Shown here: one piece after another, positions 1-61,743 of the stretch
How the letters are laid out: every line of letters begins with the position of its first letter
How positions within the stretch are numbered: the stretch's first letter is position 1
From: Rhodospirillaceae bacterium
GTDB lineage: Bacteria > Pseudomonadota > Alphaproteobacteria > Rhodospirillales > JABHCV01
Direction of reading: 5' to 3'
DNA length: 61,743 nucleotides
NCBI GenBank assembly: GCA_014382375.1
Contig: JACNJU010000039.1
Coordinates: forward strand, 1-61,743
The notes under the pieces: model-generated
Told to the model about the DNA's origin: nothing
The model's input: only the letters and a program-made list of their open reading frames with translations
The model's database searches: none
Position numbers and translations under genes: made by a program

Positions 1-292
1 TGACCACCACTTTCAGGTCGGGTCTGCTTAAAGCCAGGCCGGTGGCGAAAGCCAGTGGACGACCGTGGGTGACATGGAATGTATTGGCGTCTACATAAGC
101 ACCGATGCGCCCCGAACAGCCAATCCCGGAAACGATAGCCAGTTTATCGTTGCTGATCTCCAGTTCATGAACCGCCCACAACAGAGCCCGCAAGGCAATA
201 CCGTGCCCGCACCCAGGACACAGAAAATGCGGGAACATATCCTCACGCAAATAGTCACGGATGTTGAAGGATTCCAATGCTTGTTCACTCAT
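1..292 (-). CDS. 2-oxoacid:ferredoxin oxidoreductase beta subunit, partial (cut by window start)
   Basis: Reverse-strand reading gives an N-terminus with FPHFLCPGCGHG followed by IVSGIGCSGR and THGRPLAFATG. This is the start of the TPP-binding beta subunit of the KorB/VorB/PorB family; the CxGCG motif carries cluster or cofactor ligands. The ATG at 290-292 overlaps the stop of the alpha gene (289-291) in an ATGA arrangement, so the two subunits are translationally coupled. About 97 codons are visible. The Mg-TPP motif (GDGD...N) and C-terminus lie outside the window. The family is clear; the substrate (2-oxoglutarate, branched 2-oxoacids or arylpyruvates) cannot be told. Confidence 0.85.
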   Translation of the reverse strand, partial: MSEQALESFNIRDYLREDMFPHFLCPGCGHGIALRALLWAVHELEISNDKLAIVSGIGCSGRIGAYVDANTFHVTHGRPLAFATGLALSRPDLKVVV

Positions 293-1434
293 GCTCTGGA
301 TATCTCCTCTATTTTTTCGAGGATGGCCACCGGATCAATGACCTCGCCATCGATCCGGTTGATGCCGACGGCAGTCTGTTTAGCGCTCATCAGGCGTTCG
401 ATTTCCAGGATCAGCTGACCGGCATTCATTTCAGGCACAATGATGTGCGTAGCCTTTTTTGATGCCGCCCGGAACGCCACCACAGGAAACGGCCAAAGTG
501 TGATGGGACGGAACAGACCAACTTTCAGACCCTTGTCGCGCGCCTGTTGCTGGGCCCGAGCGGCTGCGCGGGCGCTGATGCCAACTGTGACGAGGATGAT
601 CTTGGCGTCCTTGCAGTCAATTTCTTCATAGGAGGCGATATCCGCCGCATGATGTTCCAGCTTGCCAAGACGGCGTGTGACCATGGCCTCAACCTGCCCT
701 GGATCCTGGGTCGGGAAGCCGCTTTCTGACGTGGTCAACCCGGTGGTATGGGCCCGGTACCCATCGCCGGGACGGGCCATCGCCGGGACCATGTCCTTGG
801 TTTTTTGATAAGGCAAGAATTCAGCGCTGGGGCCGCTCGCCCATTTCCGTTCGGCCTGTTCAATGGATTGGGGGCTTGGCAGTTCTACGGTTTCGACCAA
901 ATGGCCGATAACCTCGTCATAGATCACCACAACCGGCACCCGCAGGGTTTCTGTGAGCCAGAAGGCGCGAATCATTTCCTGATAGATTTCCTTTACCGAG
1001 CACGGCGCCAGCACGATCACCCCATGGTCGCCGTGGGTGCCCCATCTGGCCTGCATGATGTCGCCTTGTGCGGGGCGGGTCGGAAGACCGGTGCTGGGAC
1101 CACCACGCATGACGTTGACCACAACACAGGGAATTTCGGCACCAGCGGCATAGCCAAGATTTTCCTGCTTTAGGGAAAAACCCGGACCACTGGTTGCCGT
1201 CATTGCCTTGGAGCCACCCATGGAAGCGCCCAAAATCGCACCCATAGAGGCGATTTCGTCTTCCATCTGAATGAAAATTCCATCGACCTTTGGCAATTCA
1301 AGCGACATCTTTTCGGCAATTTCCGAAGACGGCGTGATCGGGTAGCCGGCAAAAAAGCGGCAACCGGCGGCGATCGCACCCATGGCGCAGGCGTGGTTGC
1401 CTTGTAAATTCTGAAGTTGGCCGGTTGCTCTCAT
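289..1434 (-). CDS. 2-oxoacid:ferredoxin oxidoreductase alpha subunit (KorA/VorA type, 381 aa)
   Basis: Separate alpha subunit that pairs with the overlapping beta gene to oxidise a 2-oxoacid to its acyl-CoA, reducing ferredoxin. The pyrimidine-binding domain is at residues 1-190 (GYPITPSSEI, QMEDEIASMGA, TSGPGFSLKQE, RGGPSTGLPT). The transketolase-C-like domain II follows at about 255-375 (VTVGISARAAARA, LFRPITLWPFP, EMNAGQ). There is no fused gamma domain, unlike the KorA at 42 kb. I chose ATG 1434, 2 bp after the upstream stop, because a longer reading would run into the ferredoxin domain of the preceding gene. The family is sure; the substrate is unknown. Confidence 0.9.
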   Translation of the reverse strand: MRATGQLQNLQGNHACAMGAIAAGCRFFAGYPITPSSEIAEKMSLELPKVDGIFIQMEDEIASMGAILGASMGGSKAMTATSGPGFSLKQENLGYAAGAEIPCVVVNVMRGGPSTGLPTRPAQGDIMQARWGTHGDHGVIVLAPCSVKEIYQEMIRAFWLTETLRVPVVVIYDEVIGHLVETVELPSPQSIEQAERKWASGPSAEFLPYQKTKDMVPAMARPGDGYRAHTTGLTTSESGFPTQDPGQVEAMVTRRLGKLEHHAADIASYEEIDCKDAKIILVTVGISARAAARAQQQARDKGLKVGLFRPITLWPFPVVAFRAASKKATHIIVPEMNAGQLILEIERLMSAKQTAVGINRIDGEVIDPVAILEKIEEISRA

Positions 1435-1436
1435 AG

Positions 1437-2309
1437 TTATGCACTCATTTTCTGTACTGAAGGTCTGATCACGTCGATGGCGAAATCCGGGCACAACCAT
1501 TCACAGACCCGACATCCCGTACAGCGTTCCGGATGAATTAATTCAACAAGTTGTTCCGCGTCCAGTGCAAGACAGCGTTCCGGGCACATCTTGACGCAAA
1601 TATCGCAGCCCTTGCACCACTCGCGGGTCAGGCGAAGCTCAAAATCATCATTGGCCTGAATTTCCGGAATAACCGTTTTAAGTTGCGGGGCAAGCGGCTC
1701 GGAAATGGTTTCATCTTTCGCCTGTTCGGCCCAGGCCCGGCCTTTAAGAAAAGCCTGGCGATTAATGTCGATGGTTTTTGGCGGCACGAAATCAGAAATC
1801 ACCTGCAGCCATTCATCGACGTCAAAATCCAGCGCCGTTGACAGAGTTCCAAGCAGCACCGTGTTCGAGGCCCGCAAATTACCAAGGTCTGAAGCCATGG
1901 TCGTTGCGTCCAGGGCTAGTCCATTGGCAACTTCGGCGACGATTTGCTCAGGCGTTTCCTTTGAATAAACCTTGTCCGCTCCACGCTTGCGGTTAAGACA
2001 GGCAAAGGGTGGCACAATATGTTGGGTATCGGTGATGTAGGTGCCGTTGGTCGGCTCAAGGTAATTCAGCCAGCGCAAGCCTTCGGCCCACTCAAGGGAC
2101 AACAGCACATCGGCTTCCCCGGCCGGGATTGTCGGTGACCAGACCTGCTCGCCAAAACGAACATGACTGAAGACAGAACCGCCCCGTTTGGCCATTCCGT
2201 GAACTTCGCTTTGCTTGACCTGATAGCCATGCATCTGACACAACGTCGCCAGCACCTTAGAGACCATAATGACACCCTGACCGCCGACCCCAACGATCAA
2301 CACGTTCAT
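1437..2309 (-). CDS. iorB: Indolepyruvate oxidoreductase beta/gamma-type subunit fused to 2x[4Fe-4S] ferredoxin
   Basis: Residues 1-185 form the gamma-type domain of IorB/KorC (VGVGGQGVIMVSKVL, SEVHGMAKRGGSV). The C-terminal ~65 residues form a bacterial ferredoxin with two clusters, CKGCDICVKMCP and CTGCRVCEWLCP. Ordinary IorB (~200 aa) lacks this tail, which may be the electron exit for IorA and perhaps also for the following KorAB-like pair, which has no gamma subunit of its own. ATG 2309 starts directly at the Rossmann-like MNVLIVGVGGQG. An in-frame ATG at 2339 would add ten residues and is possible. It lies 51 bp after iorA in the same operon. Confidence 0.85.
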   Translation of the reverse strand: MNVLIVGVGGQGVIMVSKVLATLCQMHGYQVKQSEVHGMAKRGGSVFSHVRFGEQVWSPTIPAGEADVLLSLEWAEGLRWLNYLEPTNGTYITDTQHIVPPFACLNRKRGADKVYSKETPEQIVAEVANGLALDATTMASDLGNLRASNTVLLGTLSTALDFDVDEWLQVISDFVPPKTIDINRQAFLKGRAWAEQAKDETISEPLAPQLKTVIPEIQANDDFELRLTREWCKGCDICVKMCPERCLALDAEQLVELIHPERCTGCRVCEWLCPDFAIDVIRPSVQKMSA

Positions 2310-2360
2310 CGTTTTCACTTCAGATGCCTGATTTCTCATGGAGTTCTCTACTTTACGGAC

Positions 2361-4187
2361 TTAATGAACTTCGGCTTCAAGCGGACGGATGCTGTCAGCG
2401 GGACAAACCTGCGCGCAAAGAGAGCAGCCGATACAGGCGTCCTGATCGATTTTGACCTTGTGATGACCATCGTACCATTCATCAGACCAAGACAGAGCCG
2501 GACAGCCTAGGTTCATGCATGATTGACAGGCGACACAGTTTTCAGAAATGACCGTAAGAGACGGCCCCTTGACCTTGACCGGGTCAAGTACGCAAGGCCT
2601 GTCAGAAATAACCACGGAAACGCCCTTGAATTCGGCGGCCTCACGGAATGTCTGGTACATGGTGGCGACGTCATAGCTGTCGATTTTCTTAACCCAGGTC
2701 ACACCAATGGCGTTGATCAGTTTCTCAAAATCAATACGATGGGTTTCTTCCCCCCGAAGCGTCTTACCCGTCGCCGCGTGGTTCTGGCCGCCGGTCATGG
2801 CAGTGATGTGGTTGTCGAGCAGGATCACCGTAATATCGACTTCGTTATAGACGGCATCGATCAAGGCCGGAATTCCCGAATGCAGGAAGGTCGAATCGCC
2901 GATGGTGGCAATGATCGGCTTGCTTTCCAAACCCGCCTTGGCGACGCCGATGGCATTGCCAATACTGGAACCCATGGAGACACAGGTATCGATGGATCTC
3001 AGCGGTTCAACAGCGGCCAGGGTATAACAGCCGATATCGCCCATGACACGGCCATTCATGGCCCTGATCGCCATGTAACCCGACGTATGGGGACAGCCAG
3101 CACAAAGCACCGGCGGCCTGGGGGTAATCCGCTGATCATGGGCCGGGGCAAGATCACGTTTTTCCAAAACACCGGCCGCCTCTAGACCCTGACGAACAAT
3201 TTCAGGAGAAAATTCACCGACCCGGGAGAAATATTTTTTGCCTTCCACGGCAAAACCCATAACCTTGATTTCGTCTTCAACAACCGGCTCCAGCTCTTCA
3301 ACAACCAGAACCCGGTCAACGGATTTGCAGAAATCGGCAATCAGTTTATCGGGCAAGGGATAGGACGCGCCCAACTTTAAAATGCTTGCGTCGCTGATGG
3401 ATTCCTTAACGTAGGCATAGGACGTGGCCATGGTGATGATGCCAATGTCCTTGCGGCCCTTTTCCCATTTATTGATGCCCGAGGTAGCAAAATGTTCCTT
3501 CAGCTTTTCCTCGCGTTCGATCAATTGCGGATGACGGACGCGGGCATTGTTGGGCATCATGACGTTCTTGGAAGGATTGTCGACAAAGCCCTTTGATGGT
3601 TTTTCAACGCGCTTGCCGACTTTGACGGTACTGCGGGTATGAGACAGGCGGGTTGTTGAGCGGACGATAACCGGGGTGTCAAAATCTTCACTCAGGTCAA
3701 AGGCAAGTTTTGTATAATCGAGCGCTTCCTGGGCATCGGAAGGGTCTAGGCACGGAACCATGGCGAATTTTGCAAAGACCCGTGAATCCTGTTCGTTCTT
3801 GGAAGAATGAATGCCCGAATCACCACAAACAATTAGAACCAGCCCGCCGTTAACGCCGATGTAAGTGACTGACATCAGGGCGTCCGAAGCCACATTCAGG
3901 CCCACATGCTTCATGGATGTCATCGCCCGCACTCCTGCGAAGGACGCGCCAATGGCAACATCACAGGCAACTTTTTCATTGGTTGCCCATTGCGCCGCAA
4001 CATCCTCGCTGGGGTACTTGGACAAGTTTTCCATAATTTCAGTGCTTGGCGTTCCAGGGTACGCAGAGCCCACTCTGACACCGGCTTCCCACGCGCCACG
4101 CGCAAGCGCCTCGTTACCCGTCATCGGGCGCTGACTGTCTTTTTTACTGTTTTTTTTCGTCGTCGTCTTCTTCACAAGATCATCCAT
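2361..4187 (-). CDS. iorA: Indolepyruvate:ferredoxin oxidoreductase alpha subunit (608 aa)
   Basis: IorA-family subunit oxidising arylpyruvates to aryl-acetyl-CoA with ferredoxin as acceptor. The N-terminal pyrimidine domain carries GNEALARGAWEAGV, YPGTPSTEI and MKHVGLNVASDALM. The C-terminal half carries CAGCPHTSG, GDIGCYTLAA and the TPP motif IGDSTFLHSG with LLDNHITAMTGGQ. The last 70 residues hold a ferredoxin domain (CVACQSCMNLGCP and CIGCSLCAQVCP). An N-terminal extension of about 22 Lys/Thr-rich residues precedes the conserved start. ATG 4187 has GGCGAGG at fair spacing; upstream codons (to 4220) have no better site. First gene of the minus operon, with a perfect FNR-type box about 125 bp upstream. 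Confidence 0.92.
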   Translation of the reverse strand: MDDLVKKTTTKKNSKKDSQRPMTGNEALARGAWEAGVRVGSAYPGTPSTEIMENLSKYPSEDVAAQWATNEKVACDVAIGASFAGVRAMTSMKHVGLNVASDALMSVTYIGVNGGLVLIVCGDSGIHSSKNEQDSRVFAKFAMVPCLDPSDAQEALDYTKLAFDLSEDFDTPVIVRSTTRLSHTRSTVKVGKRVEKPSKGFVDNPSKNVMMPNNARVRHPQLIEREEKLKEHFATSGINKWEKGRKDIGIITMATSYAYVKESISDASILKLGASYPLPDKLIADFCKSVDRVLVVEELEPVVEDEIKVMGFAVEGKKYFSRVGEFSPEIVRQGLEAAGVLEKRDLAPAHDQRITPRPPVLCAGCPHTSGYMAIRAMNGRVMGDIGCYTLAAVEPLRSIDTCVSMGSSIGNAIGVAKAGLESKPIIATIGDSTFLHSGIPALIDAVYNEVDITVILLDNHITAMTGGQNHAATGKTLRGEETHRIDFEKLINAIGVTWVKKIDSYDVATMYQTFREAAEFKGVSVVISDRPCVLDPVKVKGPSLTVISENCVACQSCMNLGCPALSWSDEWYDGHHKVKIDQDACIGCSLCAQVCPADSIRPLEAEVH

Positions 4188-4311
4188 TGCGCCTCGCCAC
4201 TGGCAAAACCAAATTACCAAAATCGATATTGGAGATGTCTAAAGAAACCCAACGGCAACCCCCAGCATTGCCGACAGACTTATTGTTTAACCGAGCCTAC
4301 GAAACAGAGGC

Positions 4312-4325
4312 TTGATTTGGATCAA
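4312..4325. promoter_or_regulatory. FNR/FixK-type box (TTGAT-TTGG-ATCAA)
   Basis: Perfect match to the TTGAT-N4-ATCAA consensus for FNR/Anr/FixK regulators, in the divergent gap between iorA (minus) and the class II aldolase (plus). On the minus strand a -10-like TTAAAC begins about 21-22 nt after the box, the spacing expected for a class II (-41.5) activated promoter. This points to induction of the oxidoreductase operon under low oxygen. The consensus match is seen; the regulator is inferred. Confidence 0.7.
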
Positions 4326-4342
4326 TCTAAAATTAATAACGT

Positions 4343-4357
4343 CTCAGTTTAACTGAG
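4343..4357. promoter_or_regulatory. Perfect 7-bp inverted repeat, possible operator
   Basis: CTCAGTT-T-AACTGAG lies between the FNR-type box and the TATAAT at 4412-4417. A short palindrome in a divergent promoter region is a plausible operator for an unlinked regulator. No regulator gene lies next to it. Confidence 0.4.
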
Positions 4358-4411
4358 TGAGCGGGGCGTTGTCAGGCAAAATCATACAGGGCTTTTTAAT
4401 TTACCCTGGGT

Positions 4412-4417
4412 TATAAT
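4412..4417 (+). promoter_or_regulatory. Candidate -10 element (TATAAT) for the class II aldolase gene
   Basis: Exact TATAAT about 30 bp before the TTG start at 4446. No good -35 hexamer is found at 16-18 bp, so the promoter may be activator-dependent. Confidence 0.4.
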
Positions 4418-4445
4418 ATCGTCTTTACAACAGGAGATCAGAACC

Positions 4446-5189
4446 TTGCAGCAGCCTCAATTAGTGGAAGACCCACTTAGCGAACATCGCGTCGACATGG
4501 CAGCAGCTTTTCGCTGGACAGCGCGCCTGAACATGCACGAAGGCATCGCCAATCATTTCAGCCTCGCTGTTTCAGACGATGGATCTAAATTTCTGCTCAA
4601 CCCATACGGTCGACATTTCTCGAAAATGCGGGCTTCTGACCTTTTGCTTATCAACGCCAATGATCCGGCTATGGGCGAGCGAGACGACATCGACCCCACG
4701 GCCTGGTGCATTCACGGTGCCATGCACAGGAACAACCCCGGTGCCCGTTGCATCATGCATGTGCATTCGAAATTCGTCACCGCGCTGGCCAGCCTCAAGG
4801 ACAGCTCGATGCCGCCCATCGACCAGAACACCATGCGTTTCTATAACCGCATCGCCGTTGATGACGGGTTTGACGGTATGGGCATGGGCGATGAAGCCGA
4901 ACGCCTGAGTACGGTCATGGGCAACAAGCGCCTGGCGATCATGGGTAATCACGGGGTTATGGTTATCGGCAATTCGGTAGCCGAAGTTTTCGACGACATG
5001 TATTACTTCGAGCGGGCCTGTGAAACCCTGATTACGGCCCTGTCCACGGGCCGGGAATTGCGTATCGCTTCGCCCGAAGTGGCGGAGAAAACGGCCCAGC
5101 AATTCGAGAACTATCCCGGCTTCGCCGAACGCCATCTGGCCGCCCTGAAAGATATCCTCGACAGTGAAGAGCCAGATTACCGGGACTAG
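4446..5189 (+). CDS. Class II aldolase/adducin-family protein (247 aa)
   Basis: Zn-dependent class II aldolase/epimerase fold, as in fuculose-phosphate aldolase, ribulose-phosphate epimerase and decarboxylases. Zinc-binding histidines are visible in IMHVHSKFV and in GNHGVMVIG, the hallmark spacing of the family. Further motifs are MHEGIANHFS near residue 30 and SKMRASDLLLIN near 60. The start is TTG at 4446, because AGGAG lies 8 bp upstream; the next ATG (4497) has no ribosome-binding site and would remove conserved sequence. The stop overlaps the stop of the convergent DMT gene. Substrate unknown. Confidence 0.85.
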   Translation: MQQPQLVEDPLSEHRVDMAAAFRWTARLNMHEGIANHFSLAVSDDGSKFLLNPYGRHFSKMRASDLLLINANDPAMGERDDIDPTAWCIHGAMHRNNPGARCIMHVHSKFVTALASLKDSSMPPIDQNTMRFYNRIAVDDGFDGMGMGDEAERLSTVMGNKRLAIMGNHGVMVIGNSVAEVFDDMYYFERACETLITALSTGRELRIASPEVAEKTAQQFENYPGFAERHLAALKDILDSEEPDYRD

Positions 5190-6238
5190 GCCTGCTCGAC
5201 TTTTCGTGGCCTGACCAATGCCAACGCGACAAGCATGATCGCCAGCGAGACCCATATAAAGTACGAGTGCTTTTCGTCAAAAATCAAGACGCCCCAGAAA
5301 ACGCCCGAAAAAGTCACCACATAGGCGGTCTGGCTGGCGAAAACCGGTCCTGCGTGGGTGATTAAAAATATAAACATACTGTAGGCGGCAACGCTGATGA
5401 TCGCCATCCCGATGATCGCCCACTCAACAGGTCCCCATGGCCAGATCAACGGAACGAAGGTGCCCGTTGCAATGACAAACGGGATCATGATGGCGGTTGC
5501 GGCAATAAACAGGCCGCCAGTAATCGTCGTCGCATTGACATTGCTGGGCATGTGCAAGGCGACAACCATATTCTCGCCCGCATAACAGACCGAAGCAATC
5601 AATGCCACCAACACCCACGGCACGGCACTTCGGTCAGGCAAGCTTTCTTCGGGCCCGACCAGCAACAGAATTGAAAGCCCGCCAAAAATAACGCCCAGAA
5701 TTCGGCCAAGCTGGAACTTTTCAATGCCCAAAAAGGCCGCAGCGACAAATGTCAAAAGCGGCACGGTGGCCACCGTGATCGACAGAATTCCTGGTGAAAC
5801 CCTTGAAGCGGCATAAAAAAACAAAATGCCCGGGATTATCGATCCCAGCATACCGCAGGCCATATAAAACAGAATATTTTCCCGTTTCATGGGCAACCTG
5901 CGACCGGTCACCAACATCACCGTGATCAAAGCAATAGCGCCAATCATCGACTGCCAGAAATTAATCCCCAACGGATGGCCACCGCCTTCGGCGGCAATTT
6001 TGGCAAGCGAAAATGTCGCCCCCCATAGCACCCCCATAACCAGCAGCAGTATCCACGCACGGGCGCGGCCAAGGGTGCTTTTGCCTAAATCCGGTTCAAT
6101 AATTTCTTCTGGCGAAAGAAAAGCGGCGCTAACCGCTTGTTCCGCGACTTCGGGGCCGTAGGCCTGTGATGTATCTGGCTTCTCTTCCACGGCCCACTGT
6201 CCTGAAACGTATATATGTGAAACTTCAGATTTGACCAA
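5186..6238 (-). CDS. EamA/DMT-family inner-membrane permease (350 aa)
   Basis: Ten-helix drug/metabolite transporter made of two EamA repeats. The first runs from WILLLVMGVLWGATFSLAK (about residue 63) to LLLVG; the second begins at WVLVALIASVCYAGEN. It likely exports or imports a small metabolite. A ~57-residue acidic N-terminal extension precedes the first helix, longer than usual. The only in-frame start covering it is TTG 6238 with a weak ribosome-binding site, so the true start is uncertain. It lies 40 bp after the PhnD-like gene and is probably co-transcribed with it. Confidence 0.8.
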   Translation of the reverse strand: MVKSEVSHIYVSGQWAVEEKPDTSQAYGPEVAEQAVSAAFLSPEEIIEPDLGKSTLGRARAWILLLVMGVLWGATFSLAKIAAEGGGHPLGINFWQSMIGAIALITVMLVTGRRLPMKRENILFYMACGMLGSIIPGILFFYAASRVSPGILSITVATVPLLTFVAAAFLGIEKFQLGRILGVIFGGLSILLLVGPEESLPDRSAVPWVLVALIASVCYAGENMVVALHMPSNVNATTITGGLFIAATAIMIPFVIATGTFVPLIWPWGPVEWAIIGMAIISVAAYSMFIFLITHAGPVFASQTAYVVTFSGVFWGVLIFDEKHSYFIWVSLAIMLVALALVRPRKVEQA

Positions 6239-6279
6239 TGCCCAATTTTTCGTTCGGTCAAGAATTCCCGAGACGGAAT

Positions 6280-7059
6280 TTATTTCATTATCCGTACATA
6301 TTGCGACAACGGCACAAAATCGAAATCGATGAGCCTGAGGGTCTGGCGGGCATCGGCCAGTTCGGGGTTAATAAAGGCATCCTCAACGGCCTTAGTCATT
6401 GCCCGTATGTCCTGAGCATCCATATTTGCCCTGGTGATGTAGGGGAGCCCCGGTGCCAAAGGCCCTTGTTCGACGATGCGCGTGCCTTCAAGGCGTCCAG
6501 GTTCGACATCGCCGATTAAAGCATGGGTGACACAGTCAATGGCGGCGATATCAGCCTTTCCTTCGCGCACAAGATCAATGCTTTTTGCGTGGCTGCCACT
6601 GATTACAACTTCGCTGAAAGGCTCGCCGTCCATATCGATATTGTCGACCACACTGCACACTGTCCGCCAGCCCGAAAATGAATCTTTGGCGTTGATCGCG
6701 ATCCGGGCAGGCAGCATGGATGCAAGATTTTCGATGGCGGAGTCCGGCCCGGCAATGAACAGACTTCTATACTGCGGCCCCTGGCAACCCGGTGCGTCGT
6801 AACACGGCGTGCCGATAAGCTGGACTTTACCAGCAAGCCTGTGAGTCAACGGATAACCACAGGTCTGGGCAAAGAACAAATTGGAAGCCTGCCAAAGATC
6901 GTAAGGATCGCTCACGGACCTGTTCAGGTCATTCGGCACTTTTGACAAACCACGCGCCCGAAAATGACCCGCAAGGCCCTTCCACCACGTGTTTTGGGCT
7001 GGCCGCAGGGTCGGAAAATCGTACATGCCAAGATAGGCATATTGGATATCAGAAACCAT
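6280..7059 (-). CDS. PhnD-like phosphonate/phosphite-type binding protein without a signal peptide
   Basis: Resembles the ABC-type phosphate/phosphonate binding-protein family (PhnD-like): YLGMYDFP at the N-terminus, LIGTPCYDAPGCQG near 80, FSGWRTVC near 130 and the inner motif GKADIAAIDCVTHALI. The protein starts directly with the mature-like sequence and has no hydrophobic signal, so it is probably cytoplasmic or a divergent ligand-binding protein rather than a transport component. ATG 7059 has GAGGAAA seven bases upstream. It is divergent from the HD-domain gene and followed by the DMT permease. Ligand unknown. Confidence 0.65.
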   Translation of the reverse strand: MVSDIQYAYLGMYDFPTLRPAQNTWWKGLAGHFRARGLSKVPNDLNRSVSDPYDLWQASNLFFAQTCGYPLTHRLAGKVQLIGTPCYDAPGCQGPQYRSLFIAGPDSAIENLASMLPARIAINAKDSFSGWRTVCSVVDNIDMDGEPFSEVVISGSHAKSIDLVREGKADIAAIDCVTHALIGDVEPGRLEGTRIVEQGPLAPGLPYITRANMDAQDIRAMTKAVEDAFINPELADARQTLRLIDFDFVPLSQYVRIMK

Positions 7060-7144
7060 TCACAACTTTCCTCTGGTCACAGCGATTATTTGAGCACATT
7101 ATTTTTTCTGTTGATACGAATGTTACATTCAGGGGGTGAGGATC

Positions 7145-7723
7145 ATGCCAGAGTACGTAAGCTGGACACGCATGGAAGACGGCATTCAGGAAGACTGGGA
7201 CCTTCTTTTTAAACTTGAAGAGCAGGCCAACGCCGATCTTGTTAAACGGATCCTAACTCACCTGAAGTTGCTTGACGTTGATTGGGGCGGCTATCGCATC
7301 AATCGCTATCAACATTCCCTGCAATCAGCGACCCTGGCCGAACGCGATGGTTGTGATGAGGAAATGGTCGTGGCCGCCCTGCTGCACGATATAGGCGACA
7401 TTATCTCACCCTATAATCACAGCGAATTTGCCGCCGCCGTCTTGCGCCCTTATGTGTCGGAAAAGACCTACTGGATCATCAAGCATCACGGTCTTTTCCA
7501 AAGCTACTACTACAATGAATACATCGGCGGTGATCATAACGCCCGTGATCGCTTCATAGACCACCCCCATTATCAAGCCTGTGTGGATTTCTGTCATAAA
7601 TATGATCAGAACGCCTTCGACCCCGATTACGATACCTTACCGCTGGAACATTTCATTCCGGCGCTCAAAAGGGTCCTTGAAAAACAACAAGACGGTCATC
7701 TGGAATTGGCTCCAGCAATGTAA
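7145..7723 (+). CDS. HD-domain protein related to diiron oxygenases PhnZ/TmpB (192 aa)
   Basis: Compact HD-domain protein. The stretch H57SLQ...AALLHDIGD (H81, D82), then H92, H115 and D154, keeps the order and near spacing of the six diiron ligands of PhnZ (H34, H58-D59, H80, H104, D161); the H57-to-H81 gap of 24 residues is identical. PhnZ-type enzymes cleave C-P bonds oxidatively, so an oxygenase is more likely than a phosphohydrolase. The PhnZ lid residues Tyr24/Glu27 appear as Trp and Tyr, so the substrate should differ. ATG 7145 is preferred over GTG 7136 because AGGGGG sits at good distance. First gene of a plus operon with the MttB-like gene 21 bp downstream. Confidence 0.75.
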   Translation: MPEYVSWTRMEDGIQEDWDLLFKLEEQANADLVKRILTHLKLLDVDWGGYRINRYQHSLQSATLAERDGCDEEMVVAALLHDIGDIISPYNHSEFAAAVLRPYVSEKTYWIIKHHGLFQSYYYNEYIGGDHNARDRFIDHPHYQACVDFCHKYDQNAFDPDYDTLPLEHFIPALKRVLEKQQDGHLELAPAM

Positions 7724-7743
7724 AAAAAGTGGGAGGCAAGTCT

Positions 7744-9282
7744 GTGGCAAAACGAACCCGAGCACGCGCGAGAACCGGAAGCCGAAGAGAAGGCGGCAAG
7801 AGCTTTCAGCAGCTCCCCTTCAGGCAACCGCAAAATCCCTATCAGCCATTCAATATTATTTCTGACGATGAAGTTGAAGCGCTACATAACACATCCCTTG
7901 ATGTTCTCGAAGAACTCGGCATCAATTTCCTACTTGAAGAAGCGCGCGAAATTCTAAAGAACGCCGGTGCCGATGTGCGCCCCGGCGATCCCTGCGTGCG
8001 CTTTGATCGGGGGTTGATTGAGCAATCAATCAAGACGGCGCCCAAACAATTCACCGGATACGCCCGCAACCCGGCCCACAATCTGGAATACGGCGGAAAT
8101 CATACAGTTTTCTGTATGGTCTCCAGCCCGCCCAATGCCACAGATATGGATAAAGGGCGCAGGCAGGGGAGTATGGAAGACTACAGTAATTTTGTCCGCC
8201 TCGGCCAAAGCCTCAACATCGTCCACCAGCTTTCGGGTTATCCGGTCGAACCGACCGACATCGAAACCCCGATCCGCCATCTCGTGGCCGAGCAGGCGAT
8301 GATCAAGTTGTGCGACAAAATTGGTTACGGCTACTGCCTGAATCGCCAAAGAATCAGAGATTCCATCGAAATGGTGCGTATTGGACGTGGCATCAGCAAC
8401 GAACAAATGCTGAGCGAGCCTTCGATCTTCACTGTCGTCAACGCCAATTCACCGCGCCAGTACGATGTCGCCATGTTGGGCGGTATCATTGAAATGGCGC
8501 GCATGAACCAGCCGGTCGTCATCACCCCATTTACGTTGGCCGGTGCCATGGCTCCGGTAACGGTGGCTGGTGCTATTGTCCAGCAAAATGCCGAAGCGTT
8601 GGCTGGCATCGCCTTTTTGCAGATGGTTAATCCCGGGGCCCCGGTGCTGTACGGCGGCTTTACCTCCAACGTCGATATGCGCACCGGCTCGCCAGCATTC
8701 GGTACTCCTGAATATGCCAAGGCAGTGCTGATTGGTGGCCAATTGTCACGACGCTATGGCATTCCGTATCGTTCTTCAAACGTCAACGCATCCAACGCAC
8801 CGGACGTACAGGCGGCCTACGAGTCGCAAATGTCGATCTGGCCGTGCATTTTGAGCCACTGCAATATGATCAAACATGCACTGGGATGGCTTGAAGGTGG
8901 GCTTTCGGCATCTTTCGAAAAGGTCATCATTGATGCCGAAATGTTACAAATGATGTCCGAGTTTATGCAACCGCTGACCATCAACATGAATGAAATGGCC
9001 ATGGAAGCCATCCGCGAAGTCGAGCCCGGCGGTCATTACTTTGGCTGCGCCCACACCATGGAACGATTTGAAAACGCCTTTTACAGCCCGATCCTGTCTG
9101 ACTGGAGCAATTTTGAGAACTGGCGAGATAATGGTTCCATCGATGCCACAACGCGGGCCAATACAATTTATAAGAAATTGCTCGAGAACTACCAGCAACC
9201 CCCCTTTGATAAATCTATTGAAGAGGAACTGGATGCTTTCGTTGAACGCCGTATCGCTGAAGGTGGAGCAAGGGAAAACTAG
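7744..9282 (+). CDS. Trimethylamine methyltransferase (MttB/COG5598) family protein without pyrrolysine (512 aa)
   Basis: TIM-barrel methyltransferase of the MttB superfamily. Typical motifs are DVLEELGINF near residue 45, VRFDRGLIEQSI near 90, PFTLAGAMAPVT in the middle and GGHYFGCAHTMERF near the end. There is no in-frame amber codon, so it is not the pyrrolysine trimethylamine enzyme. Non-Pyl members include glycine betaine, carnitine and proline-betaine corrinoid methyltransferases. No corrinoid protein (MttC-like) is encoded in the window. GTG 7744 is chosen because GGGAGG lies seven bases upstream. The first 25 residues are strongly basic. Confidence 0.85.
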   Translation: MAKRTRARARTGSRREGGKSFQQLPFRQPQNPYQPFNIISDDEVEALHNTSLDVLEELGINFLLEEAREILKNAGADVRPGDPCVRFDRGLIEQSIKTAPKQFTGYARNPAHNLEYGGNHTVFCMVSSPPNATDMDKGRRQGSMEDYSNFVRLGQSLNIVHQLSGYPVEPTDIETPIRHLVAEQAMIKLCDKIGYGYCLNRQRIRDSIEMVRIGRGISNEQMLSEPSIFTVVNANSPRQYDVAMLGGIIEMARMNQPVVITPFTLAGAMAPVTVAGAIVQQNAEALAGIAFLQMVNPGAPVLYGGFTSNVDMRTGSPAFGTPEYAKAVLIGGQLSRRYGIPYRSSNVNASNAPDVQAAYESQMSIWPCILSHCNMIKHALGWLEGGLSASFEKVIIDAEMLQMMSEFMQPLTINMNEMAMEAIREVEPGGHYFGCAHTMERFENAFYSPILSDWSNFENWRDNGSIDATTRANTIYKKLLENYQQPPFDKSIEEELDAFVERRIAEGGAREN

Positions 9283-9284
9283 GG

Positions 9285-10487
9285 ATGAGAAATCTTAGCA
9301 GCATACTGGAGCGCTTCCAGCCATCAGCAATCAGCGTTATTTTTTCGCTGACCAGCCGCCTCAAGGAAGAGGGCCGCGACATCATCGATTTGAGTATCGG
9401 CGAGCCGGATTTCCCGACCCCCGAGCACATAAAGCAAGCCGCCATTGACGCCATTCATGAGAACTTTACCCGCTACACGCCGGTCGATGGCATTAGCGCC
9501 CTGAAATCTGCGATCAGCAACAAATTTCGTCGCGACAACGATCTTGACTACCCTTCTGACCAAATCATCGTGGAGGCGGGGGCCAAGCCGCTTCTGTTCC
9601 ACGCCATGCAAGCCATCGTCAACCCGGGCGACGAGGTTATTCTGCCGGTGCCGTGCTGGACATCCTACACGGGCATGGCCCTGCTTGCCGGTGCCAACCC
9701 GGTCACTGTTTCGTGCCACCAGGACAACGGGTTCAAGTTGCGGGCCGATGATCTGGAAAAGGCGATCACAGACCGGACCCGGCTAATTTTGCTTAACTCA
9801 CCAAGCAATCCGACCGGTGCGGCTTATAGTGCCGATGAAATGAAAGCCCTGGCCGACGTTTTGATGCGCCACCCCCAAGTATGGATTATTGCCGATGATA
9901 TCTACGAGCATATCGTCTTTGACAATTTCGTCTTCGCCACCCCGGCACAGGTTGAACCCGGTCTTTATGATCGTACATTGACCATCAACGGTGCCTCGAA
10001 AGCCTATTCAATGACCGGCTGGCGCATTGGCTACGCGGGAGGCCCAAAAGATTTAATCGGCGGCATTACCAAGGTGCTGTCGCAAAGTGTCGGCAACCCC
10101 TGCTCTATCAGCCAGGCTGCTGCAGTTGCCGCACTCGAAGGTCCGCAAGATTACCTTGCTGCACGAGCGGCTGAATTCAAGGATCGCCGCGATTTTCTTG
10201 TTGAACGCCTGAATACCATTGACGGCCTTTCGTGCCACGCGCCCGAAGGGGCCTTTTACCTGTTTCCATCCTGCGCCGATTTGATCGGCAAAACTTCACC
10301 CGATGGCAAGACAATTAATTCCAGTACCGTTTTAGCCAGCTACCTTCTGGAAAGCGCTGGCGTTTCTGTTGTTCCCGGTGCGGCATTTGAATACGACCCG
10401 AATATCCGTCTTTCCTACGCCACCTCAATGGAAAATTTAAAAATCGCCTGCGACAGGTTGGAAGAAGCCTGCAAGGAGATAATCTGA
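9285..10487 (+). CDS. PLP-dependent class I/II aminotransferase (AspC-like, 400 aa)
   Basis: Fold-type I aminotransferase. Visible motifs: DLSIGEPDFPTP at 36-47, NSPSNPTG at 171-178, ADDIYEH at 203-209 and the PLP lysine K239 in INGASKAYSMTGWRIGY. Length and motifs match aspartate/aromatic aminotransferases of subgroup I-alpha. It starts 2 bp after the MttB-like stop, and the dddP-like gene follows after 15 bp, so the three are probably one transcript. Its natural amino acid is unknown; a role in the same osmolyte pathway is inference from context. Confidence 0.88.
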   Translation: MRNLSSILERFQPSAISVIFSLTSRLKEEGRDIIDLSIGEPDFPTPEHIKQAAIDAIHENFTRYTPVDGISALKSAISNKFRRDNDLDYPSDQIIVEAGAKPLLFHAMQAIVNPGDEVILPVPCWTSYTGMALLAGANPVTVSCHQDNGFKLRADDLEKAITDRTRLILLNSPSNPTGAAYSADEMKALADVLMRHPQVWIIADDIYEHIVFDNFVFATPAQVEPGLYDRTLTINGASKAYSMTGWRIGYAGGPKDLIGGITKVLSQSVGNPCSISQAAAVAALEGPQDYLAARAAEFKDRRDFLVERLNTIDGLSCHAPEGAFYLFPSCADLIGKTSPDGKTINSSTVLASYLLESAGVSVVPGAAFEYDPNIRLSYATSMENLKIACDRLEEACKEII

Positions 10488-10502
10488 AGCAAGGGGAACA
10501 CG

Positions 10503-11759
10503 ATGATGCCCATCAATGCCGCCAATGCCGTCTACAGCAAGGGGGCGCCCCGCCAGCATGGCGCTATGGAATTCAGTGACGCCCCGGTCGATTTGGACAG
10601 TGTTCGCCTGTACCGACTTGGCCGGATCCGCGATGAGTTAAAGAAAAAGGATTGCGCCGCAGCCTTGCTGTTTGACCAGGTCAACACCCGTTACGCCACT
10701 GATTCCACTAACATGCAAATCTGGTGTTCCCATTATGAAACGCGCTGCGCCTTCATCGCCGCCGACGGCCCGGTCGTTCTGTTTGATTATTCCAACCTGC
10801 CCCACCTGGCCGAAGAATTGCCGACTATTGATGAATATCGGGTGATGCCGTCGTTCTACTATTTTGCCGCAGCCTACAAGGGCCACGAACAGGCCGCAGA
10901 ATTTGGCAACCAGATCGCCGATTTAATGAAGCAACACGGCCATGGCAACAAGCGTCTGGCTGTCGATCGATTGTCACACATGGGAACCGATGCCATTCGC
11001 TCCCACGGTATTGATCTTTTTGACGGCCTGGAAATCACCGAGCAGGCCCGCCTGATCAAAAGCAACGAAGAACTTGTCCTGATGCAAAAGGCCATCGATG
11101 TTTGTGAAACCGGCATGAAGGCCATGCACGAGGTGCTGGCCCCCGGCATTACAGAAAACGCCCTGTGGGCAAAACTTCATGAAACAAATATTGCCCTTGG
11201 CGGTGAATGGATAGAAACCCGGCTGTTGTCGTCGGGACCGCGCACCAATCCATGGTTTCGCGAATGCTCCATGCGCCCTATTGAACCCGGTGACATGGTC
11301 AGTTTTGATACAGACCTGATCGGCCCGTATGGCTATTGCGCCGATATTTCACGTTCCTGGCGCTGCGGCAAGGGCAAACCCGACGATGAGCAACGACGCC
11401 TGTACGCCGCTGCCCATGAGCAAATTCATCATAATATAGCCCTGCTTAAAGCGGGCATAAGCTTCCGTGAGGTCGTTGAAAAGGCCTGGCCGATCCCTGA
11501 TGAATTCATGTCCAACCGCTACACATGTTTGATGCACGGCGTTGGGCTTGCCGACGAATACCCGTCGCTTAAACACCGCATTGATCATAATATAAAAGGC
11601 TACGACGGATACCTTGAAGAAGGCATGACGATCTGCGTTGAATCGATGATCGCATCAGATGGTGGCCGCGAAGGCGTCAAGTTGGAAGAACAGGTACTGA
11701 TTACCAAAGACGGCACCAAAACCCTGTCATCATACGACTTCGAAGAAGACTGGCTTTAA
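10503..11759 (+). CDS. dddP: DddP-like M24-family enzyme, candidate DMSP lyase (418 aa)
   Basis: M24 creatinase/aminopeptidase fold protein closely resembling roseobacter DddP, which cleaves dimethylsulfoniopropionate to DMS and acrylate. Shared signatures are RYATDSTNMQ, GGEWIETRLL, SGPRTNPWF and SFDTDLIG. Metal ligands of DddP map to D269, D271, D281, H345, E380 and E395. The catalytic Tyr and Asp of DddP map to Y340 and D351, so all are kept. The N-terminus is about 28 residues shorter than the Roseovarius protein as I recall it. ATG 10503 (ATGATG) has AAGGGGA upstream. Alternatives are a related M24 lyase or creatinase-like hydrolase on another osmolyte. The stop overlaps that of the convergent usp gene. 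Confidence 0.72.
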   Translation: MMPINAANAVYSKGAPRQHGAMEFSDAPVDLDSVRLYRLGRIRDELKKKDCAAALLFDQVNTRYATDSTNMQIWCSHYETRCAFIAADGPVVLFDYSNLPHLAEELPTIDEYRVMPSFYYFAAAYKGHEQAAEFGNQIADLMKQHGHGNKRLAVDRLSHMGTDAIRSHGIDLFDGLEITEQARLIKSNEELVLMQKAIDVCETGMKAMHEVLAPGITENALWAKLHETNIALGGEWIETRLLSSGPRTNPWFRECSMRPIEPGDMVSFDTDLIGPYGYCADISRSWRCGKGKPDDEQRRLYAAAHEQIHHNIALLKAGISFREVVEKAWPIPDEFMSNRYTCLMHGVGLADEYPSLKHRIDHNIKGYDGYLEEGMTICVESMIASDGGREGVKLEEQVLITKDGTKTLSSYDFEEDWL

Positions 11760-12202
11760 CGCACGATGACAACCGTACAAGGGGCCATCGCGCTGACCTT
11801 GTGCGAAACACTACCCAGCAGCATGTTTTCGATGTCGCTGCCGACGCCGCGGCTGCCGATGACGATCAGATCGATATCGTTGTCATCGGCGAAGGCGACG
11901 ATGGAGCGTGCTGGCTTTCCCTCCTTGACATGGGTCACGAGCTTCTTGACGCCGGATTTTTCGGCATGTTTGCGGGCCTCAGCCAGGATGTCCTTGACCA
12001 TTTCGTCGAGCACGTACTTGGGTTCACCCATCAGGTTTTCCACCTCGAGGAATTGCTGCAGCTTGGGCGTCGCCTTGAACGGTCGGACGACTGTCAACAT
12101 GTGCAATTCGGCATCGAACTTCAAGGCGATCTCGGCTCCGGCCTTGGCCGCCCTGCGGGCGTTCTTCGAACCGTCGATGCAAACGAGAATCTTGGAATAC
12201 AT
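11756..12202 (-). CDS. Universal stress protein, UspA family (148 aa)
   Basis: Single Usp domain: ILVCIDGSKNARRAA at the N-terminus, DIDLIVIGSRGVG near 110 and LLGSVSHKVSAMAPCTVVIVR at the end. The ATP-binding loop GxxG...GS is present but has ten rather than nine intervening residues, so nucleotide binding is likely though not certain. It is the last gene of the minus run, 24 bp after the dipeptide-type ABC ATPase. Cytoplasmic stress protein of unspecified role. Confidence 0.9.
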   Translation of the reverse strand: MYSKILVCIDGSKNARRAAKAGAEIALKFDAELHMLTVVRPFKATPKLQQFLEVENLMGEPKYVLDEMVKDILAEARKHAEKSGVKKLVTHVKEGKPARSIVAFADDNDIDLIVIGSRGVGSDIENMLLGSVSHKVSAMAPCTVVIVR

Positions 12203-12226
12203 GAGCGTTTTTCCCTAAAATCTGCT

Positions 12227-14485
12227 TTATCCGGGTTCCTTGTCGACCGGCACGGCATCGACCCGAGCCTCGGCCACTGCGGCGGCGGCGGCGGCGGCCT
12301 TGGCCTTGGCCTCGGCGGCGGCGGCCTCGGCGGCGGCAGCCTCGGCGGCCATGACCTTGGCGCGGGCTTCCTTGGCCAGCAACGAGCGTTTCTTTTGAAG
12401 ATCACTCGGCACCTTGACCACCGGTTCGGCCTTTCTCAGTTCCTCAAGCGGAATATGACACGCGATGGCGTGGGACTCGCCGTCAATCTGCACCGCCGGC
12501 GGCACGTCGTCGCATATCTCGCCGATACGGCTGGGACACCGTGTGCAGAACGGACAGCCCCGGGGCGGATCGAGCACGCTGGGCAGGTTCCCTTCGAGCA
12601 CGATATGGCGCTTTTCGATCTCTGGGTCGGCGATCGGAACGGCCGACAGCAGCGCCTCTGTATAGGGATGATAGGGCGGACTGAACACTTCATCGGTGGT
12701 GCCGCGTTCCATGATCTGACCCAGATACATGACGACAATGCGGTCGGCCAGGTACCTGACGGCGCTCAGGTCGTGGCTGATAAACAGCAGGGTCGTCTTA
12801 TGTTCGCGCTGGATGTCCATCAAAAGTTCAGTGACCGCGGCGGCGACCGACACGTCGAGCGCCGAAATCGGCTCGTCGGCGATGACCATCGCCGGATTAC
12901 CGGCAAATGCCCGGGCGATACCGACCCGTTGCTTCTGGCCGCCGGAAAGCTGGCGCGGGCGGCGGATGTAGAAGTCGCGCGGCAGCTTGACGATATCGAG
13001 AAGCTGCATGACCCGCTCGTAGACCTTCTCGGGGTCGCTCTCGACGCCGAATTTGGTGATCACCCGGCTGATCGCCGAACCGATGGTGATCGACGGGTTA
13101 AGCGTGTCGTTGGGATTCTGGAAGACCATCTGCAACGAGCCCAGTTGTTTCGGCGTACGGGTCTTGACCGGCAGATCGCCGATGTTGGTGCCGGCCAACC
13201 TGACCTCGCCGCTGGTCGCCGTTTCCAGGCCCATCAGGACCTTGGCGAAGGTCGACTTGCCACAACCCGATTCGCCGACGATGCCGACGGTCTGGCCGCG
13301 CTTGGCAGTAAAATTGATGGACTCGTTGGCCTTCACGTATTTCGTCATGCCGCCCGAGAACAAGGCGCCCATTGAGGTGTCCTGTACTTCGTAATATTTT
13401 TTCATATTGTCGATTTCGAGCACGGTTTCGCCAATTTCGGCGGCGTCCTTGCCGATGCCGGCGGACATGGCGACCGATGTGTCGACCTCATTCCAGCGGT
13501 AGCAGCGGACCCGGTGGACAGGATCGTTATCGGTAGTGACTTCCTCCATGTGCGGGTCGTCCCCGTCGCAAAGGCCCTCCTTGAAAAACGAGCAGCGCGG
13601 CCCGAAGTTGCAGCCCGGCGGGCGTTCGTGGGGCAACGGCAACTGGCCCGTGATGGCGGTCAACGGCCGCGCGTTCTTGTCGGCGTGGGGCAACGGAATG
13701 CAGCCGAACAGGCCGTGGGTGTAGGGATGCTTGGGCCAGGTGAAGATGGAATCGATGCTTCCCTCCTCGACGACCTCGCCGGAATACATGACGCAGATGC
13801 GGTCGCAGACCTCGAGCATGAGGCCGAGATTGTGTGAAATATAGAGCAGTGCCGTGCCGTACTTTTTGCTCAACTCGGCGATCAGTTCGACAATGCCAGC
13901 CTCGACGGTGACGTCGAGCGCCGTCGTCGGTTCGTCGAGCAACAGCAGGGCCGGGCTCGACAGCAGCGCCATGGCGATGACGACGCGCTGCTGCTGACCG
14001 CCGGAAATCTGGTGCGGATAGGCGTTCATCACCCGTTCGGCGTCCGGCAGTTTGACATCGTCCAGCATCTGAATGGATCGCTTGCGAGCTTCTGCCTGGG
14101 AGACCCCCTCGTGTACGATCAGCACCTCCATCAACTGCGAGCCCAGGGTCAGAGACGGATTGAGCGCGACCATCGGTTCCTGGTAGATCATCGAGATTTC
14201 GGAGCCGCGAATATGGCGCAGTTCCTCTTCGTTCAGGGCCACCATATCGCGGCCCTTGAACTTGATGGAACCGCCGACGATGCCGCCGTTGTTGCCCATG
14301 TAGTTCATGATCCCCAACGCCACCGTCGACTTGCCGCAGCCGGACTCGCCGACCAGGCCGATGCTCTCGCCGGCCTTAAGCGTGCATGAAAAATCGACGA
14401 CCGCCGGGATTTCACCGGCTCGGACGAAATATGACAGGCACAGGTTATTGATTTCGAGGACGTATTCGTCGTTGCTTTCTATCAT
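12227..14485 (-). CDS. Fused dipeptide/oligopeptide-type ABC ATPase (two cassettes, 752 aa)
   Basis: DppD- and DppF-like ATPases in one polypeptide, powering the adjacent permeases. Cassette 1 (about residues 8-330) has GLVGESGCGKST, SGGQQQRVVIA and LLLLDEPTTALD. Cassette 2 (about 365-690) has GIVGESGCGKST, LSGGQKQRVGIA and MVIADEPISALD. Both carry the oligopeptide C-terminal cysteine motif (GPRCSFFKEGLC; FCTRCPSRIGEIC). The C-terminal 50 residues are an Ala/Lys/Glu-rich helix unlike normal family members. The stop of this gene is 24 bp from usp. GC content is visibly higher than in flanking genes. Confidence 0.93.
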   Translation of the reverse strand: MIESNDEYVLEINNLCLSYFVRAGEIPAVVDFSCTLKAGESIGLVGESGCGKSTVALGIMNYMGNNGGIVGGSIKFKGRDMVALNEEELRHIRGSEISMIYQEPMVALNPSLTLGSQLMEVLIVHEGVSQAEARKRSIQMLDDVKLPDAERVMNAYPHQISGGQQQRVVIAMALLSSPALLLLDEPTTALDVTVEAGIVELIAELSKKYGTALLYISHNLGLMLEVCDRICVMYSGEVVEEGSIDSIFTWPKHPYTHGLFGCIPLPHADKNARPLTAITGQLPLPHERPPGCNFGPRCSFFKEGLCDGDDPHMEEVTTDNDPVHRVRCYRWNEVDTSVAMSAGIGKDAAEIGETVLEIDNMKKYYEVQDTSMGALFSGGMTKYVKANESINFTAKRGQTVGIVGESGCGKSTFAKVLMGLETATSGEVRLAGTNIGDLPVKTRTPKQLGSLQMVFQNPNDTLNPSITIGSAISRVITKFGVESDPEKVYERVMQLLDIVKLPRDFYIRRPRQLSGGQKQRVGIARAFAGNPAMVIADEPISALDVSVAAAVTELLMDIQREHKTTLLFISHDLSAVRYLADRIVVMYLGQIMERGTTDEVFSPPYHPYTEALLSAVPIADPEIEKRHIVLEGNLPSVLDPPRGCPFCTRCPSRIGEICDDVPPAVQIDGESHAIACHIPLEELRKAEPVVKVPSDLQKKRSLLAKEARAKVMAAEAAAAEAAAAEAKAKAAAAAAAVAEARVDAVPVDKEPG
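12271..12350. repeat. GCC/CGG-rich imperfect triplet repeat encoding the Ala-rich tail
   Basis: Runs of cgg and ctcggc triplets in the 3' end of the fused ABC ATPase gene encode alternating Ala, Glu-Ala and Lys-Ala stretches. Such tracts slip easily and may vary in length between strains. Confidence 0.7.
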
Positions 14486-14496
14486 TTATCCGTTCC

Positions 14497-15390
14497 TCAA
14501 TCCCTGAGCGAAACTTCGCGCAAGCCGTCGGCCAGCAGGTTGAAACCCAGAATCAACGATGATATTGCGATGCAGGGGAAGATCGTCATGTGCGGAAAGA
14601 TCATCGCCATCTTGCGTGTTTCGTTGATCATGCCACCCCAATCGGGATCTGGCGGCGGCAGGCCCAGGCCTAAGAACCCAAGCACGCCGATGGTGATAAT
14701 GACGTAACCCAGGCGAAGACAGGCATCGACGATCAGCGGTCCGCGGGCGTTCGGCAGGATCTCGACCAGCATGATGTACAGTGACGATTCGCCCCGCGTC
14801 TGGGCGGCGGCGACGTATTCGCGGTTGCGCAGGTCTAGCACCAGGCCGCGGACGATACGCATGATGCCCGGCGCGCTGGCAAACGTGATGGCGATGATGA
14901 TATTGATGCCGGAAGAACCGATGGTGGCAATGATGATGATGTAGAGCACCAGCACCGGGAACGACAGGATGATGTCACTGATCCGGGAAAGCACGATATC
15001 CCACCAGCCGAGGTGATAGCCCGCCGCCAGCCCCATCAGGATGCCCAGCGTATAGGCGAACACTGTCGCCAGCGGCGCATAGAACAAAACCGTCTGCGAG
15101 CCAAAGATAATGCGCGACAGGATATCGCGGCCAAGATGATCAGTTCCCAGCCAGAAAGTGCCGCCCTTGACAAATTCGGTGCCTGGCTTGGCCATTGGCT
15201 GCAAGGTGGCCAACGGATCGAAGGGTGCGATCAACGGTGCCAGAATGGCGACGATGACCCAGAACAGGACCAGTCCGGCGCCAACCATGCCGGGTGTACT
15301 CTCGCGCAGCAGCGCAAACGACTTGATCGCACGTATGAAGGCGAACCCCAGGGTTGGCGCGGGGGTGACGGTTTCAACGATATTGGACAT
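14497..15390 (-). CDS. Dipeptide-type ABC permease, DppC-like (297 aa)
   Basis: Inner-membrane permease with about six helices. The N-terminus up to residue 25 is cytoplasmic, helix 1 spans GMVGAGLVLFWVIVAILAPL, and the extracytoplasmic loop contains FWLGTDHLGRDILSRIIFG, a DppC/OppC signature. The EAA loop (YVAAAQTRGESS) near 200 contacts the ATPase. AGGAGG lies upstream of ATG 15390. It sits 12 bp after the DppB-like gene in one operon. Confidence 0.93.
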   Translation of the reverse strand: MSNIVETVTPAPTLGFAFIRAIKSFALLRESTPGMVGAGLVLFWVIVAILAPLIAPFDPLATLQPMAKPGTEFVKGGTFWLGTDHLGRDILSRIIFGSQTVLFYAPLATVFAYTLGILMGLAAGYHLGWWDIVLSRISDIILSFPVLVLYIIIIATIGSSGINIIIAITFASAPGIMRIVRGLVLDLRNREYVAAAQTRGESSLYIMLVEILPNARGPLIVDACLRLGYVIITIGVLGFLGLGLPPPDPDWGGMINETRKMAMIFPHMTIFPCIAISSLILGFNLLADGLREVSLRD

Positions 15391-15402
15391 CTGTCATCCT
15401 CC

Positions 15403-16335
15403 TCACGAGAACCTAATTCTGGGGTTGAGATACGTGTATCCGATATCGGCGATGGTCTGGGAGGCAACGGCGACAAACACGGCGACCATGGCGCAAGCCT
15501 CGATGACGAAGATATCCTGATTTAGCGATGCTTCCAGCAGCAGCGCCCCAAAGCCCTTGTAGGCAAAAAAGAATTCGACAACGATAACCCCCGACAGCAG
15601 CCAGTTAATTTGCAGCATAATCACCGTGAAGGGCGCGATCAGCGCATTCCTGAGCGCGTGCTTCAAGATTACCTGTTTGTACGGCAGGCCCTTGAGCACG
15701 GCGGTGCGAATATAATGGGTGGTCATCACTTCGGCCATGGAGGCCCGCGTCATCCGCGCCACATAGCCGAAATCATAAATAATCAGCACCATCACCGGCA
15801 GGATCATTTGCTTGACATCGAAGCCGCTGGTCATCGACGACGTGCCCGGCAACCATTTCAGACCGAACACGAAGATTGCCGACAGCAGCACGGTGCTGGC
15901 GAATTCGGGCACCGATGTGGTGATGATGGAACCGACCGAAATGACCCGATCCAGCCTGGAACCTTCCCGCATACCGGCCAGCACGCCAAGGATTAATGAC
16001 AACGGGATCATGATGGCAAAGGTCCAGAACCCCAGAATCGCCGTGTTCCACAGACGCGGCCACAAGACTTCGGATACCGGCACCCTGAAGCGCACGGAAT
16101 CGCCAAATTCACCGCTCACGAAATTTCCGAGCCAGGTGCCGTAGCGCCACCACAACGGCTCGAAGTAGCCGTGTCTTTCAAGCCACAACTGACGTGCTTC
16201 TTCAGATGAATAGGGCCCCAGAACCTTGGTCGCGACGTTGCCCGGCGAAAATTCGAGCAACATGAACAGCAACATCGACACCACCAGCATGGTCAGTATC
16301 ATGAAGCCTATACGCTTGCTGATCATAATCAACAT
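15403..16335 (-). CDS. Dipeptide-type ABC permease, DppB-like (310 aa)
   Basis: DppB/OppB-type membrane permease: helix 1 ISKRIGFMILTMLVVSMLLF, extracytoplasmic loop with ARQLWLERHGYFEPLW, EAA loop MTRASMAEVMTTHYIRTAVLKG near 215 (partial), and C-terminal helices ending in YTYLNPRIRFS. ATG 16335 is chosen over an upstream start at 16392 because AGGGAA sits nine bases before it and the extra 19 residues match nothing. A stable hairpin separates it from the binding-protein gene. Confidence 0.92.
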   Translation of the reverse strand: MLIMISKRIGFMILTMLVVSMLLFMLLEFSPGNVATKVLGPYSSEEARQLWLERHGYFEPLWWRYGTWLGNFVSGEFGDSVRFRVPVSEVLWPRLWNTAILGFWTFAIMIPLSLILGVLAGMREGSRLDRVISVGSIITTSVPEFASTVLLSAIFVFGLKWLPGTSSMTSGFDVKQMILPVMVLIIYDFGYVARMTRASMAEVMTTHYIRTAVLKGLPYKQVILKHALRNALIAPFTVIMLQINWLLSGVIVVEFFFAYKGFGALLLEASLNQDIFVIEACAMVAVFVAVASQTIADIGYTYLNPRIRFS

Positions 16336-16382
16336 GGGTGTTGCTTCCCTTAATTTAATCGTAGCTATAAAGAATTCCGCAT

Positions 16383-16415
16383 CCACCGGCATTCCCTTGG
16401 ACGGGAAGCCGGTGG
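16383..16415 (-). terminator. Intercistronic hairpin between binding protein and permease genes
   Basis: CCACCGGC-A-TTCCC and GGGAA-GCCGGTGG pair as a 13-bp stem with one bulge and a six-base loop. No T-run follows on the minus strand. It most likely stabilises the 3' end of the abundant binding-protein message or partly attenuates transcription, as is common in ABC importer operons. Confidence 0.55.
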
Positions 16416-16439
16416 CGCGGTAGCTATTTTTAAGTTAAG

Positions 16440-18164
16440 TCAGGAATCAATCCAGACTTTGTTCCACTGGTGATAGTTGGTCGGGTGCACCCCGATACCC
16501 TTGACCTTGTCACTGGTCGCATTCATCACCGAACGGAAGTACGGCTGAATCATGATGGCGTCGTCCTGAAGGCGTTTTTCGACCTTCGCCATTATCTTGT
16601 GACGCTTGTCTATATCGACCGTCGACTCAGCCTGGGTCAGCAAGTCATCAAATTCCTTGCTGGAGTACTTGGCTTCGTTCCACGGCACGCCGGTGCGGTA
16701 GGCAACGCCGAGCAGCATGGTGCCGAGCGGACGGTGGGTCCACACTGTCAGACTGAAGTCGGCCTTGTCCCAGACATCCCAGTACTGGGCGGCGGGCATG
16801 ACGTTGACGTTCAGGTTGATACCGGCTTCGGCAAGGTTTTGCTTGAGCACGACAACCTGATCGGTTTCCCACTGGCCGTTGGTGTTGCCAACGTTGCAGG
16901 TGATGTTCAGGCCACCGCCGTGTCCGGCATCGGCCAGAAGCTGCTTGGCCTTGCCGACGTTGCGCGCGATCTTGGGCAACGGCGCATAATCAGGCTGGCA
17001 GGCGCAAACATGATGGTTCTCGGCGACCTGACCGCGTCCCTGATGGGCGGTTTTCAGCATCTGCTCGTTATCGGCCGCCAGTTGCATGGCCTGACGGACG
17101 CGAATGTCGTTATAGGGCGCTCTTTCGCCCTGGATACGCATGCAGCCGGTTTGCGCCGTCGTCACTTCGTGGACTGTTACCCCCGGCATGTTCTGGGCTG
17201 CGCCGAGCAGCGTCAGGTCCAGGGTGTAGATGGCGTCAACCTGGCCGGAAGCAAGCGCCGCCAACCCGGCAGCGGCGTCCTGTCCGGTGTCGATATAATG
17301 GATCTCGTCGAGCAGCGGGTCATCCCCCCAGTACTTGAAGCCGCCGCCGCGGCGTTTCAGGATCGCTATTTCGCCGACCCTGTATTCGGTCAACGTGTAG
17401 GGGCCCGTGCCCAAGTCCGGGGTCTTGGTGATATTGGCGCCCTTTTCGGCGAAACTGCGATGCAGGATCGCGGCCGGGTAGTGGTACATTTTTTCGGGGA
17501 TCGACAGATCCGGCGACTTCAGGTGAATGCGAACGGTGTGGTCATCGACCTTCTCGACGGAGCCTTCGATCATACGCTTGACCTTGATCGCCTTGCCGTC
17601 CTTGTCCTTGCCGTCGACCTCGTCGAGCATGGTGTTGAGCATGCCGACCATGGATGAGCCGACGTTGGGGTCGAGCCAGCGTTTGATGTTGACGACGACA
17701 TCGTCGGCGGTCAACTCATCGCCGTTGCCGAACATGACGCCCTTGCGTATATGGAACGTCCATGTCTTCAGGTCGTCCGACGGCACCCATTTTTCGGCCA
17801 GCATCGGGCGGGTTACGTTATCGGGGCCGGTGATCGTCAGGTACTCACACATTTGACGCGTGACGTTGGATTTTTCAACCCAGTCATAGACCGCCGGGTC
17901 GGACATATCCTGAACCTGCATACCGCAGCGGAGGATGCCGCCTTTTTTCGGCGTCGCGGCTTCGGCGCTGGAAATCAGGCTCGGAAGCTCAACGTCAAAG
18001 GTGTCGGCGAATGTATAGGCGGCGGCGGCGCTAAGGCCCAATAGTGTGGTTGTGCGCAGGAATTCCCTGCGGTCCAGTTGGCCTTTTACAAACTGGTTCT
18101 TGAGGTCCGCTACTCTTGGGTGAACACGACCTTGTTTCTCGTGATCCATTTTAGTCTTCGTCAT
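16440..18164 (-). CDS. Dipeptide-type ABC substrate-binding protein (SBP family 5, Tat-type signal, 574 aa)
   Basis: Periplasmic family 5 binding protein (DppA/OppA/NikA-like): KTWTFHIRKGVMFGNGDELTADDVV partially seen near 130, TGPYTLTEYRVGE near 240 and ERAPYNDIRVRQAMQLA near 340. The N-terminus has a long cytoplasmic stretch and then DRREFLRTTTLLGLSAAAA, a twin-arginine signal at about 31-49, suggesting folded export. ATG 18164 has GGAGGGGGAG upstream; ATG 18149 is an alternative. First gene of the importer operon. Ligand may be a peptide, opine or other amine; the sequence does not decide. Confidence 0.92.
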   Translation of the reverse strand: MTKTKMDHEKQGRVHPRVADLKNQFVKGQLDRREFLRTTTLLGLSAAAAYTFADTFDVELPSLISSAEAATPKKGGILRCGMQVQDMSDPAVYDWVEKSNVTRQMCEYLTITGPDNVTRPMLAEKWVPSDDLKTWTFHIRKGVMFGNGDELTADDVVVNIKRWLDPNVGSSMVGMLNTMLDEVDGKDKDGKAIKVKRMIEGSVEKVDDHTVRIHLKSPDLSIPEKMYHYPAAILHRSFAEKGANITKTPDLGTGPYTLTEYRVGEIAILKRRGGGFKYWGDDPLLDEIHYIDTGQDAAAGLAALASGQVDAIYTLDLTLLGAAQNMPGVTVHEVTTAQTGCMRIQGERAPYNDIRVRQAMQLAADNEQMLKTAHQGRGQVAENHHVCACQPDYAPLPKIARNVGKAKQLLADAGHGGGLNITCNVGNTNGQWETDQVVVLKQNLAEAGINLNVNVMPAAQYWDVWDKADFSLTVWTHRPLGTMLLGVAYRTGVPWNEAKYSSKEFDDLLTQAESTVDIDKRHKIMAKVEKRLQDDAIMIQPYFRSVMNATSDKVKGIGVHPTNYHQWNKVWIDS

Positions 18165-18504
18165 AACTCCCCCTCCCTGGGTTTGTTTTTATGCTTTCAA
18201 TTAAGAAGCTCTTTTGACGTCGAACAGGTGATCGCAGTGTAATTTTTTTACTTAAGCGATCCAGATTTAAGAACTTCTCCCGTTTTTTTTATGATAATTA
18301 ATTTATGCGCGATCCGTATGTTAACCGATCAAACTTGATAATTAAAGTTCCGTGTATTTTTATCGTGCCGTTAACTATCACACAGACATTTCAACAGGCC
18401 GGGCAAGATGCAATATCTTTCAAGCGACAATCCCTATCCCTTATCCGTCTTAGCGGGAAATAGACACCCGTCAAACCAGACAAGCACCCCGAAAAAATAA
18501 AAAC
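18165..18504. other. 340-bp AT-rich intergenic region upstream of the importer operon
   Basis: No gene is visible. It contains two copies of the 10-mer TGATAATTAA (18292-18301 and 18336-18345), 44 bp apart, close to four helical turns, and an inverted repeat GATCGC/GCGATC flanking a T-run near 18240. It must hold the promoter of the minus importer operon. No convincing -35/-10 pair or terminator was found. Confidence 0.5.
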
Positions 18505-20931
18505 TCAGCCGCGCATACGGTCTGCGCCAGGATCAAAAAGCGGTTCGCTGACAAGCCGTGCAGCACGCTTGACGCCAAGGATTTCGATCTCAAATCCATC
18601 ACCGCCATCAGCAAGCATGGCGGGAATATACCCAAGCGCCACTGATTTATCGACATGGTGGCTATAGCCGCCCGATGTGATCCAGCCAACGACCTCATTA
18701 CCATGCCAGATCGGTTCATCGCCCAGCACGTCGGCGTCATCGGCGTCGATGGTGAAGGTAACAAGCCGACGCTCGGGTCCTTTGGTCTTTTCTTCAGCGG
18801 CTGCTTCACGGCCAATAAAATCATTCTTGGTTAGATCAACAAAACGCCCCAACCCGGCCTCGAAAGGACCGTATATGGGCCTGAATTCCGTTGCCCATCC
18901 GCCGAAACCTTTTTCCAGGCGTAGCGAATTCAGAGCGCGTCCACCAAAAAGCCGAAGTCCGAACTCTTCACCAGCGTCCATAAGCAAATCAAAAATCTGC
19001 GCCTGATGCTCCGGCTTCATCCAGATTTCATAACCCAGATCACCCGTGAAGGTAAGGCGGCCGACAAGAGCCGGATACATGCCGATATCCATCCTGGCGA
19101 TGGACATGAAGGGGAACGCTTCGGTCGTTACATCTGACCGTGTGACCTTGGTCAGCAAGGCTTGGGATTTTGGTCCGGCGACAGACAGTCCGACAAGATC
19201 AAGCGACAACGCCTCGATGCGCACATCACTTTCCTGCACGTGATTTTCGAACCAGCGCATGTGATATTCTTCGGCGATGCCGGAACCAAAAATCATGAAG
19301 GTTTCATCATCGAGTTTGGCAACCGTAAAATCACCGATCAATTTTCCCGACTCGTTCAGCATCGGTGACAACAGTATACGGCCTTGCTTTGGCGTCCGAT
19401 TGGCGAGAACCCTGGAAATCCAGGCTTCTGCATCCACTCCGGTAACACGGTATTTGGCGAAAGATGACGTTTCCATCATGCCAATCCCGGTTCGCACCGC
19501 CGCACATTCGGCCTTGACCGAATCCCAGGCGTTGGAGCGCTTGAATGTGGGGTCTTCATAAGGGGTATGACCGGCAGGGGCGAACCACTGGGCACTTTCC
19601 AGACCATAGGAAGAACCAAACACGGCGTTTTGCGCCTTCAGGCGGTCATAAATCGGGGTCGTCCGTAACGGTCGCCCGGCCGGACGTTCCTCGTTTGGAT
19701 AGACGACTGAAAAACGATTTGAATAATTTTCCCGTACTTTGGCATTGGTATAGGCCATAGTCGTCCAGTCGCCGTAGCGCGAGACATCCATGCCCCAAAC
19801 GTCGAAACCGGGATCGCCGTTAACCATCCATTCCGATAAGGCGAGACCGACACCGCCGCCCTGGCTGAACCCGGCCATCACCGCGCAGGCACACCAGTAA
19901 TTTTTCAAGCCCTTGACCGGGCCGACCAAGGGGTTGCCATCAGGAGCAAAGGTGAAGGGACCGTTGATAATCTGCTTGATACCGGCGTTTTCGAAAGCCG
20001 GGAAGTGAGAAAAACCAACCTCGAGGGATGGCGCGATCCGGTCAAGATCTGGTACCAGCAGTTCGTGACCGAAATCCCACGGCGTTTCCATCTCTGACCA
20101 GGGTACGCAGGCTTTCTCGTAGGTGCCCATGAGCATCCCCTTACCTTCCTGGCGAAGATAAAGCTCGCCTTCAAAATCGATGGCGTGCTTGATCTCTTCG
20201 CCCTTGGCCTCGTTGTGGGCAGTGACTTCCGCCATCTCCTCGGTCAGCAGGTACATGTGCTCCATGGCCAGAATGGGAAGTTCCAGCCCGACCATGCGCC
20301 CGACCTCGCGCCCCCACAGGCCACCGGCGTTGACGACGTGGTCGGCATGGATGGTGCCTTTATCGGTGATCACATCCCAGCTGCCGTCTGGACGGTGTTG
20401 CAAGTCTTCAACCTTGGTATGGCGATAAACTTCCGCGCCACCGACGCGGGCGGCCTTGGCGAATGCGTGGGTCGTGCCCGAAGGATCGAGATGACCTTCT
20501 GTCGGGCTCCACATAGCGCCAACAAAATGCTTCTTGTCCATCAGCGGGAAAAGTTCGGCTGCCTCGTCGATGGAAATAATCTCCATCTCCTCACCCAGGT
20601 AACGTGCACGAGCCCGAGCCATCTTGAGCCAATCGAGCCGTTCTTCCGTGCCCGCCAGCATCACACCGCCGGTCAGATGAAGACTGCAAGACTGACCGGA
20701 AATTTCCTCGATTTCCTTATAAAGCTCAATAGTGTAGCGCTGCAGCTTGGCAACGTTGGGATCGCCGTTGAGGGTATGAAAGCCCCCCGCCGCATGCCAC
20801 GTCGAACCAGACGTCAGCTCGTCGCGTTCAATAAGCACGACATCTTTCCAGCCAGCCTTGGTCAAATGATATAAAACGCTGCAACCAACGACGCCGCCGC
20901 CAATAACGACTGCCTGCACATGATCCTTCAT
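18505..20931 (-). CDS. Dimethylglycine/sarcosine dehydrogenase-like flavoprotein with GcvT domain (808 aa)
   Basis: FAD-dependent N-demethylase passing the methyl carbon to tetrahydrofolate. The DAO domain (about 5-365) starts with VVIGGGVVGCSVLYHLTKAG; SGSTWHAAG contains the His that binds FAD covalently in this family. The middle FAO_M domain is at about 368-425. The GcvT aminomethyltransferase domain (about 430-700) contains GDLGYEIWMKPEH, and the GcvT C-terminal barrel ends the protein (GGYSHHVDKSVALGYIP). Length matches DMGDH/SARDH. GGGGAG precedes the ATG. It may take dimethylglycine made from betaine by the carnitine genes 5 kb away. Sarcosine or another N-methyl amine is equally possible. 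Confidence 0.87.
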   Translation of the reverse strand: MKDHVQAVVIGGGVVGCSVLYHLTKAGWKDVVLIERDELTSGSTWHAAGGFHTLNGDPNVAKLQRYTIELYKEIEEISGQSCSLHLTGGVMLAGTEERLDWLKMARARARYLGEEMEIISIDEAAELFPLMDKKHFVGAMWSPTEGHLDPSGTTHAFAKAARVGGAEVYRHTKVEDLQHRPDGSWDVITDKGTIHADHVVNAGGLWGREVGRMVGLELPILAMEHMYLLTEEMAEVTAHNEAKGEEIKHAIDFEGELYLRQEGKGMLMGTYEKACVPWSEMETPWDFGHELLVPDLDRIAPSLEVGFSHFPAFENAGIKQIINGPFTFAPDGNPLVGPVKGLKNYWCACAVMAGFSQGGGVGLALSEWMVNGDPGFDVWGMDVSRYGDWTTMAYTNAKVRENYSNRFSVVYPNEERPAGRPLRTTPIYDRLKAQNAVFGSSYGLESAQWFAPAGHTPYEDPTFKRSNAWDSVKAECAAVRTGIGMMETSSFAKYRVTGVDAEAWISRVLANRTPKQGRILLSPMLNESGKLIGDFTVAKLDDETFMIFGSGIAEEYHMRWFENHVQESDVRIEALSLDLVGLSVAGPKSQALLTKVTRSDVTTEAFPFMSIARMDIGMYPALVGRLTFTGDLGYEIWMKPEHQAQIFDLLMDAGEEFGLRLFGGRALNSLRLEKGFGGWATEFRPIYGPFEAGLGRFVDLTKNDFIGREAAAEEKTKGPERRLVTFTIDADDADVLGDEPIWHGNEVVGWITSGGYSHHVDKSVALGYIPAMLADGGDGFEIEILGVKRAARLVSEPLFDPGADRMRG

Positions 20932-20963
20932 CGAAACTCTCCCCTTTTCCCCGATTTTATGAT

Positions 20964-21920
20964 TTACCGCCCCTTGACGATCACTTCCTGGCCCGGCGCT
21001 TCAGGTTCCGTATCGATCATTTCAGGCGGGAACCCAGGGGCCCGCAAGTCCATCCCGCAAGCATCTTCCAGGCGCTTAACGATCATCGAGGACCAGGCCC
21101 GGGGCCCATATTTTTCCTGCCCTTGTTTAAAGATGTCGAGCACCTTTGGAGAAATCTCAAGGGGTACTCCGGCTCGCTCGGCAACGCTTTGGAACAGCGT
21201 CATGTCCTTGATCACCAGATCCATGGTGAAGTTAATATTGAAGCTGCCGTTCAGGATGACCTGACTTTCAGTTTCGTGAACGAAGGAGTTGCCCGACGAT
21301 ATGCGGATCGCCTCGTATGTGGTGTTCAAATCCATCCCCGCTTTGGCTGCCGTCATCATCGCCTCGCCCAGCGAGACCAGATGCACCGACGCCAGATAGT
21401 TGGTCACCACTTTCAACACCGAGGCAGAACCCAAGGGACCCGTATGAAGGATACGCCGACCCATGGCGCTGAGCGCCGGTAGGGCGCGCTCGAAGGCCTG
21501 ACGCTCACCGCCAGCAAAAATAGCAATGTTTCCGGTAGCCGCCCTGTGACATCCACCTGATACGGGGGTATCCATGGGCGTCGCCCCCACGGCGATCACC
21601 TTTTCAGCCAGCCGCTTGACCTCGGCCTCGTCTGTGGTGCTCATCTCGAGCCATATTTTTCCCTGCCTTAACCCGGCAAGGATACCGTCTTCAGCCTCCA
21701 TAACGGCGGCGCAGGCAGCAGGGGATGGCAAACAGGTAATAACCATGTCGACCGCTTCCGCCATTTCCTTCGGGCTTTCAGCCCAGCTGGCACCGTCGTC
21801 CAGAAACGGCTGGGCAATATCCCGGTTCAGATCGCGGACCATCAGATCAAAGCCGTTTCGCAGCAAGCTTCCGGCAAGTTTGCCGCCAACATTACCTAAC
21901 CCGATAAAGCCGATTTTCAT
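20964..21920 (-). CDS. NAD(P)-dependent beta-hydroxyacid dehydrogenase, 3-hydroxyisobutyrate dehydrogenase family (318 aa)
   Basis: Rossmann N-terminus MKIGFIGLGNVGGKLAGSLL, substrate motif DTPVSGGCHRAATGN near 120 and the catalytic-lysine helix GSASVLKVVTNYLAS near 170 place it in the HIBADH/tartronate-semialdehyde reductase family. ATG 21920 is preceded by AAGGAG at six bases; a longer reading to 21998 would run into the next gene. It probably oxidises a 3-hydroxy acid arising in the neighbouring pathway; the substrate is not evident. Confidence 0.88.
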   Translation of the reverse strand: MKIGFIGLGNVGGKLAGSLLRNGFDLMVRDLNRDIAQPFLDDGASWAESPKEMAEAVDMVITCLPSPAACAAVMEAEDGILAGLRQGKIWLEMSTTDEAEVKRLAEKVIAVGATPMDTPVSGGCHRAATGNIAIFAGGERQAFERALPALSAMGRRILHTGPLGSASVLKVVTNYLASVHLVSLGEAMMTAAKAGMDLNTTYEAIRISSGNSFVHETESQVILNGSFNINFTMDLVIKDMTLFQSVAERAGVPLEISPKVLDIFKQGQEKYGPRAWSSMIVKRLEDACGMDLRAPGFPPEMIDTEPEAPGQEVIVKGR

Positions 21921-21930
21921 GATGCTCTCC

Positions 21931-23118
21931 TTAATGGGGGTCCTCGGACATTTCCAGGTGCAGCTTGTCGTCTGTATAAGGGTTGGCCAATGCGACATCC
22001 TCGTTCAACTCGACACCCAGTCCCGGTTCTGTGGGTGGAATGACATAACCATCTTCCCACTGGATTGGTTTTGTCAGAATTTCGGCGTGGAAGCCGCCCC
22101 ATTGCTGAATACTTTCGAGGATCAGAAAGTTTGGCGTACAGGTGCTGATTTGAATGTTCGCAGCCCCCTCAATGGGACCGCAATATAGATGCGGGGCGAT
22201 CTGTGCGTAATAGGTTTCGGCCATGCCCGCTATTTTCTTGGCCTCAAGAATACCGCCGCAACGGCCCAGCGCCAGTTGCAGGATCGAGGCCGCCTGATCT
22301 TCCAGAACCCGGGCGAATTCATACTTTGTCGTTAGCCGCTCGCCGGTCGCAATGGGGATCGTCGTTTGACGGGCGACGCGGCCCATCTCGGCTGTGTTTT
22401 CCGGCGGTGTCGGCTCCTCGAACCAAAGTGGATCATAGGGTTCCAACTGCCGCGCCAGACGAATAGCACCTGCCGTGGTGAACTGGCCATGGGTGCCGAA
22501 CAACAAATCGGCCCGGGTTCCCACGGCCTCGCGAATCCTCTTCACAAAAGTGACCGAACGGGCAATATCATCAAGTGACGGCTGACGGGGATCGTAAACA
22601 CTGTAGGGTCCGGCCGGATCGAACTTCACCGCCGTAAAGCCTTGCGAGACGTACTCCAGGGCGCGCTCGGCGGAACGGTCCGGATCGGCGTAAAAGCTCT
22701 GCGGGTCCTCATCCTCGCGTGGGTAAAGATAGGTGTAGGAGCGAAGCCGGTCACGGACTTTACCCCCCAAAAGCTCGTACACTGGCTTGTCGACATCCTT
22801 GCCGATGATGTCCCAGCAGGCCATTTCAATGCCGCTTAGAACGCCCATCACCGAAACATCCGGTCGCAAAGTGTATCCGGCCCCGTAAACATTTCGCCAC
22901 AGGCGTTCGATCTTGAAGGGATCGTGGCCAATGACATGACGGGCACAGACATCTTCGATCATCTTCGCGATAATGTGAGGGCCGAATGTGGCGGCGTAAA
23001 CTTCGCCGACGCCTTCAATACCGCTATCGGTTATCAACTTCAGGAAGATAAAATAGCGACCGCCAAAATGCGGTGGCGGATTTCCAACGACGTATGTTTT
23101 TACATCAACAATCTTCAT
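21931..23118 (-). CDS. Mandelate racemase/muconate lactonizing enzyme-type (enolase superfamily) protein (395 aa)
   Basis: Capping domain (1-130) with FIFLKLITDSGIEGVGEVY and a TIM barrel with ELLGGKVRDRLRSY, FTAVKFDPAGPY, WFEEPTPPEN and TGERLTTKYEF. It is closest in style to the acid-sugar dehydratases (GalD/ManD group). The Glu ligands in FEEP and GER are kept, but the first metal-ligand site reads LFGTHGQ, with Gly where GalD has Asp (DFHGR); the His two residues on is kept. That may mean shifted metal binding or a distinct subgroup. Neighbouring Zn-alcohol dehydrogenase and HIBADH suggest a hydroxy-acid route. Confidence 0.82.
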   Translation of the reverse strand: MKIVDVKTYVVGNPPPHFGGRYFIFLKLITDSGIEGVGEVYAATFGPHIIAKMIEDVCARHVIGHDPFKIERLWRNVYGAGYTLRPDVSVMGVLSGIEMACWDIIGKDVDKPVYELLGGKVRDRLRSYTYLYPREDEDPQSFYADPDRSAERALEYVSQGFTAVKFDPAGPYSVYDPRQPSLDDIARSVTFVKRIREAVGTRADLLFGTHGQFTTAGAIRLARQLEPYDPLWFEEPTPPENTAEMGRVARQTTIPIATGERLTTKYEFARVLEDQAASILQLALGRCGGILEAKKIAGMAETYYAQIAPHLYCGPIEGAANIQISTCTPNFLILESIQQWGGFHAEILTKPIQWEDGYVIPPTEPGLGVELNEDVALANPYTDDKLHLEMSEDPH

Positions 23119-23136
23119 AAGCTGGTTCCCGCCTGA

Positions 23137-24216
23137 TCAGAAGACAATAACGTTGCGTAGGGCCTCGCCACGTTTCACCGACGCGATTGCTTCATTGATA
23201 TCTTCCAGCGGGTAGCGTCCTGTGATCAGTTCATCAAGTTTCAGGCGGCCCTGCTGGTACAGGGTGACGAGGTAGGGAATATCAATCTGGACCCGGCTGG
23301 AGCCCATCTTGGAGCCCAGAATGCGCTGGCTTTGATCGGCGATGTTGCCGGGTTCAAATTCAGACATCACACCGTTTTCCGGCATCCCGACCAGAACCAC
23401 CGCCCCCGTTGATCCCATCAGGGCGTAGGCGCTGTTGATGGCGACAATGGAGCCGACCGTAACGAAGACGTAATCGGCACCACGACCACCGGTCAACGCC
23501 CGAACCTGTCCGACAACATCTGCGTCCCCGGCATTGATCGCGTGAGTCGCGCCAAATTCCTGCGCAGCTTTCAGTTTGTCCGTAGAAACATCAATGGCGA
23601 TTATGGTCGTCGCGCCACTGATTCGGGCCCCTTGCACACTGTTCAGACCAACACCCCCAGTGCCGATAACAACAACACTGCTGCCCGTTTCAACCGCTGC
23701 CGTATTGACCACGGCGCCAAAGCCCGTAAGCACCCCACAAGCCAGCAATGATGCGCAATCCAAAGCGACACTGCGGTCGATTGCGACGGCCTGGGAGTCG
23801 TGAACCAAAACGTATTCTGCGAAGCCGCCGGTCCTGAGGCCGTGCTTCAACACATCTCCGTCCGGAGTTGAAAGCGGGCTTTGCTGATCAAGATGGAAGG
23901 TCGTCTCACAGGCAACTGACGCACCTTGGGCGCAGTAATGGCAGTGTCCGCAGGACCTGATCAGGGTGACCACCACATGATCGCCCGGGGTCATGCTATC
24001 GACACCCTCGCCGACGCTCTCCACAATTCCGGCAGCTTCATGCCCGTATACGGCTGGAAGATCACCACCCCAGCCACCGTCCATAAAAATGATATCGCTG
24101 TGACAGATCGCGCAGGCGGCCAGCTTAACAAGGACTTCACCCGGCCCCGGCGAGGCGATAGCCACGTCTTCGATCAGGAGGGGATCTCCAAACTTTCGAC
24201 AGACAGCAGCTTTCAA
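23137..24216 (-). CDS. Zinc-dependent alcohol dehydrogenase, MDR family (359 aa)
   Basis: Medium-chain dehydrogenase with catalytic zinc site (ICHSD near 38, YGHEAAG near 58) and the structural-zinc cysteine set CGHCHYCAQGASVAC. The NAD site is VIGTGGVGLNSVQGA near 190. It resembles class III/AdhC-like enzymes acting on primary alcohols or hydroxymethyl adducts. The start is TTG 24216, supported by AGGAGG eight bases upstream; no ATG fits. It is 18 bp upstream of the enolase-superfamily gene in the same run. Confidence 0.9.
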   Translation of the reverse strand: MKAAVCRKFGDPLLIEDVAIASPGPGEVLVKLAACAICHSDIIFMDGGWGGDLPAVYGHEAAGIVESVGEGVDSMTPGDHVVVTLIRSCGHCHYCAQGASVACETTFHLDQQSPLSTPDGDVLKHGLRTGGFAEYVLVHDSQAVAIDRSVALDCASLLACGVLTGFGAVVNTAAVETGSSVVVIGTGGVGLNSVQGARISGATTIIAIDVSTDKLKAAQEFGATHAINAGDADVVGQVRALTGGRGADYVFVTVGSIVAINSAYALMGSTGAVVLVGMPENGVMSEFEPGNIADQSQRILGSKMGSSRVQIDIPYLVTLYQQGRLKLDELITGRYPLEDINEAIASVKRGEALRNVIVF

Positions 24217-24306
24217 TTTAACGTCCTCCTGACACGCTCGATTTCAGGTTTGATAGTGCTGTCAGGTGGCCGCAAAAATCAATCCATGAAAAGTAATGAA
24301 GGAAAT

Positions 24307-25092
24307 TTATTTTCCTTTCCATACAGGGTCGCGCTTTTCAGCAAATGCCATTGACCCTTCCTTGATATCCTCACTGCTATAAAGAATATCGACGGTTGGT
24401 AATTTACGGTTTGTCACCTGCGACAAGGCTTCATGAAAAGGCATGCCTTCGGTTTCGCGAGCGACTTCCTTGATGGCGGCAAAAACCAGTGACGGCCCGG
24501 ACGCCAGAAGGTCGGCAACCTCGCGGGCCCGCTGCATCAATTTTTCCGGGGCGACGATTTCATTAATCAGCCCCCAGCGCAGGGCTTCGGGAGCTTCCAT
24601 CCAGCGGCCGGTGAACAAAAATTCCATGGCCACATGATAAGGAATACGCTTGGGCAATTTGATCGTCGCCGCATCGGCAACCGTGCCCGCCTTGATTTCG
24701 GGCAGGGCAAAGCGCACATGATCGGCAGCGATAATAATGTCGGTCGACAGGGCGATCTCGAAACCGCCACCGACTGTCATACCATTCAGCGCGGCGATTA
24801 CCGGCTTGTTCAGGTTCGGCAATTCCTGCAATCCGCCAAAGCCGCCGACACCATAATCTGAATCCGGTACTTCCCCTTCGGCGGCGGCCTTCAAATCCCA
24901 ACCGGCTGAGAAAAACTTATCCCCGCCGCCAGTAATAATGGCGACCTTCAACTCCGGATCATCGCGAAAGGACGCAAAGACCTCGCCCATTTTACGGCTC
25001 GTCGCCACATCAATGGCATTGGCCTTTGGCCTGTCGATGGTGACTTCAAGAACAGCACCGCGGCGTTCAACTTTAATCGCATCGTCTGTCAT
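24307..25092 (-). CDS. caiD: Carnitinyl-CoA dehydratase / crotonobetainyl-CoA hydratase-like (CaiD, 261 aa)
   Basis: Crotonase-fold enzyme strikingly like E. coli CaiD: DRPKANAID, FFSAGWDLKAAAEGE, NKPVIAALNG, GGGFEIALS and the C-terminus FAEKRDPVWKGK. Glu residues in GGGFEIA and FALPEIKAG sit where CaiD has its two catalytic glutamates. It would hydrate crotonobetainyl-CoA to L-carnitinyl-CoA. ATG 25092 is 1 bp after the upstream stop, with GGAGAA inside that gene, so translation is coupled. Context (carnitine dehydrogenase, BKACE) supports the call. Confidence 0.82.
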   Translation of the reverse strand: MTDDAIKVERRGAVLEVTIDRPKANAIDVATSRKMGEVFASFRDDPELKVAIITGGGDKFFSAGWDLKAAAEGEVPDSDYGVGGFGGLQELPNLNKPVIAALNGMTVGGGFEIALSTDIIIAADHVRFALPEIKAGTVADAATIKLPKRIPYHVAMEFLFTGRWMEAPEALRWGLINEIVAPEKLMQRAREVADLLASGPSLVFAAIKEVARETEGMPFHEALSQVTNRKLPTVDILYSSEDIKEGSMAFAEKRDPVWKGK

Positions 25093-25093
25093 C

Positions 25094-27130
25094 TTACTTC
25101 TCCAGTCTTATAAGGGCGTCCACAGCGACCGCCCCGTCAGGTTTGACAAGGAGCGGATTGATATCCAGTTCGATCAGTTTGTCAGCGTGATCAAGGGCAA
25201 ATTTCTGAACCGCGATCACCGTATCGATAACAGCCTCCAGATCAGCCGCAGATTGGCCCCTGTAACCCATCAGTATGGGAGCTGCCTTTAGCGACATAAG
25301 AGATTGCCTGATTTCCCCGGCCTCTGCAGGCATCAGTATTATGCAGGAATCGCGAACAATTTCGGCGAGGATTCCACCGAAACCGACAAGCAGATGCAGA
25401 CCGATAACCGGATCACAAGCAACCCCGATGATCAATTCACAGAGCGGGTTTTCGGTCATCCGTTCAACAAGAACAGCCTCGCCCAGACAGGCAAGGTCAG
25501 TGGCCGCAGCACGCACACCGGCCTCATTTGAAATGCCCAGACGCACTGCGTTTTGTTCGGTCTTGTGTAAAAGGTCCGCCCCGACGGCCTTGAGCACCAG
25601 CGGATAGCCAAGCGCCGGGCCCGCCGCCACTGCTTCATCAACCGTTGCGCACAAGCAGCCTTTAGGGATTTCAATACCGTAACCCACCAATTGTTGCTTG
25701 CTTTGCCATTCATTCAATATATCCACGTCGTTTGCAGACGTAGGCCCGGGCAGAAATTGGAAACGCGGGCCTCCCAGCGGTGAAGCCAGTATGGCCGCAG
25801 CACAAATCGTCGCCATGGCGTCATCAATTCCGGACAAGGGGGTGATGCCCATTTCAAGCAGATCAGTCACCACCCGTTCAGGCATATTTTCAGGCAGGGT
25901 CGCCAACACCGCAGCACGCCCCCCGGTTTCATCGACTGCCGCTTTCAGGGCGCGAAGAGACACGTGCCAATCAGCATCACTGCCACATTCTTCGCGGGGA
26001 AAATCGAGGACAAGAATATTCAGATCAAACCCACATTTCATGACCGCCGTGAATGTCGCGCCCAGACGCTCTTCATTGGCCCAGTCGAACATATGATAAT
26101 CAAACGGGTTGGAAACCGTGACCAGTTCGTTGACGGTTTTCCTGATGCGATCACTGTCGGTTTTCGTGAAGGGGCGGAAATTTATGCCCCGTTGCGTCCC
26201 GACATCCGAAATCAGGGCCGCCTCGCCGCCCGAACAGCTCATGCTGACAACGCTGTTGCCGGCAAGCGGCCCGCCAACGTGAAGCAACATCAGGGTTTCA
26301 AGAAACCGGGACAGGGTATCAACCCGGGCGATCCGCAAGCGGGAAAAAAAAGCGTCCATGACCGCGTCACTACCCGAAAGGGAAGCGGTGTGACTGAGAG
26401 TCAGGCGAGCCCCACCTTCAGATTTGCCGGATTTAATGGCAACCACGGGGATGCCCTTTCTGTGGGCTTTCCCCATAACCGCAGCCAGCGCTTGCGGATC
26501 ACTGATCCCTTCCATATGGAGGCCGATAGCTGTAACCCGCGGGTCATCAAGAAAGGCCTCAATCATGTCCGGTATGGTGACGACGGCCTGATTGCCGACG
26601 GTTGCCATGTAAGCAATGGGCAAGCCACGCCTGTTCATGGTCAGGTTTATGGCGATGTTGCTGGATTGCGCCAATATGGCGACACCGCTTGTCACCCGTC
26701 TTCCGCCATGTACATCGGGCCAAAGCAGGGCACTGTCCAGGTAGTTGATCAGGCCGTAACAATTAGGACCAATAACCGGCATCTCGCCAGCCGCCTGAAT
26801 AAAGGCGTTTTGCAAATCTTCGCCTGCACTGCCGGTCTCTTTAAAGCCTGAGGCAAAGGCCGTCGCCCCACCCGCACCCATGGCGGCCAGTGACTGAATG
26901 ACGTCAATCGTCTGGTATCGATTGACGCCTATGAAGGCTGCGTCAGGAACACCGGGAAGCTCACTCACATCGGCAAAGCAGGGGTGGCCGTGAATGTCGC
27001 TGCGCTTTGGATTAACCGGCCAAAGTGCGCCTGCGTAACCAGCACGGGTGCATTGTTCAATAACCGCTTCGGCAAACCGGCCACCGAAGACGGCAATTGA
27101 ACGCGGACGCAAGAGCCGGGATAAATCCAT
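25094..27130 (-). CDS. NDP-forming acyl-CoA synthetase (ACD family, 678 aa), candidate betaine-substrate CoA ligase
   Basis: Single-chain ADP-forming acyl-CoA synthetase. A CoA-binding domain spans 1-125 (SIAVFGGRFAEAVI), a succinyl-CoA-ligase-like flavodoxin domain spans about 140-440 with LSHTASLSGSDAVMDA carrying the likely phospho-His, and a C-terminal ATP-grasp domain (about 460-678) has PLVLKAVGADLLHKTEQNAVRLGI split over the lid His. It sits between CaiD-like and acyl-CoA dehydrogenase genes. I infer that it activates gamma-butyrobetaine, crotonobetaine or carnitine in place of the AMP-forming CaiC. It could instead serve another acid. Confidence 0.85.
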   Translation of the reverse strand: MDLSRLLRPRSIAVFGGRFAEAVIEQCTRAGYAGALWPVNPKRSDIHGHPCFADVSELPGVPDAAFIGVNRYQTIDVIQSLAAMGAGGATAFASGFKETGSAGEDLQNAFIQAAGEMPVIGPNCYGLINYLDSALLWPDVHGGRRVTSGVAILAQSSNIAINLTMNRRGLPIAYMATVGNQAVVTIPDMIEAFLDDPRVTAIGLHMEGISDPQALAAVMGKAHRKGIPVVAIKSGKSEGGARLTLSHTASLSGSDAVMDAFFSRLRIARVDTLSRFLETLMLLHVGGPLAGNSVVSMSCSGGEAALISDVGTQRGINFRPFTKTDSDRIRKTVNELVTVSNPFDYHMFDWANEERLGATFTAVMKCGFDLNILVLDFPREECGSDADWHVSLRALKAAVDETGGRAAVLATLPENMPERVVTDLLEMGITPLSGIDDAMATICAAAILASPLGGPRFQFLPGPTSANDVDILNEWQSKQQLVGYGIEIPKGCLCATVDEAVAAGPALGYPLVLKAVGADLLHKTEQNAVRLGISNEAGVRAAATDLACLGEAVLVERMTENPLCELIIGVACDPVIGLHLLVGFGGILAEIVRDSCIILMPAEAGEIRQSLMSLKAAPILMGYRGQSAADLEAVIDTVIAVQKFALDHADKLIELDINPLLVKPDGAVAVDALIRLEK

Positions 27131-27137
27131 TTTTTAT

Positions 27138-28298
27138 TTATCCGCCGATGGGCCGCAACAGTTCGCGCGAGATAATATGGCGCTGGATTTCGCTGGTTCC
27201 ATCCCAGATGCGTTCGACCCGGGCATCCCGCCAGAAACGTTCAAGCGGCAGATCGGCCATCAGCCCCATGCCGCCATGAATCTGGATCGCCTCATCCGTT
27301 ACACGGGCCAGCATTTCGGTGGCATAGAGCTTGGCCTGGGATATGGCAAGATTGGCGTCAGCACCCTGATCGAGCTGCCAGGCTGCCGCCAGAGTCAGAA
27401 GATCAGCGGCGTCGATTTCGGTAATCATATCAGCCAACTTGAAGGAGACACCCTGAAATTTGCTGATTTGCTGACCGAACTGTTTTCGCTCCGTCGTCCA
27501 GTTCAGGGCCAGATCAAATGCCCGGCGCGCACGACCGACCGAAAATGCCGCCACAGAAAGCCGGGTCGCGACGAGCCAGGTATTAGCCACTTCAAATCCA
27601 CCGCCTTCTTCTCCCAGCATCTGGCTTGAGGGCACCCGGCATTCATCAAAGTTCAAAATGGAATTATGATAACCCCGGTGCGAGACCGACTGGTAACCAT
27701 CGCGGATCTCGAAACCGGGGGTTCCCCGATCAACCAGAAAACACGATATTTGCTTGCGCGGGCCCCGCTCCGTTTCATCTTCACCAGTGGCCACGAAGAC
27801 GATGACGAAATCGGCAATGTCCGCGTGAGAGATAAAATGCTTGGTGCCGTTGATGATCCAGTCATCACCGTCCTTACGCGCCACGGTTTTCATGCCGCGC
27901 ACGTCAGAACCAGCGTCAGGTTCGGTCATCGCCAGGGCGTCGATTTTCTCAGCCCGCACACACGGATCAAGATAACGCGCGCGCTGCTCGTCATTACAAG
28001 CGCACAAGATGTTCGACGGCCGCCCCCAAAATGTCGTCAAGGCCATGGAGGCCCGGCCCAATTCACGCTCAAGCAGGGTAAAGGTCAGGTGGTCGAGGCC
28101 ACCGCCGCCAAATTCTTCCGGAATGTTGGCGGCGTAGAAACCCAGTTCCAGAACCTTTTTCTGAATCTCCCGGCCCATTTCCGGCGGCACATGGCCGCTT
28201 CGCTCGACTTCTTCCTCAAGCGGATAGAGTTCTTTTTCGACAAAGGCGCGGACCGTGTCCACGAGCATTTCCTGTTCATGGCTTAAACCGAAATCCAT
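27138..28298 (-). CDS. Acyl-CoA dehydrogenase, candidate gamma-butyrobetainyl-CoA dehydrogenase (386 aa)
   Basis: FAD acyl-CoA dehydrogenase fold: GFYAANIPEEFGGGGLDH near 55, AMTEPDAGSDVRGM near 125, WIINGTKHFISHA near 150, TERKQFGQQISKFQ near 270 and IHGGMGLMADLPLERFWRDAR near 345. It is of similar length to CaiA (crotonobetainyl-CoA reductase). In an aerobic route it would dehydrogenate gamma-butyrobetainyl-CoA to crotonobetainyl-CoA. ATG 28298 overlaps the carnitine dehydrogenase stop by one base (TGATG) with AGGGGA upstream; GTG 28301 is a possible alternative. Confidence 0.85.
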   Translation of the reverse strand: MDFGLSHEQEMLVDTVRAFVEKELYPLEEEVERSGHVPPEMGREIQKKVLELGFYAANIPEEFGGGGLDHLTFTLLERELGRASMALTTFWGRPSNILCACNDEQRARYLDPCVRAEKIDALAMTEPDAGSDVRGMKTVARKDGDDWIINGTKHFISHADIADFVIVFVATGEDETERGPRKQISCFLVDRGTPGFEIRDGYQSVSHRGYHNSILNFDECRVPSSQMLGEEGGGFEVANTWLVATRLSVAAFSVGRARRAFDLALNWTTERKQFGQQISKFQGVSFKLADMITEIDAADLLTLAAAWQLDQGADANLAISQAKLYATEMLARVTDEAIQIHGGMGLMADLPLERFWRDARVERIWDGTSEIQRHIISRELLRPIGG

Positions 28299-29287
28299 CA
28301 CCAGTCCCCTTTTTGAAGGCGTACCCTGTATTGACCGAGCACTTCACCAGCCCCGTAATTTTGAGTTTCCAGGGCCTGCATGACTGAAACCAGACAATCA
28401 TCGCGCAGGCGTTCCAGCTCGCGAATGGATGTCGCGCCCGCCTGCTCGTCCGATTGCCGGGCAATCTTGTCAATCAAGTCGTCGGTTAAGTCCGGGACAT
28501 CCATCAGTTTGGTCCATGGCAACTTCAGGGTGGGGCCGAATTGCTCCATAAAATGACGCATCCCGCCTACCCCCCCGGCGACCCGGTAGGTCATGAAGGT
28601 TCCCATGAATGCCCAGCGCAGGCCTGGGCCGAAGCGCATGGCATCATCTATTTCTTCGGCCGTGGCAACATCGTCGTTAATCATCCACAAGGCTTCGCGC
28701 CACAAGGCTTCCATCAGTCGGTCAGCGATAAAGCCATCGATTTCCTTGCGCACAAGCAGGGGTCGCATACCAATGGAACTGTAGAATTCCATGGCCGCCT
28801 CTTTGGTTGCCTGTGACGTCACATCACCACCGCAAATTTCCACAAGCGGCATCAGATAAACCGGATTGAACGGGTGACCGACGACAAACCTTTCCGGCCC
28901 CTTGATGCCAGCCTGAATGCGCGAGGGCAGCAAGCCCGATGTTGAAGAGCCAATAATCACATCGGGGCTGAGGGTCTTGCAAAGTTCCGCCAAAACGGAA
29001 ATTTTCAAATCCTCGCGCTCGGGCAAACTTTCCTGAACAAAGTCCGCAGTCTCGCCGACTTCACCGACAGAACCGGCAAAGCGGATACTGCCTTCGCTGG
29101 GCAAGCTGGTGGGAGAGATTTGTTGATAAGCGCGCCGGGCGTTATCCAGAACTTCGGCAGTTTTCTTCTCATTGTCCGGGTCCGGATCGAAGACAACAAC
29201 GTCCAGTCCGTTAAGCAGGCAGCGGGCCGCCCAACCTGCACCGATAACACCGCCGCCGAGCAATCCAACCGATTTAATTTTGCTCAT
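28298..29287 (-). CDS. cdhA: L-carnitine 3-dehydrogenase (329 aa)
   Basis: 3-hydroxyacyl-CoA-dehydrogenase-fold enzyme oxidising L-carnitine to 3-dehydrocarnitine with NAD+. Rossmann GLLGGGVIGAGWAARCL; catalytic His/Glu in GHPFNPVYLMPLVEI near 140. RMEAL-type linker IDGFIADRLMEALWREAL and FMTYRVAGGVGGM are typical of carnitine dehydrogenases rather than fatty-acid enzymes. It lacks the thioesterase fusion found in some rhizobial LcdH; a separate thioesterase gene is at 31.2 kb. The ATG overlaps the BKACE stop by 4 bp. Confidence 0.88.
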   Translation of the reverse strand: MSKIKSVGLLGGGVIGAGWAARCLLNGLDVVVFDPDPDNEKKTAEVLDNARRAYQQISPTSLPSEGSIRFAGSVGEVGETADFVQESLPEREDLKISVLAELCKTLSPDVIIGSSTSGLLPSRIQAGIKGPERFVVGHPFNPVYLMPLVEICGGDVTSQATKEAAMEFYSSIGMRPLLVRKEIDGFIADRLMEALWREALWMINDDVATAEEIDDAMRFGPGLRWAFMGTFMTYRVAGGVGGMRHFMEQFGPTLKLPWTKLMDVPDLTDDLIDKIARQSDEQAGATSIRELERLRDDCLVSVMQALETQNYGAGEVLGQYRVRLQKGDW

Positions 29288-30183
29288 CGTGCAGGCTTTG
29301 CAAGTTTGAGTTTCTGGCGAACCTCATCGGGGCCGATGACCTTGACGTTCATGTTTTCAAGAAGTGTCACGGCGCGTTCGACCAGCCCGGCGTTTGATGT
29401 CTTAACCCCCTTGGACAGATAGATATTATCTTCCAGGCCGACCCGCACGTTGCCACCGGCCAAGGCCGCCATGGCAACGAAAGGAATTTGCATACGACCG
29501 ATTGAAAAAGCCGAGAAGACAGCCTTTTCCGGCAACGCATTGACCATCGCCATAAAGGTGTTTGGATCATCGGGTGCGCCGTAAGGAATGCCCATACACA
29601 ATTGAATCATCACCGGGTCATCAATCAGGCCTTCCTTGATCAGGTCCTTGACCATGACGATGTGACCAAAATCGAAAACTTCCAGTTCCGGTCGCACGCC
29701 CATGGCCTGCACCTGGGCGGCCATGGCGCGCAGGGTATCGGGTGTATTGATCATGACGTAATCGCCACCGGCGACGAAGTTCATGGAACCGCAATCGAGC
29801 GTACAGATATCTGGCAGCAGGTTGGCGACATGGGTAAGACGTTCGGTGGCGCCCGCCATATCCGTACCGGCGTCATTGAGCGGCAAAGGCGTTTCCGCAC
29901 CGCCGAGCACCAGATCGCCGCCCATTCCAGCCGTCAGGTTGATCACCACATCAACGCCTGCGGAACGAATGCGATCGACCGTTTCCCTGAACAGGTCGGG
30001 ATCGCGCGAACCCTTTCCGGTTTCGGGATCACGAACATGGATATGAACGATGGCGGCCCCGGCCTTGGCCGCGTCAATGGCCGAGTCGGCAATTTCCTGT
30101 GGGGTTACCGGCACATGTTCACTTTTGTCGGCGGTGTCTCCGGCACCGGTGACGGCGCAGGTCAGAAAGACTTCCCAATTCAT
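29284..30183 (-). CDS. cdhC: 3-Dehydrocarnitine-cleaving BKACE enzyme (299 aa)
   Basis: Beta-keto acid cleavage enzyme (former DUF849) with Zn ligands in IVHIHVRDPETG near 45 and the Glu of RVGLEDNIYLSKG near 230. It condenses 3-dehydrocarnitine with acetyl-CoA, giving betainyl-CoA and acetoacetate. The immediate overlap with carnitine dehydrogenase and a divergent CdhR-type regulator makes the carnitine assignment strong. GGGGAGG precedes ATG 30183. First gene of the carnitine operon, opposite a perfect palindrome at 30207-30227. Confidence 0.9.
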   Translation of the reverse strand: MNWEVFLTCAVTGAGDTADKSEHVPVTPQEIADSAIDAAKAGAAIVHIHVRDPETGKGSRDPDLFRETVDRIRSAGVDVVINLTAGMGGDLVLGGAETPLPLNDAGTDMAGATERLTHVANLLPDICTLDCGSMNFVAGGDYVMINTPDTLRAMAAQVQAMGVRPELEVFDFGHIVMVKDLIKEGLIDDPVMIQLCMGIPYGAPDDPNTFMAMVNALPEKAVFSAFSIGRMQIPFVAMAALAGGNVRVGLEDNIYLSKGVKTSNAGLVERAVTLLENMNVKVIGPDEVRQKLKLAKPAR

Positions 30184-30206
30184 TTCACGTCCTCCCCATA
30201 AATTCG

Positions 30207-30227
30207 ATGGGCAAGTCTATTGCCCAT
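30207..30227. promoter_or_regulatory. Perfect 8-bp inverted repeat, likely CdhR operator
   Basis: ATGGGCAA-GTCTA-TTGCCCAT lies in the 75-bp divergent gap between the BKACE gene and the GlxA/CdhR-type regulator. Position and symmetry fit a regulator binding site controlling both directions. The TTG at 30220 lies inside it, which argues that the regulator starts at ATG 30259. Confidence 0.6.
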
Positions 30228-30258
30228 ACACCCACGCTTTGATACGTTTTTCGACAAC

Positions 30259-31230
30259 ATGACACCTTTATCGACTAAAATACCGACAGAACATCTTGGA
30301 TTTCTGCTTTTGCCGAAATTCAGCAGCCTGTGTCTGGCCAATGCCCTGGAGCCACTCAGGGCCGCCAACCTTATTGCCGGACGGCCGCTTTACCAATGGA
30401 GCCTGTATTCCCCTGATGGCAAAGACGTTATCAGTTCCAGTGGAATCACGACCGGGCCAATCAAATCCCTGACTGAAGCACGTGATGTTGACGCTCTTTT
30501 TGTGGTTTCCAGTTACGACTACAGACGCCAGATATCGAAGACCCTGCGCAGAGACCTTGTTGGGCTGTCCCGACACGTCTCAATTCTCGGTGGCCTCGAT
30601 ACGGGTAGTTTCATCCTCGCCGAGGCCGGACTGCTTGATAACTACCTCGCCACCATTCACTGGCAGGAATTGGAAAAATTTGAAGAAGCCTTTCACGATG
30701 TCGCAACACTCAGCGACCGCTTTGTCATCGACCGCAACCGGATCACCGCTGGCGGTGCCACAACAACCCTTGATCTGATGCTTCATCTTATTCGCGCAAG
30801 CCACGGCGAGGCCCTGCGGCTGGAGGTAGCGGCCTTGTTTATTTACGATGGCACCCACGTCGCCGAAGACCCGCAACGCCCACCGCCGCCAATTGACTCG
30901 CTTCCTTTTCCCGCCGACATTGGCCCGGTGATTGCGCTGATGGAAACCAATATCGAAACCCCCTTGAAGATCGGCGACATTGCCCGCCGACTGGGAATTT
31001 CACAAAAGAAACTTGAACGCCGGATCAGGCGCATCCTCAACACAACGCCGGTCGCTTATTACCAGCACATCCGCCTGTCGGCGGCCCGCTCCATGGCTTT
31101 GGAAACCGTCATGCCAATTTCTGAAATTGCCGTGCGGACGGGGTTTTCATCGGCCAGCGCCCTGACCCGCGCCTTTGCCCAGCACTTTTCCATCACCCCC
31201 AGCGATTTAAGGCGGCGGGCCCTGTTATAG
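30259..31230 (+). CDS. cdhR: GlxA/CdhR-type AraC-family transcriptional activator (323 aa)
   Basis: N-terminal DJ-1/PfpI (GATase1-like) domain, about 1-170 (LGFLLLPKFSSLCLANALEP; GGLDTGSFILAEAGLL), and C-terminal AraC double helix-turn-helix, about 220-320 (IGDIARRLGISQKKLERRI; ISEIAVRTGFSSASALTRAF). This is the architecture of CdhR, GbdR and other quaternary-amine regulators, where the N-terminal domain senses carnitine or betaine. It is divergent from the carnitine operon. ATG 30259 is preferred over TTG 30220. It overlaps the convergent thioesterase by 6 bp. Confidence 0.85.
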   Translation: MTPLSTKIPTEHLGFLLLPKFSSLCLANALEPLRAANLIAGRPLYQWSLYSPDGKDVISSSGITTGPIKSLTEARDVDALFVVSSYDYRRQISKTLRRDLVGLSRHVSILGGLDTGSFILAEAGLLDNYLATIHWQELEKFEEAFHDVATLSDRFVIDRNRITAGGATTTLDLMLHLIRASHGEALRLEVAALFIYDGTHVAEDPQRPPPPIDSLPFPADIGPVIALMETNIETPLKIGDIARRLGISQKKLERRIRRILNTTPVAYYQHIRLSAARSMALETVMPISEIAVRTGFSSASALTRAFAQHFSITPSDLRRRALL

Positions 31231-31686
31231 ATTTGCGACGCAGCGGCCAGCCCAATCGGGAAGTTCCGCTACCCGCGCTTCCATAAGCGCCGCCTGGGCC
31301 TCCCCTGGCATCGCTGCTGTTTTGCCTGCGCGCGTATCAAAATGCAGGCCCAGGCATTCAAAGGTCGCCCTTTGCACCCCGTCGACAATCATCACATGAC
31401 CGATACGAAGCCGCTTGGCGTCAACGCCAAGAACCAGTGATTCGATTTCCATAACCGCCGGGGCACGCACTTCCTGCAAATAACGGACATGGGTTTCGAC
31501 GGTATATAACGCCGCACCCGTACGCTCGAAATAAGGAACACCGATTGCAAAATGTTCCTGAAGCGCCCACGTGGCATTGCTGAAGGGAACAAGATAATAG
31601 GCTTCGTTTAAATGCCCGTAGGCATCCAGCCAGATATCCTGCACGGATTCTGAGTGCAACTGAAAACCACCGGTATATGCGCTCAT
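31225..31686 (-). CDS. cdhB: Hot-dog-fold acyl-CoA thioesterase, likely betainyl-CoA thioesterase (153 aa)
   Basis: 4HBT-like hot-dog thioesterase with the motif LDAYGHLNEAYYLVPFSNATW (Asp and His-Leu-Asn near 20-28) and VETHVRYLQEVRAPAVMEIE. In carnitine degradation the equivalent CdhB splits betainyl-CoA made by CdhC into glycine betaine and CoA. Placement just past cdhR supports that. It could also release carnitine from carnitinyl-CoA made by the CaiD-like enzyme. The start ATG 31686 is 13 bp after the TPP-enzyme stop. Confidence 0.78.
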   Translation of the reverse strand: MSAYTGGFQLHSESVQDIWLDAYGHLNEAYYLVPFSNATWALQEHFAIGVPYFERTGAALYTVETHVRYLQEVRAPAVMEIESLVLGVDAKRLRIGHVMIVDGVQRATFECLGLHFDTRAGKTAAMPGEAQAALMEARVAELPDWAGRCVANL

Positions 31687-31699
31687 TTAAGGGTCCCCA

Positions 31700-33304
31700 T
31701 CAATTTTCAGAAAACACCGACTGTCTGACATCGATAAGCCAAATCCCGGGCTTGTCCATGGCCCCGCGTACGTCAGCAGCCAGATCATCGAGTCCGCCGG
31801 GGCGCAGATAGTGCACACCGTACGCTTCGGCAAGCATTTTAAAGTCAGGATTGCGCAACTCGACGCCGGTCTTTTTGATGCCTCTGGCGACCATATCATC
31901 GCGGATTTGACCAAGGGCGTCGTTGTTCCACAAAAAAATTACCAGATCGAGCTCAAGCTCAACGGCGACAGCCAGTTCCTGAAGTGTAAACTGGAAACCG
32001 CCATCCCCGGCAAGAGCCACCACCGGGGTCTCAGGGGATGCCAGCTTAGCACCAATGGCCGCAGGCATGGCCAGTCCCAAGGTGCCAAATCCACGCGGAT
32101 GGAACCATGCCTTTGGCCGCGACGCCGGGAAAATTTCATTCCCTGAATAGGCAATCTGGGTCATGTCCGTAAAGACTGTCGCGGTATCGGGAAGCGCCCC
32201 GTGCAGGGCTAGCAAAACCCGGCGGTGGGTTTGCCGAAGCTCTGTTTCATTATCAGCGGCGACTTTGCGCATACCCCGAACCCGCCCTTCCATGACCCTG
32301 ACATCATTTGCCTTCTTGTCGGACAACAAATCCGCCAGTGCTCCAAGCGCTGTCGCACCGTCACCGATCAGGCCGATGGCAGGGGCGTACTGGGCGTTGA
32401 CTTGCACAGGGTCTATATCAATGCGCACGAGGGAACCGGGCATGGTCATGTGATCACACCAACTGTCCGTTTCAGACAATTCGGTGCCGACGGCGAGCAC
32501 CACATCGGCCTCTGCCAGAAGATCATGGGTTTCCTCATGGGCCAGCATACCCGGCAAGTGAAGGGGATGGTCATGGGCCAAAAGGCCTTTTCCGGCGACC
32601 GTGGTGATAACCGGCGCGCCCAGAAGTTCGGCCAGACGGACCAAGTCATCTGCCCCGCCACGAGCGCCACCACCAGCGATAATCACCGGCAATGTGGCCT
32701 CAGTAAGCAGGGCAGCGGCGCTGGCCAACCCCGCCGGATCAAGGGTGGGTTTGGATGTCGGCGGGCCGGGCTGCCAGTCTACATCAACGGCCATGGCGAC
32801 CACATCCAGCGGTATCTCTATATGAACAGGGCGCGGGTGGGCGCTTTCAAAAACCGCGAACGCTTTATCAATTAAAGCCGGCACTTCTGCGGGTGACATG
32901 GCGGTTGCCGAAAAGGCGCAAAGCTGTTCGGTAACGCTGCGCTGGTCGACGATTTCATGCAAGCGGCCAAAGTTATTATTCAAATCAGAAGTGCTGCGTA
33001 CTGTCGAGATAACCAGCATCGGGATGGAATCCGAATAGGCCTGGCCCATGGCGGTAGCGATATTGGTGACACCGGGACCGGTAATGACAAAACAGACGCC
33101 GGGACGGCCACTAATACGGGCGTAACCGTCGGCCATGAAACCGGCGCCCTGCTCGTGGCGCACCAACACATGGCGGATAGAACTGTTCGACAAGCCACGA
33201 TACAGATCCAGCGTATGAACGCCGGGAATGCCAAACACAGTATCGACACCGCGCCGCTCCAATAACCCGACAAGTGCTTCACCGCACGTTTGTTTAGACG
33301 TCAT
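31700..33304 (-). CDS. TPP-dependent acetolactate-synthase-like enzyme (AruI-like, 534 aa)
   Basis: Three-domain TPP enzyme. The catalytic Glu is in VRHEQGAGFMADGYAR near 50. The TPP/Mg motif is GDGGFQFTLQELAVAV...NN near 425-455, and the middle domain has VIIAGGGARGGADDLVRLAE. Among relatives it looks most like 5-guanidino-2-oxopentanoate decarboxylase (AruI) and uncharacterised ALS-like enzymes, since key FAD-binding features of true acetolactate synthase are not evident. Substrate uncertain; a 2-oxo acid is expected. It is co-directional with the thioesterase gene. Confidence 0.8.
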   Translation of the reverse strand: MTSKQTCGEALVGLLERRGVDTVFGIPGVHTLDLYRGLSNSSIRHVLVRHEQGAGFMADGYARISGRPGVCFVITGPGVTNIATAMGQAYSDSIPMLVISTVRSTSDLNNNFGRLHEIVDQRSVTEQLCAFSATAMSPAEVPALIDKAFAVFESAHPRPVHIEIPLDVVAMAVDVDWQPGPPTSKPTLDPAGLASAAALLTEATLPVIIAGGGARGGADDLVRLAELLGAPVITTVAGKGLLAHDHPLHLPGMLAHEETHDLLAEADVVLAVGTELSETDSWCDHMTMPGSLVRIDIDPVQVNAQYAPAIGLIGDGATALGALADLLSDKKANDVRVMEGRVRGMRKVAADNETELRQTHRRVLLALHGALPDTATVFTDMTQIAYSGNEIFPASRPKAWFHPRGFGTLGLAMPAAIGAKLASPETPVVALAGDGGFQFTLQELAVAVELELDLVIFLWNNDALGQIRDDMVARGIKKTGVELRNPDFKMLAEAYGVHYLRPGGLDDLAADVRGAMDKPGIWLIDVRQSVFSEN

Positions 33305-33330
33305 GGTTTATCCCAACTAATAAGTAAAAG

Positions 33331-35313
33331 TTACAGCTTCATCCCTAACGTGCGACCTTCATAGATCGCCGCAACGGCCAATCTGGGTGACACACAATCA
33401 CCAATGGAGTGAACCTCAATGTCACATTCGCCAAGATCGTCGATGATCGTGGTTTCGGCAACATTGGTGGTTGCCAGCACCAGGGTATCGGCTTTAACAA
33501 AGGTCTCCGAACCATCGAGCAAATTGCGCACGGTTCCGCCTTCTCCTTGCCAGTCCGTCAGGGCTGATTCTGTCATCCACGATGCGCCATTTTTCTTCAA
33601 CTGCTCACGCAAGGTTCCATCCGCCGCCGTCCGTACAATCCATTTGCCGACCATCGCGGCACCGGTAACGATGATCACCTCGTGTCCCTGCAACGCCAGA
33701 TGTAAAGCCGTGCCGCCACCGCGCCAGTCGCTGGTGTCATCGACAAGTATGACCTTTTTACCGGGCTTAGCTGCGTTGCCCATGATGTCTTCCACCGACC
33801 AGACATTGGGTTTGTTGACCCCCTGCAATTCATCCATGCCCGGAATGCCACGCTGAAAACCGGTCTGCGTCGGCAATGATCCTGTCGCGACAACCACGCA
33901 ACCCGCCTCATAACCATCAAGCTCGTCCGCTTCCACATAGGTGTTGTATTTGACCTGTACCTGAAGTTTTTCCAGTTGGCGTTCATACCACTGGATCAAT
34001 TCTGTTATCTGTTCGCGGCGTGGCTGCAATCCGGCCAGACGAAACTGGCCGCCCAAAGCACCCGATGCCTCAAGCAAGGTTACCCGGTGGCCACGTTCTG
34101 CCGCCACCCGGGCGCATTCAAGACCGGCGGGTCCACCGCCAACAATCAGAACGTGGCGCGGGTTGTCGCTTCGACGGAAGCGATCACCACCCCATTCGAA
34201 TTCCCGTCCCGCCGACGGATTGACCAGACAGGAGATCCAGTAATCCCGCGAGCGCCGCCCCCAACACATCTGATTGCACGAAATGCAGCCGCGCACGTCT
34301 TCATCGCGACCTTCCCGTGCCTTGTTGGCAAGGTGCGGGTCGGCGATTTGCCCGCGCACAATACTGACTGTATCGGCCTGGCCTGCGGCAATGACATAGT
34401 TGGCGTTTTCCGGGGTGCGAATATGGCTTTCGGCCTGAATGCGGGTGTGTTTGACCACCTGTTTGAGAGATTCAGCCAGTGGCACACCAAGTTTCTCACC
34501 AAAAAAGAAGGTTGGCATCAATTCGGCAAAATCGAAATAACTGGCCGTCCCGCACGAAATATAATCAACCAGGGCGCGCTTGTCATGATAAGCAGCAATT
34601 TCCTGAAGCGCCTCGTTACCAAGGGCAATATCTGTCTTGTGATCGGACGCAGTGGCCAAGCCGATGATAAAATCTTCGCCAACCCGGGCGCGGATGCGCG
34701 AGGTGATTTCAGTCGAGAACCGCATACGATTTTCAAACGAGCCGCCCCAACGATCATCACGGCGGTTGTTCCAGGGCAGCCAGAACTGATCAATAAGGGC
34801 GTTGTAAGCGGCGAACAATTCGACGCCGTCAAAACCGGCCTCATAGGCCCGCCTGGCCGCTTCGACAAAGCTTTCGATGATTTCCTCAATTTCCGCTTCG
34901 TTCATTTTATGACTGCCGTCGGCATCATGAAATGATGGCAATCCCGATGGCGACCAGTTGGGCTGAAAGGAAAGGTCGTAATCACCATGCTGGCCAACAT
35001 GATAGAGTTGATGGATCATCACCACACCTACGGCCTTGCAAGCATCCGTGATTTTCCGAAATGCCGGAATGATCGCATCATCCGCGTGGCGGAAATTTCC
35101 CCGCGTAAGCACGCCGGTGGCGTGAACGGGTACAGGCTCTACGACGATCATCGCCGCCCCGCCCATTGCGCGCTCAAGATAGTAACCCAAATGACGCTCG
35201 CCCGGCAGACCGCCCGTTGCCATATTGGCCGTATGAGCGCCAAAGACGATGCGGTTGCGCAGGGTCTTGTGCCGAAGATCGAGCGGTTCGAACAAGTGAG
35301 CGTGTGCCGTCAT
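33331..35313 (-). CDS. NADH:flavin oxidoreductase of the trimethylamine dehydrogenase/DgcA/dienoyl-CoA reductase family (660 aa)
   Basis: FMN TIM-barrel (1-335; LRNRIVFGAHTANM, YEAGFDGVELFAAYNALIDQF), a [4Fe-4S] site CISCNQMCWGRRSRDYWISC (C-x2-C-x3-C-x11-C) and a C-terminal FAD/NAD domain (HVLIVGGGPAGLECARVAAERG near 375). Family members oxidise trimethylamine, dimethylamine or dimethylglycine, or reduce dienoyl-CoA. Beside carnitine genes a DgcA-like role in dimethylglycine demethylation is attractive but unproven. ATG 35313 has AGGGCGGGG upstream, and avoids overlap with the pirin gene that a start at 35352 would need. Confidence 0.82.
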   Translation of the reverse strand: MTAHAHLFEPLDLRHKTLRNRIVFGAHTANMATGGLPGERHLGYYLERAMGGAAMIVVEPVPVHATGVLTRGNFRHADDAIIPAFRKITDACKAVGVVMIHQLYHVGQHGDYDLSFQPNWSPSGLPSFHDADGSHKMNEAEIEEIIESFVEAARRAYEAGFDGVELFAAYNALIDQFWLPWNNRRDDRWGGSFENRMRFSTEITSRIRARVGEDFIIGLATASDHKTDIALGNEALQEIAAYHDKRALVDYISCGTASYFDFAELMPTFFFGEKLGVPLAESLKQVVKHTRIQAESHIRTPENANYVIAAGQADTVSIVRGQIADPHLANKAREGRDEDVRGCISCNQMCWGRRSRDYWISCLVNPSAGREFEWGGDRFRRSDNPRHVLIVGGGPAGLECARVAAERGHRVTLLEASGALGGQFRLAGLQPRREQITELIQWYERQLEKLQVQVKYNTYVEADELDGYEAGCVVVATGSLPTQTGFQRGIPGMDELQGVNKPNVWSVEDIMGNAAKPGKKVILVDDTSDWRGGGTALHLALQGHEVIIVTGAAMVGKWIVRTAADGTLREQLKKNGASWMTESALTDWQGEGGTVRNLLDGSETFVKADTLVLATTNVAETTIIDDLGECDIEVHSIGDCVSPRLAVAAIYEGRTLGMKL

Positions 35314-35323
35314 AACCCCGCCC

Positions 35324-36151
35324 TTAAAATCGTCCGTTTTGGAAATCATCAATCGCCTGACGAATTTCGTCCTTGGTATTCATGACAAAGGGGCCGTAGC
35401 GGGCGATCGGCTCGCCAAACGGGCGACCGGCCAAAAGAATAAAACGCCCGCCCATGGAACTGCTGACGCTGATCTGTTCACCCTCACTTAATATTGCCAA
35501 ATGGTCTGACCCGACGGGTTCGCCTGCGACGTCCACTATGCCCTCAAAAACATAGATAAAGGACGTGTGAACAGCGGGCACCTCATGTTGAAACGTACCG
35601 CCGCCGGGCAGGGAAACATCCAGGTAGACGGGTTCTATATCGATGCCGTTGACAGGTCCCTCCACCCCGTCCACGATCCCCGCGATGACACGAATTTCCG
35701 TTCCGTCTTCCCTGCTAACGGTAGGCACATCTTCAGGGTCGATATCCTGATAACGCGGTTCACACATTTTTTTTGATGCCGGAAGATTGACCCACAGCTG
35801 AAAGCCACTCATCTCTCCTTCGCTCTGTTCGGGCATTTCTGAATGAATGATCCCCCGTCCTGCTGTCATCCATTGCACACCGCCGGGCTTGAGCAAGCCC
35901 TCCGCGCCCGTATTGTCCCGGTGGCGCATCAGCCCTTTGATCATATAGGTGACGGTCTCGAAGCCACGATGGGGATGATCGGGAAAACCGGCGATGTAAT
36001 CATCAGGGTTTTCAGTGCCAAAATTATCAAGAAGAAGAAACGGATCGAGCTCTTCGAGCATTTGCGAACCAATTGACCGCCTGAGGGTGACCCCGGCCCC
36101 GTCAGATGTCAGCTGGGATTTCAAAACGTTGGTGACAGTGCGTTGGCTCAT
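35324..36151 (-). CDS. Pirin-family bicupin (275 aa)
   Basis: N-terminal pirin cupin with metal ligands in PDHPHRGFETVTYM (two His) and RGIIHSEMPE (His, Glu); the C-terminal cupin holds HEVPAVHTSFIYVFEG. Bacterial pirins include quercetinases and metabolic redox regulators. ATG 36151 is chosen because GGAGG lies eight bases before it. It sits between the flavin oxidoreductase and DapA-family genes in the same direction. Role here unknown. Confidence 0.9.
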   Translation of the reverse strand: MSQRTVTNVLKSQLTSDGAGVTLRRSIGSQMLEELDPFLLLDNFGTENPDDYIAGFPDHPHRGFETVTYMIKGLMRHRDNTGAEGLLKPGGVQWMTAGRGIIHSEMPEQSEGEMSGFQLWVNLPASKKMCEPRYQDIDPEDVPTVSREDGTEIRVIAGIVDGVEGPVNGIDIEPVYLDVSLPGGGTFQHEVPAVHTSFIYVFEGIVDVAGEPVGSDHLAILSEGEQISVSSSMGGRFILLAGRPFGEPIARYGPFVMNTKDEIRQAIDDFQNGRF

Positions 36152-36181
36152 CGTATTAACCTCCACAAAAGTGCATCGCCT

Positions 36182-37087
36182 TTACGCCTCAGCAAGAATA
36201 GCCTGAATGTCTGATCTGGCCGACGTTAAGACGTCCCGCAGATTTTCCATATCTGCCTCTGGCAGTGATTTTAGTGGCGGTCGCACTGTCCCCGCAGGAA
36301 GATCAAAGAATTGACACGCGAACTTGGTGCATTGAATAAGCTGCCCGCCACCTTCAAGAACACTGGTTAATTCCAGCAGCGCCGCCATGATACGCCGTGC
36401 TTTGACAAAATTCTGCTCTTTCACGCAAGCGTCATACAAGGCAACCACTTCTTCGGCGAAGAAATTACCCATGGGCGTGACCCAGCTGGTCGCCCCCCAG
36501 ACGAAGAATTCCAGAGCCTGATCCTCGGCCCCGCAGCTCAGCTCAATGCCGGGGTAATTATTGGCCAGCAAATGAAGGCGATTGATGTCGCCACTGGCTT
36601 CCTTGATCGCCTTGATGTTGGGGCTTTTTGAAACCAGATCAAGGTAGTCCTCGCCCATGCTGACCCCGGTACGGCCCGGATAATTATAAAGCATGATCGG
36701 CAAGCCGGCGGCCTTGTCTATGGCCAGACAATGGGCGGCGTTTTCCTGTTCGGTGGGAAGAGAGTAGTAGGGTGCCGCAACAAGCAGGCCATCGGCGCCT
36801 GCATCACGCGCCGCTTCACCGTAAGCACAAGCGGCAGCGGTACTGATGTCATTGACCCCGCAAACAAACTGCGCCCGGCCGTTGATAATGTCCCCGGCAA
36901 ACTGGAACTGGCGAATCCGCTCTTCGGGCGACAGGGCATAAAACTCGCCGGTGGTGCCGCCAACGATGATGCCATACACACCCCCCTCGATCATGTATTC
37001 GATGACCGCGGCAAAGCCGTCTTCGTCTATGGAGTGATCGTCATGAAGCGGTGTTATCACCGGTGGTATAATGCCCTCGAATATCAT
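36182..37087 (-). CDS. Dihydrodipicolinate synthase/N-acetylneuraminate lyase-family protein (301 aa)
   Basis: Class I aldolase (DapA/NanA family) TIM barrel. Schiff-base lysine in IKAIKEASGDI near 165, catalytic Tyr in IMLYNYPGRTGV near 137, and GIIVGGTTGEFYALSPEER near 40. It overlaps functionally with the proline-racemase-family gene 3 bp upstream. In hydroxyproline catabolism such pairs comprise an epimerase/dehydratase and a pyrroline-hydroxycarboxylate deaminase, so that role is a good guess. GAGG lies eight bases before ATG 37087. Confidence 0.85.
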   Translation of the reverse strand: MIFEGIIPPVITPLHDDHSIDEDGFAAVIEYMIEGGVYGIIVGGTTGEFYALSPEERIRQFQFAGDIINGRAQFVCGVNDISTAAACAYGEAARDAGADGLLVAAPYYSLPTEQENAAHCLAIDKAAGLPIMLYNYPGRTGVSMGEDYLDLVSKSPNIKAIKEASGDINRLHLLANNYPGIELSCGAEDQALEFFVWGATSWVTPMGNFFAEEVVALYDACVKEQNFVKARRIMAALLELTSVLEGGGQLIQCTKFACQFFDLPAGTVRPPLKSLPEADMENLRDVLTSARSDIQAILAEA

Positions 37088-37090
37088 TTA

Positions 37091-38134
37091 TTAATCCTCA
37101 AGTTCTGCAAGTGCTGGTCCCCAGGTATCGGACAGGGAGAAACCTTCGGGGAACGGGCCCGTCGGATCAAGCCCTATCTGCTGAAATCCGTAAATCCATC
37201 CCCGCCCCGTAACCCGGGGAAGGACGACAACCTTCTCCCCCAGCTTGTCGGTGCCAAGAAGGCTAACCTCAAACTCACTGCCAATAATCGAGATTGTCTT
37301 TGTTTTATCGCCAACCGCTATTTCACCGCGCGCGAACTGGGTCGCCAGATTTGCCGAACTGCCCGTCCCGCAAGGTGAGCGATCAACCCGGCCCGGGGAC
37401 ATGGTCGTACAGGTGCGCACGAAATCAGGCTGGCTACGATCACGAAACATAACGTAGGCGATACCATTGATTTCAGGTGTTGTTGGATGGACGACCGGAA
37501 AATCCCTGTTGCAGGCGGCCTTCAAAATCATTCCTGCCTCGACCAGCCCTCGGGCATTGTCAGGGGTTATGGTCAGGCCCAATTGCTGGACATCGACAAT
37601 GGCATAGAAGACACCGCCAAAAGCCAGATCAATGCTGACATCACCCCATTCTTCCGTACTGATGACCTGATCCAGGCTTTCAATAAAAGACGGTACCATG
37701 TTGAGCGAGACCTGCTGACACCGGCCACCCTGGCAACGGGCCGTCGCCCGCACCAGTCCTGCGGCCGTATCCAGGGTGACGACGGTTTCGGGCTCTACCA
37801 TCTCTATGGTGCCGGTTTCCAAAAGGGCCGTAACCACACAGATGGAATTGCTGCCGGACATGGCGTGGGCCTGATCGGGTTGCAGGACGATAAAACCCGC
37901 ATCCGCGTCCGGGTGAGTCGGCGGCGTCAGAATATTGACTGATGCCTGAACGCATCCACGGGGTTCAAAAATCAGAAACTTGCGAAGTTCTGTACCAGGC
38001 CCCGGCGCATTCAGATAAGCCAACTTGGCGGCCATGGTGTCACCGGGAATGTCAATAACACCCGCAGTGACGACCTTGCCGACCTCGCCCTCACAATGAA
38101 CGTCAACAAGCTGTAAGGTTTTCTTCCAACGCAC
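37091..38134 (-). CDS. Proline racemase superfamily protein (hydroxyproline epimerase/dehydratase-like, 347 aa)
   Basis: Diaminopimelate-epimerase-like fold. The second catalytic Cys is in VDRSPCGTGSSA near 255. The first catalytic position reads HAMSGSNSIC near 90, Ser instead of the Cys of proline racemase (CGH). Ser/Thr at this place is seen in trans-3-hydroxyproline dehydratases and some 4-hydroxyproline epimerases. The start is GTG 38134, supported by AGGAGG eight bases upstream. It likely works with the adjacent DapA-family enzyme on a hydroxylated proline or its betaine. Confidence 0.85.
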   Translation of the reverse strand: MRWKKTLQLVDVHCEGEVGKVVTAGVIDIPGDTMAAKLAYLNAPGPGTELRKFLIFEPRGCVQASVNILTPPTHPDADAGFIVLQPDQAHAMSGSNSICVVTALLETGTIEMVEPETVVTLDTAAGLVRATARCQGGRCQQVSLNMVPSFIESLDQVISTEEWGDVSIDLAFGGVFYAIVDVQQLGLTITPDNARGLVEAGMILKAACNRDFPVVHPTTPEINGIAYVMFRDRSQPDFVRTCTTMSPGRVDRSPCGTGSSANLATQFARGEIAVGDKTKTISIIGSEFEVSLLGTDKLGEKVVVLPRVTGRGWIYGFQQIGLDPTGPFPEGFSLSDTWGPALAELED

Positions 38135-38149
38135 CGATCTAGCCTCCTT

Positions 38150-38312
38150 TTATTTTAATATCAGCAACGTAATACCCGAAAGCAGGATCAAGCCAATGAT
38201 AATTCGTTTGAACAGGTTACCGTTCAGATATGGGTACAGCTTGACGCCGAACCAGGAGCCAATAATAACAGCAGGTACGCACCACACTAAATCGGCAAAA
38301 GTTTTGAGAAAT
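38150..38312 (-). pseudogene. C-terminal remnant of a TauE/SafE-family permease
   Basis: Only the last ~50 residues of a TauE/SafE sulfite/organosulfonate exporter-type permease remain: PAVIIGSWFGVKLYPYLNG followed by FKRIIIGLILLSGITLLIL and a stop. The in-frame upstream sequence (to 38416) is Arg/Ser-rich and unlike a membrane protein. The full family protein has ~250 residues, so this is a decayed end. It lies 15 bp before the AGGAGG of the proline-racemase-family gene, which suggests a former operon. Confidence 0.65.
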
Positions 38313-38420
38313 TCATTCTTCCAGCGTCTGGGTGGCGATCTGGTTTGAACCGAAAATAACGAGAAACGGCGCTCACCCTTGGCGTTTGAAACGCCGGAAA
38401 AAACCAAACGTTCCATTGGC

Positions 38421-38532
38421 CCACCCCGTGGTGTTGATTTATTGGGTCATCAACGTCATGGCCGGTCCCGTTCGGGAATGGAAATTCCCCACCGGCCCGG
38501 ATCATAAGTGGATCGTGAGCAAACCGGTTTAA
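38421..38532 (+). pseudogene. C-terminal remnant of a second iolB
   Basis: In-frame NVMAGPVREWKFPTGPDHKW, then a few residues and TAA, matches the C-terminus of the intact IolB at 59666-60475 (NVMAGPVREWKF identical, then PDH.WI). Upstream, HPV is followed by a garbled copy of the GYDLYYL region that fits a small indel. No N-terminal part is present. It is a relic of a second inositol-catabolism gene, facing the TauE relic head to head. Confidence 0.7.
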
Positions 38533-38535
38533 GGC

Positions 38536-38838
38536 TCAAAGCCTGATTTCTGCCTTTTTATCCGGCGCGCTTTGCCAGTTATCACCTGCCGCGACAAGGC
38601 ATGTGTTTCCACTGGGTTGGGTGATAACAATGGAAAACGTTCCGTTTTCCGAAGCAAAAATCTCGATCATCGAACCGTTGGAAGCGAGACCAACGGAGAC
38701 GGGCTTTTCCGCGTATCCTTTTTGCAGCTTCTTAACAAATTCAGCCCTGCTTCCACAAACCGTTTGAGCCTGGCCAATAGTTGGCAGAGCGTTAAAGACG
38801 ATCAACGCGGCGATGAGGACAAACAATGATTTCTTCAT
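38536..38838 (-). CDS. Small exported protein of unknown function (100 aa)
   Basis: MKKSLFVLIAALIVFNALP then GQAQ gives a clear Sec signal peptide with cleavage near residue 24. The mature part (~76 aa) has two Cys (TVCGSRAEF and GNTCLVAAG) that may form a disulfide, and no recognised domain. ATG 38838 has AAAGGAG seven bases upstream; the longer reading to 38862 lacks one. Probably periplasmic. It lies next to the relic region and has its own leader with a hairpin. Confidence 0.75.
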   Translation of the reverse strand: MKKSLFVLIAALIVFNALPTIGQAQTVCGSRAEFVKKLQKGYAEKPVSVGLASNGSMIEIFASENGTFSIVITQPSGNTCLVAAGDNWQSAPDKKAEIRL

Positions 38839-39263
38839 AGTCGTGCTCCTTTCTAGACGCAAATGGCCGTCCCGGAGGACGGCCAGAGAAAAAACAACTG
38901 TTTCTGCGTTATTTTGGTTAAAAAACCATTCTCCTTGGGCGTCGCTCGAGACTTCATACTTACACTGTAAATACTACCATCTGATTAAGCATTTTTCGTT
39001 TCACAAACGCTTGAGCTCACAACCATGTGAGCAAAGGTGATCGCGCAAAAAGCATCAAGCTCTGATCAGACAGTCCACGAAAAAAGCTTAATGATTCCTG
39101 CAAATTTGTGATGTGTGCTGTGAGTGATGATCTAGATCAATGCAATTTTCGTGAAAACTTTGTCATATGATCACGCTAGGGGTATGCGTGTTTTTCGGGC
39201 GCCTTCATTTTTTTAAAAAACATCCTTGGCACGTTCTGGTGAAAACTAAGCACGGGGGTTGAG
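38839..39263. other. 425-bp gap holding the promoter region for the Nfn/Kor cluster
   Basis: No gene is visible. It contains a perfect 9-bp hairpin at 38864-38885 (TGGCCGTCC-CGGA-GGACGGCCA) in the leader of the small exported-protein gene, an FNR-like box at 39127-39140 and a TATGAT at 39166-39171 pointing towards the plus-strand genes. Confidence 0.6.
39127..39140 (+). promoter_or_regulatory. FNR/FixK-like box (ATGAT-CTAG-ATCAA)
   Basis: One mismatch to TTGAT-N4-ATCAA. A TATGAT -10 candidate begins 25 nt downstream (39166-39171), a little longer than the ideal class II spacing. It would drive the 70-aa gene and the following NfnAB-KorAB cluster under low oxygen. Confidence 0.6.
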
Positions 39264-39476
39264 ATGAACGAAGATATAGTCAAGATTATCGAGCGAGCGT
39301 TGAAAGTCGGGGAAAACCACGCGATGTGCATTACAGAAAGTGGTTTTTTATCAGCCCATCCCTCCCCTGAAGATTTGGCTAAAGACATCATTGGCGCTCT
39401 TGAAGAAGCTGGATACGGCATTTCAAGGAACAGTCAACCAGGCCCGTCGCCTGTTGAAACGTCAAATTTGACCTAG
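39264..39476 (+). CDS. Small hypothetical protein (70 aa)
   Basis: MNEDIVKIIERALKVGENHA followed by a short linker and DLAKDIIGALEEAGYGI gives two amphipathic helices and no known domain. GGGGG lies six to ten bases before ATG. Composition looks coding. It sits between two FNR-like boxes, and its stop codon lies inside the second box. It could be an oxygen-controlled regulatory or assembly peptide; no function is assigned. Confidence 0.5.
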   Translation: MNEDIVKIIERALKVGENHAMCITESGFLSAHPSPEDLAKDIIGALEEAGYGISRNSQPGPSPVETSNLT

Positions 39477-39481
39477 ATCAT
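39468..39481 (+). promoter_or_regulatory. Second FNR-like box (TTGAC-CTAG-ATCAT) with TATGAT -10
   Basis: Two mismatches to the FNR consensus, keeping symmetry and the CTAG core of the first box. TATGAT at 39503-39508 begins 21 nt after the box, the expected class II geometry. It would give an internal promoter just before nfnA. Confidence 0.5.
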
Positions 39482-39545
39482 TGTCCGTCAAGGGCAGGGG
39501 CCTATGATTGCCCATATTTATCGCCGCTGCCGGAGGTGATCCAAA

Positions 39546-40493
39546 ATGGGTTCCACGTCGAGCGAAAGAACAGACTTACAAAAAGCTTTCAATACATCCC
39601 CTGGGCTTGAGGATGAGTCCGCTGTCGAGATCATCAGGCGGGAAGATTTTTCTGACGTCACATTCATGCTTGAGTTCCATCACCCGATGATGGCGAAGGC
39701 TGCAAAGCCGGGCCAGTTTGTCATCGTCATTCCCCAGGAACACGGTGAGCGCATCCCCCTTACAATCGCAGATTTTGATCGCAAAAAAGGAACAGTAACA
39801 CTTGTCATCCAGGCCGTCGGCAAGACGACCAAAGAGATGCAACAAACCTGCCATAGAGGGACACCGCTTTTCGGTGTCGTCGGCCCCATGGGAACGCCGA
39901 GCCACATAGGAAACAACAAAAAGGTTGTTTGTGTTGGCGGTGGCCTCGGCGTGGCGCCTGTATTCCCGCAGGCACGCGCCTTTAAAGAAAGTGGCGCCTA
40001 TGTGATTGGCGTCATCGGCTTTAGAAACAAGGAATTGGTCTTTTGGGAGGAAAAATTCAGAAAATACTGCGATGAATTTATTATCTGCAGTGATGATGGT
40101 TCCGTCGGCATCAAGGGACTGGTCACCGATGGCATCAAGCTGGCTCTGAAAAAGCACACTGATATTGACGAGGTCGTCGCCATCGGGCCGCCGATCATGA
40201 TGAAAGCCTGCGCAGAAACAACCCGCCCGGCGAACATTAAAACGACCGTCAGCCTGAATCCGATCATGGTTGATGGAACCGGCATGTGTGGCGGCTGCCG
40301 GGTGAAAATCGGTGAAGGCATCAAGTTTGCTTGCGTCGATGGACCCGATTTCGACGGCCATCAGGTCGATTTCGACGATCTTATGAACCGGCTAAAACGC
40401 TTTAATGAAGATGAGAAAAAAGCCCTGGAGCGTTGGTCCGTAAGTTGTCGGATCAGGGGTAAAGAAGCGCCGCCTACCGGACCGAGGTTGTGA
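39546..40493 (+). CDS. nfnA: NfnA-like ferredoxin:NAD(P)+ oxidoreductase small subunit (315 aa)
   Basis: FNR-fold flavoprotein with a [2Fe-2S] site, as in NfnA, PyrK and SudB. It has the FAD-domain motif KPGQFVIVIP...IPLTIADFD at 55-80, NAD-site VVCVGGGLGVAPVFPQARA near 120 and the cluster motif GTGMCGGCRVKIG...FACVDGP near 240-265. With NfnB it can couple NADH, NADPH and ferredoxin, possibly by bifurcation. The N-terminus is about 25 residues longer than usual. GGAGGTGATCC (39532-39542), an exact anti-16S match, precedes ATG 39546. The stop overlaps nfnB (TGATG). Confidence 0.86.
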   Translation: MGSTSSERTDLQKAFNTSPGLEDESAVEIIRREDFSDVTFMLEFHHPMMAKAAKPGQFVIVIPQEHGERIPLTIADFDRKKGTVTLVIQAVGKTTKEMQQTCHRGTPLFGVVGPMGTPSHIGNNKKVVCVGGGLGVAPVFPQARAFKESGAYVIGVIGFRNKELVFWEEKFRKYCDEFIICSDDGSVGIKGLVTDGIKLALKKHTDIDEVVAIGPPIMMKACAETTRPANIKTTVSLNPIMVDGTGMCGGCRVKIGEGIKFACVDGPDFDGHQVDFDDLMNRLKRFNEDEKKALERWSVSCRIRGKEAPPTGPRL

Positions 40494-41998
40494 TGGCCAA
40501 GAAGAAAACCATACGCACGATCCCGCAGGAACGAACGCCGATCGCGCATCAGGACCCCGGTAAACGGATTAAAAACTTCGACGAAGTCGCCTTGGGCTAC
40601 GGGTTGGAAGATGCCCTAAACGAGTCTGAGCGGTGCCTTATGTGTCCCGAAACACAGTGCATTCCCGGCTGTCCCGTCAGCATCGACATACCAGGTTTTA
40701 TCGCAAAAATTACCGCCAAGGATTACCGCGGTGCTTACGATGTGCTGACGCAGTCAAACCTGTTACCGGCAATTTGTGGGCGCGTTTGCCCGCAGGAAGA
40801 TCAGTGTGAAGGGCTGTGCACTGTTGGCGATACGCTGGAGCCGGTGGCCATCGGCAGACTTGAACGCTGGATCGGTGATATGGCCATAAGCGAGGGATGG
40901 AGCAACATTCCCTATAGGGAACCCAATGGTTTTCGCATTGGCATCGTCGGGTCTGGCCCAGCCGGAATTGCCTGTGCGGCGGATATGGCAAAGGCCGGCT
41001 GTGACGTCACCGTCTTTGAAGCATTCCACAAACCTGGCGGGGTCCTAAGATACGGTATTCCGGAATTCAGGCTGCCAAACGCTGTTATCGATGCCGAGAT
41101 TGACGCCTTGAGCAAACTGGGCGTCAGGATCAAGTGCAATACCCTGGTCGGGCGCTTGTTCACACTTGAACAAATGCGCAATGAAATGGGATTTGACGCC
41201 GTCTTTGTCGGCACCGGCGCTGGCTATCCGAGCTTCATGGATATTCCCGGGGAATCGCTTAATGGGGTGCTTTCGGCTAACGAGTTACTGACCCGGTGCA
41301 ATCTTATGCACGCGGGTGAGTTTCCTGACTACGACACCCCTTTGCATTTGGGCCAAAGGATTGCCGTCATCGGATCAGGCAACACGGCCATGGATGCGAT
41401 GCGGGTATGCCTGCGCCTTGGGGCGGCGAACGTTCACTGCGTTTATCGGCGCACCAGGAACGAAAGTCCGGCCCGGGTCGAGGAAATTGACCATGCCGAG
41501 GAAGAGGGTGTCGAATTCCACTGGTTGGCTGCCCCGGTTGAAATTCTGGGTGACGACCAGAATAACGTCCGTGGAATGCGCTGCATTCGCATGGAGCTTG
41601 GTGAACCCGACGAGTCTGGACGCTGTCGCCCTGTTCCCGTGCAAGGCAGCGAGTTCGAGTTCGAGGCCGATATGATCGTTTATGCCATCGGCACCAACGC
41701 CAATCCGATCATTGGCCAGACATCAAAATTAAAGCTCAACAAGTGGGGCTACCTCGCAACCGATGATACTCTCGCTACATCAATGGCTGGCGTTTATGCC
41801 GGCGGCGATATCGTTACCGGCGGGGCCACTGTAATCCTGGCCATGGGTGCCGGTCGAAAGGCTGCATCAAGCATGAAAAAGTACCTCGGTATTCGCGACA
41901 CAGATTCTCTCCACTCCACAGAGATCGACGACACCATAACCACCCTGTTTGGCATTGATACCCGCGAGAAAAACTTCGCCCGGGTCCGCATCGCCTGA
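40493..41998 (+). CDS. nfnB: NfnB-like NADPH-dependent flavoprotein (glutamate-synthase small-chain type, 501 aa)
   Basis: N-terminal double [4Fe-4S] domain (ESERCLMCPETQCIPGCPV near 45 and ICGRVCPQEDQCEGLC near 95), then FAD- and NADP-binding Rossmann folds (IGIVGSGPAGIACAADMA near 145; IAVIGSGNTAMDAMR near 290) and the terminal GGDIVTGGATVILAMGAGR. This matches NfnB/SudA. The ATG at 40493 overlaps the nfnA stop; GTG 40490 is an alternative. Next to KorAB it probably links 2-oxoacid oxidation to NADPH, recalling the three-part 2-oxoglutarate:NADP+ oxidoreductases of aromatic-degrading betaproteobacteria. Confidence 0.88.
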   Translation: MAKKKTIRTIPQERTPIAHQDPGKRIKNFDEVALGYGLEDALNESERCLMCPETQCIPGCPVSIDIPGFIAKITAKDYRGAYDVLTQSNLLPAICGRVCPQEDQCEGLCTVGDTLEPVAIGRLERWIGDMAISEGWSNIPYREPNGFRIGIVGSGPAGIACAADMAKAGCDVTVFEAFHKPGGVLRYGIPEFRLPNAVIDAEIDALSKLGVRIKCNTLVGRLFTLEQMRNEMGFDAVFVGTGAGYPSFMDIPGESLNGVLSANELLTRCNLMHAGEFPDYDTPLHLGQRIAVIGSGNTAMDAMRVCLRLGAANVHCVYRRTRNESPARVEEIDHAEEEGVEFHWLAAPVEILGDDQNNVRGMRCIRMELGEPDESGRCRPVPVQGSEFEFEADMIVYAIGTNANPIIGQTSKLKLNKWGYLATDDTLATSMAGVYAGGDIVTGGATVILAMGAGRKAASSMKKYLGIRDTDSLHSTEIDDTITTLFGIDTREKNFARVRIA

Positions 41999-42016
41999 AG
42001 CCGAAGGATTTTTTAA

Positions 42017-43984
42017 ATGACCCCACAGGCCCTAAAAAAAGAAAAACCCGCCGTTCGGCAGCCTCAGGAACGCCCGCAGAAATCCGGCAAGCGTTCACCA
42101 TCCGGGGGAAAGCCTCAACGGGGATCGTTGAAAGAGAAACCCGTACAGGAATTGCGCGAACATATCGTTGAAGTGATCAGTGATTCCGGCGAGGGTGCAC
42201 AACGCTGTGGCCAGTCCATGGCCTCCATCGCGGCCCGAATGGGAAACGGGATTTGGACAGTCGAAATTATCCCGGCCGAAATTCAACCACCGGCACGAAG
42301 CATCGCCGGGGGTAGCGGTAACCGCGTTCGCCTGGCCTCGGATCGGGTTACCAACGGTGGCGACGAAGCTGAATTGGTCGTCGCTTTCAACGAGCAAGTC
42401 CTTCTGGGGCGCATTCATGCGCACGAGCTAAGTCCCGGCTGTACGATCCTGATAGAAAACAAATGGCGGGACGATGACGATGCTGAAATTGTCGCGGCCT
42501 ATACCCGGACCATCGGGGAACTGGAGGAAAGTGGTTACGATATCCAGGAAATTCCTATGGAAAGAGAATGCCTGAAATACGTCGCCGACCCAAAGCGTGG
42601 CAAGAACATGTTTGTTCTGGGCATGTTGTGCAGCATCTACAGCCTGGACATGCAGATTGCCCGTGAACAGGTTGCCTTCATCTTCGCCAAAAAGGACCAG
42701 AACATCATTGACAACAATATTCAGCTTCTTGAAGCGGGGTTCGACTGGGCGGAAGCTAATCTCACATTCAAGTACTGTATCCCGCCATCACCGATGACCG
42801 AGCCACAAATCGTCGTCAACGGTAACGTTTCTCTTGGCCTTGGCATTATGGCTTCGGGCATGGAAGTTTGCGCCATGTATCCGATTACACCGGCGACTTC
42901 GGTTTCCCATTACCTGAGCGAGGTTTTTGAAACCGTTGGCGGTGTCGTCCATCAGGCCGAAGACGAAATAGCCGCCTGCGCTTTTGCCATTGGCGCCTCC
43001 TACGCCGGAAAGTGCGCGGTGACCATCACTTCTGGACCGGGCCTGGCCTTGAAGCAGGAAACAATTGGTCTTGCCGTGATGGCGGAGATCCCCCTGGTCG
43101 TTGTCGATGTTCAGCGTGGCGGCCCCAGCACCGGCTTGCCGACAAAGACTGAACAGGGAGACCTGTTGTTTGCGTGCTTCGGTGGCCATGGCGACAATCC
43201 CAAGGTGGTGATGGCTGTGTCCGACATTGAGGATTGCTTTTATTCGATGATCACCGCACGAAAGATCGCCGAAACCTTCAATACCGTCGTCGTCGTTTTG
43301 ACAGATGCAAGTTTGGCATCGGCCCAGCAACCCTTTCCGCGCCCGGTCATCAGCGAAGACTGGATGGCACCACCGGTCGATCAAAGCGAAATTTCAGCGG
43401 GCCTTGTTCCCTATGACTGGGATCATCGAACGGGTCTTGCGCGTCGCTTTATCCCCGGACAACCGGGCGGCATGCATTGCCTGACCGGCCTTGCCCATGA
43501 TCGCAAGAGCTGCGTCGCCTATGATTCTGACACCAATCAGGATGGTATGCAGCACCGCAGCCTCAAATTGGCGGCTTTGCAGAAAACATTGAAAACGCCG
43601 CCCGTCTTCGGCGACAGCGAGGGCGACCTGCTGATCGTCAGCTGGGGAAGTACAAAGGGCGCGGTCGAAGAAGCGGTGACACGGTTGCAGGACGATGGTC
43701 ACAAGGTGTCGTCCTTGCACCTTCGGTTTATCCAGCCCATGCCATCAGGGATCAAGGACGTGTTAAAGGGCTTTAAGCACGTGATGACGGTAGAAGGCAA
43801 CTGGTCAGACAATCTGGATCACGAAATTATCGACGAAGAAAATCGACGCTATTCGGAACTCGCCTGGCTCCTGCGGGCCCGGTTCCTGGTAGACGTAGAC
43901 TGTTGGACGGAAGTCCGCGGACGTCCCATTAAGCCGGGATCTGTCGTCCGTGCCGCCCATCAGCGACTGCAACGGAAGGAATGA
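42017..43984 (+). CDS. korA: 2-oxoacid (2-oxoglutarate):ferredoxin oxidoreductase, fused gamma-alpha subunit (655 aa)
   Basis: Gamma domain at about 60-250 (GEGAQRCGQSMASIAARM; VAFNEQVLLGRIHAHELSPG) fused to the alpha pyrimidine domain (CAMYPITPATSVSHYL, QAEDEIAACAFAIGAS, TSGPGLALKQE, RGGPSTGLPT) and transketolase-C-like end. This is the KorA layout of mycobacteria and Thauera. Residues 1-45 form a Lys/Pro/Gln-rich, probably disordered extension. It overlaps korB by 4 bp (ATGA). CoA-dependent oxidative decarboxylation, or the reverse carboxylation, is expected; 2-oxoglutarate is the usual substrate. Confidence 0.88.
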   Translation: MTPQALKKEKPAVRQPQERPQKSGKRSPSGGKPQRGSLKEKPVQELREHIVEVISDSGEGAQRCGQSMASIAARMGNGIWTVEIIPAEIQPPARSIAGGSGNRVRLASDRVTNGGDEAELVVAFNEQVLLGRIHAHELSPGCTILIENKWRDDDDAEIVAAYTRTIGELEESGYDIQEIPMERECLKYVADPKRGKNMFVLGMLCSIYSLDMQIAREQVAFIFAKKDQNIIDNNIQLLEAGFDWAEANLTFKYCIPPSPMTEPQIVVNGNVSLGLGIMASGMEVCAMYPITPATSVSHYLSEVFETVGGVVHQAEDEIAACAFAIGASYAGKCAVTITSGPGLALKQETIGLAVMAEIPLVVVDVQRGGPSTGLPTKTEQGDLLFACFGGHGDNPKVVMAVSDIEDCFYSMITARKIAETFNTVVVVLTDASLASAQQPFPRPVISEDWMAPPVDQSEISAGLVPYDWDHRTGLARRFIPGQPGGMHCLTGLAHDRKSCVAYDSDTNQDGMQHRSLKLAALQKTLKTPPVFGDSEGDLLIVSWGSTKGAVEEAVTRLQDDGHKVSSLHLRFIQPMPSGIKDVLKGFKHVMTVEGNWSDNLDHEIIDEENRRYSELAWLLRARFLVDVDCWTEVRGRPIKPGSVVRAAHQRLQRKE

Positions 43985-44955
43985 CGATTATGTCAATGCC
44001 AATCGCCGAATGCGCCTTGCGCCTTCTTGAAGAAGAACATCCCATTGACGACTATAAAGGGCGTGTTCCACGGTGGTGCACCGGCTGTGGAGACAACGCC
44101 ATCCTGGCGGCCGTGCAACGCCTGTGCCGGGATGAACAACTGGCCCCCGAAAAGACCGTCTTCGTCTCTGGGATTGGTTGTTCCAGCCGCTTCCCCCATT
44201 ACATGAACACCTATGGTTTTCACGGTCTCCACGGCCGGGCCATGCCCGTCGCCCAGGGAATTAAAATGCGACGACCGGATTTGCATGTTTTTGTTGTTAC
44301 CGGCGATGGTGATTGCTGTTCGATTGGCACTGCACACTGGATTCACGCGTTGCGCTACAACATGAATATGACCGTCCTGATGCATGACAATGGTATTTAC
44401 GGCTTAACCAAAAACCAGGCCTCGCCAACATCCCCGCAAGGACTTAAAAGCAAAACGACACCAAGCGGCACGCTCCTTGAACCGATTAATCCGGTCAGTG
44501 TCAGTCTTGGCATCCGAAACGCTTCGTTTGTAGCACAGGCTGTCGATTGGATTCCTGACATGCTGTACGACATTATCGAGGCGGCTTTCCACCATAAGGG
44601 ATTTTCCTTCGTACGCATTCTGCAAAGGTGCCCCGAATTCCTGCCGGGCAGGTTTGATGAATGGGTGAAAGACCCCTCGCGCATGTTGCTGCTTAACCAT
44701 GACGACGGCGTAAAAGTCAGGCCGGAACTGGGAAAGGTATATCAAAATCTGGAACAGCACGATCCATCAGATCGCAACAGGGCCCGCGAAATTGCATCAA
44801 CCTATCATCCAATGCCGGTTGGCGTTCTGTATCGTAATCAGGAAATGCCCTGCTACGAGGATCTTCGAAAACCCGACAGATTGTATACACCCGACGTTAT
44901 TAAAAGTGTGCTTGAGAAGGAGTTCGATCAATTCACGATTCACCCAGCGGCCTGA
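43981..44955 (+). CDS. korB: 2-oxoacid:ferredoxin oxidoreductase beta subunit (324 aa)
   Basis: TPP-binding beta subunit: PRWCTGCGDNAILAAVQ near 30, SGIGCSSRFPHYM near 63, the Mg-TPP motif VTGDGDCCSIGTAHWIHA near 105 with NMTVLMHDNGIYGLTKNQ, and FVRILQRCPEF near 210. No ferredoxin domain is fused, so electrons leave through a cluster to an external acceptor. ATG 43981 sits within the end of korA; ATG 43990 is a close alternative. Confidence 0.9.
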   Translation: MTIMSMPIAECALRLLEEEHPIDDYKGRVPRWCTGCGDNAILAAVQRLCRDEQLAPEKTVFVSGIGCSSRFPHYMNTYGFHGLHGRAMPVAQGIKMRRPDLHVFVVTGDGDCCSIGTAHWIHALRYNMNMTVLMHDNGIYGLTKNQASPTSPQGLKSKTTPSGTLLEPINPVSVSLGIRNASFVAQAVDWIPDMLYDIIEAAFHHKGFSFVRILQRCPEFLPGRFDEWVKDPSRMLLLNHDDGVKVRPELGKVYQNLEQHDPSDRNRAREIASTYHPMPVGVLYRNQEMPCYEDLRKPDRLYTPDVIKSVLEKEFDQFTIHPAA

Positions 44956-45005
44956 CCTGTCAGTGCCGTGAGCCTGGATCATGAAAAGGGAAATGTAATG
45001 ACGCC

Positions 45006-47216
45006 ATGAATCAAATTCATTCACCAATGTCGACGTTTCATTTCACCGGACAAATATCCGGCGGCGATCTTTTTGAGATTGGGCGGCGCGGTTTTCAACC
45101 GGCATTACTCAGTGGCTACGGCGACTTATCAAAACTCCGCTATGATTTTCCCTTGGTCCTGTTCAAGGAAGGCAACGGCGCGCCCTGTATTCGCTCCCTC
45201 TGCGATGTTGTTTCAGAAATACTGAACGAAAGTGCGCCCACTGGCATGGAGGGCGAGCGTCTGCGTAAGAGCGCGCTGCGTCTGGAAGAGGCAGTGCGGG
45301 TTCTGGTAAGGGACGGCAATAAGGGATCTTTAAGCGAACTATGGCAACAGGCCGAAAGCAACCTGTTGTCACAAAACGGCGGCGATGGCACACCAAAACT
45401 TGACGAGGAAATCCTCAAAACAATTCGCGATGCGCTGCCTGAAAACGGTGAGGTTATCGACTATGATGAGGACACCCCGGAAAAGGTCATGTCCCACGCG
45501 TGGAACACCGTTCAGGAAGAAAAGGCGCGCAAGTTTTCCCTGCGGCTCGATGAACTGACCCTTAAACTTATGAATATCCTTAAAGGCGACTCAATGAAGT
45601 CCGCCACTGCGTTTGATCCTGACGCCCTTAAAAGTGCGGTTGGCTCGTCTTATGAATCGGCTTTCGATTTTAATTCCATGTCCGACATTCTTGGCACGGC
45701 GTTTGTTCCTGGTGCCTTGCCTGAAAAACGCTGGCGTCGAATCCAGTCCGTTTTATCGACACTGAAGGCGCAAAAGTTTTTCCCTTCTATGAGTGGGAAA
45801 AATGGAAAGAAACGGCGGGAAAATACGCAAACCTATATTTTTGACCATTGTGCACCGGCTATGGAAGCGTTCCGCTTGCGATTGCCCAAAATGGTTAGCC
45901 TTGTCAAGGCAATGACAATCGCCCAGTTGGAAATTGAAAGCCGCTACAGGGAAGCTACACACGACCCGTTCTTCCGTAATTATGACGAGCGCTATCTGGA
46001 AGCCGATGATCTGGCAATGTTACCGGCCTATCTTATTTGTCTGCGCAACAGTACGGATGCCAAGGCTGAAAAAGCCGACCTGATTGAGGTACTCTCCTCG
46101 GGTCTTCCCATCAAGGTCCTGGCCCAAAACGATGATATCGTAGAGCAGTTATCGATTGCTTCGGGTAAGCTTTCGTTTGGTGTCAGGGGATCACAATTGG
46201 CCTCCATGGCGTTGGGTCTAAACGACGTCTTTATTCTTCAGGCCAGCGGTGCCGACCTGTACCGGATGCACCAGAGTATCCTTAATGGATTGACCCACCG
46301 TGGTCCGGCCCTGTTCAGCGTTTATTCCGGGCAATCGGGAAAACGAACGCGCACTGCCAAAAACACCCCCGAGAAGCCACTCTATCTGCGGGCGGCGGCG
46401 GCAACGGATTCGCGCGCATGTCCTGTCTTTGTCTACGACCCGGGTGCCGGGGATGATTGGGAATCCCGTTTCCTGGTCGACGGCAACCCACAACCCGAAA
46501 GGGACTGGCCGGTTTATGAATTCGGCTACGAAGATAAAGACATGCAAAGGTTCTCGGAGATGATTGCTTTTACCTTCGTCGACTTCGTCGCCATGGATGA
46601 TCGATATGGCAAGCGCTTTGCCGGTGTTCCCAGGTCCGAATGGAACGACCTGATGGTTCCGGCAAGCACGTTCATGGAATTGGACGATACGACAGCGGCA
46701 GGGAAAGTCCCTTATATCCTGATGATTGACGAAAATAATGACCTTCACCGGGTGATCGTCGAGGCCAGATTGATTCAGGCCGCACGGGGATGCCAGGAAA
46801 TGTGGCAAAATCTTCGGGAATTGGGCGGCATCGATAATTCCTACGCCAGGAAGGCCTTGGCCGCTGAAAAGGAAAACAGGGAAGCCCAACCTGAGCAGAT
46901 CGCAGCCTTAAGTGATGACGTAGAGACCGATGTGGAGAGTGTCAGCGAAGAATTCACAGCGCCGTCGTCCGATGAGCCCTATATCGAAACGCCCCGCTGC
47001 ACCACCTGTGAGGAATGCGTGGAAATTAACAATAAGATGTTCCTCTATGACGACAACAAACAAGCTTATATTGCCGACCTGAACGCCGGCACATACAAGC
47101 AGTTGGTGCAAGCCGCCGAAAGTTGCCAAGTGGCAATCATCCATCCGGGAAAGCCCATTAATCCCAATGAGCCGAACCTAAAAGAACTAATGGCGCGGGC
47201 CGAGTCCTTTAACTAA
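45006..47216 (+). CDS. Unknown 736-aa protein with C-terminal single-cluster ferredoxin motif
   Basis: Follows korB by 50 bp in the same direction. Residues 1-350 are mainly helical and charged with no motif known to me. Residues ~395-540 (SGKLSFGVRGSQ, NGLTHRGPALFSVYSG, RACPVFVYDPGAG, WPVYEFGYE) recall the layout of the substrate/docking arms of pyruvate:ferredoxin oxidoreductases but lack a TPP motif. After an acidic linker (~620-655), the end has CTTCEECVEINNKMF...AESCQVAIIHPG, a CxxCxxC...C [4Fe-4S] ferredoxin signature. No signal peptide. It may be a dedicated electron carrier or scaffold for KorAB/NfnAB. ATG 45006 is chosen; MSTFHF at 45027 has no ribosome-binding site. Function not assigned. 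Confidence 0.75.
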   Translation: MNQIHSPMSTFHFTGQISGGDLFEIGRRGFQPALLSGYGDLSKLRYDFPLVLFKEGNGAPCIRSLCDVVSEILNESAPTGMEGERLRKSALRLEEAVRVLVRDGNKGSLSELWQQAESNLLSQNGGDGTPKLDEEILKTIRDALPENGEVIDYDEDTPEKVMSHAWNTVQEEKARKFSLRLDELTLKLMNILKGDSMKSATAFDPDALKSAVGSSYESAFDFNSMSDILGTAFVPGALPEKRWRRIQSVLSTLKAQKFFPSMSGKNGKKRRENTQTYIFDHCAPAMEAFRLRLPKMVSLVKAMTIAQLEIESRYREATHDPFFRNYDERYLEADDLAMLPAYLICLRNSTDAKAEKADLIEVLSSGLPIKVLAQNDDIVEQLSIASGKLSFGVRGSQLASMALGLNDVFILQASGADLYRMHQSILNGLTHRGPALFSVYSGQSGKRTRTAKNTPEKPLYLRAAAATDSRACPVFVYDPGAGDDWESRFLVDGNPQPERDWPVYEFGYEDKDMQRFSEMIAFTFVDFVAMDDRYGKRFAGVPRSEWNDLMVPASTFMELDDTTAAGKVPYILMIDENNDLHRVIVEARLIQAARGCQEMWQNLRELGGIDNSYARKALAAEKENREAQPEQIAALSDDVETDVESVSEEFTAPSSDEPYIETPRCTTCEECVEINNKMFLYDDNKQAYIADLNAGTYKQLVQAAESCQVAIIHPGKPINPNEPNLKELMARAESFN

Positions 47217-47358
47217 TTTTTCAGGAAAAAAGCTCAACAATCGTGCAGAAAATTCTCACCAACCGTTTCGACGACGGGAGAAGGCGATGGCGTAATTTCG
47301 TCGTCTCTGGTCAGATCACTTTCCTCTGACATCACCCCATGAAACCTTTAAAAGCCAA

Positions 47359-47667
47359 CTAGTCATATCCATAGAGCCACCGCGTTACGCCTCCTGATCG
47401 GTTGATCACATCGTGGACGCCGTGTCTGGGGATGAAAATCTCGTCACCCGGCTCAAGGACGGTGGTCTGCCCGTTGACGCTGACTTCAAGCAGGCCTTCG
47501 GTGACCATCACCAGTTCGTTGGTGTCGTGAACGAACCCGAGCCATTTCTGACCTGGGGGGTCGACAAACAAATGACATCCATACCCCCTCGCCGCCCAGT
47601 CACTGGCAACCGCATCATGATCAATGGGTGTCGGGAATTTAGCTTTGACGAGTAAATCCTTGTCCAT
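47359..47667 (-). CDS. Small cupin-domain protein (102 aa)
   Basis: Single cupin barrel: LGFVHDTNELVMVTEGLLEVSVNG and LEPGDEIFIPRHGVHDVIN, with His, Glu and a second His as probable metal ligands. It begins with MDKDLLVKAKFPTP. The start ATG 47667 is 7 bp after the SDR stop; the longer reading to 47832 runs through the SDR gene and is rejected. Cupins of this size often bind sugars or act as isomerases. Last gene of the minus run. Confidence 0.8.
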   Translation of the reverse strand: MDKDLLVKAKFPTPIDHDAVASDWAARGYGCHLFVDPPGQKWLGFVHDTNELVMVTEGLLEVSVNGQTTVLEPGDEIFIPRHGVHDVINRSGGVTRWLYGYD

Positions 47668-47674
47668 AACAAAA

Positions 47675-48487
47675 CTACTGGCTCGAGGTGATGCCGCCAT
47701 CAACGTACATGATCTGACCGGTGACGAAGTCGGATGCCGGTGAGCAGAGAAACACCGACGGCCCAACGATGTCTTTCGGATCGGCGATGCGCCCCATAGG
47801 TATCCGGTCGAGCAAACCTTGGCGAAATTCATCGTTTTCCATGACGTGACGGATCATTTCTGTGTACACAAAAGTCGGCGCGACGCCGTTTACCGTGATG
47901 TTGTTGGGTGCCAGTTCCATTGCGTGCTGCTTGATCAGCATCACCTGACCACCCTTGCTGGAGCAGTAGGCCGAATAGCCCCGATTGCGAATACCCAACT
48001 GGGCGCGCACCGACAACAAATGCACTTGCTTGCCGCCATTGCCCGCTTCTATCTGACGACGCGCCGCCGCCTGCGCCAGAAACATGGATGCCTTTAAATT
48101 GACTTCAATAACTTCCTCAAAGGCTTCTTCCGTCACCTCGAGGAGCGGCTGTTCGATTTGAATGCCAACGCAGTTCATCAGGATGTCGATCTTGCCGTGA
48201 AGGTCCACAACGGCATCGACGGAGTCCTTGATTTCACCTACGGATTTCACATCGACGGCTAAACCAGAAGCAACAAATCCGGCCTCATTAATATTTTCAG
48301 CTAATGCCCTGGCCTTTTCGGCGTTGCGTCCAGCGATCACAACAGCCGCACCCCTGACAGCCAATCCCCAGGCAATAGCCTCCCCGATACCGCCGTAACC
48401 GCCGGGCAGGTAAGCCACTTTACCGTCCAGATCAAAGCTGTTCGACAGTTCGGCTTTAAAATCAATAACCGGTGCGATTTGTTCCAA
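47675..48487 (-). CDS. Short-chain dehydrogenase/reductase (270 aa)
   Basis: Classical SDR: cofactor motif GGYGGIGEA near 27, NCVGI near 105, catalytic Ser region LLSVRAQLG, YSAYCSSKGG (Tyr-x3-Lys) near 170, and the terminal VTGQIMYVDGGITSS. GAGR after the cofactor motif suggests NADP or NAD cannot be decided. The reading begins at TTG 48487 with GGAG and AGG upstream; no ATG lies near, so the start is moderately sure. Paired with a second SDR 17 bp upstream, suggesting successive polyol or hydroxy-acid oxidations. Confidence 0.85.
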   Translation of the reverse strand: MEQIAPVIDFKAELSNSFDLDGKVAYLPGGYGGIGEAIAWGLAVRGAAVVIAGRNAEKARALAENINEAGFVASGLAVDVKSVGEIKDSVDAVVDLHGKIDILMNCVGIQIEQPLLEVTEEAFEEVIEVNLKASMFLAQAAARRQIEAGNGGKQVHLLSVRAQLGIRNRGYSAYCSSKGGQVMLIKQHAMELAPNNITVNGVAPTFVYTEMIRHVMENDEFRQGLLDRIPMGRIADPKDIVGPSVFLCSPASDFVTGQIMYVDGGITSSQ

Positions 48488-48504
48488 AATACCTGATCTC
48501 CAAA

Positions 48505-49248
48505 TTAATCCAGATGAAGGCCGCCGTTGATATCAATGATCTCGCCCGTGATAAACCCTGATAAGGGCGAGACGAGAAAATCAACCACATGGGCCACTTC
48601 CTCACCCTCGCAAAAGCGCCCGACAGGAATATCGTTCAAAAGTTTCTGTTGCTGCTCTTGTGTGAGTTGTTCTGTGACCATCGGCGTTTTGATATAGGCG
48701 GGTGAGACACCGTTTACGGTGACGCCAAAGCTTGCCGATTCACGGGCCAGCGAAAAAGTAAGCGCCGTCATGCCACCCTTTGATGTCGTATAGGCCGTGC
48801 CGGCGGTCAGGCCGCCGGTCTTGGCTGCCAATGAACAGATATTGACAATTCGTCCCCAGCCTTTTGCTTTCATGCCATCCAGCCATTCCCGGGCAAGGAA
48901 GAACGCTCCGTCCAGATTGATCGACATGAGCCTGCGCCATTCTTCGGGGGTCGTCTCTACGGCCTTGTTGTTGGAAAGGATACCGGCATTGTTGACCAGA
49001 ATATCGACGTCTCCCCAGGTTTCCCGAATCCCTGCCGCCGACTTGGCGATCGCCTGATCGTCACTGACGTCCAATTGCAAGGCAATGGCCTTGGTGCCTA
49101 ATTCTGCGGCGAGAACTTCAAGGGGCGGGAGCTGAATATCGATCATTAACACCCGGCAGCCGCGGGCTATCAAGGAGCGCACGACCGCTTCGCCCAGAAC
49201 CCCTGCCGCGCCGCTTACCAATGCCAGTCTATTTTCAAGTGTTGTCAT
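48505..49248 (-). CDS. Short-chain dehydrogenase/reductase, FabG-like (247 aa)
   Basis: Classical SDR with SGAAGVLGEAVVRSL, NNAGILSNN near 87, the catalytic ICSLAAKTGG Ser, AYTTSKGG (Tyr-x3-Lys) near 150 and FITGEIIDINGGLHLD at the end. An Asp after beta-2 (LMIDIQ) suggests NAD preference. It follows the extra ABC ATPase by 11 bp in the same operon as the transporter, so it likely oxidises the imported substrate. Confidence 0.9.
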   Translation of the reverse strand: MTTLENRLALVSGAAGVLGEAVVRSLIARGCRVLMIDIQLPPLEVLAAELGTKAIALQLDVSDDQAIAKSAAGIRETWGDVDILVNNAGILSNNKAVETTPEEWRRLMSINLDGAFFLAREWLDGMKAKGWGRIVNICSLAAKTGGLTAGTAYTTSKGGMTALTFSLARESASFGVTVNGVSPAYIKTPMVTEQLTQEQQQKLLNDIPVGRFCEGEEVAHVVDFLVSPLSGFITGEIIDINGGLHLD

Positions 49249-49259
49249 TTACGGACCCT

Positions 49260-49877
49260 TCAGTACGCAGCCAATGCGCCGAGATAATCCATAACATCCG
49301 GATTTTCGAGCAGGGTGTCGTAATCATCGGCAAAACTAAGTTGACCTTTTTGAACGAAGATGTAGCGATCGCACGCTTCACGCATGATCTTGACGTGAAA
49401 TTTTTCGTTTGGATGGACGCAAAGGAAGACCAGACGACCATCGGCCCGTAAGCGCTTGAAGAAATCCAGCATGAAACCGATATAACCGTCCTGGGTGTTA
49501 AACTGCGGTTCATCAAACAGGTGGACCATTGGGTAATCGGATACAGGCTTTTCCATCATGAATGACGGTTTGGTCTTGCTAAAATGGCGAACCTGATAGG
49601 ACTGGTGGTAGTGAATAGCCAAACGGTCGCGCTGACGATATTTGACGTCATGAATGTTTTGACCGGCGCACAGCACCTCGCCTTCTGTTGGCTGGTTGGA
49701 ACCTGTTATTAATTCAAACAGTGTTGTCTTGCCCGAACCATTAGGCCCCATGACGCCGACGACCTGAGGTTCATCAATTTTGAAGTTCGCCTCCAGCCGG
49801 AAGGTCTCTTCTTTATTGATAAAACCGCGCTGGTAAATTTTGCGAAGCCCTTTGACATCTAACATTGGTGTGCTCAT
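49260..49877 (-). CDS. Atypical ABC ATPase lacking a recognisable signature motif (205 aa)
   Basis: Walker A GVMGPNGSGKTTLFEL near 40, Q-loop-like region HYHQSYQ near 90, Walker B MVHLFDEPQFN near 118 and switch His in FLCVHPNEKFH. The LSGGQ helix that should precede Walker B is replaced by a short stretch (HFSKTKPSFMMEKPVSDY), and the protein is ~30 residues shorter than LivF/LivG. It is the third ATPase of a branched-chain-type importer operon. It may be a regulatory or partner ATPase, or a divergent one. Confidence 0.75.
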   Translation of the reverse strand: MSTPMLDVKGLRKIYQRGFINKEETFRLEANFKIDEPQVVGVMGPNGSGKTTLFELITGSNQPTEGEVLCAGQNIHDVKYRQRDRLAIHYHQSYQVRHFSKTKPSFMMEKPVSDYPMVHLFDEPQFNTQDGYIGFMLDFFKRLRADGRLVFLCVHPNEKFHVKIMREACDRYIFVQKGQLSFADDYDTLLENPDVMDYLGALAAY

Positions 49878-49880
49878 GGC

Positions 49881-50576
49881 TTAAATCCCCAACAGCCGCG
49901 TACGTAACGCGTCATCATCAAGTAAAGCCTGGGCGCTGCCTTCGTGGACAATCCGGCCGTGATCCATAACGTAGACCCGGTCGCTGACCTGCAAGGCGCT
50001 CAAGGCGTTTTGTTCAACCACCAACACCGCAATGCCCTCACTTTTTAGCCGTGTAATGGTTTTCATCACATCCTGCACGACTTTCGGGGCCAGCCCTTGA
50101 GACGGCTCATCGAACAAAACCAACCCTGGCGAGCCTAACAGTGCACGGGAAATGGCAACCATTTGCATCTCGCCGCCAGACAGGTTCTCGCAATCGCGTT
50201 CCATCAAATATTCAATGGCCGAGAATATTTCGAACATTTCGTTTTCAGACCATGAACGAAAACGGGTTTTCTTCTTTCCCAACGACAGGTTGGTTTTGAC
50301 CTTTAAAGTGGGGAAGATACGACGATCATCGGGAACCCAGCCTACACCGGCATTGGCAATGTCGCAGGTGGCGGTTCTGGTGACATCCCTGCCATCAAAA
50401 TGAATTGATCCGCTGCGTGCCGGCGACAGCCCCAGGATAGAACGCAGGGTCGTTGTTTTACCGGCACCGTTTGGTCCCAGCAATGCCACCACTTCACCTT
50501 CTGCCACTTCAAGGGAGGTGCCAAAAAGCGCCTGAGTTTCGCCATAAAATGTTTCGATATTTGAGACACTTAACAT
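49881..50576 (-). CDS. livF: Branched-chain-type ABC ATPase LivF-like (231 aa)
   Basis: Complete ABC cassette: GPNGAGKTTTLRSILG near 35, NLSGGEMQMVAISRALLG near 135, Walker B LVLFDEPSQGLAP and VLVVEQNALSALQ. Length and GLAPKVV are typical of LivF. It starts immediately after the LivG-like stop. It energises the LivHM-like permease. Confidence 0.92.
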   Translation of the reverse strand: MLSVSNIETFYGETQALFGTSLEVAEGEVVALLGPNGAGKTTTLRSILGLSPARSGSIHFDGRDVTRTATCDIANAGVGWVPDDRRIFPTLKVKTNLSLGKKKTRFRSWSENEMFEIFSAIEYLMERDCENLSGGEMQMVAISRALLGSPGLVLFDEPSQGLAPKVVQDVMKTITRLKSEGIAVLVVEQNALSALQVSDRVYVMDHGRIVHEGSAQALLDDDALRTRLLGI

Positions 50577-51320
50577 TTACGCGACCTCTCCCAGCTGAGA
50601 AGCCTGCACCCATTCATTGGCGCGCAAATCTTCGGGAGACCCTTCGGTGATAACCTGGCCCCAGTGAATGACGGAAATTTTGTCAGCCAGACGAAACAAA
50701 AACTTCATGTCGTGCTCGATAATGACAATCGAATAAGTTTCTTTTAGTTCGAGGATCAGGTCGGCCAGACGGGCGGTGCCATCGACGCCAAGGCCTTGTG
50801 TCGGTTCATCGAGAAAAAGCAGTCTTGGTTCTGACGCCAGTGCAACGCCAATTTCCAGGGCCCGGCGCTCTCCGTAAGGCAGGTTAATTGCCTGTTCAAG
50901 TTCACGCCCCTTTAAGCCAACCTTTGCAAGGACATCAGCGGCCCTGTCCATGGTGGTTGTATCACCGGGTAAATCATAAAGCGGATTGAAGGCGCGGGTA
51001 ACCGTATTGCGCAGGGCAATCATGATATTGTCTATGGCGGAAAATTCATCAAACAGGGTCATGATCTGAAATGATCGGGCGATGCCCATTCCTGAAATTT
51101 TACGCGGTGGAAGGCCGGTAATGTCCTGTCCGTCAAAGTGGACGGTGCCGCCATCGGGCTTGTACTGGCCGGTCAGAACATTAAAGCAGGTCGATTTTCC
51201 AGCCCCGTTAGGCCCCATAATGCCGCTCAGTTGTCCCGCTTCAAAAGACAGCGTGATGTCTTCAAGAACGACCTGATCGCCAAAGCGTTTTTGCAAATGT
51301 TTTGCTTCAAAAAATGCCAT
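50577..51320 (-). CDS. livG: Branched-chain-type ABC ATPase LivG-like (247 aa)
   Basis: Cassette with GPNGAGKSTCFNVLTG near 35, GIARSFQIMTLF Q-loop, a signature NLPYGERRALEIGVAL (PYGERR in place of LSGGQ, common in LivG/UrtD relatives), Walker B LLFLDEPTQGLG and IIEHDMKFLFRLAD. ATG 51320 follows GGGAGA; the longer reading to 51701 runs backward through livM and is not real. Confidence 0.92.
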   Translation of the reverse strand: MAFFEAKHLQKRFGDQVVLEDITLSFEAGQLSGIMGPNGAGKSTCFNVLTGQYKPDGGTVHFDGQDITGLPPRKISGMGIARSFQIMTLFDEFSAIDNIMIALRNTVTRAFNPLYDLPGDTTTMDRAADVLAKVGLKGRELEQAINLPYGERRALEIGVALASEPRLLFLDEPTQGLGVDGTARLADLILELKETYSIVIIEHDMKFLFRLADKISVIHWGQVITEGSPEDLRANEWVQASQLGEVA

Positions 51321-51322
51321 GA

Positions 51323-52354
51323 CTATTCTCCCGCCACAGAATTTTTGGGTGTTTGGGACGTGGGAGTTGCAGCCGATTTTGCTTTTTGTTTTTTCATGAA
51401 ATCTTGCCATACACCGGCTATGCCTTCGGGCTTGAACAACATGACTGCCATGAACATCAACCCGTACCACAACAACCATGTTTCTGTGAGTGAGCCCAGG
51501 AAATCCCGTGCGACAAAGAAAATAATAGCGCCAATGACCGGCCCCCAGAAACTGACAAAGCCGCCACCAATCAAGGTCATCATGACAATAAAACCAGAGG
51601 CATGCAGGCTCATGACATCCGGATAGGCGCTTTCCTGGGCAATGGCAAAAATGCTCCCGGCCAATCCGGCGATGACGCCTGAAAGCGTAAAGACAGACCA
51701 TTTCATCAGCCAGACATTATAGCCAACAAAGCCGGCCCGCATCTCGCTCATACGAATGGCTTGCAGGGCCTTGCCATAAGGTGAATGGACAATGCGCCAC
51801 AAGAGCAAGGTGATAACCACCAGCACCGCGAAGGCGAAGTAAAAAAGGGCCTCGTTGCTTTTCAGGCTAACATCTACAGGCCCCAGGGAAAGCGTGCCGC
51901 GATAAACATTCAAAAGGCCATCTTCACCCCCCGTCAGGGTGTGCCATTTGATGGCAATAAACCAGAACACCTGACCGAAAGCGATGGTCATCAGGGCAAA
52001 ATAAATGCCCCGTCTGTGAGACAGGAAACAGGCTGCCAGGCCCGCGGCAACGCCGCCGGCAAAGGCACCAAGCAAAATACCGGCCCAGACGCTTTCGAAA
52101 ACATTTAACTGGCAAAGGGAATAAGCATAGGCACCAATACCGAAGTAAGCACCGTGTCCGAATGACGGCAGGCCTGTATATCCAAGTAACAGGTTGAAGC
52201 CCAGCGCGTAAATGATCCAGATGATGATTTCAACGCCAAGGTAATTATACAAACCAACCGATGTCCCCCACAGCGGGAACGTACCCAACACAACAAACAT
52301 CAAAAGCATAGGCCTGGTGAAAACAGGGGTGGAAATGGCAAAAGGGGATTTCAT
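51323..52354 (-). CDS. livM: Branched-chain-type ABC permease LivM-like (343 aa)
   Basis: Multispanning permease with IIIWIIYALGFNLLLGYTGLPSFGHGAYFGIGA (seen in parts), the EAA-like YGKALQAIRMSEMRAGFVGYN near 215 and C-terminal MFMAVMLFKPEGIAG. A ~30-residue Lys/Thr/Ser tail follows. ATG 52354 is preferred to the long reading from 52519, which overlaps livH. Confidence 0.92.
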   Translation of the reverse strand: MKSPFAISTPVFTRPMLLMFVVLGTFPLWGTSVGLYNYLGVEIIIWIIYALGFNLLLGYTGLPSFGHGAYFGIGAYAYSLCQLNVFESVWAGILLGAFAGGVAAGLAACFLSHRRGIYFALMTIAFGQVFWFIAIKWHTLTGGEDGLLNVYRGTLSLGPVDVSLKSNEALFYFAFAVLVVITLLLWRIVHSPYGKALQAIRMSEMRAGFVGYNVWLMKWSVFTLSGVIAGLAGSIFAIAQESAYPDVMSLHASGFIVMMTLIGGGFVSFWGPVIGAIIFFVARDFLGSLTETWLLWYGLMFMAVMLFKPEGIAGVWQDFMKKQKAKSAATPTSQTPKNSVAGE

Positions 52355-52356
52355 GA

Positions 52357-53286
52357 TTAGTTTTCCAATGCACTTTTCTTGCCGAACAAACCGCGGGTGC
52401 GGAATGTGACAACAACAATCAACAACAAGTACATGGACATCATTGACCATTCCGAAACATAGGCTCCGGAAAAGGCAACGACCAATCCGACCATAACACC
52501 GGCAATGACGGCCCCCCAAAAACTACCAATGCCGCCGACAACGATGATTAGAAATGCCGGGATAACCACGTCGACACCAACATGGGGGCGCAAGCCCCAG
52601 ATCGGGGTCAGAATAATTCCGGCGATGCCCGAAAGGGACGCACCCAGGCCAAAAACCAGAAGCCTTAACCGTGTCAGGTTGACCCCAAGGGCGCGGACCA
52701 TCTCGCTATCATGGGCACCGGCTTTGATTGTCGCGCCATAGGGCGTTTTTTCCAGAAACAACCAAACCACAATAATCATGAACAGGGCAAAGAAGGCGGC
52801 ATAGAAACGGTAATTCGAATAAATCATGCCCCCGGCAAAAAAGGCGCCACTGACGGCATCAGGAATAGGCATAACCTGTTCCGCCGATCCCCAGGTAATA
52901 CGAATGGTTTCTTCAATGACAAGCGCCGCGCCGTATGTCAGTAGCAAACCGTATTCGGCCTTTTTGCCATAGGTCCGGCGCATGCAGATTTCCAACCCCA
53001 TGCCAACCAGGGCGACAAGGGCGGGGGCCAATGCAAGGGCAACCACATAGCGCAAGGCCAAAGGCAAGGCTGAATACCAGTCACCAAAGGATCCAAAATA
53101 AGAGAGATTTGGATCAATAATCGACATGGCGAAATAGGCACCAAGGGCAAACAATGAGCCATGGGCCAGGTTAATCAGTTCCATAACGCCGACAATCAGC
53201 ATAAAGCCCAAGGCGATCAGGGCAAACAGAAGGCCAAGGGCCAGGCCGTTTACGAGATGGGGCAATAGGTTGAGAATGACGTCCAT
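52357..53286 (-). CDS. livH: Branched-chain-type ABC permease LivH-like (309 aa)
   Basis: LivH fold: LVNGLALGLLFALIALGFML, LINLAHGSLFALGAY, TYGAALVIEETIR, YGATIKAGAHDSEMVRALG (EAA loop near 195) and VVVGGIGSFWGAVIAGVMVG. It is the first permease gene after the binding-protein gene, with a terminator between. The SLFALGAYFAMSI region and length are normal. Confidence 0.93.
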   Translation of the reverse strand: MDVILNLLPHLVNGLALGLLFALIALGFMLIVGVMELINLAHGSLFALGAYFAMSIIDPNLSYFGSFGDWYSALPLALRYVVALALAPALVALVGMGLEICMRRTYGKKAEYGLLLTYGAALVIEETIRITWGSAEQVMPIPDAVSGAFFAGGMIYSNYRFYAAFFALFMIIVVWLFLEKTPYGATIKAGAHDSEMVRALGVNLTRLRLLVFGLGASLSGIAGIILTPIWGLRPHVGVDVVIPAFLIIVVGGIGSFWGAVIAGVMVGLVVAFSGAYVSEWSMMSMYLLLIVVVTFRTRGLFGKKSALEN

Positions 53287-53356
53287 AATCTGATGCTATT
53301 TTTTGCCGTGAAATAAAAATTATTAAAAATGAAAAATTGGAAAATTTAAAATTTTG

Positions 53357-53395
53357 AAAAAAATTCCCGCGCTGACGCATAAACGCCAACGCGGG
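53357..53395 (-). terminator. Rho-independent terminator between binding protein and livH
   Basis: On the minus strand CCCGCGTTGGCG-TTTATG-CGTCAGCGCGGG forms a 12-bp stem (two G-U pairs) followed by AATTTTTTT. It sits just after the binding-protein stop and probably allows partial read-through, keeping the binding protein in excess over the permease. Confidence 0.8.
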
Positions 53396-53407
53396 GAGTG
53401 AGAAGTA

Positions 53408-54670
53408 TCAGGGAGTGTACTTCGGCGTATCAGCCATTGATTCCAACTTGCATGTCTCGTTGGAAGAGGCGTCATTGACCGCAGCTGGAGAGGCGTGAGC
53501 AACGATCTGGAACATGTCGTCCTTATCCTTGCTGGCCAGATTGGCGGTTGCCAAATATATGGTCTGCTGCATCTGATGGGTATTCGGGTTCATGAAGGCA
53601 TCGTCGTGCTGCATACGGGTGGCGGCCGGGATCCGCAGATTTTCAAGCTGCTTGATAACAGCATGGTTTTCTGTGGTGCCAGCGGCTTCGATAGCTTCAA
53701 GAAGCGAACGTGTCGCCCAGTAACCATTGAAAAAGACGTTGCCGGGAACCTTCATTTTGGTGTCCGGATACATCTTGGCGTACTTGGCGTTAAATTCCTC
53801 AACGCCAGGCAGATCAAACTTGTAGTACCAGGTTGTGCCGAAAACACCGAACAGGTTCTTGGCAGGCAGACCATAAACATCAGGCCAGTCCTGTTGATTG
53901 TTGATCCAGGCATATTTTGCGCCCATGTCTAGCTGGGAAATCTGGGTGCGCATAGCCTTCTGGTCATCACCACCAACGGCAGCGGCAATAACTTTCGGGG
54001 AAGCCTGCTGGATTTTTAGCAATGCCGAGCTAAAATCACGGGTTCCCTGGGGGATCATGATTTCATCAATGATTTTGGCACCGGCAGCTTCGGCCAACTG
54101 GCGGGTCGCCTTGGACGTATTGTGACCCCAAACGTAATCATTGGTCATCAGCAGCCATTTTTTACCATATTTGTTGACAGCATTTTGAACAGCAGCCTGG
54201 GCAAAGTTCTTGCCATTGCCGTCCCAAACAAACTTGACCCGGTGGCAATTTTTGCCGGATTCCGTGGGCGAGCTGGAGTTGGTGTTCAGGTAAACAACGC
54301 CGTACTTTTGCGCAACCTGCGAAATAGCGTTGGCAACGCCGGAACTGACAGCGCCAATCATGAAGCCAACTTTTTCGCGGGTGATCATGCGCTCAGCAAC
54401 GCGTGAGCCGGTAGCCGGCGTGGTTTCGGTATCGATGTGGATCGTTTTGATTTCACGACCCATAACACCGCCTTTGGCGTTGAATTCCTCAATCGCCATT
54501 AGCATGCCACGACGGTCAGAAGCACCAGAGTTGGCATACTGTCCACTGGCATCAGACGTCAGGCCAATCAGTAAAGGTTTTGCTGTAGCAGGAACACTGC
54601 CGGTGGCAATTGCAGCTACGACGGCAAAGGTCGCAGCACCTGTCATAAGTTTAGATGTAAAATTTCTCAT
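53408..54670 (-). CDS. Branched-chain-type periplasmic substrate-binding protein (420 aa)
   Basis: Sec signal peptide (KLMTGAATFAVVAAIATG...ATA, ~33 aa) and Peripla_BP_6 domains: LIGLTSDASGQYANSG, REKVGFMIGAVSSGVANAISQVAQKYGVVYLN in parts, and KWLLMTNDYVWGHNTS. It belongs to the urea/amide/amino-acid HAAT class but with three Cys and a long C-terminus. ATG 54670 has GGAGACG upstream; 54682 is an alternative. Ligand unknown; neighbours (SDRs, IolB/IolC) suggest a polyol or sugar-acid. Confidence 0.9.
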   Translation of the reverse strand: MRNFTSKLMTGAATFAVVAAIATGSVPATAKPLLIGLTSDASGQYANSGASDRRGMLMAIEEFNAKGGVMGREIKTIHIDTETTPATGSRVAERMITREKVGFMIGAVSSGVANAISQVAQKYGVVYLNTNSSSPTESGKNCHRVKFVWDGNGKNFAQAAVQNAVNKYGKKWLLMTNDYVWGHNTSKATRQLAEAAGAKIIDEIMIPQGTRDFSSALLKIQQASPKVIAAAVGGDDQKAMRTQISQLDMGAKYAWINNQQDWPDVYGLPAKNLFGVFGTTWYYKFDLPGVEEFNAKYAKMYPDTKMKVPGNVFFNGYWATRSLLEAIEAAGTTENHAVIKQLENLRIPAATRMQHDDAFMNPNTHQMQQTIYLATANLASKDKDDMFQIVAHASPAAVNDASSNETCKLESMADTPKYTP

Positions 54671-54708
54671 TTTCGTCTCCATCCTATGTTGTTTAACGTA
54701 AAGCTTTT

Positions 54709-54721
54709 TCAGATTTTCTGA
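54709..54721. promoter_or_regulatory. Inverted repeat TCAGA-TTT-TCTGA upstream of the binding-protein gene
   Basis: Perfect 5-bp arms, with a core AGAAAATCTG on the minus strand like the AGAAAATTCTG upstream of the intact rpiR gene. It may be an RpiR-type operator. Confidence 0.4.
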
Positions 54722-54773
54722 TTTATTATTTTTGTGACACAGCCCGGGCTGGGGCTAAATCAAATCTCGTCAG

Positions 54774-55674
54774 TTAACATTTTCCGATATTTACCTTGTT
54801 CATTTCAGATTGTGCTTTCACCAGGTGACCGACCAAACCGTCGGCGAAGCCAGCTTTTCCGGCCTGCACAAATGCGTTGTGGGTGGCATTGCCCATTGGC
54901 GATACGATGCCCGCGTCCGCCAGCATGCTATTGAGGTAGCGCAGGTCTTTCGTGGCATTGGCAATACTGAATTTCATACCTTCAAAGTCACCCTCATCAA
55001 GGATGCCGGGCACGATCATCTGGAATATTCCACTATTACCGCCACCGGCGCTAATGACCTCGCGGAAGCGTTGCAAGTCAACGCCCGTTGCTTCGCAGGC
55101 ACAAAGCGCTTCGGCGATCAGGGTGGCTTGGCCCATGGTGATCAGGTTATTGATCAGCTTCATGCGTGATCCACTACCAACCGGACCCATGTGGAAAATA
55201 TTTTCGCAGAATGTTTGCAAGATGGGCTCAATGGCGGCAAAGACTTCATCTGAAGCTCCGACCATTGTGTTCAATTTACCGGCCTCGGCTTCAATAGGGG
55301 TGCGGGCCAATGGTGCATCGGCCATCACGGCACCTTTGGCGGCAAGATCAGCGGCAACTTTTTCGACAGTACCGGGAGCACCGGTAGAACAGTCGATGAC
55401 GATCATGCCATCGCTGACACCTTCAAGAAATCCGTTCTCACCGTATGCCACAGCTTCAACCTGCGGCGAGCGTAACACAAAGAATAAGAACATCTGATGC
55501 CTCGGCGATGGCTTTTGGAGTGGCAGCTTCGGTTGCGCCCTTGGTGATGAGGTCTTCCAGCGGGGCGCGATTTCGATGCGCCATGGCAACAACGTCATAA
55601 CCCTTTTCAAGAAGATTTTTGATCATGCCGTGGCCCATCATACCAACGCCGATAAAGCCTATTTTTTGGGTCAC
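54774..55674 (-). pseudogene. Frameshifted 3-hydroxyisobutyrate-dehydrogenase-family gene
   Basis: The N-terminal part (55674-55456) reads IGFIGVGMMGHGMIKNLLEKG ... ASDVLILCVT and then stops. The rest (from ~55475 to 54774) continues in another frame with SPQVEAVAYGENG, DAPLARTPIEAEAG, GSGSRMKLINNLITMG and a proper end. The family normally reads CVT-x-SPQV, so two bases are missing or one is extra near 55467-55475. The start is GTG 55674 with GGAGG five bases upstream. It is either a real mutation or a sequencing error. The product would be a tartronate-semialdehyde reductase-like enzyme. Confidence 0.8.
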
Positions 55675-55723
55675 GATTACCTCCAAGATTTTACTTGAAA
55701 TTATTTTCTATTTTTCGATATAG

Positions 55724-55737
55724 AACGAAAATTCGTT
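55724..55737. promoter_or_regulatory. Inverted repeat AACGAA-AA-TTCGTT
   Basis: Perfect 6-bp arms, about 50 bp upstream of the frameshifted dehydrogenase start, in an AT-rich 180-bp gap after the broken rpiR gene. A second, looser repeat AGAAAT-N8-ATTTCT lies at 55746-55765. Likely regulator sites. Confidence 0.45.
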
Positions 55738-55853
55738 TTATGTCAAGAAATGAAAAAATATTTCTAAAATTACTTTATGCAAAATTTTCCCTATCGGGAA
55801 TCCACGACGCAGATTCTTACCGGTCTTTGGGGCTGGAAATCTTTCGGAAGTCC

Positions 55854-56687
55854 CTACTGGTTACCGTCGCGAAAATAACCCAAAGTCAAAATCAGGGTTT
55901 GCGCCAGCACCATAGATCCGGTCAGCGGGCGGAATCGGTGAACATCGGATTCACGAACACAGAAAGACTGCCTGGAATAGGTTGCCAGCGGGCTGGAAAG
56001 ATTATCGGTAATGGCCAGTACAGGAATCCCCCTGATGTGCACATCCTTGACAATCTCGACAACTTCTTTTGCGTATTCGGCATAACTGACGGTGATCAGT
56101 AAATCGGCGTTTGTCATGGTTGATGCTTGTTGCGGGGCCATGCCGCCAACCCCGTCAAGAAGCTGACACGGGTATTCCAGGCGGGTCAGTCCGTAAGAAA
56201 TATAGCTGGCAACGGGGAAGGCACGACGCTGGCCAAGGACGTATATATGCCTGGCATTGTCAATAGTTTCAACGGCTTGTTGCAATTGGGCGTCATTAAC
56301 GCCCACTTCCAGCCATCTCAGGGATTTGTTTTACGCATCAGAAAATTTCCGCAGCAAGGAAACCGGATTCTCCCGTGCGGCATCTTCCATTTCTTCGTGT
56401 TGGTTGTAGATGCGTTCGCGAAAACTGGCCGATCCTTCGATCAGTCGCAGCTTAAAAACCCGTTGTAGATCGGAAAAGCCGGAATATCCAAAAGATTTGG
56501 CGAAGCGAATAAGCGCCGATGGCTGGATCCCGATTTCCGCCGAAATAACCACCACCCGTTCCAGGGCAAACCGATTCGGATCATCAAGGGCAAACTGGGC
56601 GATTTTTTTTAACTGCGGACTTAATTCTTCGTACTTTTCATGAAAACGCATACGAAGTTGATCAAATGATTCGACAGTTTCAGACAC
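55854..56687 (-). pseudogene. RpiR-family regulator with an in-frame stop codon
   Basis: The N-terminal RpiR helix-turn-helix (GIQPSALIRFAKSFGYSGFSD near 60) ends at TAA 56331-56333. The reading continues in the same frame (GVNDAQLQQAVETIDNARHIYVLGQ...) through a complete SIS sugar-phosphate domain to 55854. Aligned with the intact RpiR at 56891, the 25 residues from LNEF/RKFS to QAV match with no gap, the stop replacing one residue (Gly there). A point mutation thus splits a ~278-residue protein. It could be inactive, or the SIS part might restart at GTG 56306. Confidence 0.8.
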
Positions 56688-56772
56688 GGTCTGTCTCCCT
56701 GAAATGTTCTTGAATTACAAAACCGTTACGACAGATACGCAACAGGCAGATCATAAACCACATGGACTTAAA

Positions 56773-56790
56773 ATAGAATATATTTTCTAT
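56773..56790. promoter_or_regulatory. Inverted repeat ATAGAA-TATATT-TTCTAT between the two rpiR genes
   Basis: Perfect 6-bp arms in the 203-bp divergent gap, followed by two more AGAAAAT units near 56805 and 56830. Probable autoregulatory RpiR operator for both directions. Confidence 0.5.
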
Positions 56791-56890
56791 TGATAATTAT
56801 AAAAAGAAAATTTCATTATTGCTAAAAATAGAAAATTCTGTTCATATGCGATTCATCGAATTGAATTAATCTCTTAAGTGGACAAGAATT

Positions 56891-57742
56891 GTGGATCAAA
56901 TTCCGGCAACATACAACGATCTGAAGGCGGTCATTACCGCCAGATATAATGCCCTGCCCCGGCAATTAAAAAAGTTCGGGCGTTTTGCATTGGACAATTC
57001 AGACATTCTGGCCCTGGAAACCGTGACCACGGTTGCCCAGCGTGCCGATGTTCAGCCCTCGACCATTATCCGTTTCGCCAAGGCCATCGGCTACGACGGG
57101 TTTAGCGATCTGCAACAAATTTGCCGAAACCGCCTGATGGAAGATACATCAAGCTACCGCGAACGGATCAAATCATTCCGGAGCGAAGGCCCCGAAAGTG
57201 CCGGATCAAGGCTCAACGAATTTTGTGAAGCTGGTATGGACGCCCTTGATCACCTGCGCCTGAATACGCCTTCTGACAAGCTGGAACAGGCGGTGGGCAT
57301 TTTAAAAGGCGCCCGCGATATTCACCTGTTTGGCCAGGGGCGCTCTTTTGCCGTTGCCCAATACCTGCACTACGCACTGTCACGCCTTGAAATTCGTTGC
57401 TTCCTGGCTGACGGTGCCGGGGGAATGTTAAAGTACCAGCTTGGTATAGCCGGGCCCAGCGACGCCGTTATCGCCATCAGTTTTTCCCCTTACACGCCTG
57501 TCGTCAATTCGGTTGTTACCGATCTGGCCGGACAGGGGGTGCAGGTTATTTCCATAACCGATAGCCCCTTAAGCCCCCTTGCAGAGCCGAGTGCTGTCAG
57601 CTTTGAAATTGCCGAGGCACAGGACCAAACATTCAGAACGCTGGTTGCCCCGCTTTGTCTGGCCCAAAGCCTGGTTGTCAGTCTGGGCCAGGCAATTGCC
57701 GAAATGCAGCCCCGACGGCCAGCAACGAAAGACGAACTTTAA
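56891..57742 (+). CDS. RpiR-family transcriptional regulator (HTH plus SIS domain, 283 aa)
   Basis: HTH_6 domain (1-80; VTTVAQRADVQPSTIIRFAKAIGYDGFSD in parts) and a C-terminal SIS domain (about 125-265; IHLFGQGRSFAVAQYLHYALSRL, VISITDSPLSPLAE) that binds a phosphosugar. GTG 56891 is the start, with a weak AGTGGA upstream. It is followed 1 bp later by iolC, so it is probably the regulator of inositol or polyol catabolism and perhaps of the minus-strand transporter operon. Closely related to the broken paralogue next door. Confidence 0.9.
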   Translation: MDQIPATYNDLKAVITARYNALPRQLKKFGRFALDNSDILALETVTTVAQRADVQPSTIIRFAKAIGYDGFSDLQQICRNRLMEDTSSYRERIKSFRSEGPESAGSRLNEFCEAGMDALDHLRLNTPSDKLEQAVGILKGARDIHLFGQGRSFAVAQYLHYALSRLEIRCFLADGAGGMLKYQLGIAGPSDAVIAISFSPYTPVVNSVVTDLAGQGVQVISITDSPLSPLAEPSAVSFEIAEAQDQTFRTLVAPLCLAQSLVVSLGQAIAEMQPRRPATKDEL

Positions 57743-57743
57743 A

Positions 57744-59669
57744 ATGGAAGACCGAAAACTAGATGTCATCTGCTTTGGGCGTTCGAGCGTTGATCTTTAT
57801 GGAGATCAGGTGGGCGGTCCGCTTGAAGACATGCAATCGTTTTCAAAATATATTGGCGGTTGCGCCACTAATATTGCGGTGGGCACATCACGCCTTGGTT
57901 TGAGGAGTTCGCTGATCACCCGCGTTGGCGACGAACAGATGGGGCGTTTTATCCGCCAGACCCTGATTGAGGAAGGCGTCGATGTCAGTCATGTTTCCAC
58001 CGACAGCGAACGACTGACAGCACTTGTTATTCTTGGAATTCGCGATCTTGAAACATTCCCGCATATTTTTTATCGCGAGAACTGTGCCGATATGGGCATA
58101 CGTGCCGAGCACATTTCCAGGGATTACATAGCTTCTTCCAAAGCCGTGGTTTTGACCGGCACCCACTTTTCAAAACCCGGCGTAGAAGAAGCCGGTCGCG
58201 CAATCATTGCTTATGCTAAAGAAGCCGGAACAAAGGTTGTTCTGGATATCGATTACCGTCCGGTGCTTTGGGGACTAACATCCCATGGCGATGGCGAGAA
58301 TCGCTTCGTTGAATCAACCGCCGCCACAAAACACGTTCAAAGTATCATCGTTGATTGTGACCTGATCGTCGGCACGGAAGAGGAAATCCATGTCGCCGGC
58401 GGATCGATCAATACAATCGAAGCCGTAAAGGCGATCCGCGCATTAAGTGACGGTACAATCGTCGTTAAACGCGGCCCCATGGGCTGTGTCGTTTTCCCCG
58501 ACGATATTCCCGACACCCTTGATGACGGCATCTGGGTCAAAGGCAAGGAGATCGAAGTCTATAACACACTGGGGGCTGGTGATGGATTTATGAGCGGATT
58601 CTTGCGCGGCTGGATCCGGGACGAGACGTGGCAAACCTGTTGCACCTACGGCAATGCATCCGGTGCGATTGTCGTTTCCCGTCATGCCTGTTCGCCGGAA
58701 ATTCCCAGTTGGGAAGAGCTGCAGGATTTCCTTGAACACGGCAGCCCGACAAAAAGGTTGCGCGAGGATCAACGCCTTAATCATCTGCACAGGGTAACCA
58801 ATCGCAGTCATCACTGGCCGGAAGTTTGCGCCATTGCCTTTGATCACCGGTCACAATTTGAAGAACTGGCCAAAAAAACCGGCAAGGACGCCGAAGACAT
58901 TTCAAAATTCAAAAAGATCATTGCCGCCGCCGCCATGCAATCCGTAGGTGATGATGACAGCCCCGGGGTGTTGATTGATGATAAATACGGTTTCCATGCC
59001 CTGGCCCAGATAACCGGCAAGGATTGGTGGACGGCTCGCCCTGTTGAACTTCCGGGATCTTTTCCGCTGGCCTTTGAAGGTGGCGACAACATTTCAACCA
59101 CCCTGCGTGACTGGCCACGCACCCACATTGCCAAATGCCTGGTTCAATATCATCCCGATGATGACGCAAACATTAAACGCAAACAGATGGAAAAAATATC
59201 CCGCCTGTATGATGCCTGCCTCGCCACCGGCCATGACATGTTGCTTGAAGTCATCCCGCCTGAAGGTAACGGCGATATGGATGATGTTATTATCCGCGCC
59301 ATGGTTGATTTCTATAACAATGGCATCAAGCCGGACTGGTGGAAACTGCAGGCGGCGAAAAGCCCGCAAGGCTGGGATAACCTTGAAAGGATTATCACCC
59401 AACATGATCCCCATTGTCGAGGCGTCGTCATGCTGGGCCTTAACGCCCCCATGGATCAGCTGATTGCTGATTTTGCCAATGGGGCCGGTTCGCCTGTATG
59501 CAAAGGTTTTGCCGTTGGCAGGACGCTTTTCCAGGATGCCGCCGAAGCATGGTTTGCGGGTCAAATCAGTGACGATGAAGCGCGCCAGCAAATTTCTCAA
59601 AACTATCAGAGTTTGCTTAAATCCTGGCGCTCGCTACGTCATACAACCCCCATACAGAGGGCCATATGA
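57744..59669 (+). CDS. iolC: Bifunctional 5-dehydro-2-deoxygluconokinase/DUF2090 aldolase-like protein (IolC type, 641 aa)
   Basis: N-terminal PfkB kinase (about 1-330: DVICFGRSSVDLYGDQVGG, GGCATNIAVGTSRLG and the catalytic NTLGAGDGFMSGF) phosphorylates 5-dehydro-2-deoxygluconate. The C-terminal DUF2090 domain (about 345-635: EVCAIAFDHRSQFEELA) resembles the class I fructose-bisphosphate/IolJ aldolase and would split the product to acetyl-CoA precursors. This fusion is common in alphaproteobacterial inositol clusters. ATG 57744 is 1 bp after the rpiR stop, and a 4-bp overlap joins it to iolB. Confidence 0.93.
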   Translation: MEDRKLDVICFGRSSVDLYGDQVGGPLEDMQSFSKYIGGCATNIAVGTSRLGLRSSLITRVGDEQMGRFIRQTLIEEGVDVSHVSTDSERLTALVILGIRDLETFPHIFYRENCADMGIRAEHISRDYIASSKAVVLTGTHFSKPGVEEAGRAIIAYAKEAGTKVVLDIDYRPVLWGLTSHGDGENRFVESTAATKHVQSIIVDCDLIVGTEEEIHVAGGSINTIEAVKAIRALSDGTIVVKRGPMGCVVFPDDIPDTLDDGIWVKGKEIEVYNTLGAGDGFMSGFLRGWIRDETWQTCCTYGNASGAIVVSRHACSPEIPSWEELQDFLEHGSPTKRLREDQRLNHLHRVTNRSHHWPEVCAIAFDHRSQFEELAKKTGKDAEDISKFKKIIAAAAMQSVGDDDSPGVLIDDKYGFHALAQITGKDWWTARPVELPGSFPLAFEGGDNISTTLRDWPRTHIAKCLVQYHPDDDANIKRKQMEKISRLYDACLATGHDMLLEVIPPEGNGDMDDVIIRAMVDFYNNGIKPDWWKLQAAKSPQGWDNLERIITQHDPHCRGVVMLGLNAPMDQLIADFANGAGSPVCKGFAVGRTLFQDAAEAWFAGQISDDEARQQISQNYQSLLKSWRSLRHTTPIQRAI

Positions 59670-60475
59670 GCAAACTTTTATGCAAACGAACCGGCCCGGA
59701 TGAGACCGGCCGCGTTCACCACATTACCCCGCAGTCCGCCAACTGGGGTTATGTTGGCTTTGATCTTTATGAACTTGCGCCGGGGCAGTCTGTGGCCAAT
59801 GAAACCGCGGACCGCGAGGTCTGCCTGGTCATGATTACGGGAACCGCAACCGTTACAGTTGGTGATCAGGTTTTTAAAAACATTGGCGAGCGTCAATCCG
59901 TTTTTGAGGGGAAACCCCCGACCGCCGTTTATATGCCCGCAGGATCAACGTATTCGGTTTTGGCCGAAACCGGACTGACTCTTGGTGTTTGTAATGCACC
60001 GGGAAAAAGCCAACACCCGGTGCGGCTGATTTCCCCGGATGAGATGGGAATTGAAACCCGCGGGGTCGGCGCAAATGTGCGCCATGTCTGCAATATCCTC
60101 CCGGACACAGATGTCGCCGACAGCCTGCTTGTTGTAGAAGTGGTTACCCCCGGCGGCAACTGGTCCAGTTACCCGCCCCATCGTCACGATACGGATGACC
60201 TGCCCACACAATCCAGCCTGGAAGAAACCTACTACCACCGTTTAAATCCGGCCCAGGGATTCGCTTTCCAGCGCGTCTATACGGACGATCGCTCGCTTGA
60301 TGAGACAATGTCGGTGGAAGACGGCGATGTCGTCATGGTGCCCAAGGGCTACCATCCCGTCGGTGCCCCCCATGGCTATGACTTATATTACTTGAATGTC
60401 ATGGCTGGCCCGGTACGGGAATGGAAATTCCACAACGATCCGGATCACGACTGGATTATGAACAGGCCGGACTGA
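59666..60475 (+). CDS. iolB: 5-deoxy-glucuronate isomerase (IolB, 269 aa)
   Basis: Double cupin of the IolB family: SSYPPHRHDTDDLPTQSSLEETYYHR (in parts; two His and a Glu as metal ligands), FQRVYTDDRSLDETMSVEDGDVVMVPKGYHPV in parts, and the terminal NVMAGPVREWKFHNDPDHDW. It isomerises 5-deoxy-glucuronate to 5-dehydro-2-deoxygluconate in myo-inositol breakdown. The last gene of the rpiR-iolC-iolB set; full length, unlike the relic at 38.4 kb. Confidence 0.95.
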   Translation: MSKLLCKRTGPDETGRVHHITPQSANWGYVGFDLYELAPGQSVANETADREVCLVMITGTATVTVGDQVFKNIGERQSVFEGKPPTAVYMPAGSTYSVLAETGLTLGVCNAPGKSQHPVRLISPDEMGIETRGVGANVRHVCNILPDTDVADSLLVVEVVTPGGNWSSYPPHRHDTDDLPTQSSLEETYYHRLNPAQGFAFQRVYTDDRSLDETMSVEDGDVVMVPKGYHPVGAPHGYDLYYLNVMAGPVREWKFHNDPDHDWIMNRPD

Positions 60476-60514
60476 ACAATCTGACGGCTTCCGTGCCGCC
60501 GCCCATACCCCGCC

Positions 60515-60967
60515 TCAGCGCCCCTCATCTTCAAATACAAACATGCTCTCCCCTGGGTCGACCAGGTCGTCTTCCAACACATCAGCATCTATTTCATCAT
60601 CAGGATGGCTGGTGATTTCGACGAGGTTTCCCGATGGGTCACGCAAGAACATCTGCATGGCACCTCCCGGAAGTTTGCGCACATTGCCCCAGGGTTTTGT
60701 ATCAATTGCCCCGATTTCCTTCATATGCCTGAATACGGACGAAAAATCATCAACCCGCATCGCAAAATGCGCCCTGAATGGCCGTTCGTCGGCGAGCTCG
60801 TTGATATGGATCTGGATACCACCGCCAAGCTTGAAAAACTGGGCAGGAAACCCCTGCTCCGGTGTCGCATCTGGTTCCAGGCCCAGATCATCGCGGTAAA
60901 ATGTAACCGTCGACTCCAGATCATCGACCAGAATATTGATGTGGTGCAGGCTGCGATTTCCACTCAT
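60515..60967 (-). CDS. Glyoxalase/VOC-superfamily protein (150 aa)
   Basis: Vicinal-oxygen-chelate fold: LHHINILVDDLESTVTFYRDDLGL (metal His), FRAHFAMRVDD (second His) and FLRDPSGNLVEITSHPDD (Glu ligand). The C-terminus is acidic, ending FVFEDEGR. ATG 60967 lies 5 bp after the upstream stop; the longer reading to 61006 overlaps the epimerase. Dioxygenase, isomerase or epimerase roles are possible; the substrate is unknown. Confidence 0.87.
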   Translation of the reverse strand: MSGNRSLHHINILVDDLESTVTFYRDDLGLEPDATPEQGFPAQFFKLGGGIQIHINELADERPFRAHFAMRVDDFSSVFRHMKEIGAIDTKPWGNVRKLPGGAMQMFLRDPSGNLVEITSHPDDEIDADVLEDDLVDPGESMFVFEDEGR

Positions 60968-60972
60968 GGCGT

Positions 60973-61743
60973 TTATCCCCTGATCAGCGGGACAATGTGA
61001 TTGCATGAGCGTTTGACCATGTCCGAATAAAATTCCTCGCTCAGCAGGCTTGAACCGTGGTCTTCAATGAACTGAAGCTGCTCGGGCGAAATATCCACCG
61101 GATTGGTTTCCACCTGACCGGGCCACTGGGTCACCGGCGTACGATCAATGGGAGTGACAAATTCAAGGGTCATGGCGTTGTCGTAACCGACTTCACGCAG
61201 GGTCTTGACGATTTTGGCCCAGTTAAGCTGGCCCATACCCGGGGGCATGCGGTTGTTGTCGGCGACGTGGAAATCAACCAGCATATCGCCGTCCGTGCGG
61301 ATCGCTTCCATAAAATCGACTTCCTCGATATTCATGTGAAAAGCATCCAGGCAGACACCGCAATTTGGACCGACATCCTTGGCCAGCGCCACGGCCTGAT
61401 CGGCACGGTTCAGGAAATAGGTTTCAAAGCGGTTCAGTGGTTCGATGGCTATTTTGATGCCGTAGTATTCAGTCAGCTCGTAGAGTTCTTTCAGGCCATC
61501 CACGACCCATTGCCATTCTTCTTCCGGGGTTCCGTCCGGCGAGACCTTGCCCACTGTCGCCGGAACAACTGTCAATTCAGAACCTTCCAGTTCATGAACC
61601 ATTGTTGCCACGCTTTTCATGTAGTCGACCGTAGCCGCACGCTGGCCGGTATCCTTCGCCGCCAGGTTTCGGTCACCCAATGTCAGTGTCACTGAGCCCC
61701 AGCAGAACATGTCGAGTTCCTTCAACAGGGCGCGGACATCCTT
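60973..61743 (-). CDS. Sugar isomerase/epimerase-family TIM-barrel protein, partial (cut by window end)
   Basis: AP-endonuclease-2-like barrel of the IolE/IolI/tagatose-epimerase family. Metal and catalytic residues are in IAIEPLNRFETYF (Glu), CLDAFHMNIEE (Asp, His), DFHVADNNR (His) and MTLEFVTP (Glu). The reading frame runs off the window end with no start seen; the visible 257 codons cover most of the domain. Next to IolB/IolC it may act on an inositol-derived or related keto-sugar. Confidence 0.88.
   Translation of the reverse strand, partial: KDVRALLKELDMFCWGSVTLTLGDRNLAAKDTGQRAATVDYMKSVATMVHELEGSELTVVPATVGKVSPDGTPEEEWQWVVDGLKELYELTEYYGIKIAIEPLNRFETYFLNRADQAVALAKDVGPNCGVCLDAFHMNIEEVDFMEAIRTDGDMLVDFHVADNNRMPPGMGQLNWAKIVKTLREVGYDNAMTLEFVTPIDRTPVTQWPGQVETNPVDISPEQLQFIEDHGSSLLSEEFYSDMVKRSCNHIVPLIRG

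Follow-up and report, generated by a model that had tools for sequence, protein, structure and literature searches.

A ferredoxin-tailed protein derived from the C-terminal half of PFOR, with the pattern of a pseudoenzyme, is encoded behind the Nfn and Kor genes of Proteobacteria

What does a large protein contribute that is encoded at the end of an operon for low-potential redox enzymes? The question arises in a 61,743-nucleotide stretch of DNA from a Rhodospirillaceae bacterium (contig JACNJU010000039.1 of assembly GCA_014382375.1; hereafter the window), where an ATG-started ORF at positions 45006..47216 of the + strand encodes a 736-aa protein, here called X. X is the final gene of a five-gene run on this strand, nfnA-nfnB-korA-korB-X, whose members overlap by 4 bp or are separated by short gaps; 50 bp lie between korB (43981-44955) and X.

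X is a real gene, far beyond chance, since an orthologue that is 87% identical occupies the equivalent position in a sister genome, more than 70 further records contain orthologues over the full length, and the whole-gene dN/dS against the sister orthologue is ~0.13, indicating purifying selection. Constraint was strongest in the ferredoxin region (dN/dS 0.046) and in residues 281-430 (0.053) and weakest in a linker at residues 621-658 (0.40). Many invariant residues lie within the body of the protein. Promoter and terminator scans remained at chance level. X evolves faster than korA, korB and nfnB, as might be expected of a pseudogene in decay or of a passenger gene that closes the operon. 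That explanation is refuted by conservation and almost certainly wrong: dN/dS is 0.13, all Cys of the tail are invariant, and the gene has been kept across Alpha-, Beta- and Gammaproteobacteria.

X follows a complete Nfn and a complete, apparently functional Kor enzyme, judging by matches to Nfn and OGOR proteins and by intact KorB motifs. nfnA (39546..40493, + strand) encodes the FAD/[2Fe-2S] subunit that binds NAD(H) and matches the small subunit of P. furiosus NfnI (5jca_S, E 1.8e-93), and nfnB (40490..41998, +) encodes the GltD-like FAD/2x[4Fe-4S] subunit (T. maritima NfnB 4ylf_B, E 6.7e-163). Aligned to 5jca and 4ylf, NfnA has the Asp plus three Cys pattern DGTGMCGGC...C of the [2Fe-2S] site, whose Asp is a cluster ligand, and NfnB is of the GltD type. 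The pair are homologues of the crystallised electron-bifurcating Nfn, and bifurcation is predicted here too. korA (42017..43984, +) encodes the fused gamma and alpha parts of a 2-oxoacid:ferredoxin oxidoreductase built from two subunits (TIGR03710 above its cut-off; Magnetococcus marinus OGOR 6n2n_A, E 1.5e-83), and korB (43981..44955, +) the TPP/[4Fe-4S] subunit (TPP_enzyme_C and PFO_beta_C), with GDG...N intact, a CxxC and all four cluster Cys present (C33, C36, C67 and C217). The nearest solved relative of KorA is OGOR, and the substrate of KorAB is probably 2-oxoglutarate.

Elsewhere in the window, a second 2-oxoacid oxidoreductase cluster lies at 289-4220 on the - strand. One of its products, of 403 aa, is of the alpha type and has POR_N. 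Judged by eye, a second product (300 aa) resembles a gamma subunit that ends in a 2[4Fe-4S] tail, and a third (619 aa, with POR_N) resembles an indolepyruvate-type subunit with ferredoxin motifs. A 517-aa protein at 7729-9282 (+) resembles, by eye, the MttB/trimethylamine-methyltransferase superfamily.

The one part of X that family libraries recognise is its C-terminus. No Pfam or NCBIfam model scored above cut-off on residues 1-655, and NCBIfam had none on X at all. Pfam Fer4_13 matched residues 664-713 (E 7.7e-6; 27.0 bits against a gathering cut-off of 24.5), and the Pfam outcome was the same, a Fer4_13 tail alone, for 13 orthologues. This bears out the C-terminal CxxCxxC...C cluster motif that a preliminary description of the locus had reported. 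The motif reads C665-x2-C668-x2-C671-x35-C707; all four Cys, and the spacing of 35 between the third and fourth, are kept in 79/79 X proteins. The tail matches D. africanus ferredoxin I (1fxr) in sequence (E 9.3e-5) and in fold (rmsd 1.8 over 59 columns), and the Cys pattern together with the matching fold places it in Fer4_13. Residues 659-736 (46980..47213, +) are therefore described here as a single-cluster [4Fe-4S] ferredoxin domain, predicted to bind its cluster and transfer electrons. This domain is joined to the body by residues 621-658 (46866..46979, +), the fast-evolving, length-variable linker, which is gappy in the alignment and partly of low confidence in the structural model (pLDDT <50 at 638-651).

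The origin of the body became clear through much longer proteins. A search for relatives of X in 317 genomes of the window's order returned orthologues and, as weaker matches, long proteins that aligned to X residues 280-736. These giants are open frames of 1,500-1,650 aa with POR_N, PFOR_II, POR, ferredoxin and TPP domains, and they match solved PFORs. Their alignment with X is collinear throughout, and hhalign matched X residues 9-736 to the C-terminal half of giant PFOR-type enzymes (1,500-1,960 aa) with a probability of 100% (E 1.3e-76). The giants also carry a C-terminal single-cluster ferredoxin in loci L048 and L033 (found by Pfam) and L032 (found by alignment). Because direct searches of the PDB with X or its profile matched ferredoxin I only, these giants were needed as intermediates to recognise the kinship with PFOR.

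Structure agrees with this. The AlphaFold2 model of X, built from 68 sequences (pLDDT 84.3, pTM 0.76), had only PFORs as its best Foldseek matches (E 3e-6 to 6e-4), and VIA-align 2 placed model residues 47-608 on PFOR (6cin) residues 691-1170 (Z 18.3, rmsd 5.4 over 270 residues). The loose PFOR-likeness noted in the preliminary description for the central part of X is upheld by the giants' alignment, hhalign, Foldseek and the structural alignment together. The statement that X belongs to no recognisable family has to be given up: by profile and fold, nearly all of X is a degenerate PFOR domain V-VI module. Pfam found no match in X to domains I-III (POR_N, PFOR_II, POR). X descends from the C-terminal half of a giant PFOR, namely domains V and VI with the appended single-cluster ferredoxin. 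Residues 1-280 (45006..45845, +) are the remnant of domain V and the start of domain VI, and residues 281-620 (45846..46865, +) are the remnant of domain VI, the TPP-binding fold, which the fold match follows up to PFOR residue 1170.

A quick tree set the X proteins clearly apart from the PFOR comparators except for one row, G_L153. This row, also present in the motif count, is apparently in the wrong frame (a 722-aa ORF was used because it is the longest there, but the matching frame is 553 aa), so the valid PFOR comparators number eleven, not twelve.

The giants at L048, L032 and L033 are 1,629-1,961 aa long. That at L048 is followed by an rnfC-like gene in an apparent rnf operon, and that at L033 lies behind an rnfB-like start. 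Also at L033, on the Gemmatirosa plasmid NZ_CP007129.1, an ORF of ~360 aa (~4561-5650) between korB and an rnfB-like gene looked by eye like a degenerate domain VI; it was rejected, as BLAST and HMM searches gave no match.

A column-by-column motif count of 79 X proteins against the eleven valid PFOR comparators revealed which cofactor sites survived. The comparators keep the core motifs, and seven of the eleven have the C-terminal ferredoxin. None of the 79 X proteins retains a complete Cys set for even one of the three core [4Fe-4S] clusters. Both ferredoxin-type motifs of domain V are missing in all 79, largely through deletion, as is the first Cys of the TPP-proximal CxxC; the second Cys of this motif is present in 77 of them, the X of the window not being among these, and alone cannot hold a cluster. 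The TPP/Mg motif GDG...N, kept in the PFOR comparators, is likewise lost from every X protein, and deletions have removed the PFOR stretches that carry the TGC segment and the second of the ferredoxin motifs. At X residue 153 (45462-45464), 77/79 proteins have a single Cys in the context EV(I/V)DC, and the window and the sister genome have Tyr.

Since the core cluster Cys sets and the TPP motif are lost and the tail Cys are kept, X has the sequence pattern of a PFOR-derived pseudoenzyme with a tethered ferredoxin, in which selection on cofactor binding would act on the electron-carrying tail alone. One could argue that a remodelled domain VI still allows X to act as an enzyme or to bind a ligand such as CoA or a 2-oxoacid. 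The low dN/dS of residues 281-430 (0.053) and the many invariant body residues would fit such an activity. With the TPP/Mg motif gone in 79/79, the Cys ligands lost and the second-ferredoxin-motif and TGC-segment stretches deleted, we consider it highly improbable.

The genomic setting of X is conserved. A scan of genome contigs with the single X sequence found nothing; an alignment used as query retrieved 284 relatives, and 80 of these were retained. At 57 of 88 distinct loci the full nfnA-nfnB-korA-korB-X run is present in the same order and on the same strand. Another 26 loci preserve between one and three upstream genes beside X, again in the same order, and at five X stands alone, which is consistent with contigs that start just upstream of or inside X. 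None of these 31 incomplete loci shows another gene order, and those inspected stop at a contig edge. At every locus with enough upstream sequence, X lies directly 3' of korB. The tie to nfn and kor genes proposed in the preliminary description, with korB directly upstream, therefore extends to an operon conserved at 88 distinct loci. Among the 317 genomes of the order, 15 have a close KorB (E <= 1e-80) and all of these carry X; in the only further genome with X (G087), korB is cut by the contig end.

Beyond the five genes, no same-strand gene recurred near most X loci, where only small clusters were found, so X is the module's only ferredoxin-like carrier. The largest cluster of recurring neighbours is a gene, citrate-synthase-like by eye, on the opposite strand at seven loci. 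Six loci (L082, L097, L116, L125, L130 and L132) have a second, distant korA-korB (26-36% identity) near nfn-kor-X, some with a GltD-like gene. Records with X come mainly from Alpha-, Beta- and Gammaproteobacteria, with a few labelled otherwise, and nearly all are metagenome-assembled; a carrier among isolates is Photobacterium lipolyticum DSM 16190.

The position of X behind the Kor and Nfn genes and the retention of its ferredoxin tail suggest that it probably wires Kor to Nfn. The electron-transfer component suspected in the preliminary description gains support from the conserved operon and the one-to-one co-occurrence with KorB in the order. We give about an even chance to X being a catalytically dead, PFOR-derived accessory of KorAB whose tethered ferredoxin leads to NfnAB and replaces a diffusible one. 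The dead domain V-VI fold would serve as a docking platform by which X binds KorAB. KorAB would oxidise a 2-oxoacid, probably 2-oxoglutarate, with CoA, and the ferredoxin arm on its flexible linker would accept single electrons from the [4Fe-4S] cluster of KorB and deliver them to NfnB at one of its [4Fe-4S] clusters; the Nfn flavins would there make NAD(P)H. Electrons might also run in reverse. X would thereby be a dedicated, tethered substitute for diffusible ferredoxin. The data establish the ancestry of X, its cofactor-site losses, the retained ferredoxin Cys, the operon and the co-occurrence; we infer complex formation, electron path, direction and substrate. A stronger version, which we offer only tentatively, has the dead PFOR module recruited to connect a living 2-oxoacid oxidoreductase with an electron-bifurcating transhydrogenase. 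X would then be the hub, in structure and in electron flow, of a stable KorAB-X-NfnAB complex, and the oxidation of 2-oxoglutarate would power NADPH production in respiring Proteobacteria with no free ferredoxin involved.

X could instead work apart from Kor, as a free-standing electron carrier or a scaffold that serves NfnAB alone or else other enzymes of low potential. The ferredoxin tail by itself could suffice as an Nfn substrate, and a GltD-like gene follows some of the PFOR-type giants. This is improbable given that X lies directly behind korB wherever upstream sequence suffices, that close KorB and X are jointly present or absent in the order, and that the body of X is homologous to a KorB-type domain. 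A point against the wiring of Kor to Nfn is that the genome also encodes several other 2-oxoacid oxidoreductases and a 2-oxoglutarate dehydrogenase E1, so X might serve other partners.

Conservation of the operon also fits a maturation, protection or regulatory role. The main rival to wiring by X is a role in oxygen protection or stability. As such a subunit, the dead module would cap KorAB, and the ferredoxin cluster would be a redox switch for locking or releasing the complex. An enzyme sensitive to oxygen could thereby survive in Proteobacteria that are aerobic or denitrify. The encoded 2-oxoglutarate dehydrogenase E1, which makes an oxidative TCA cycle probable in this genome, speaks for it. 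There are two parallels: in D. africanus PFOR, oxygen stability has been linked to the C-terminal domain VII, and the nitrogenase of aerobes is protected by a ferredoxin-like (Shethna) protein. Moreover, the structural match between X and PFOR stops at chain residue 1169-1170, so the ferredoxin of X sits where domain VII would begin. As protection leaves the equal invariance of NfnAB in the operon unexplained, we regard it as unlikely.

No description of an X protein was found in the literature searched, and no family model searched covers its body. In the Riftia symbiont, a 'PFOR-like' gene was lowered together with a dimeric korAB (PMC11636981); this gene may be an expressed X orthologue. 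If the predicted complex is real, it represents a widespread, unannotated route for low-potential 2-oxoacid chemistry beside the ordinary oxidative TCA cycle of respiring Proteobacteria, and a clear case of one half of a redox enzyme, stripped of its cofactors, being reused as a wiring subunit. A testable function can thus be named for a family that current libraries know only by a 50-residue ferredoxin tail.

Compared with known systems, NfnA and NfnB of the window are closely homologous to the solved proteins of NADH-dependent ferredoxin:NADP+ oxidoreductase. The solved Nfn enzymes listed have two subunits, and here the nfn genes come linked with korAB and X. The encoded KorAB shares its two-subunit architecture with that of Magnetococcus marinus (6n2n), the closest solved relative of KorA. 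OGOR-type KorAB enzymes use a separate small ferredoxin, whereas here the operon encodes a PFOR-ferredoxin hybrid behind korB. With Desulfovibrio-type ferredoxin (ferredoxin I, 1fxr; Fer4_13), the tail of X shares C-x2-C-x2-C...C, sequence and fold; it differs in being tethered to a 650-residue PFOR-derived body and in having Gln-Val after the last Cys, not the usual Pro. With PFOR (6cin, 1b0p), and the giants especially, X is collinear over residues 9-736, shares the fold over 47-608 and has the appended ferredoxin in common. In contrast to PFOR, it lacks domains I-IV and the TPP motif, none of the three core [4Fe-4S] clusters has its Cys set left, and X is encoded separately, next to the genes of another KorAB that is complete. 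PFOR, Nfn, Kor and ferredoxin are kinds already known; what is new in X is a PFOR-derived ferredoxin subunit stripped of catalytic cofactor sites.
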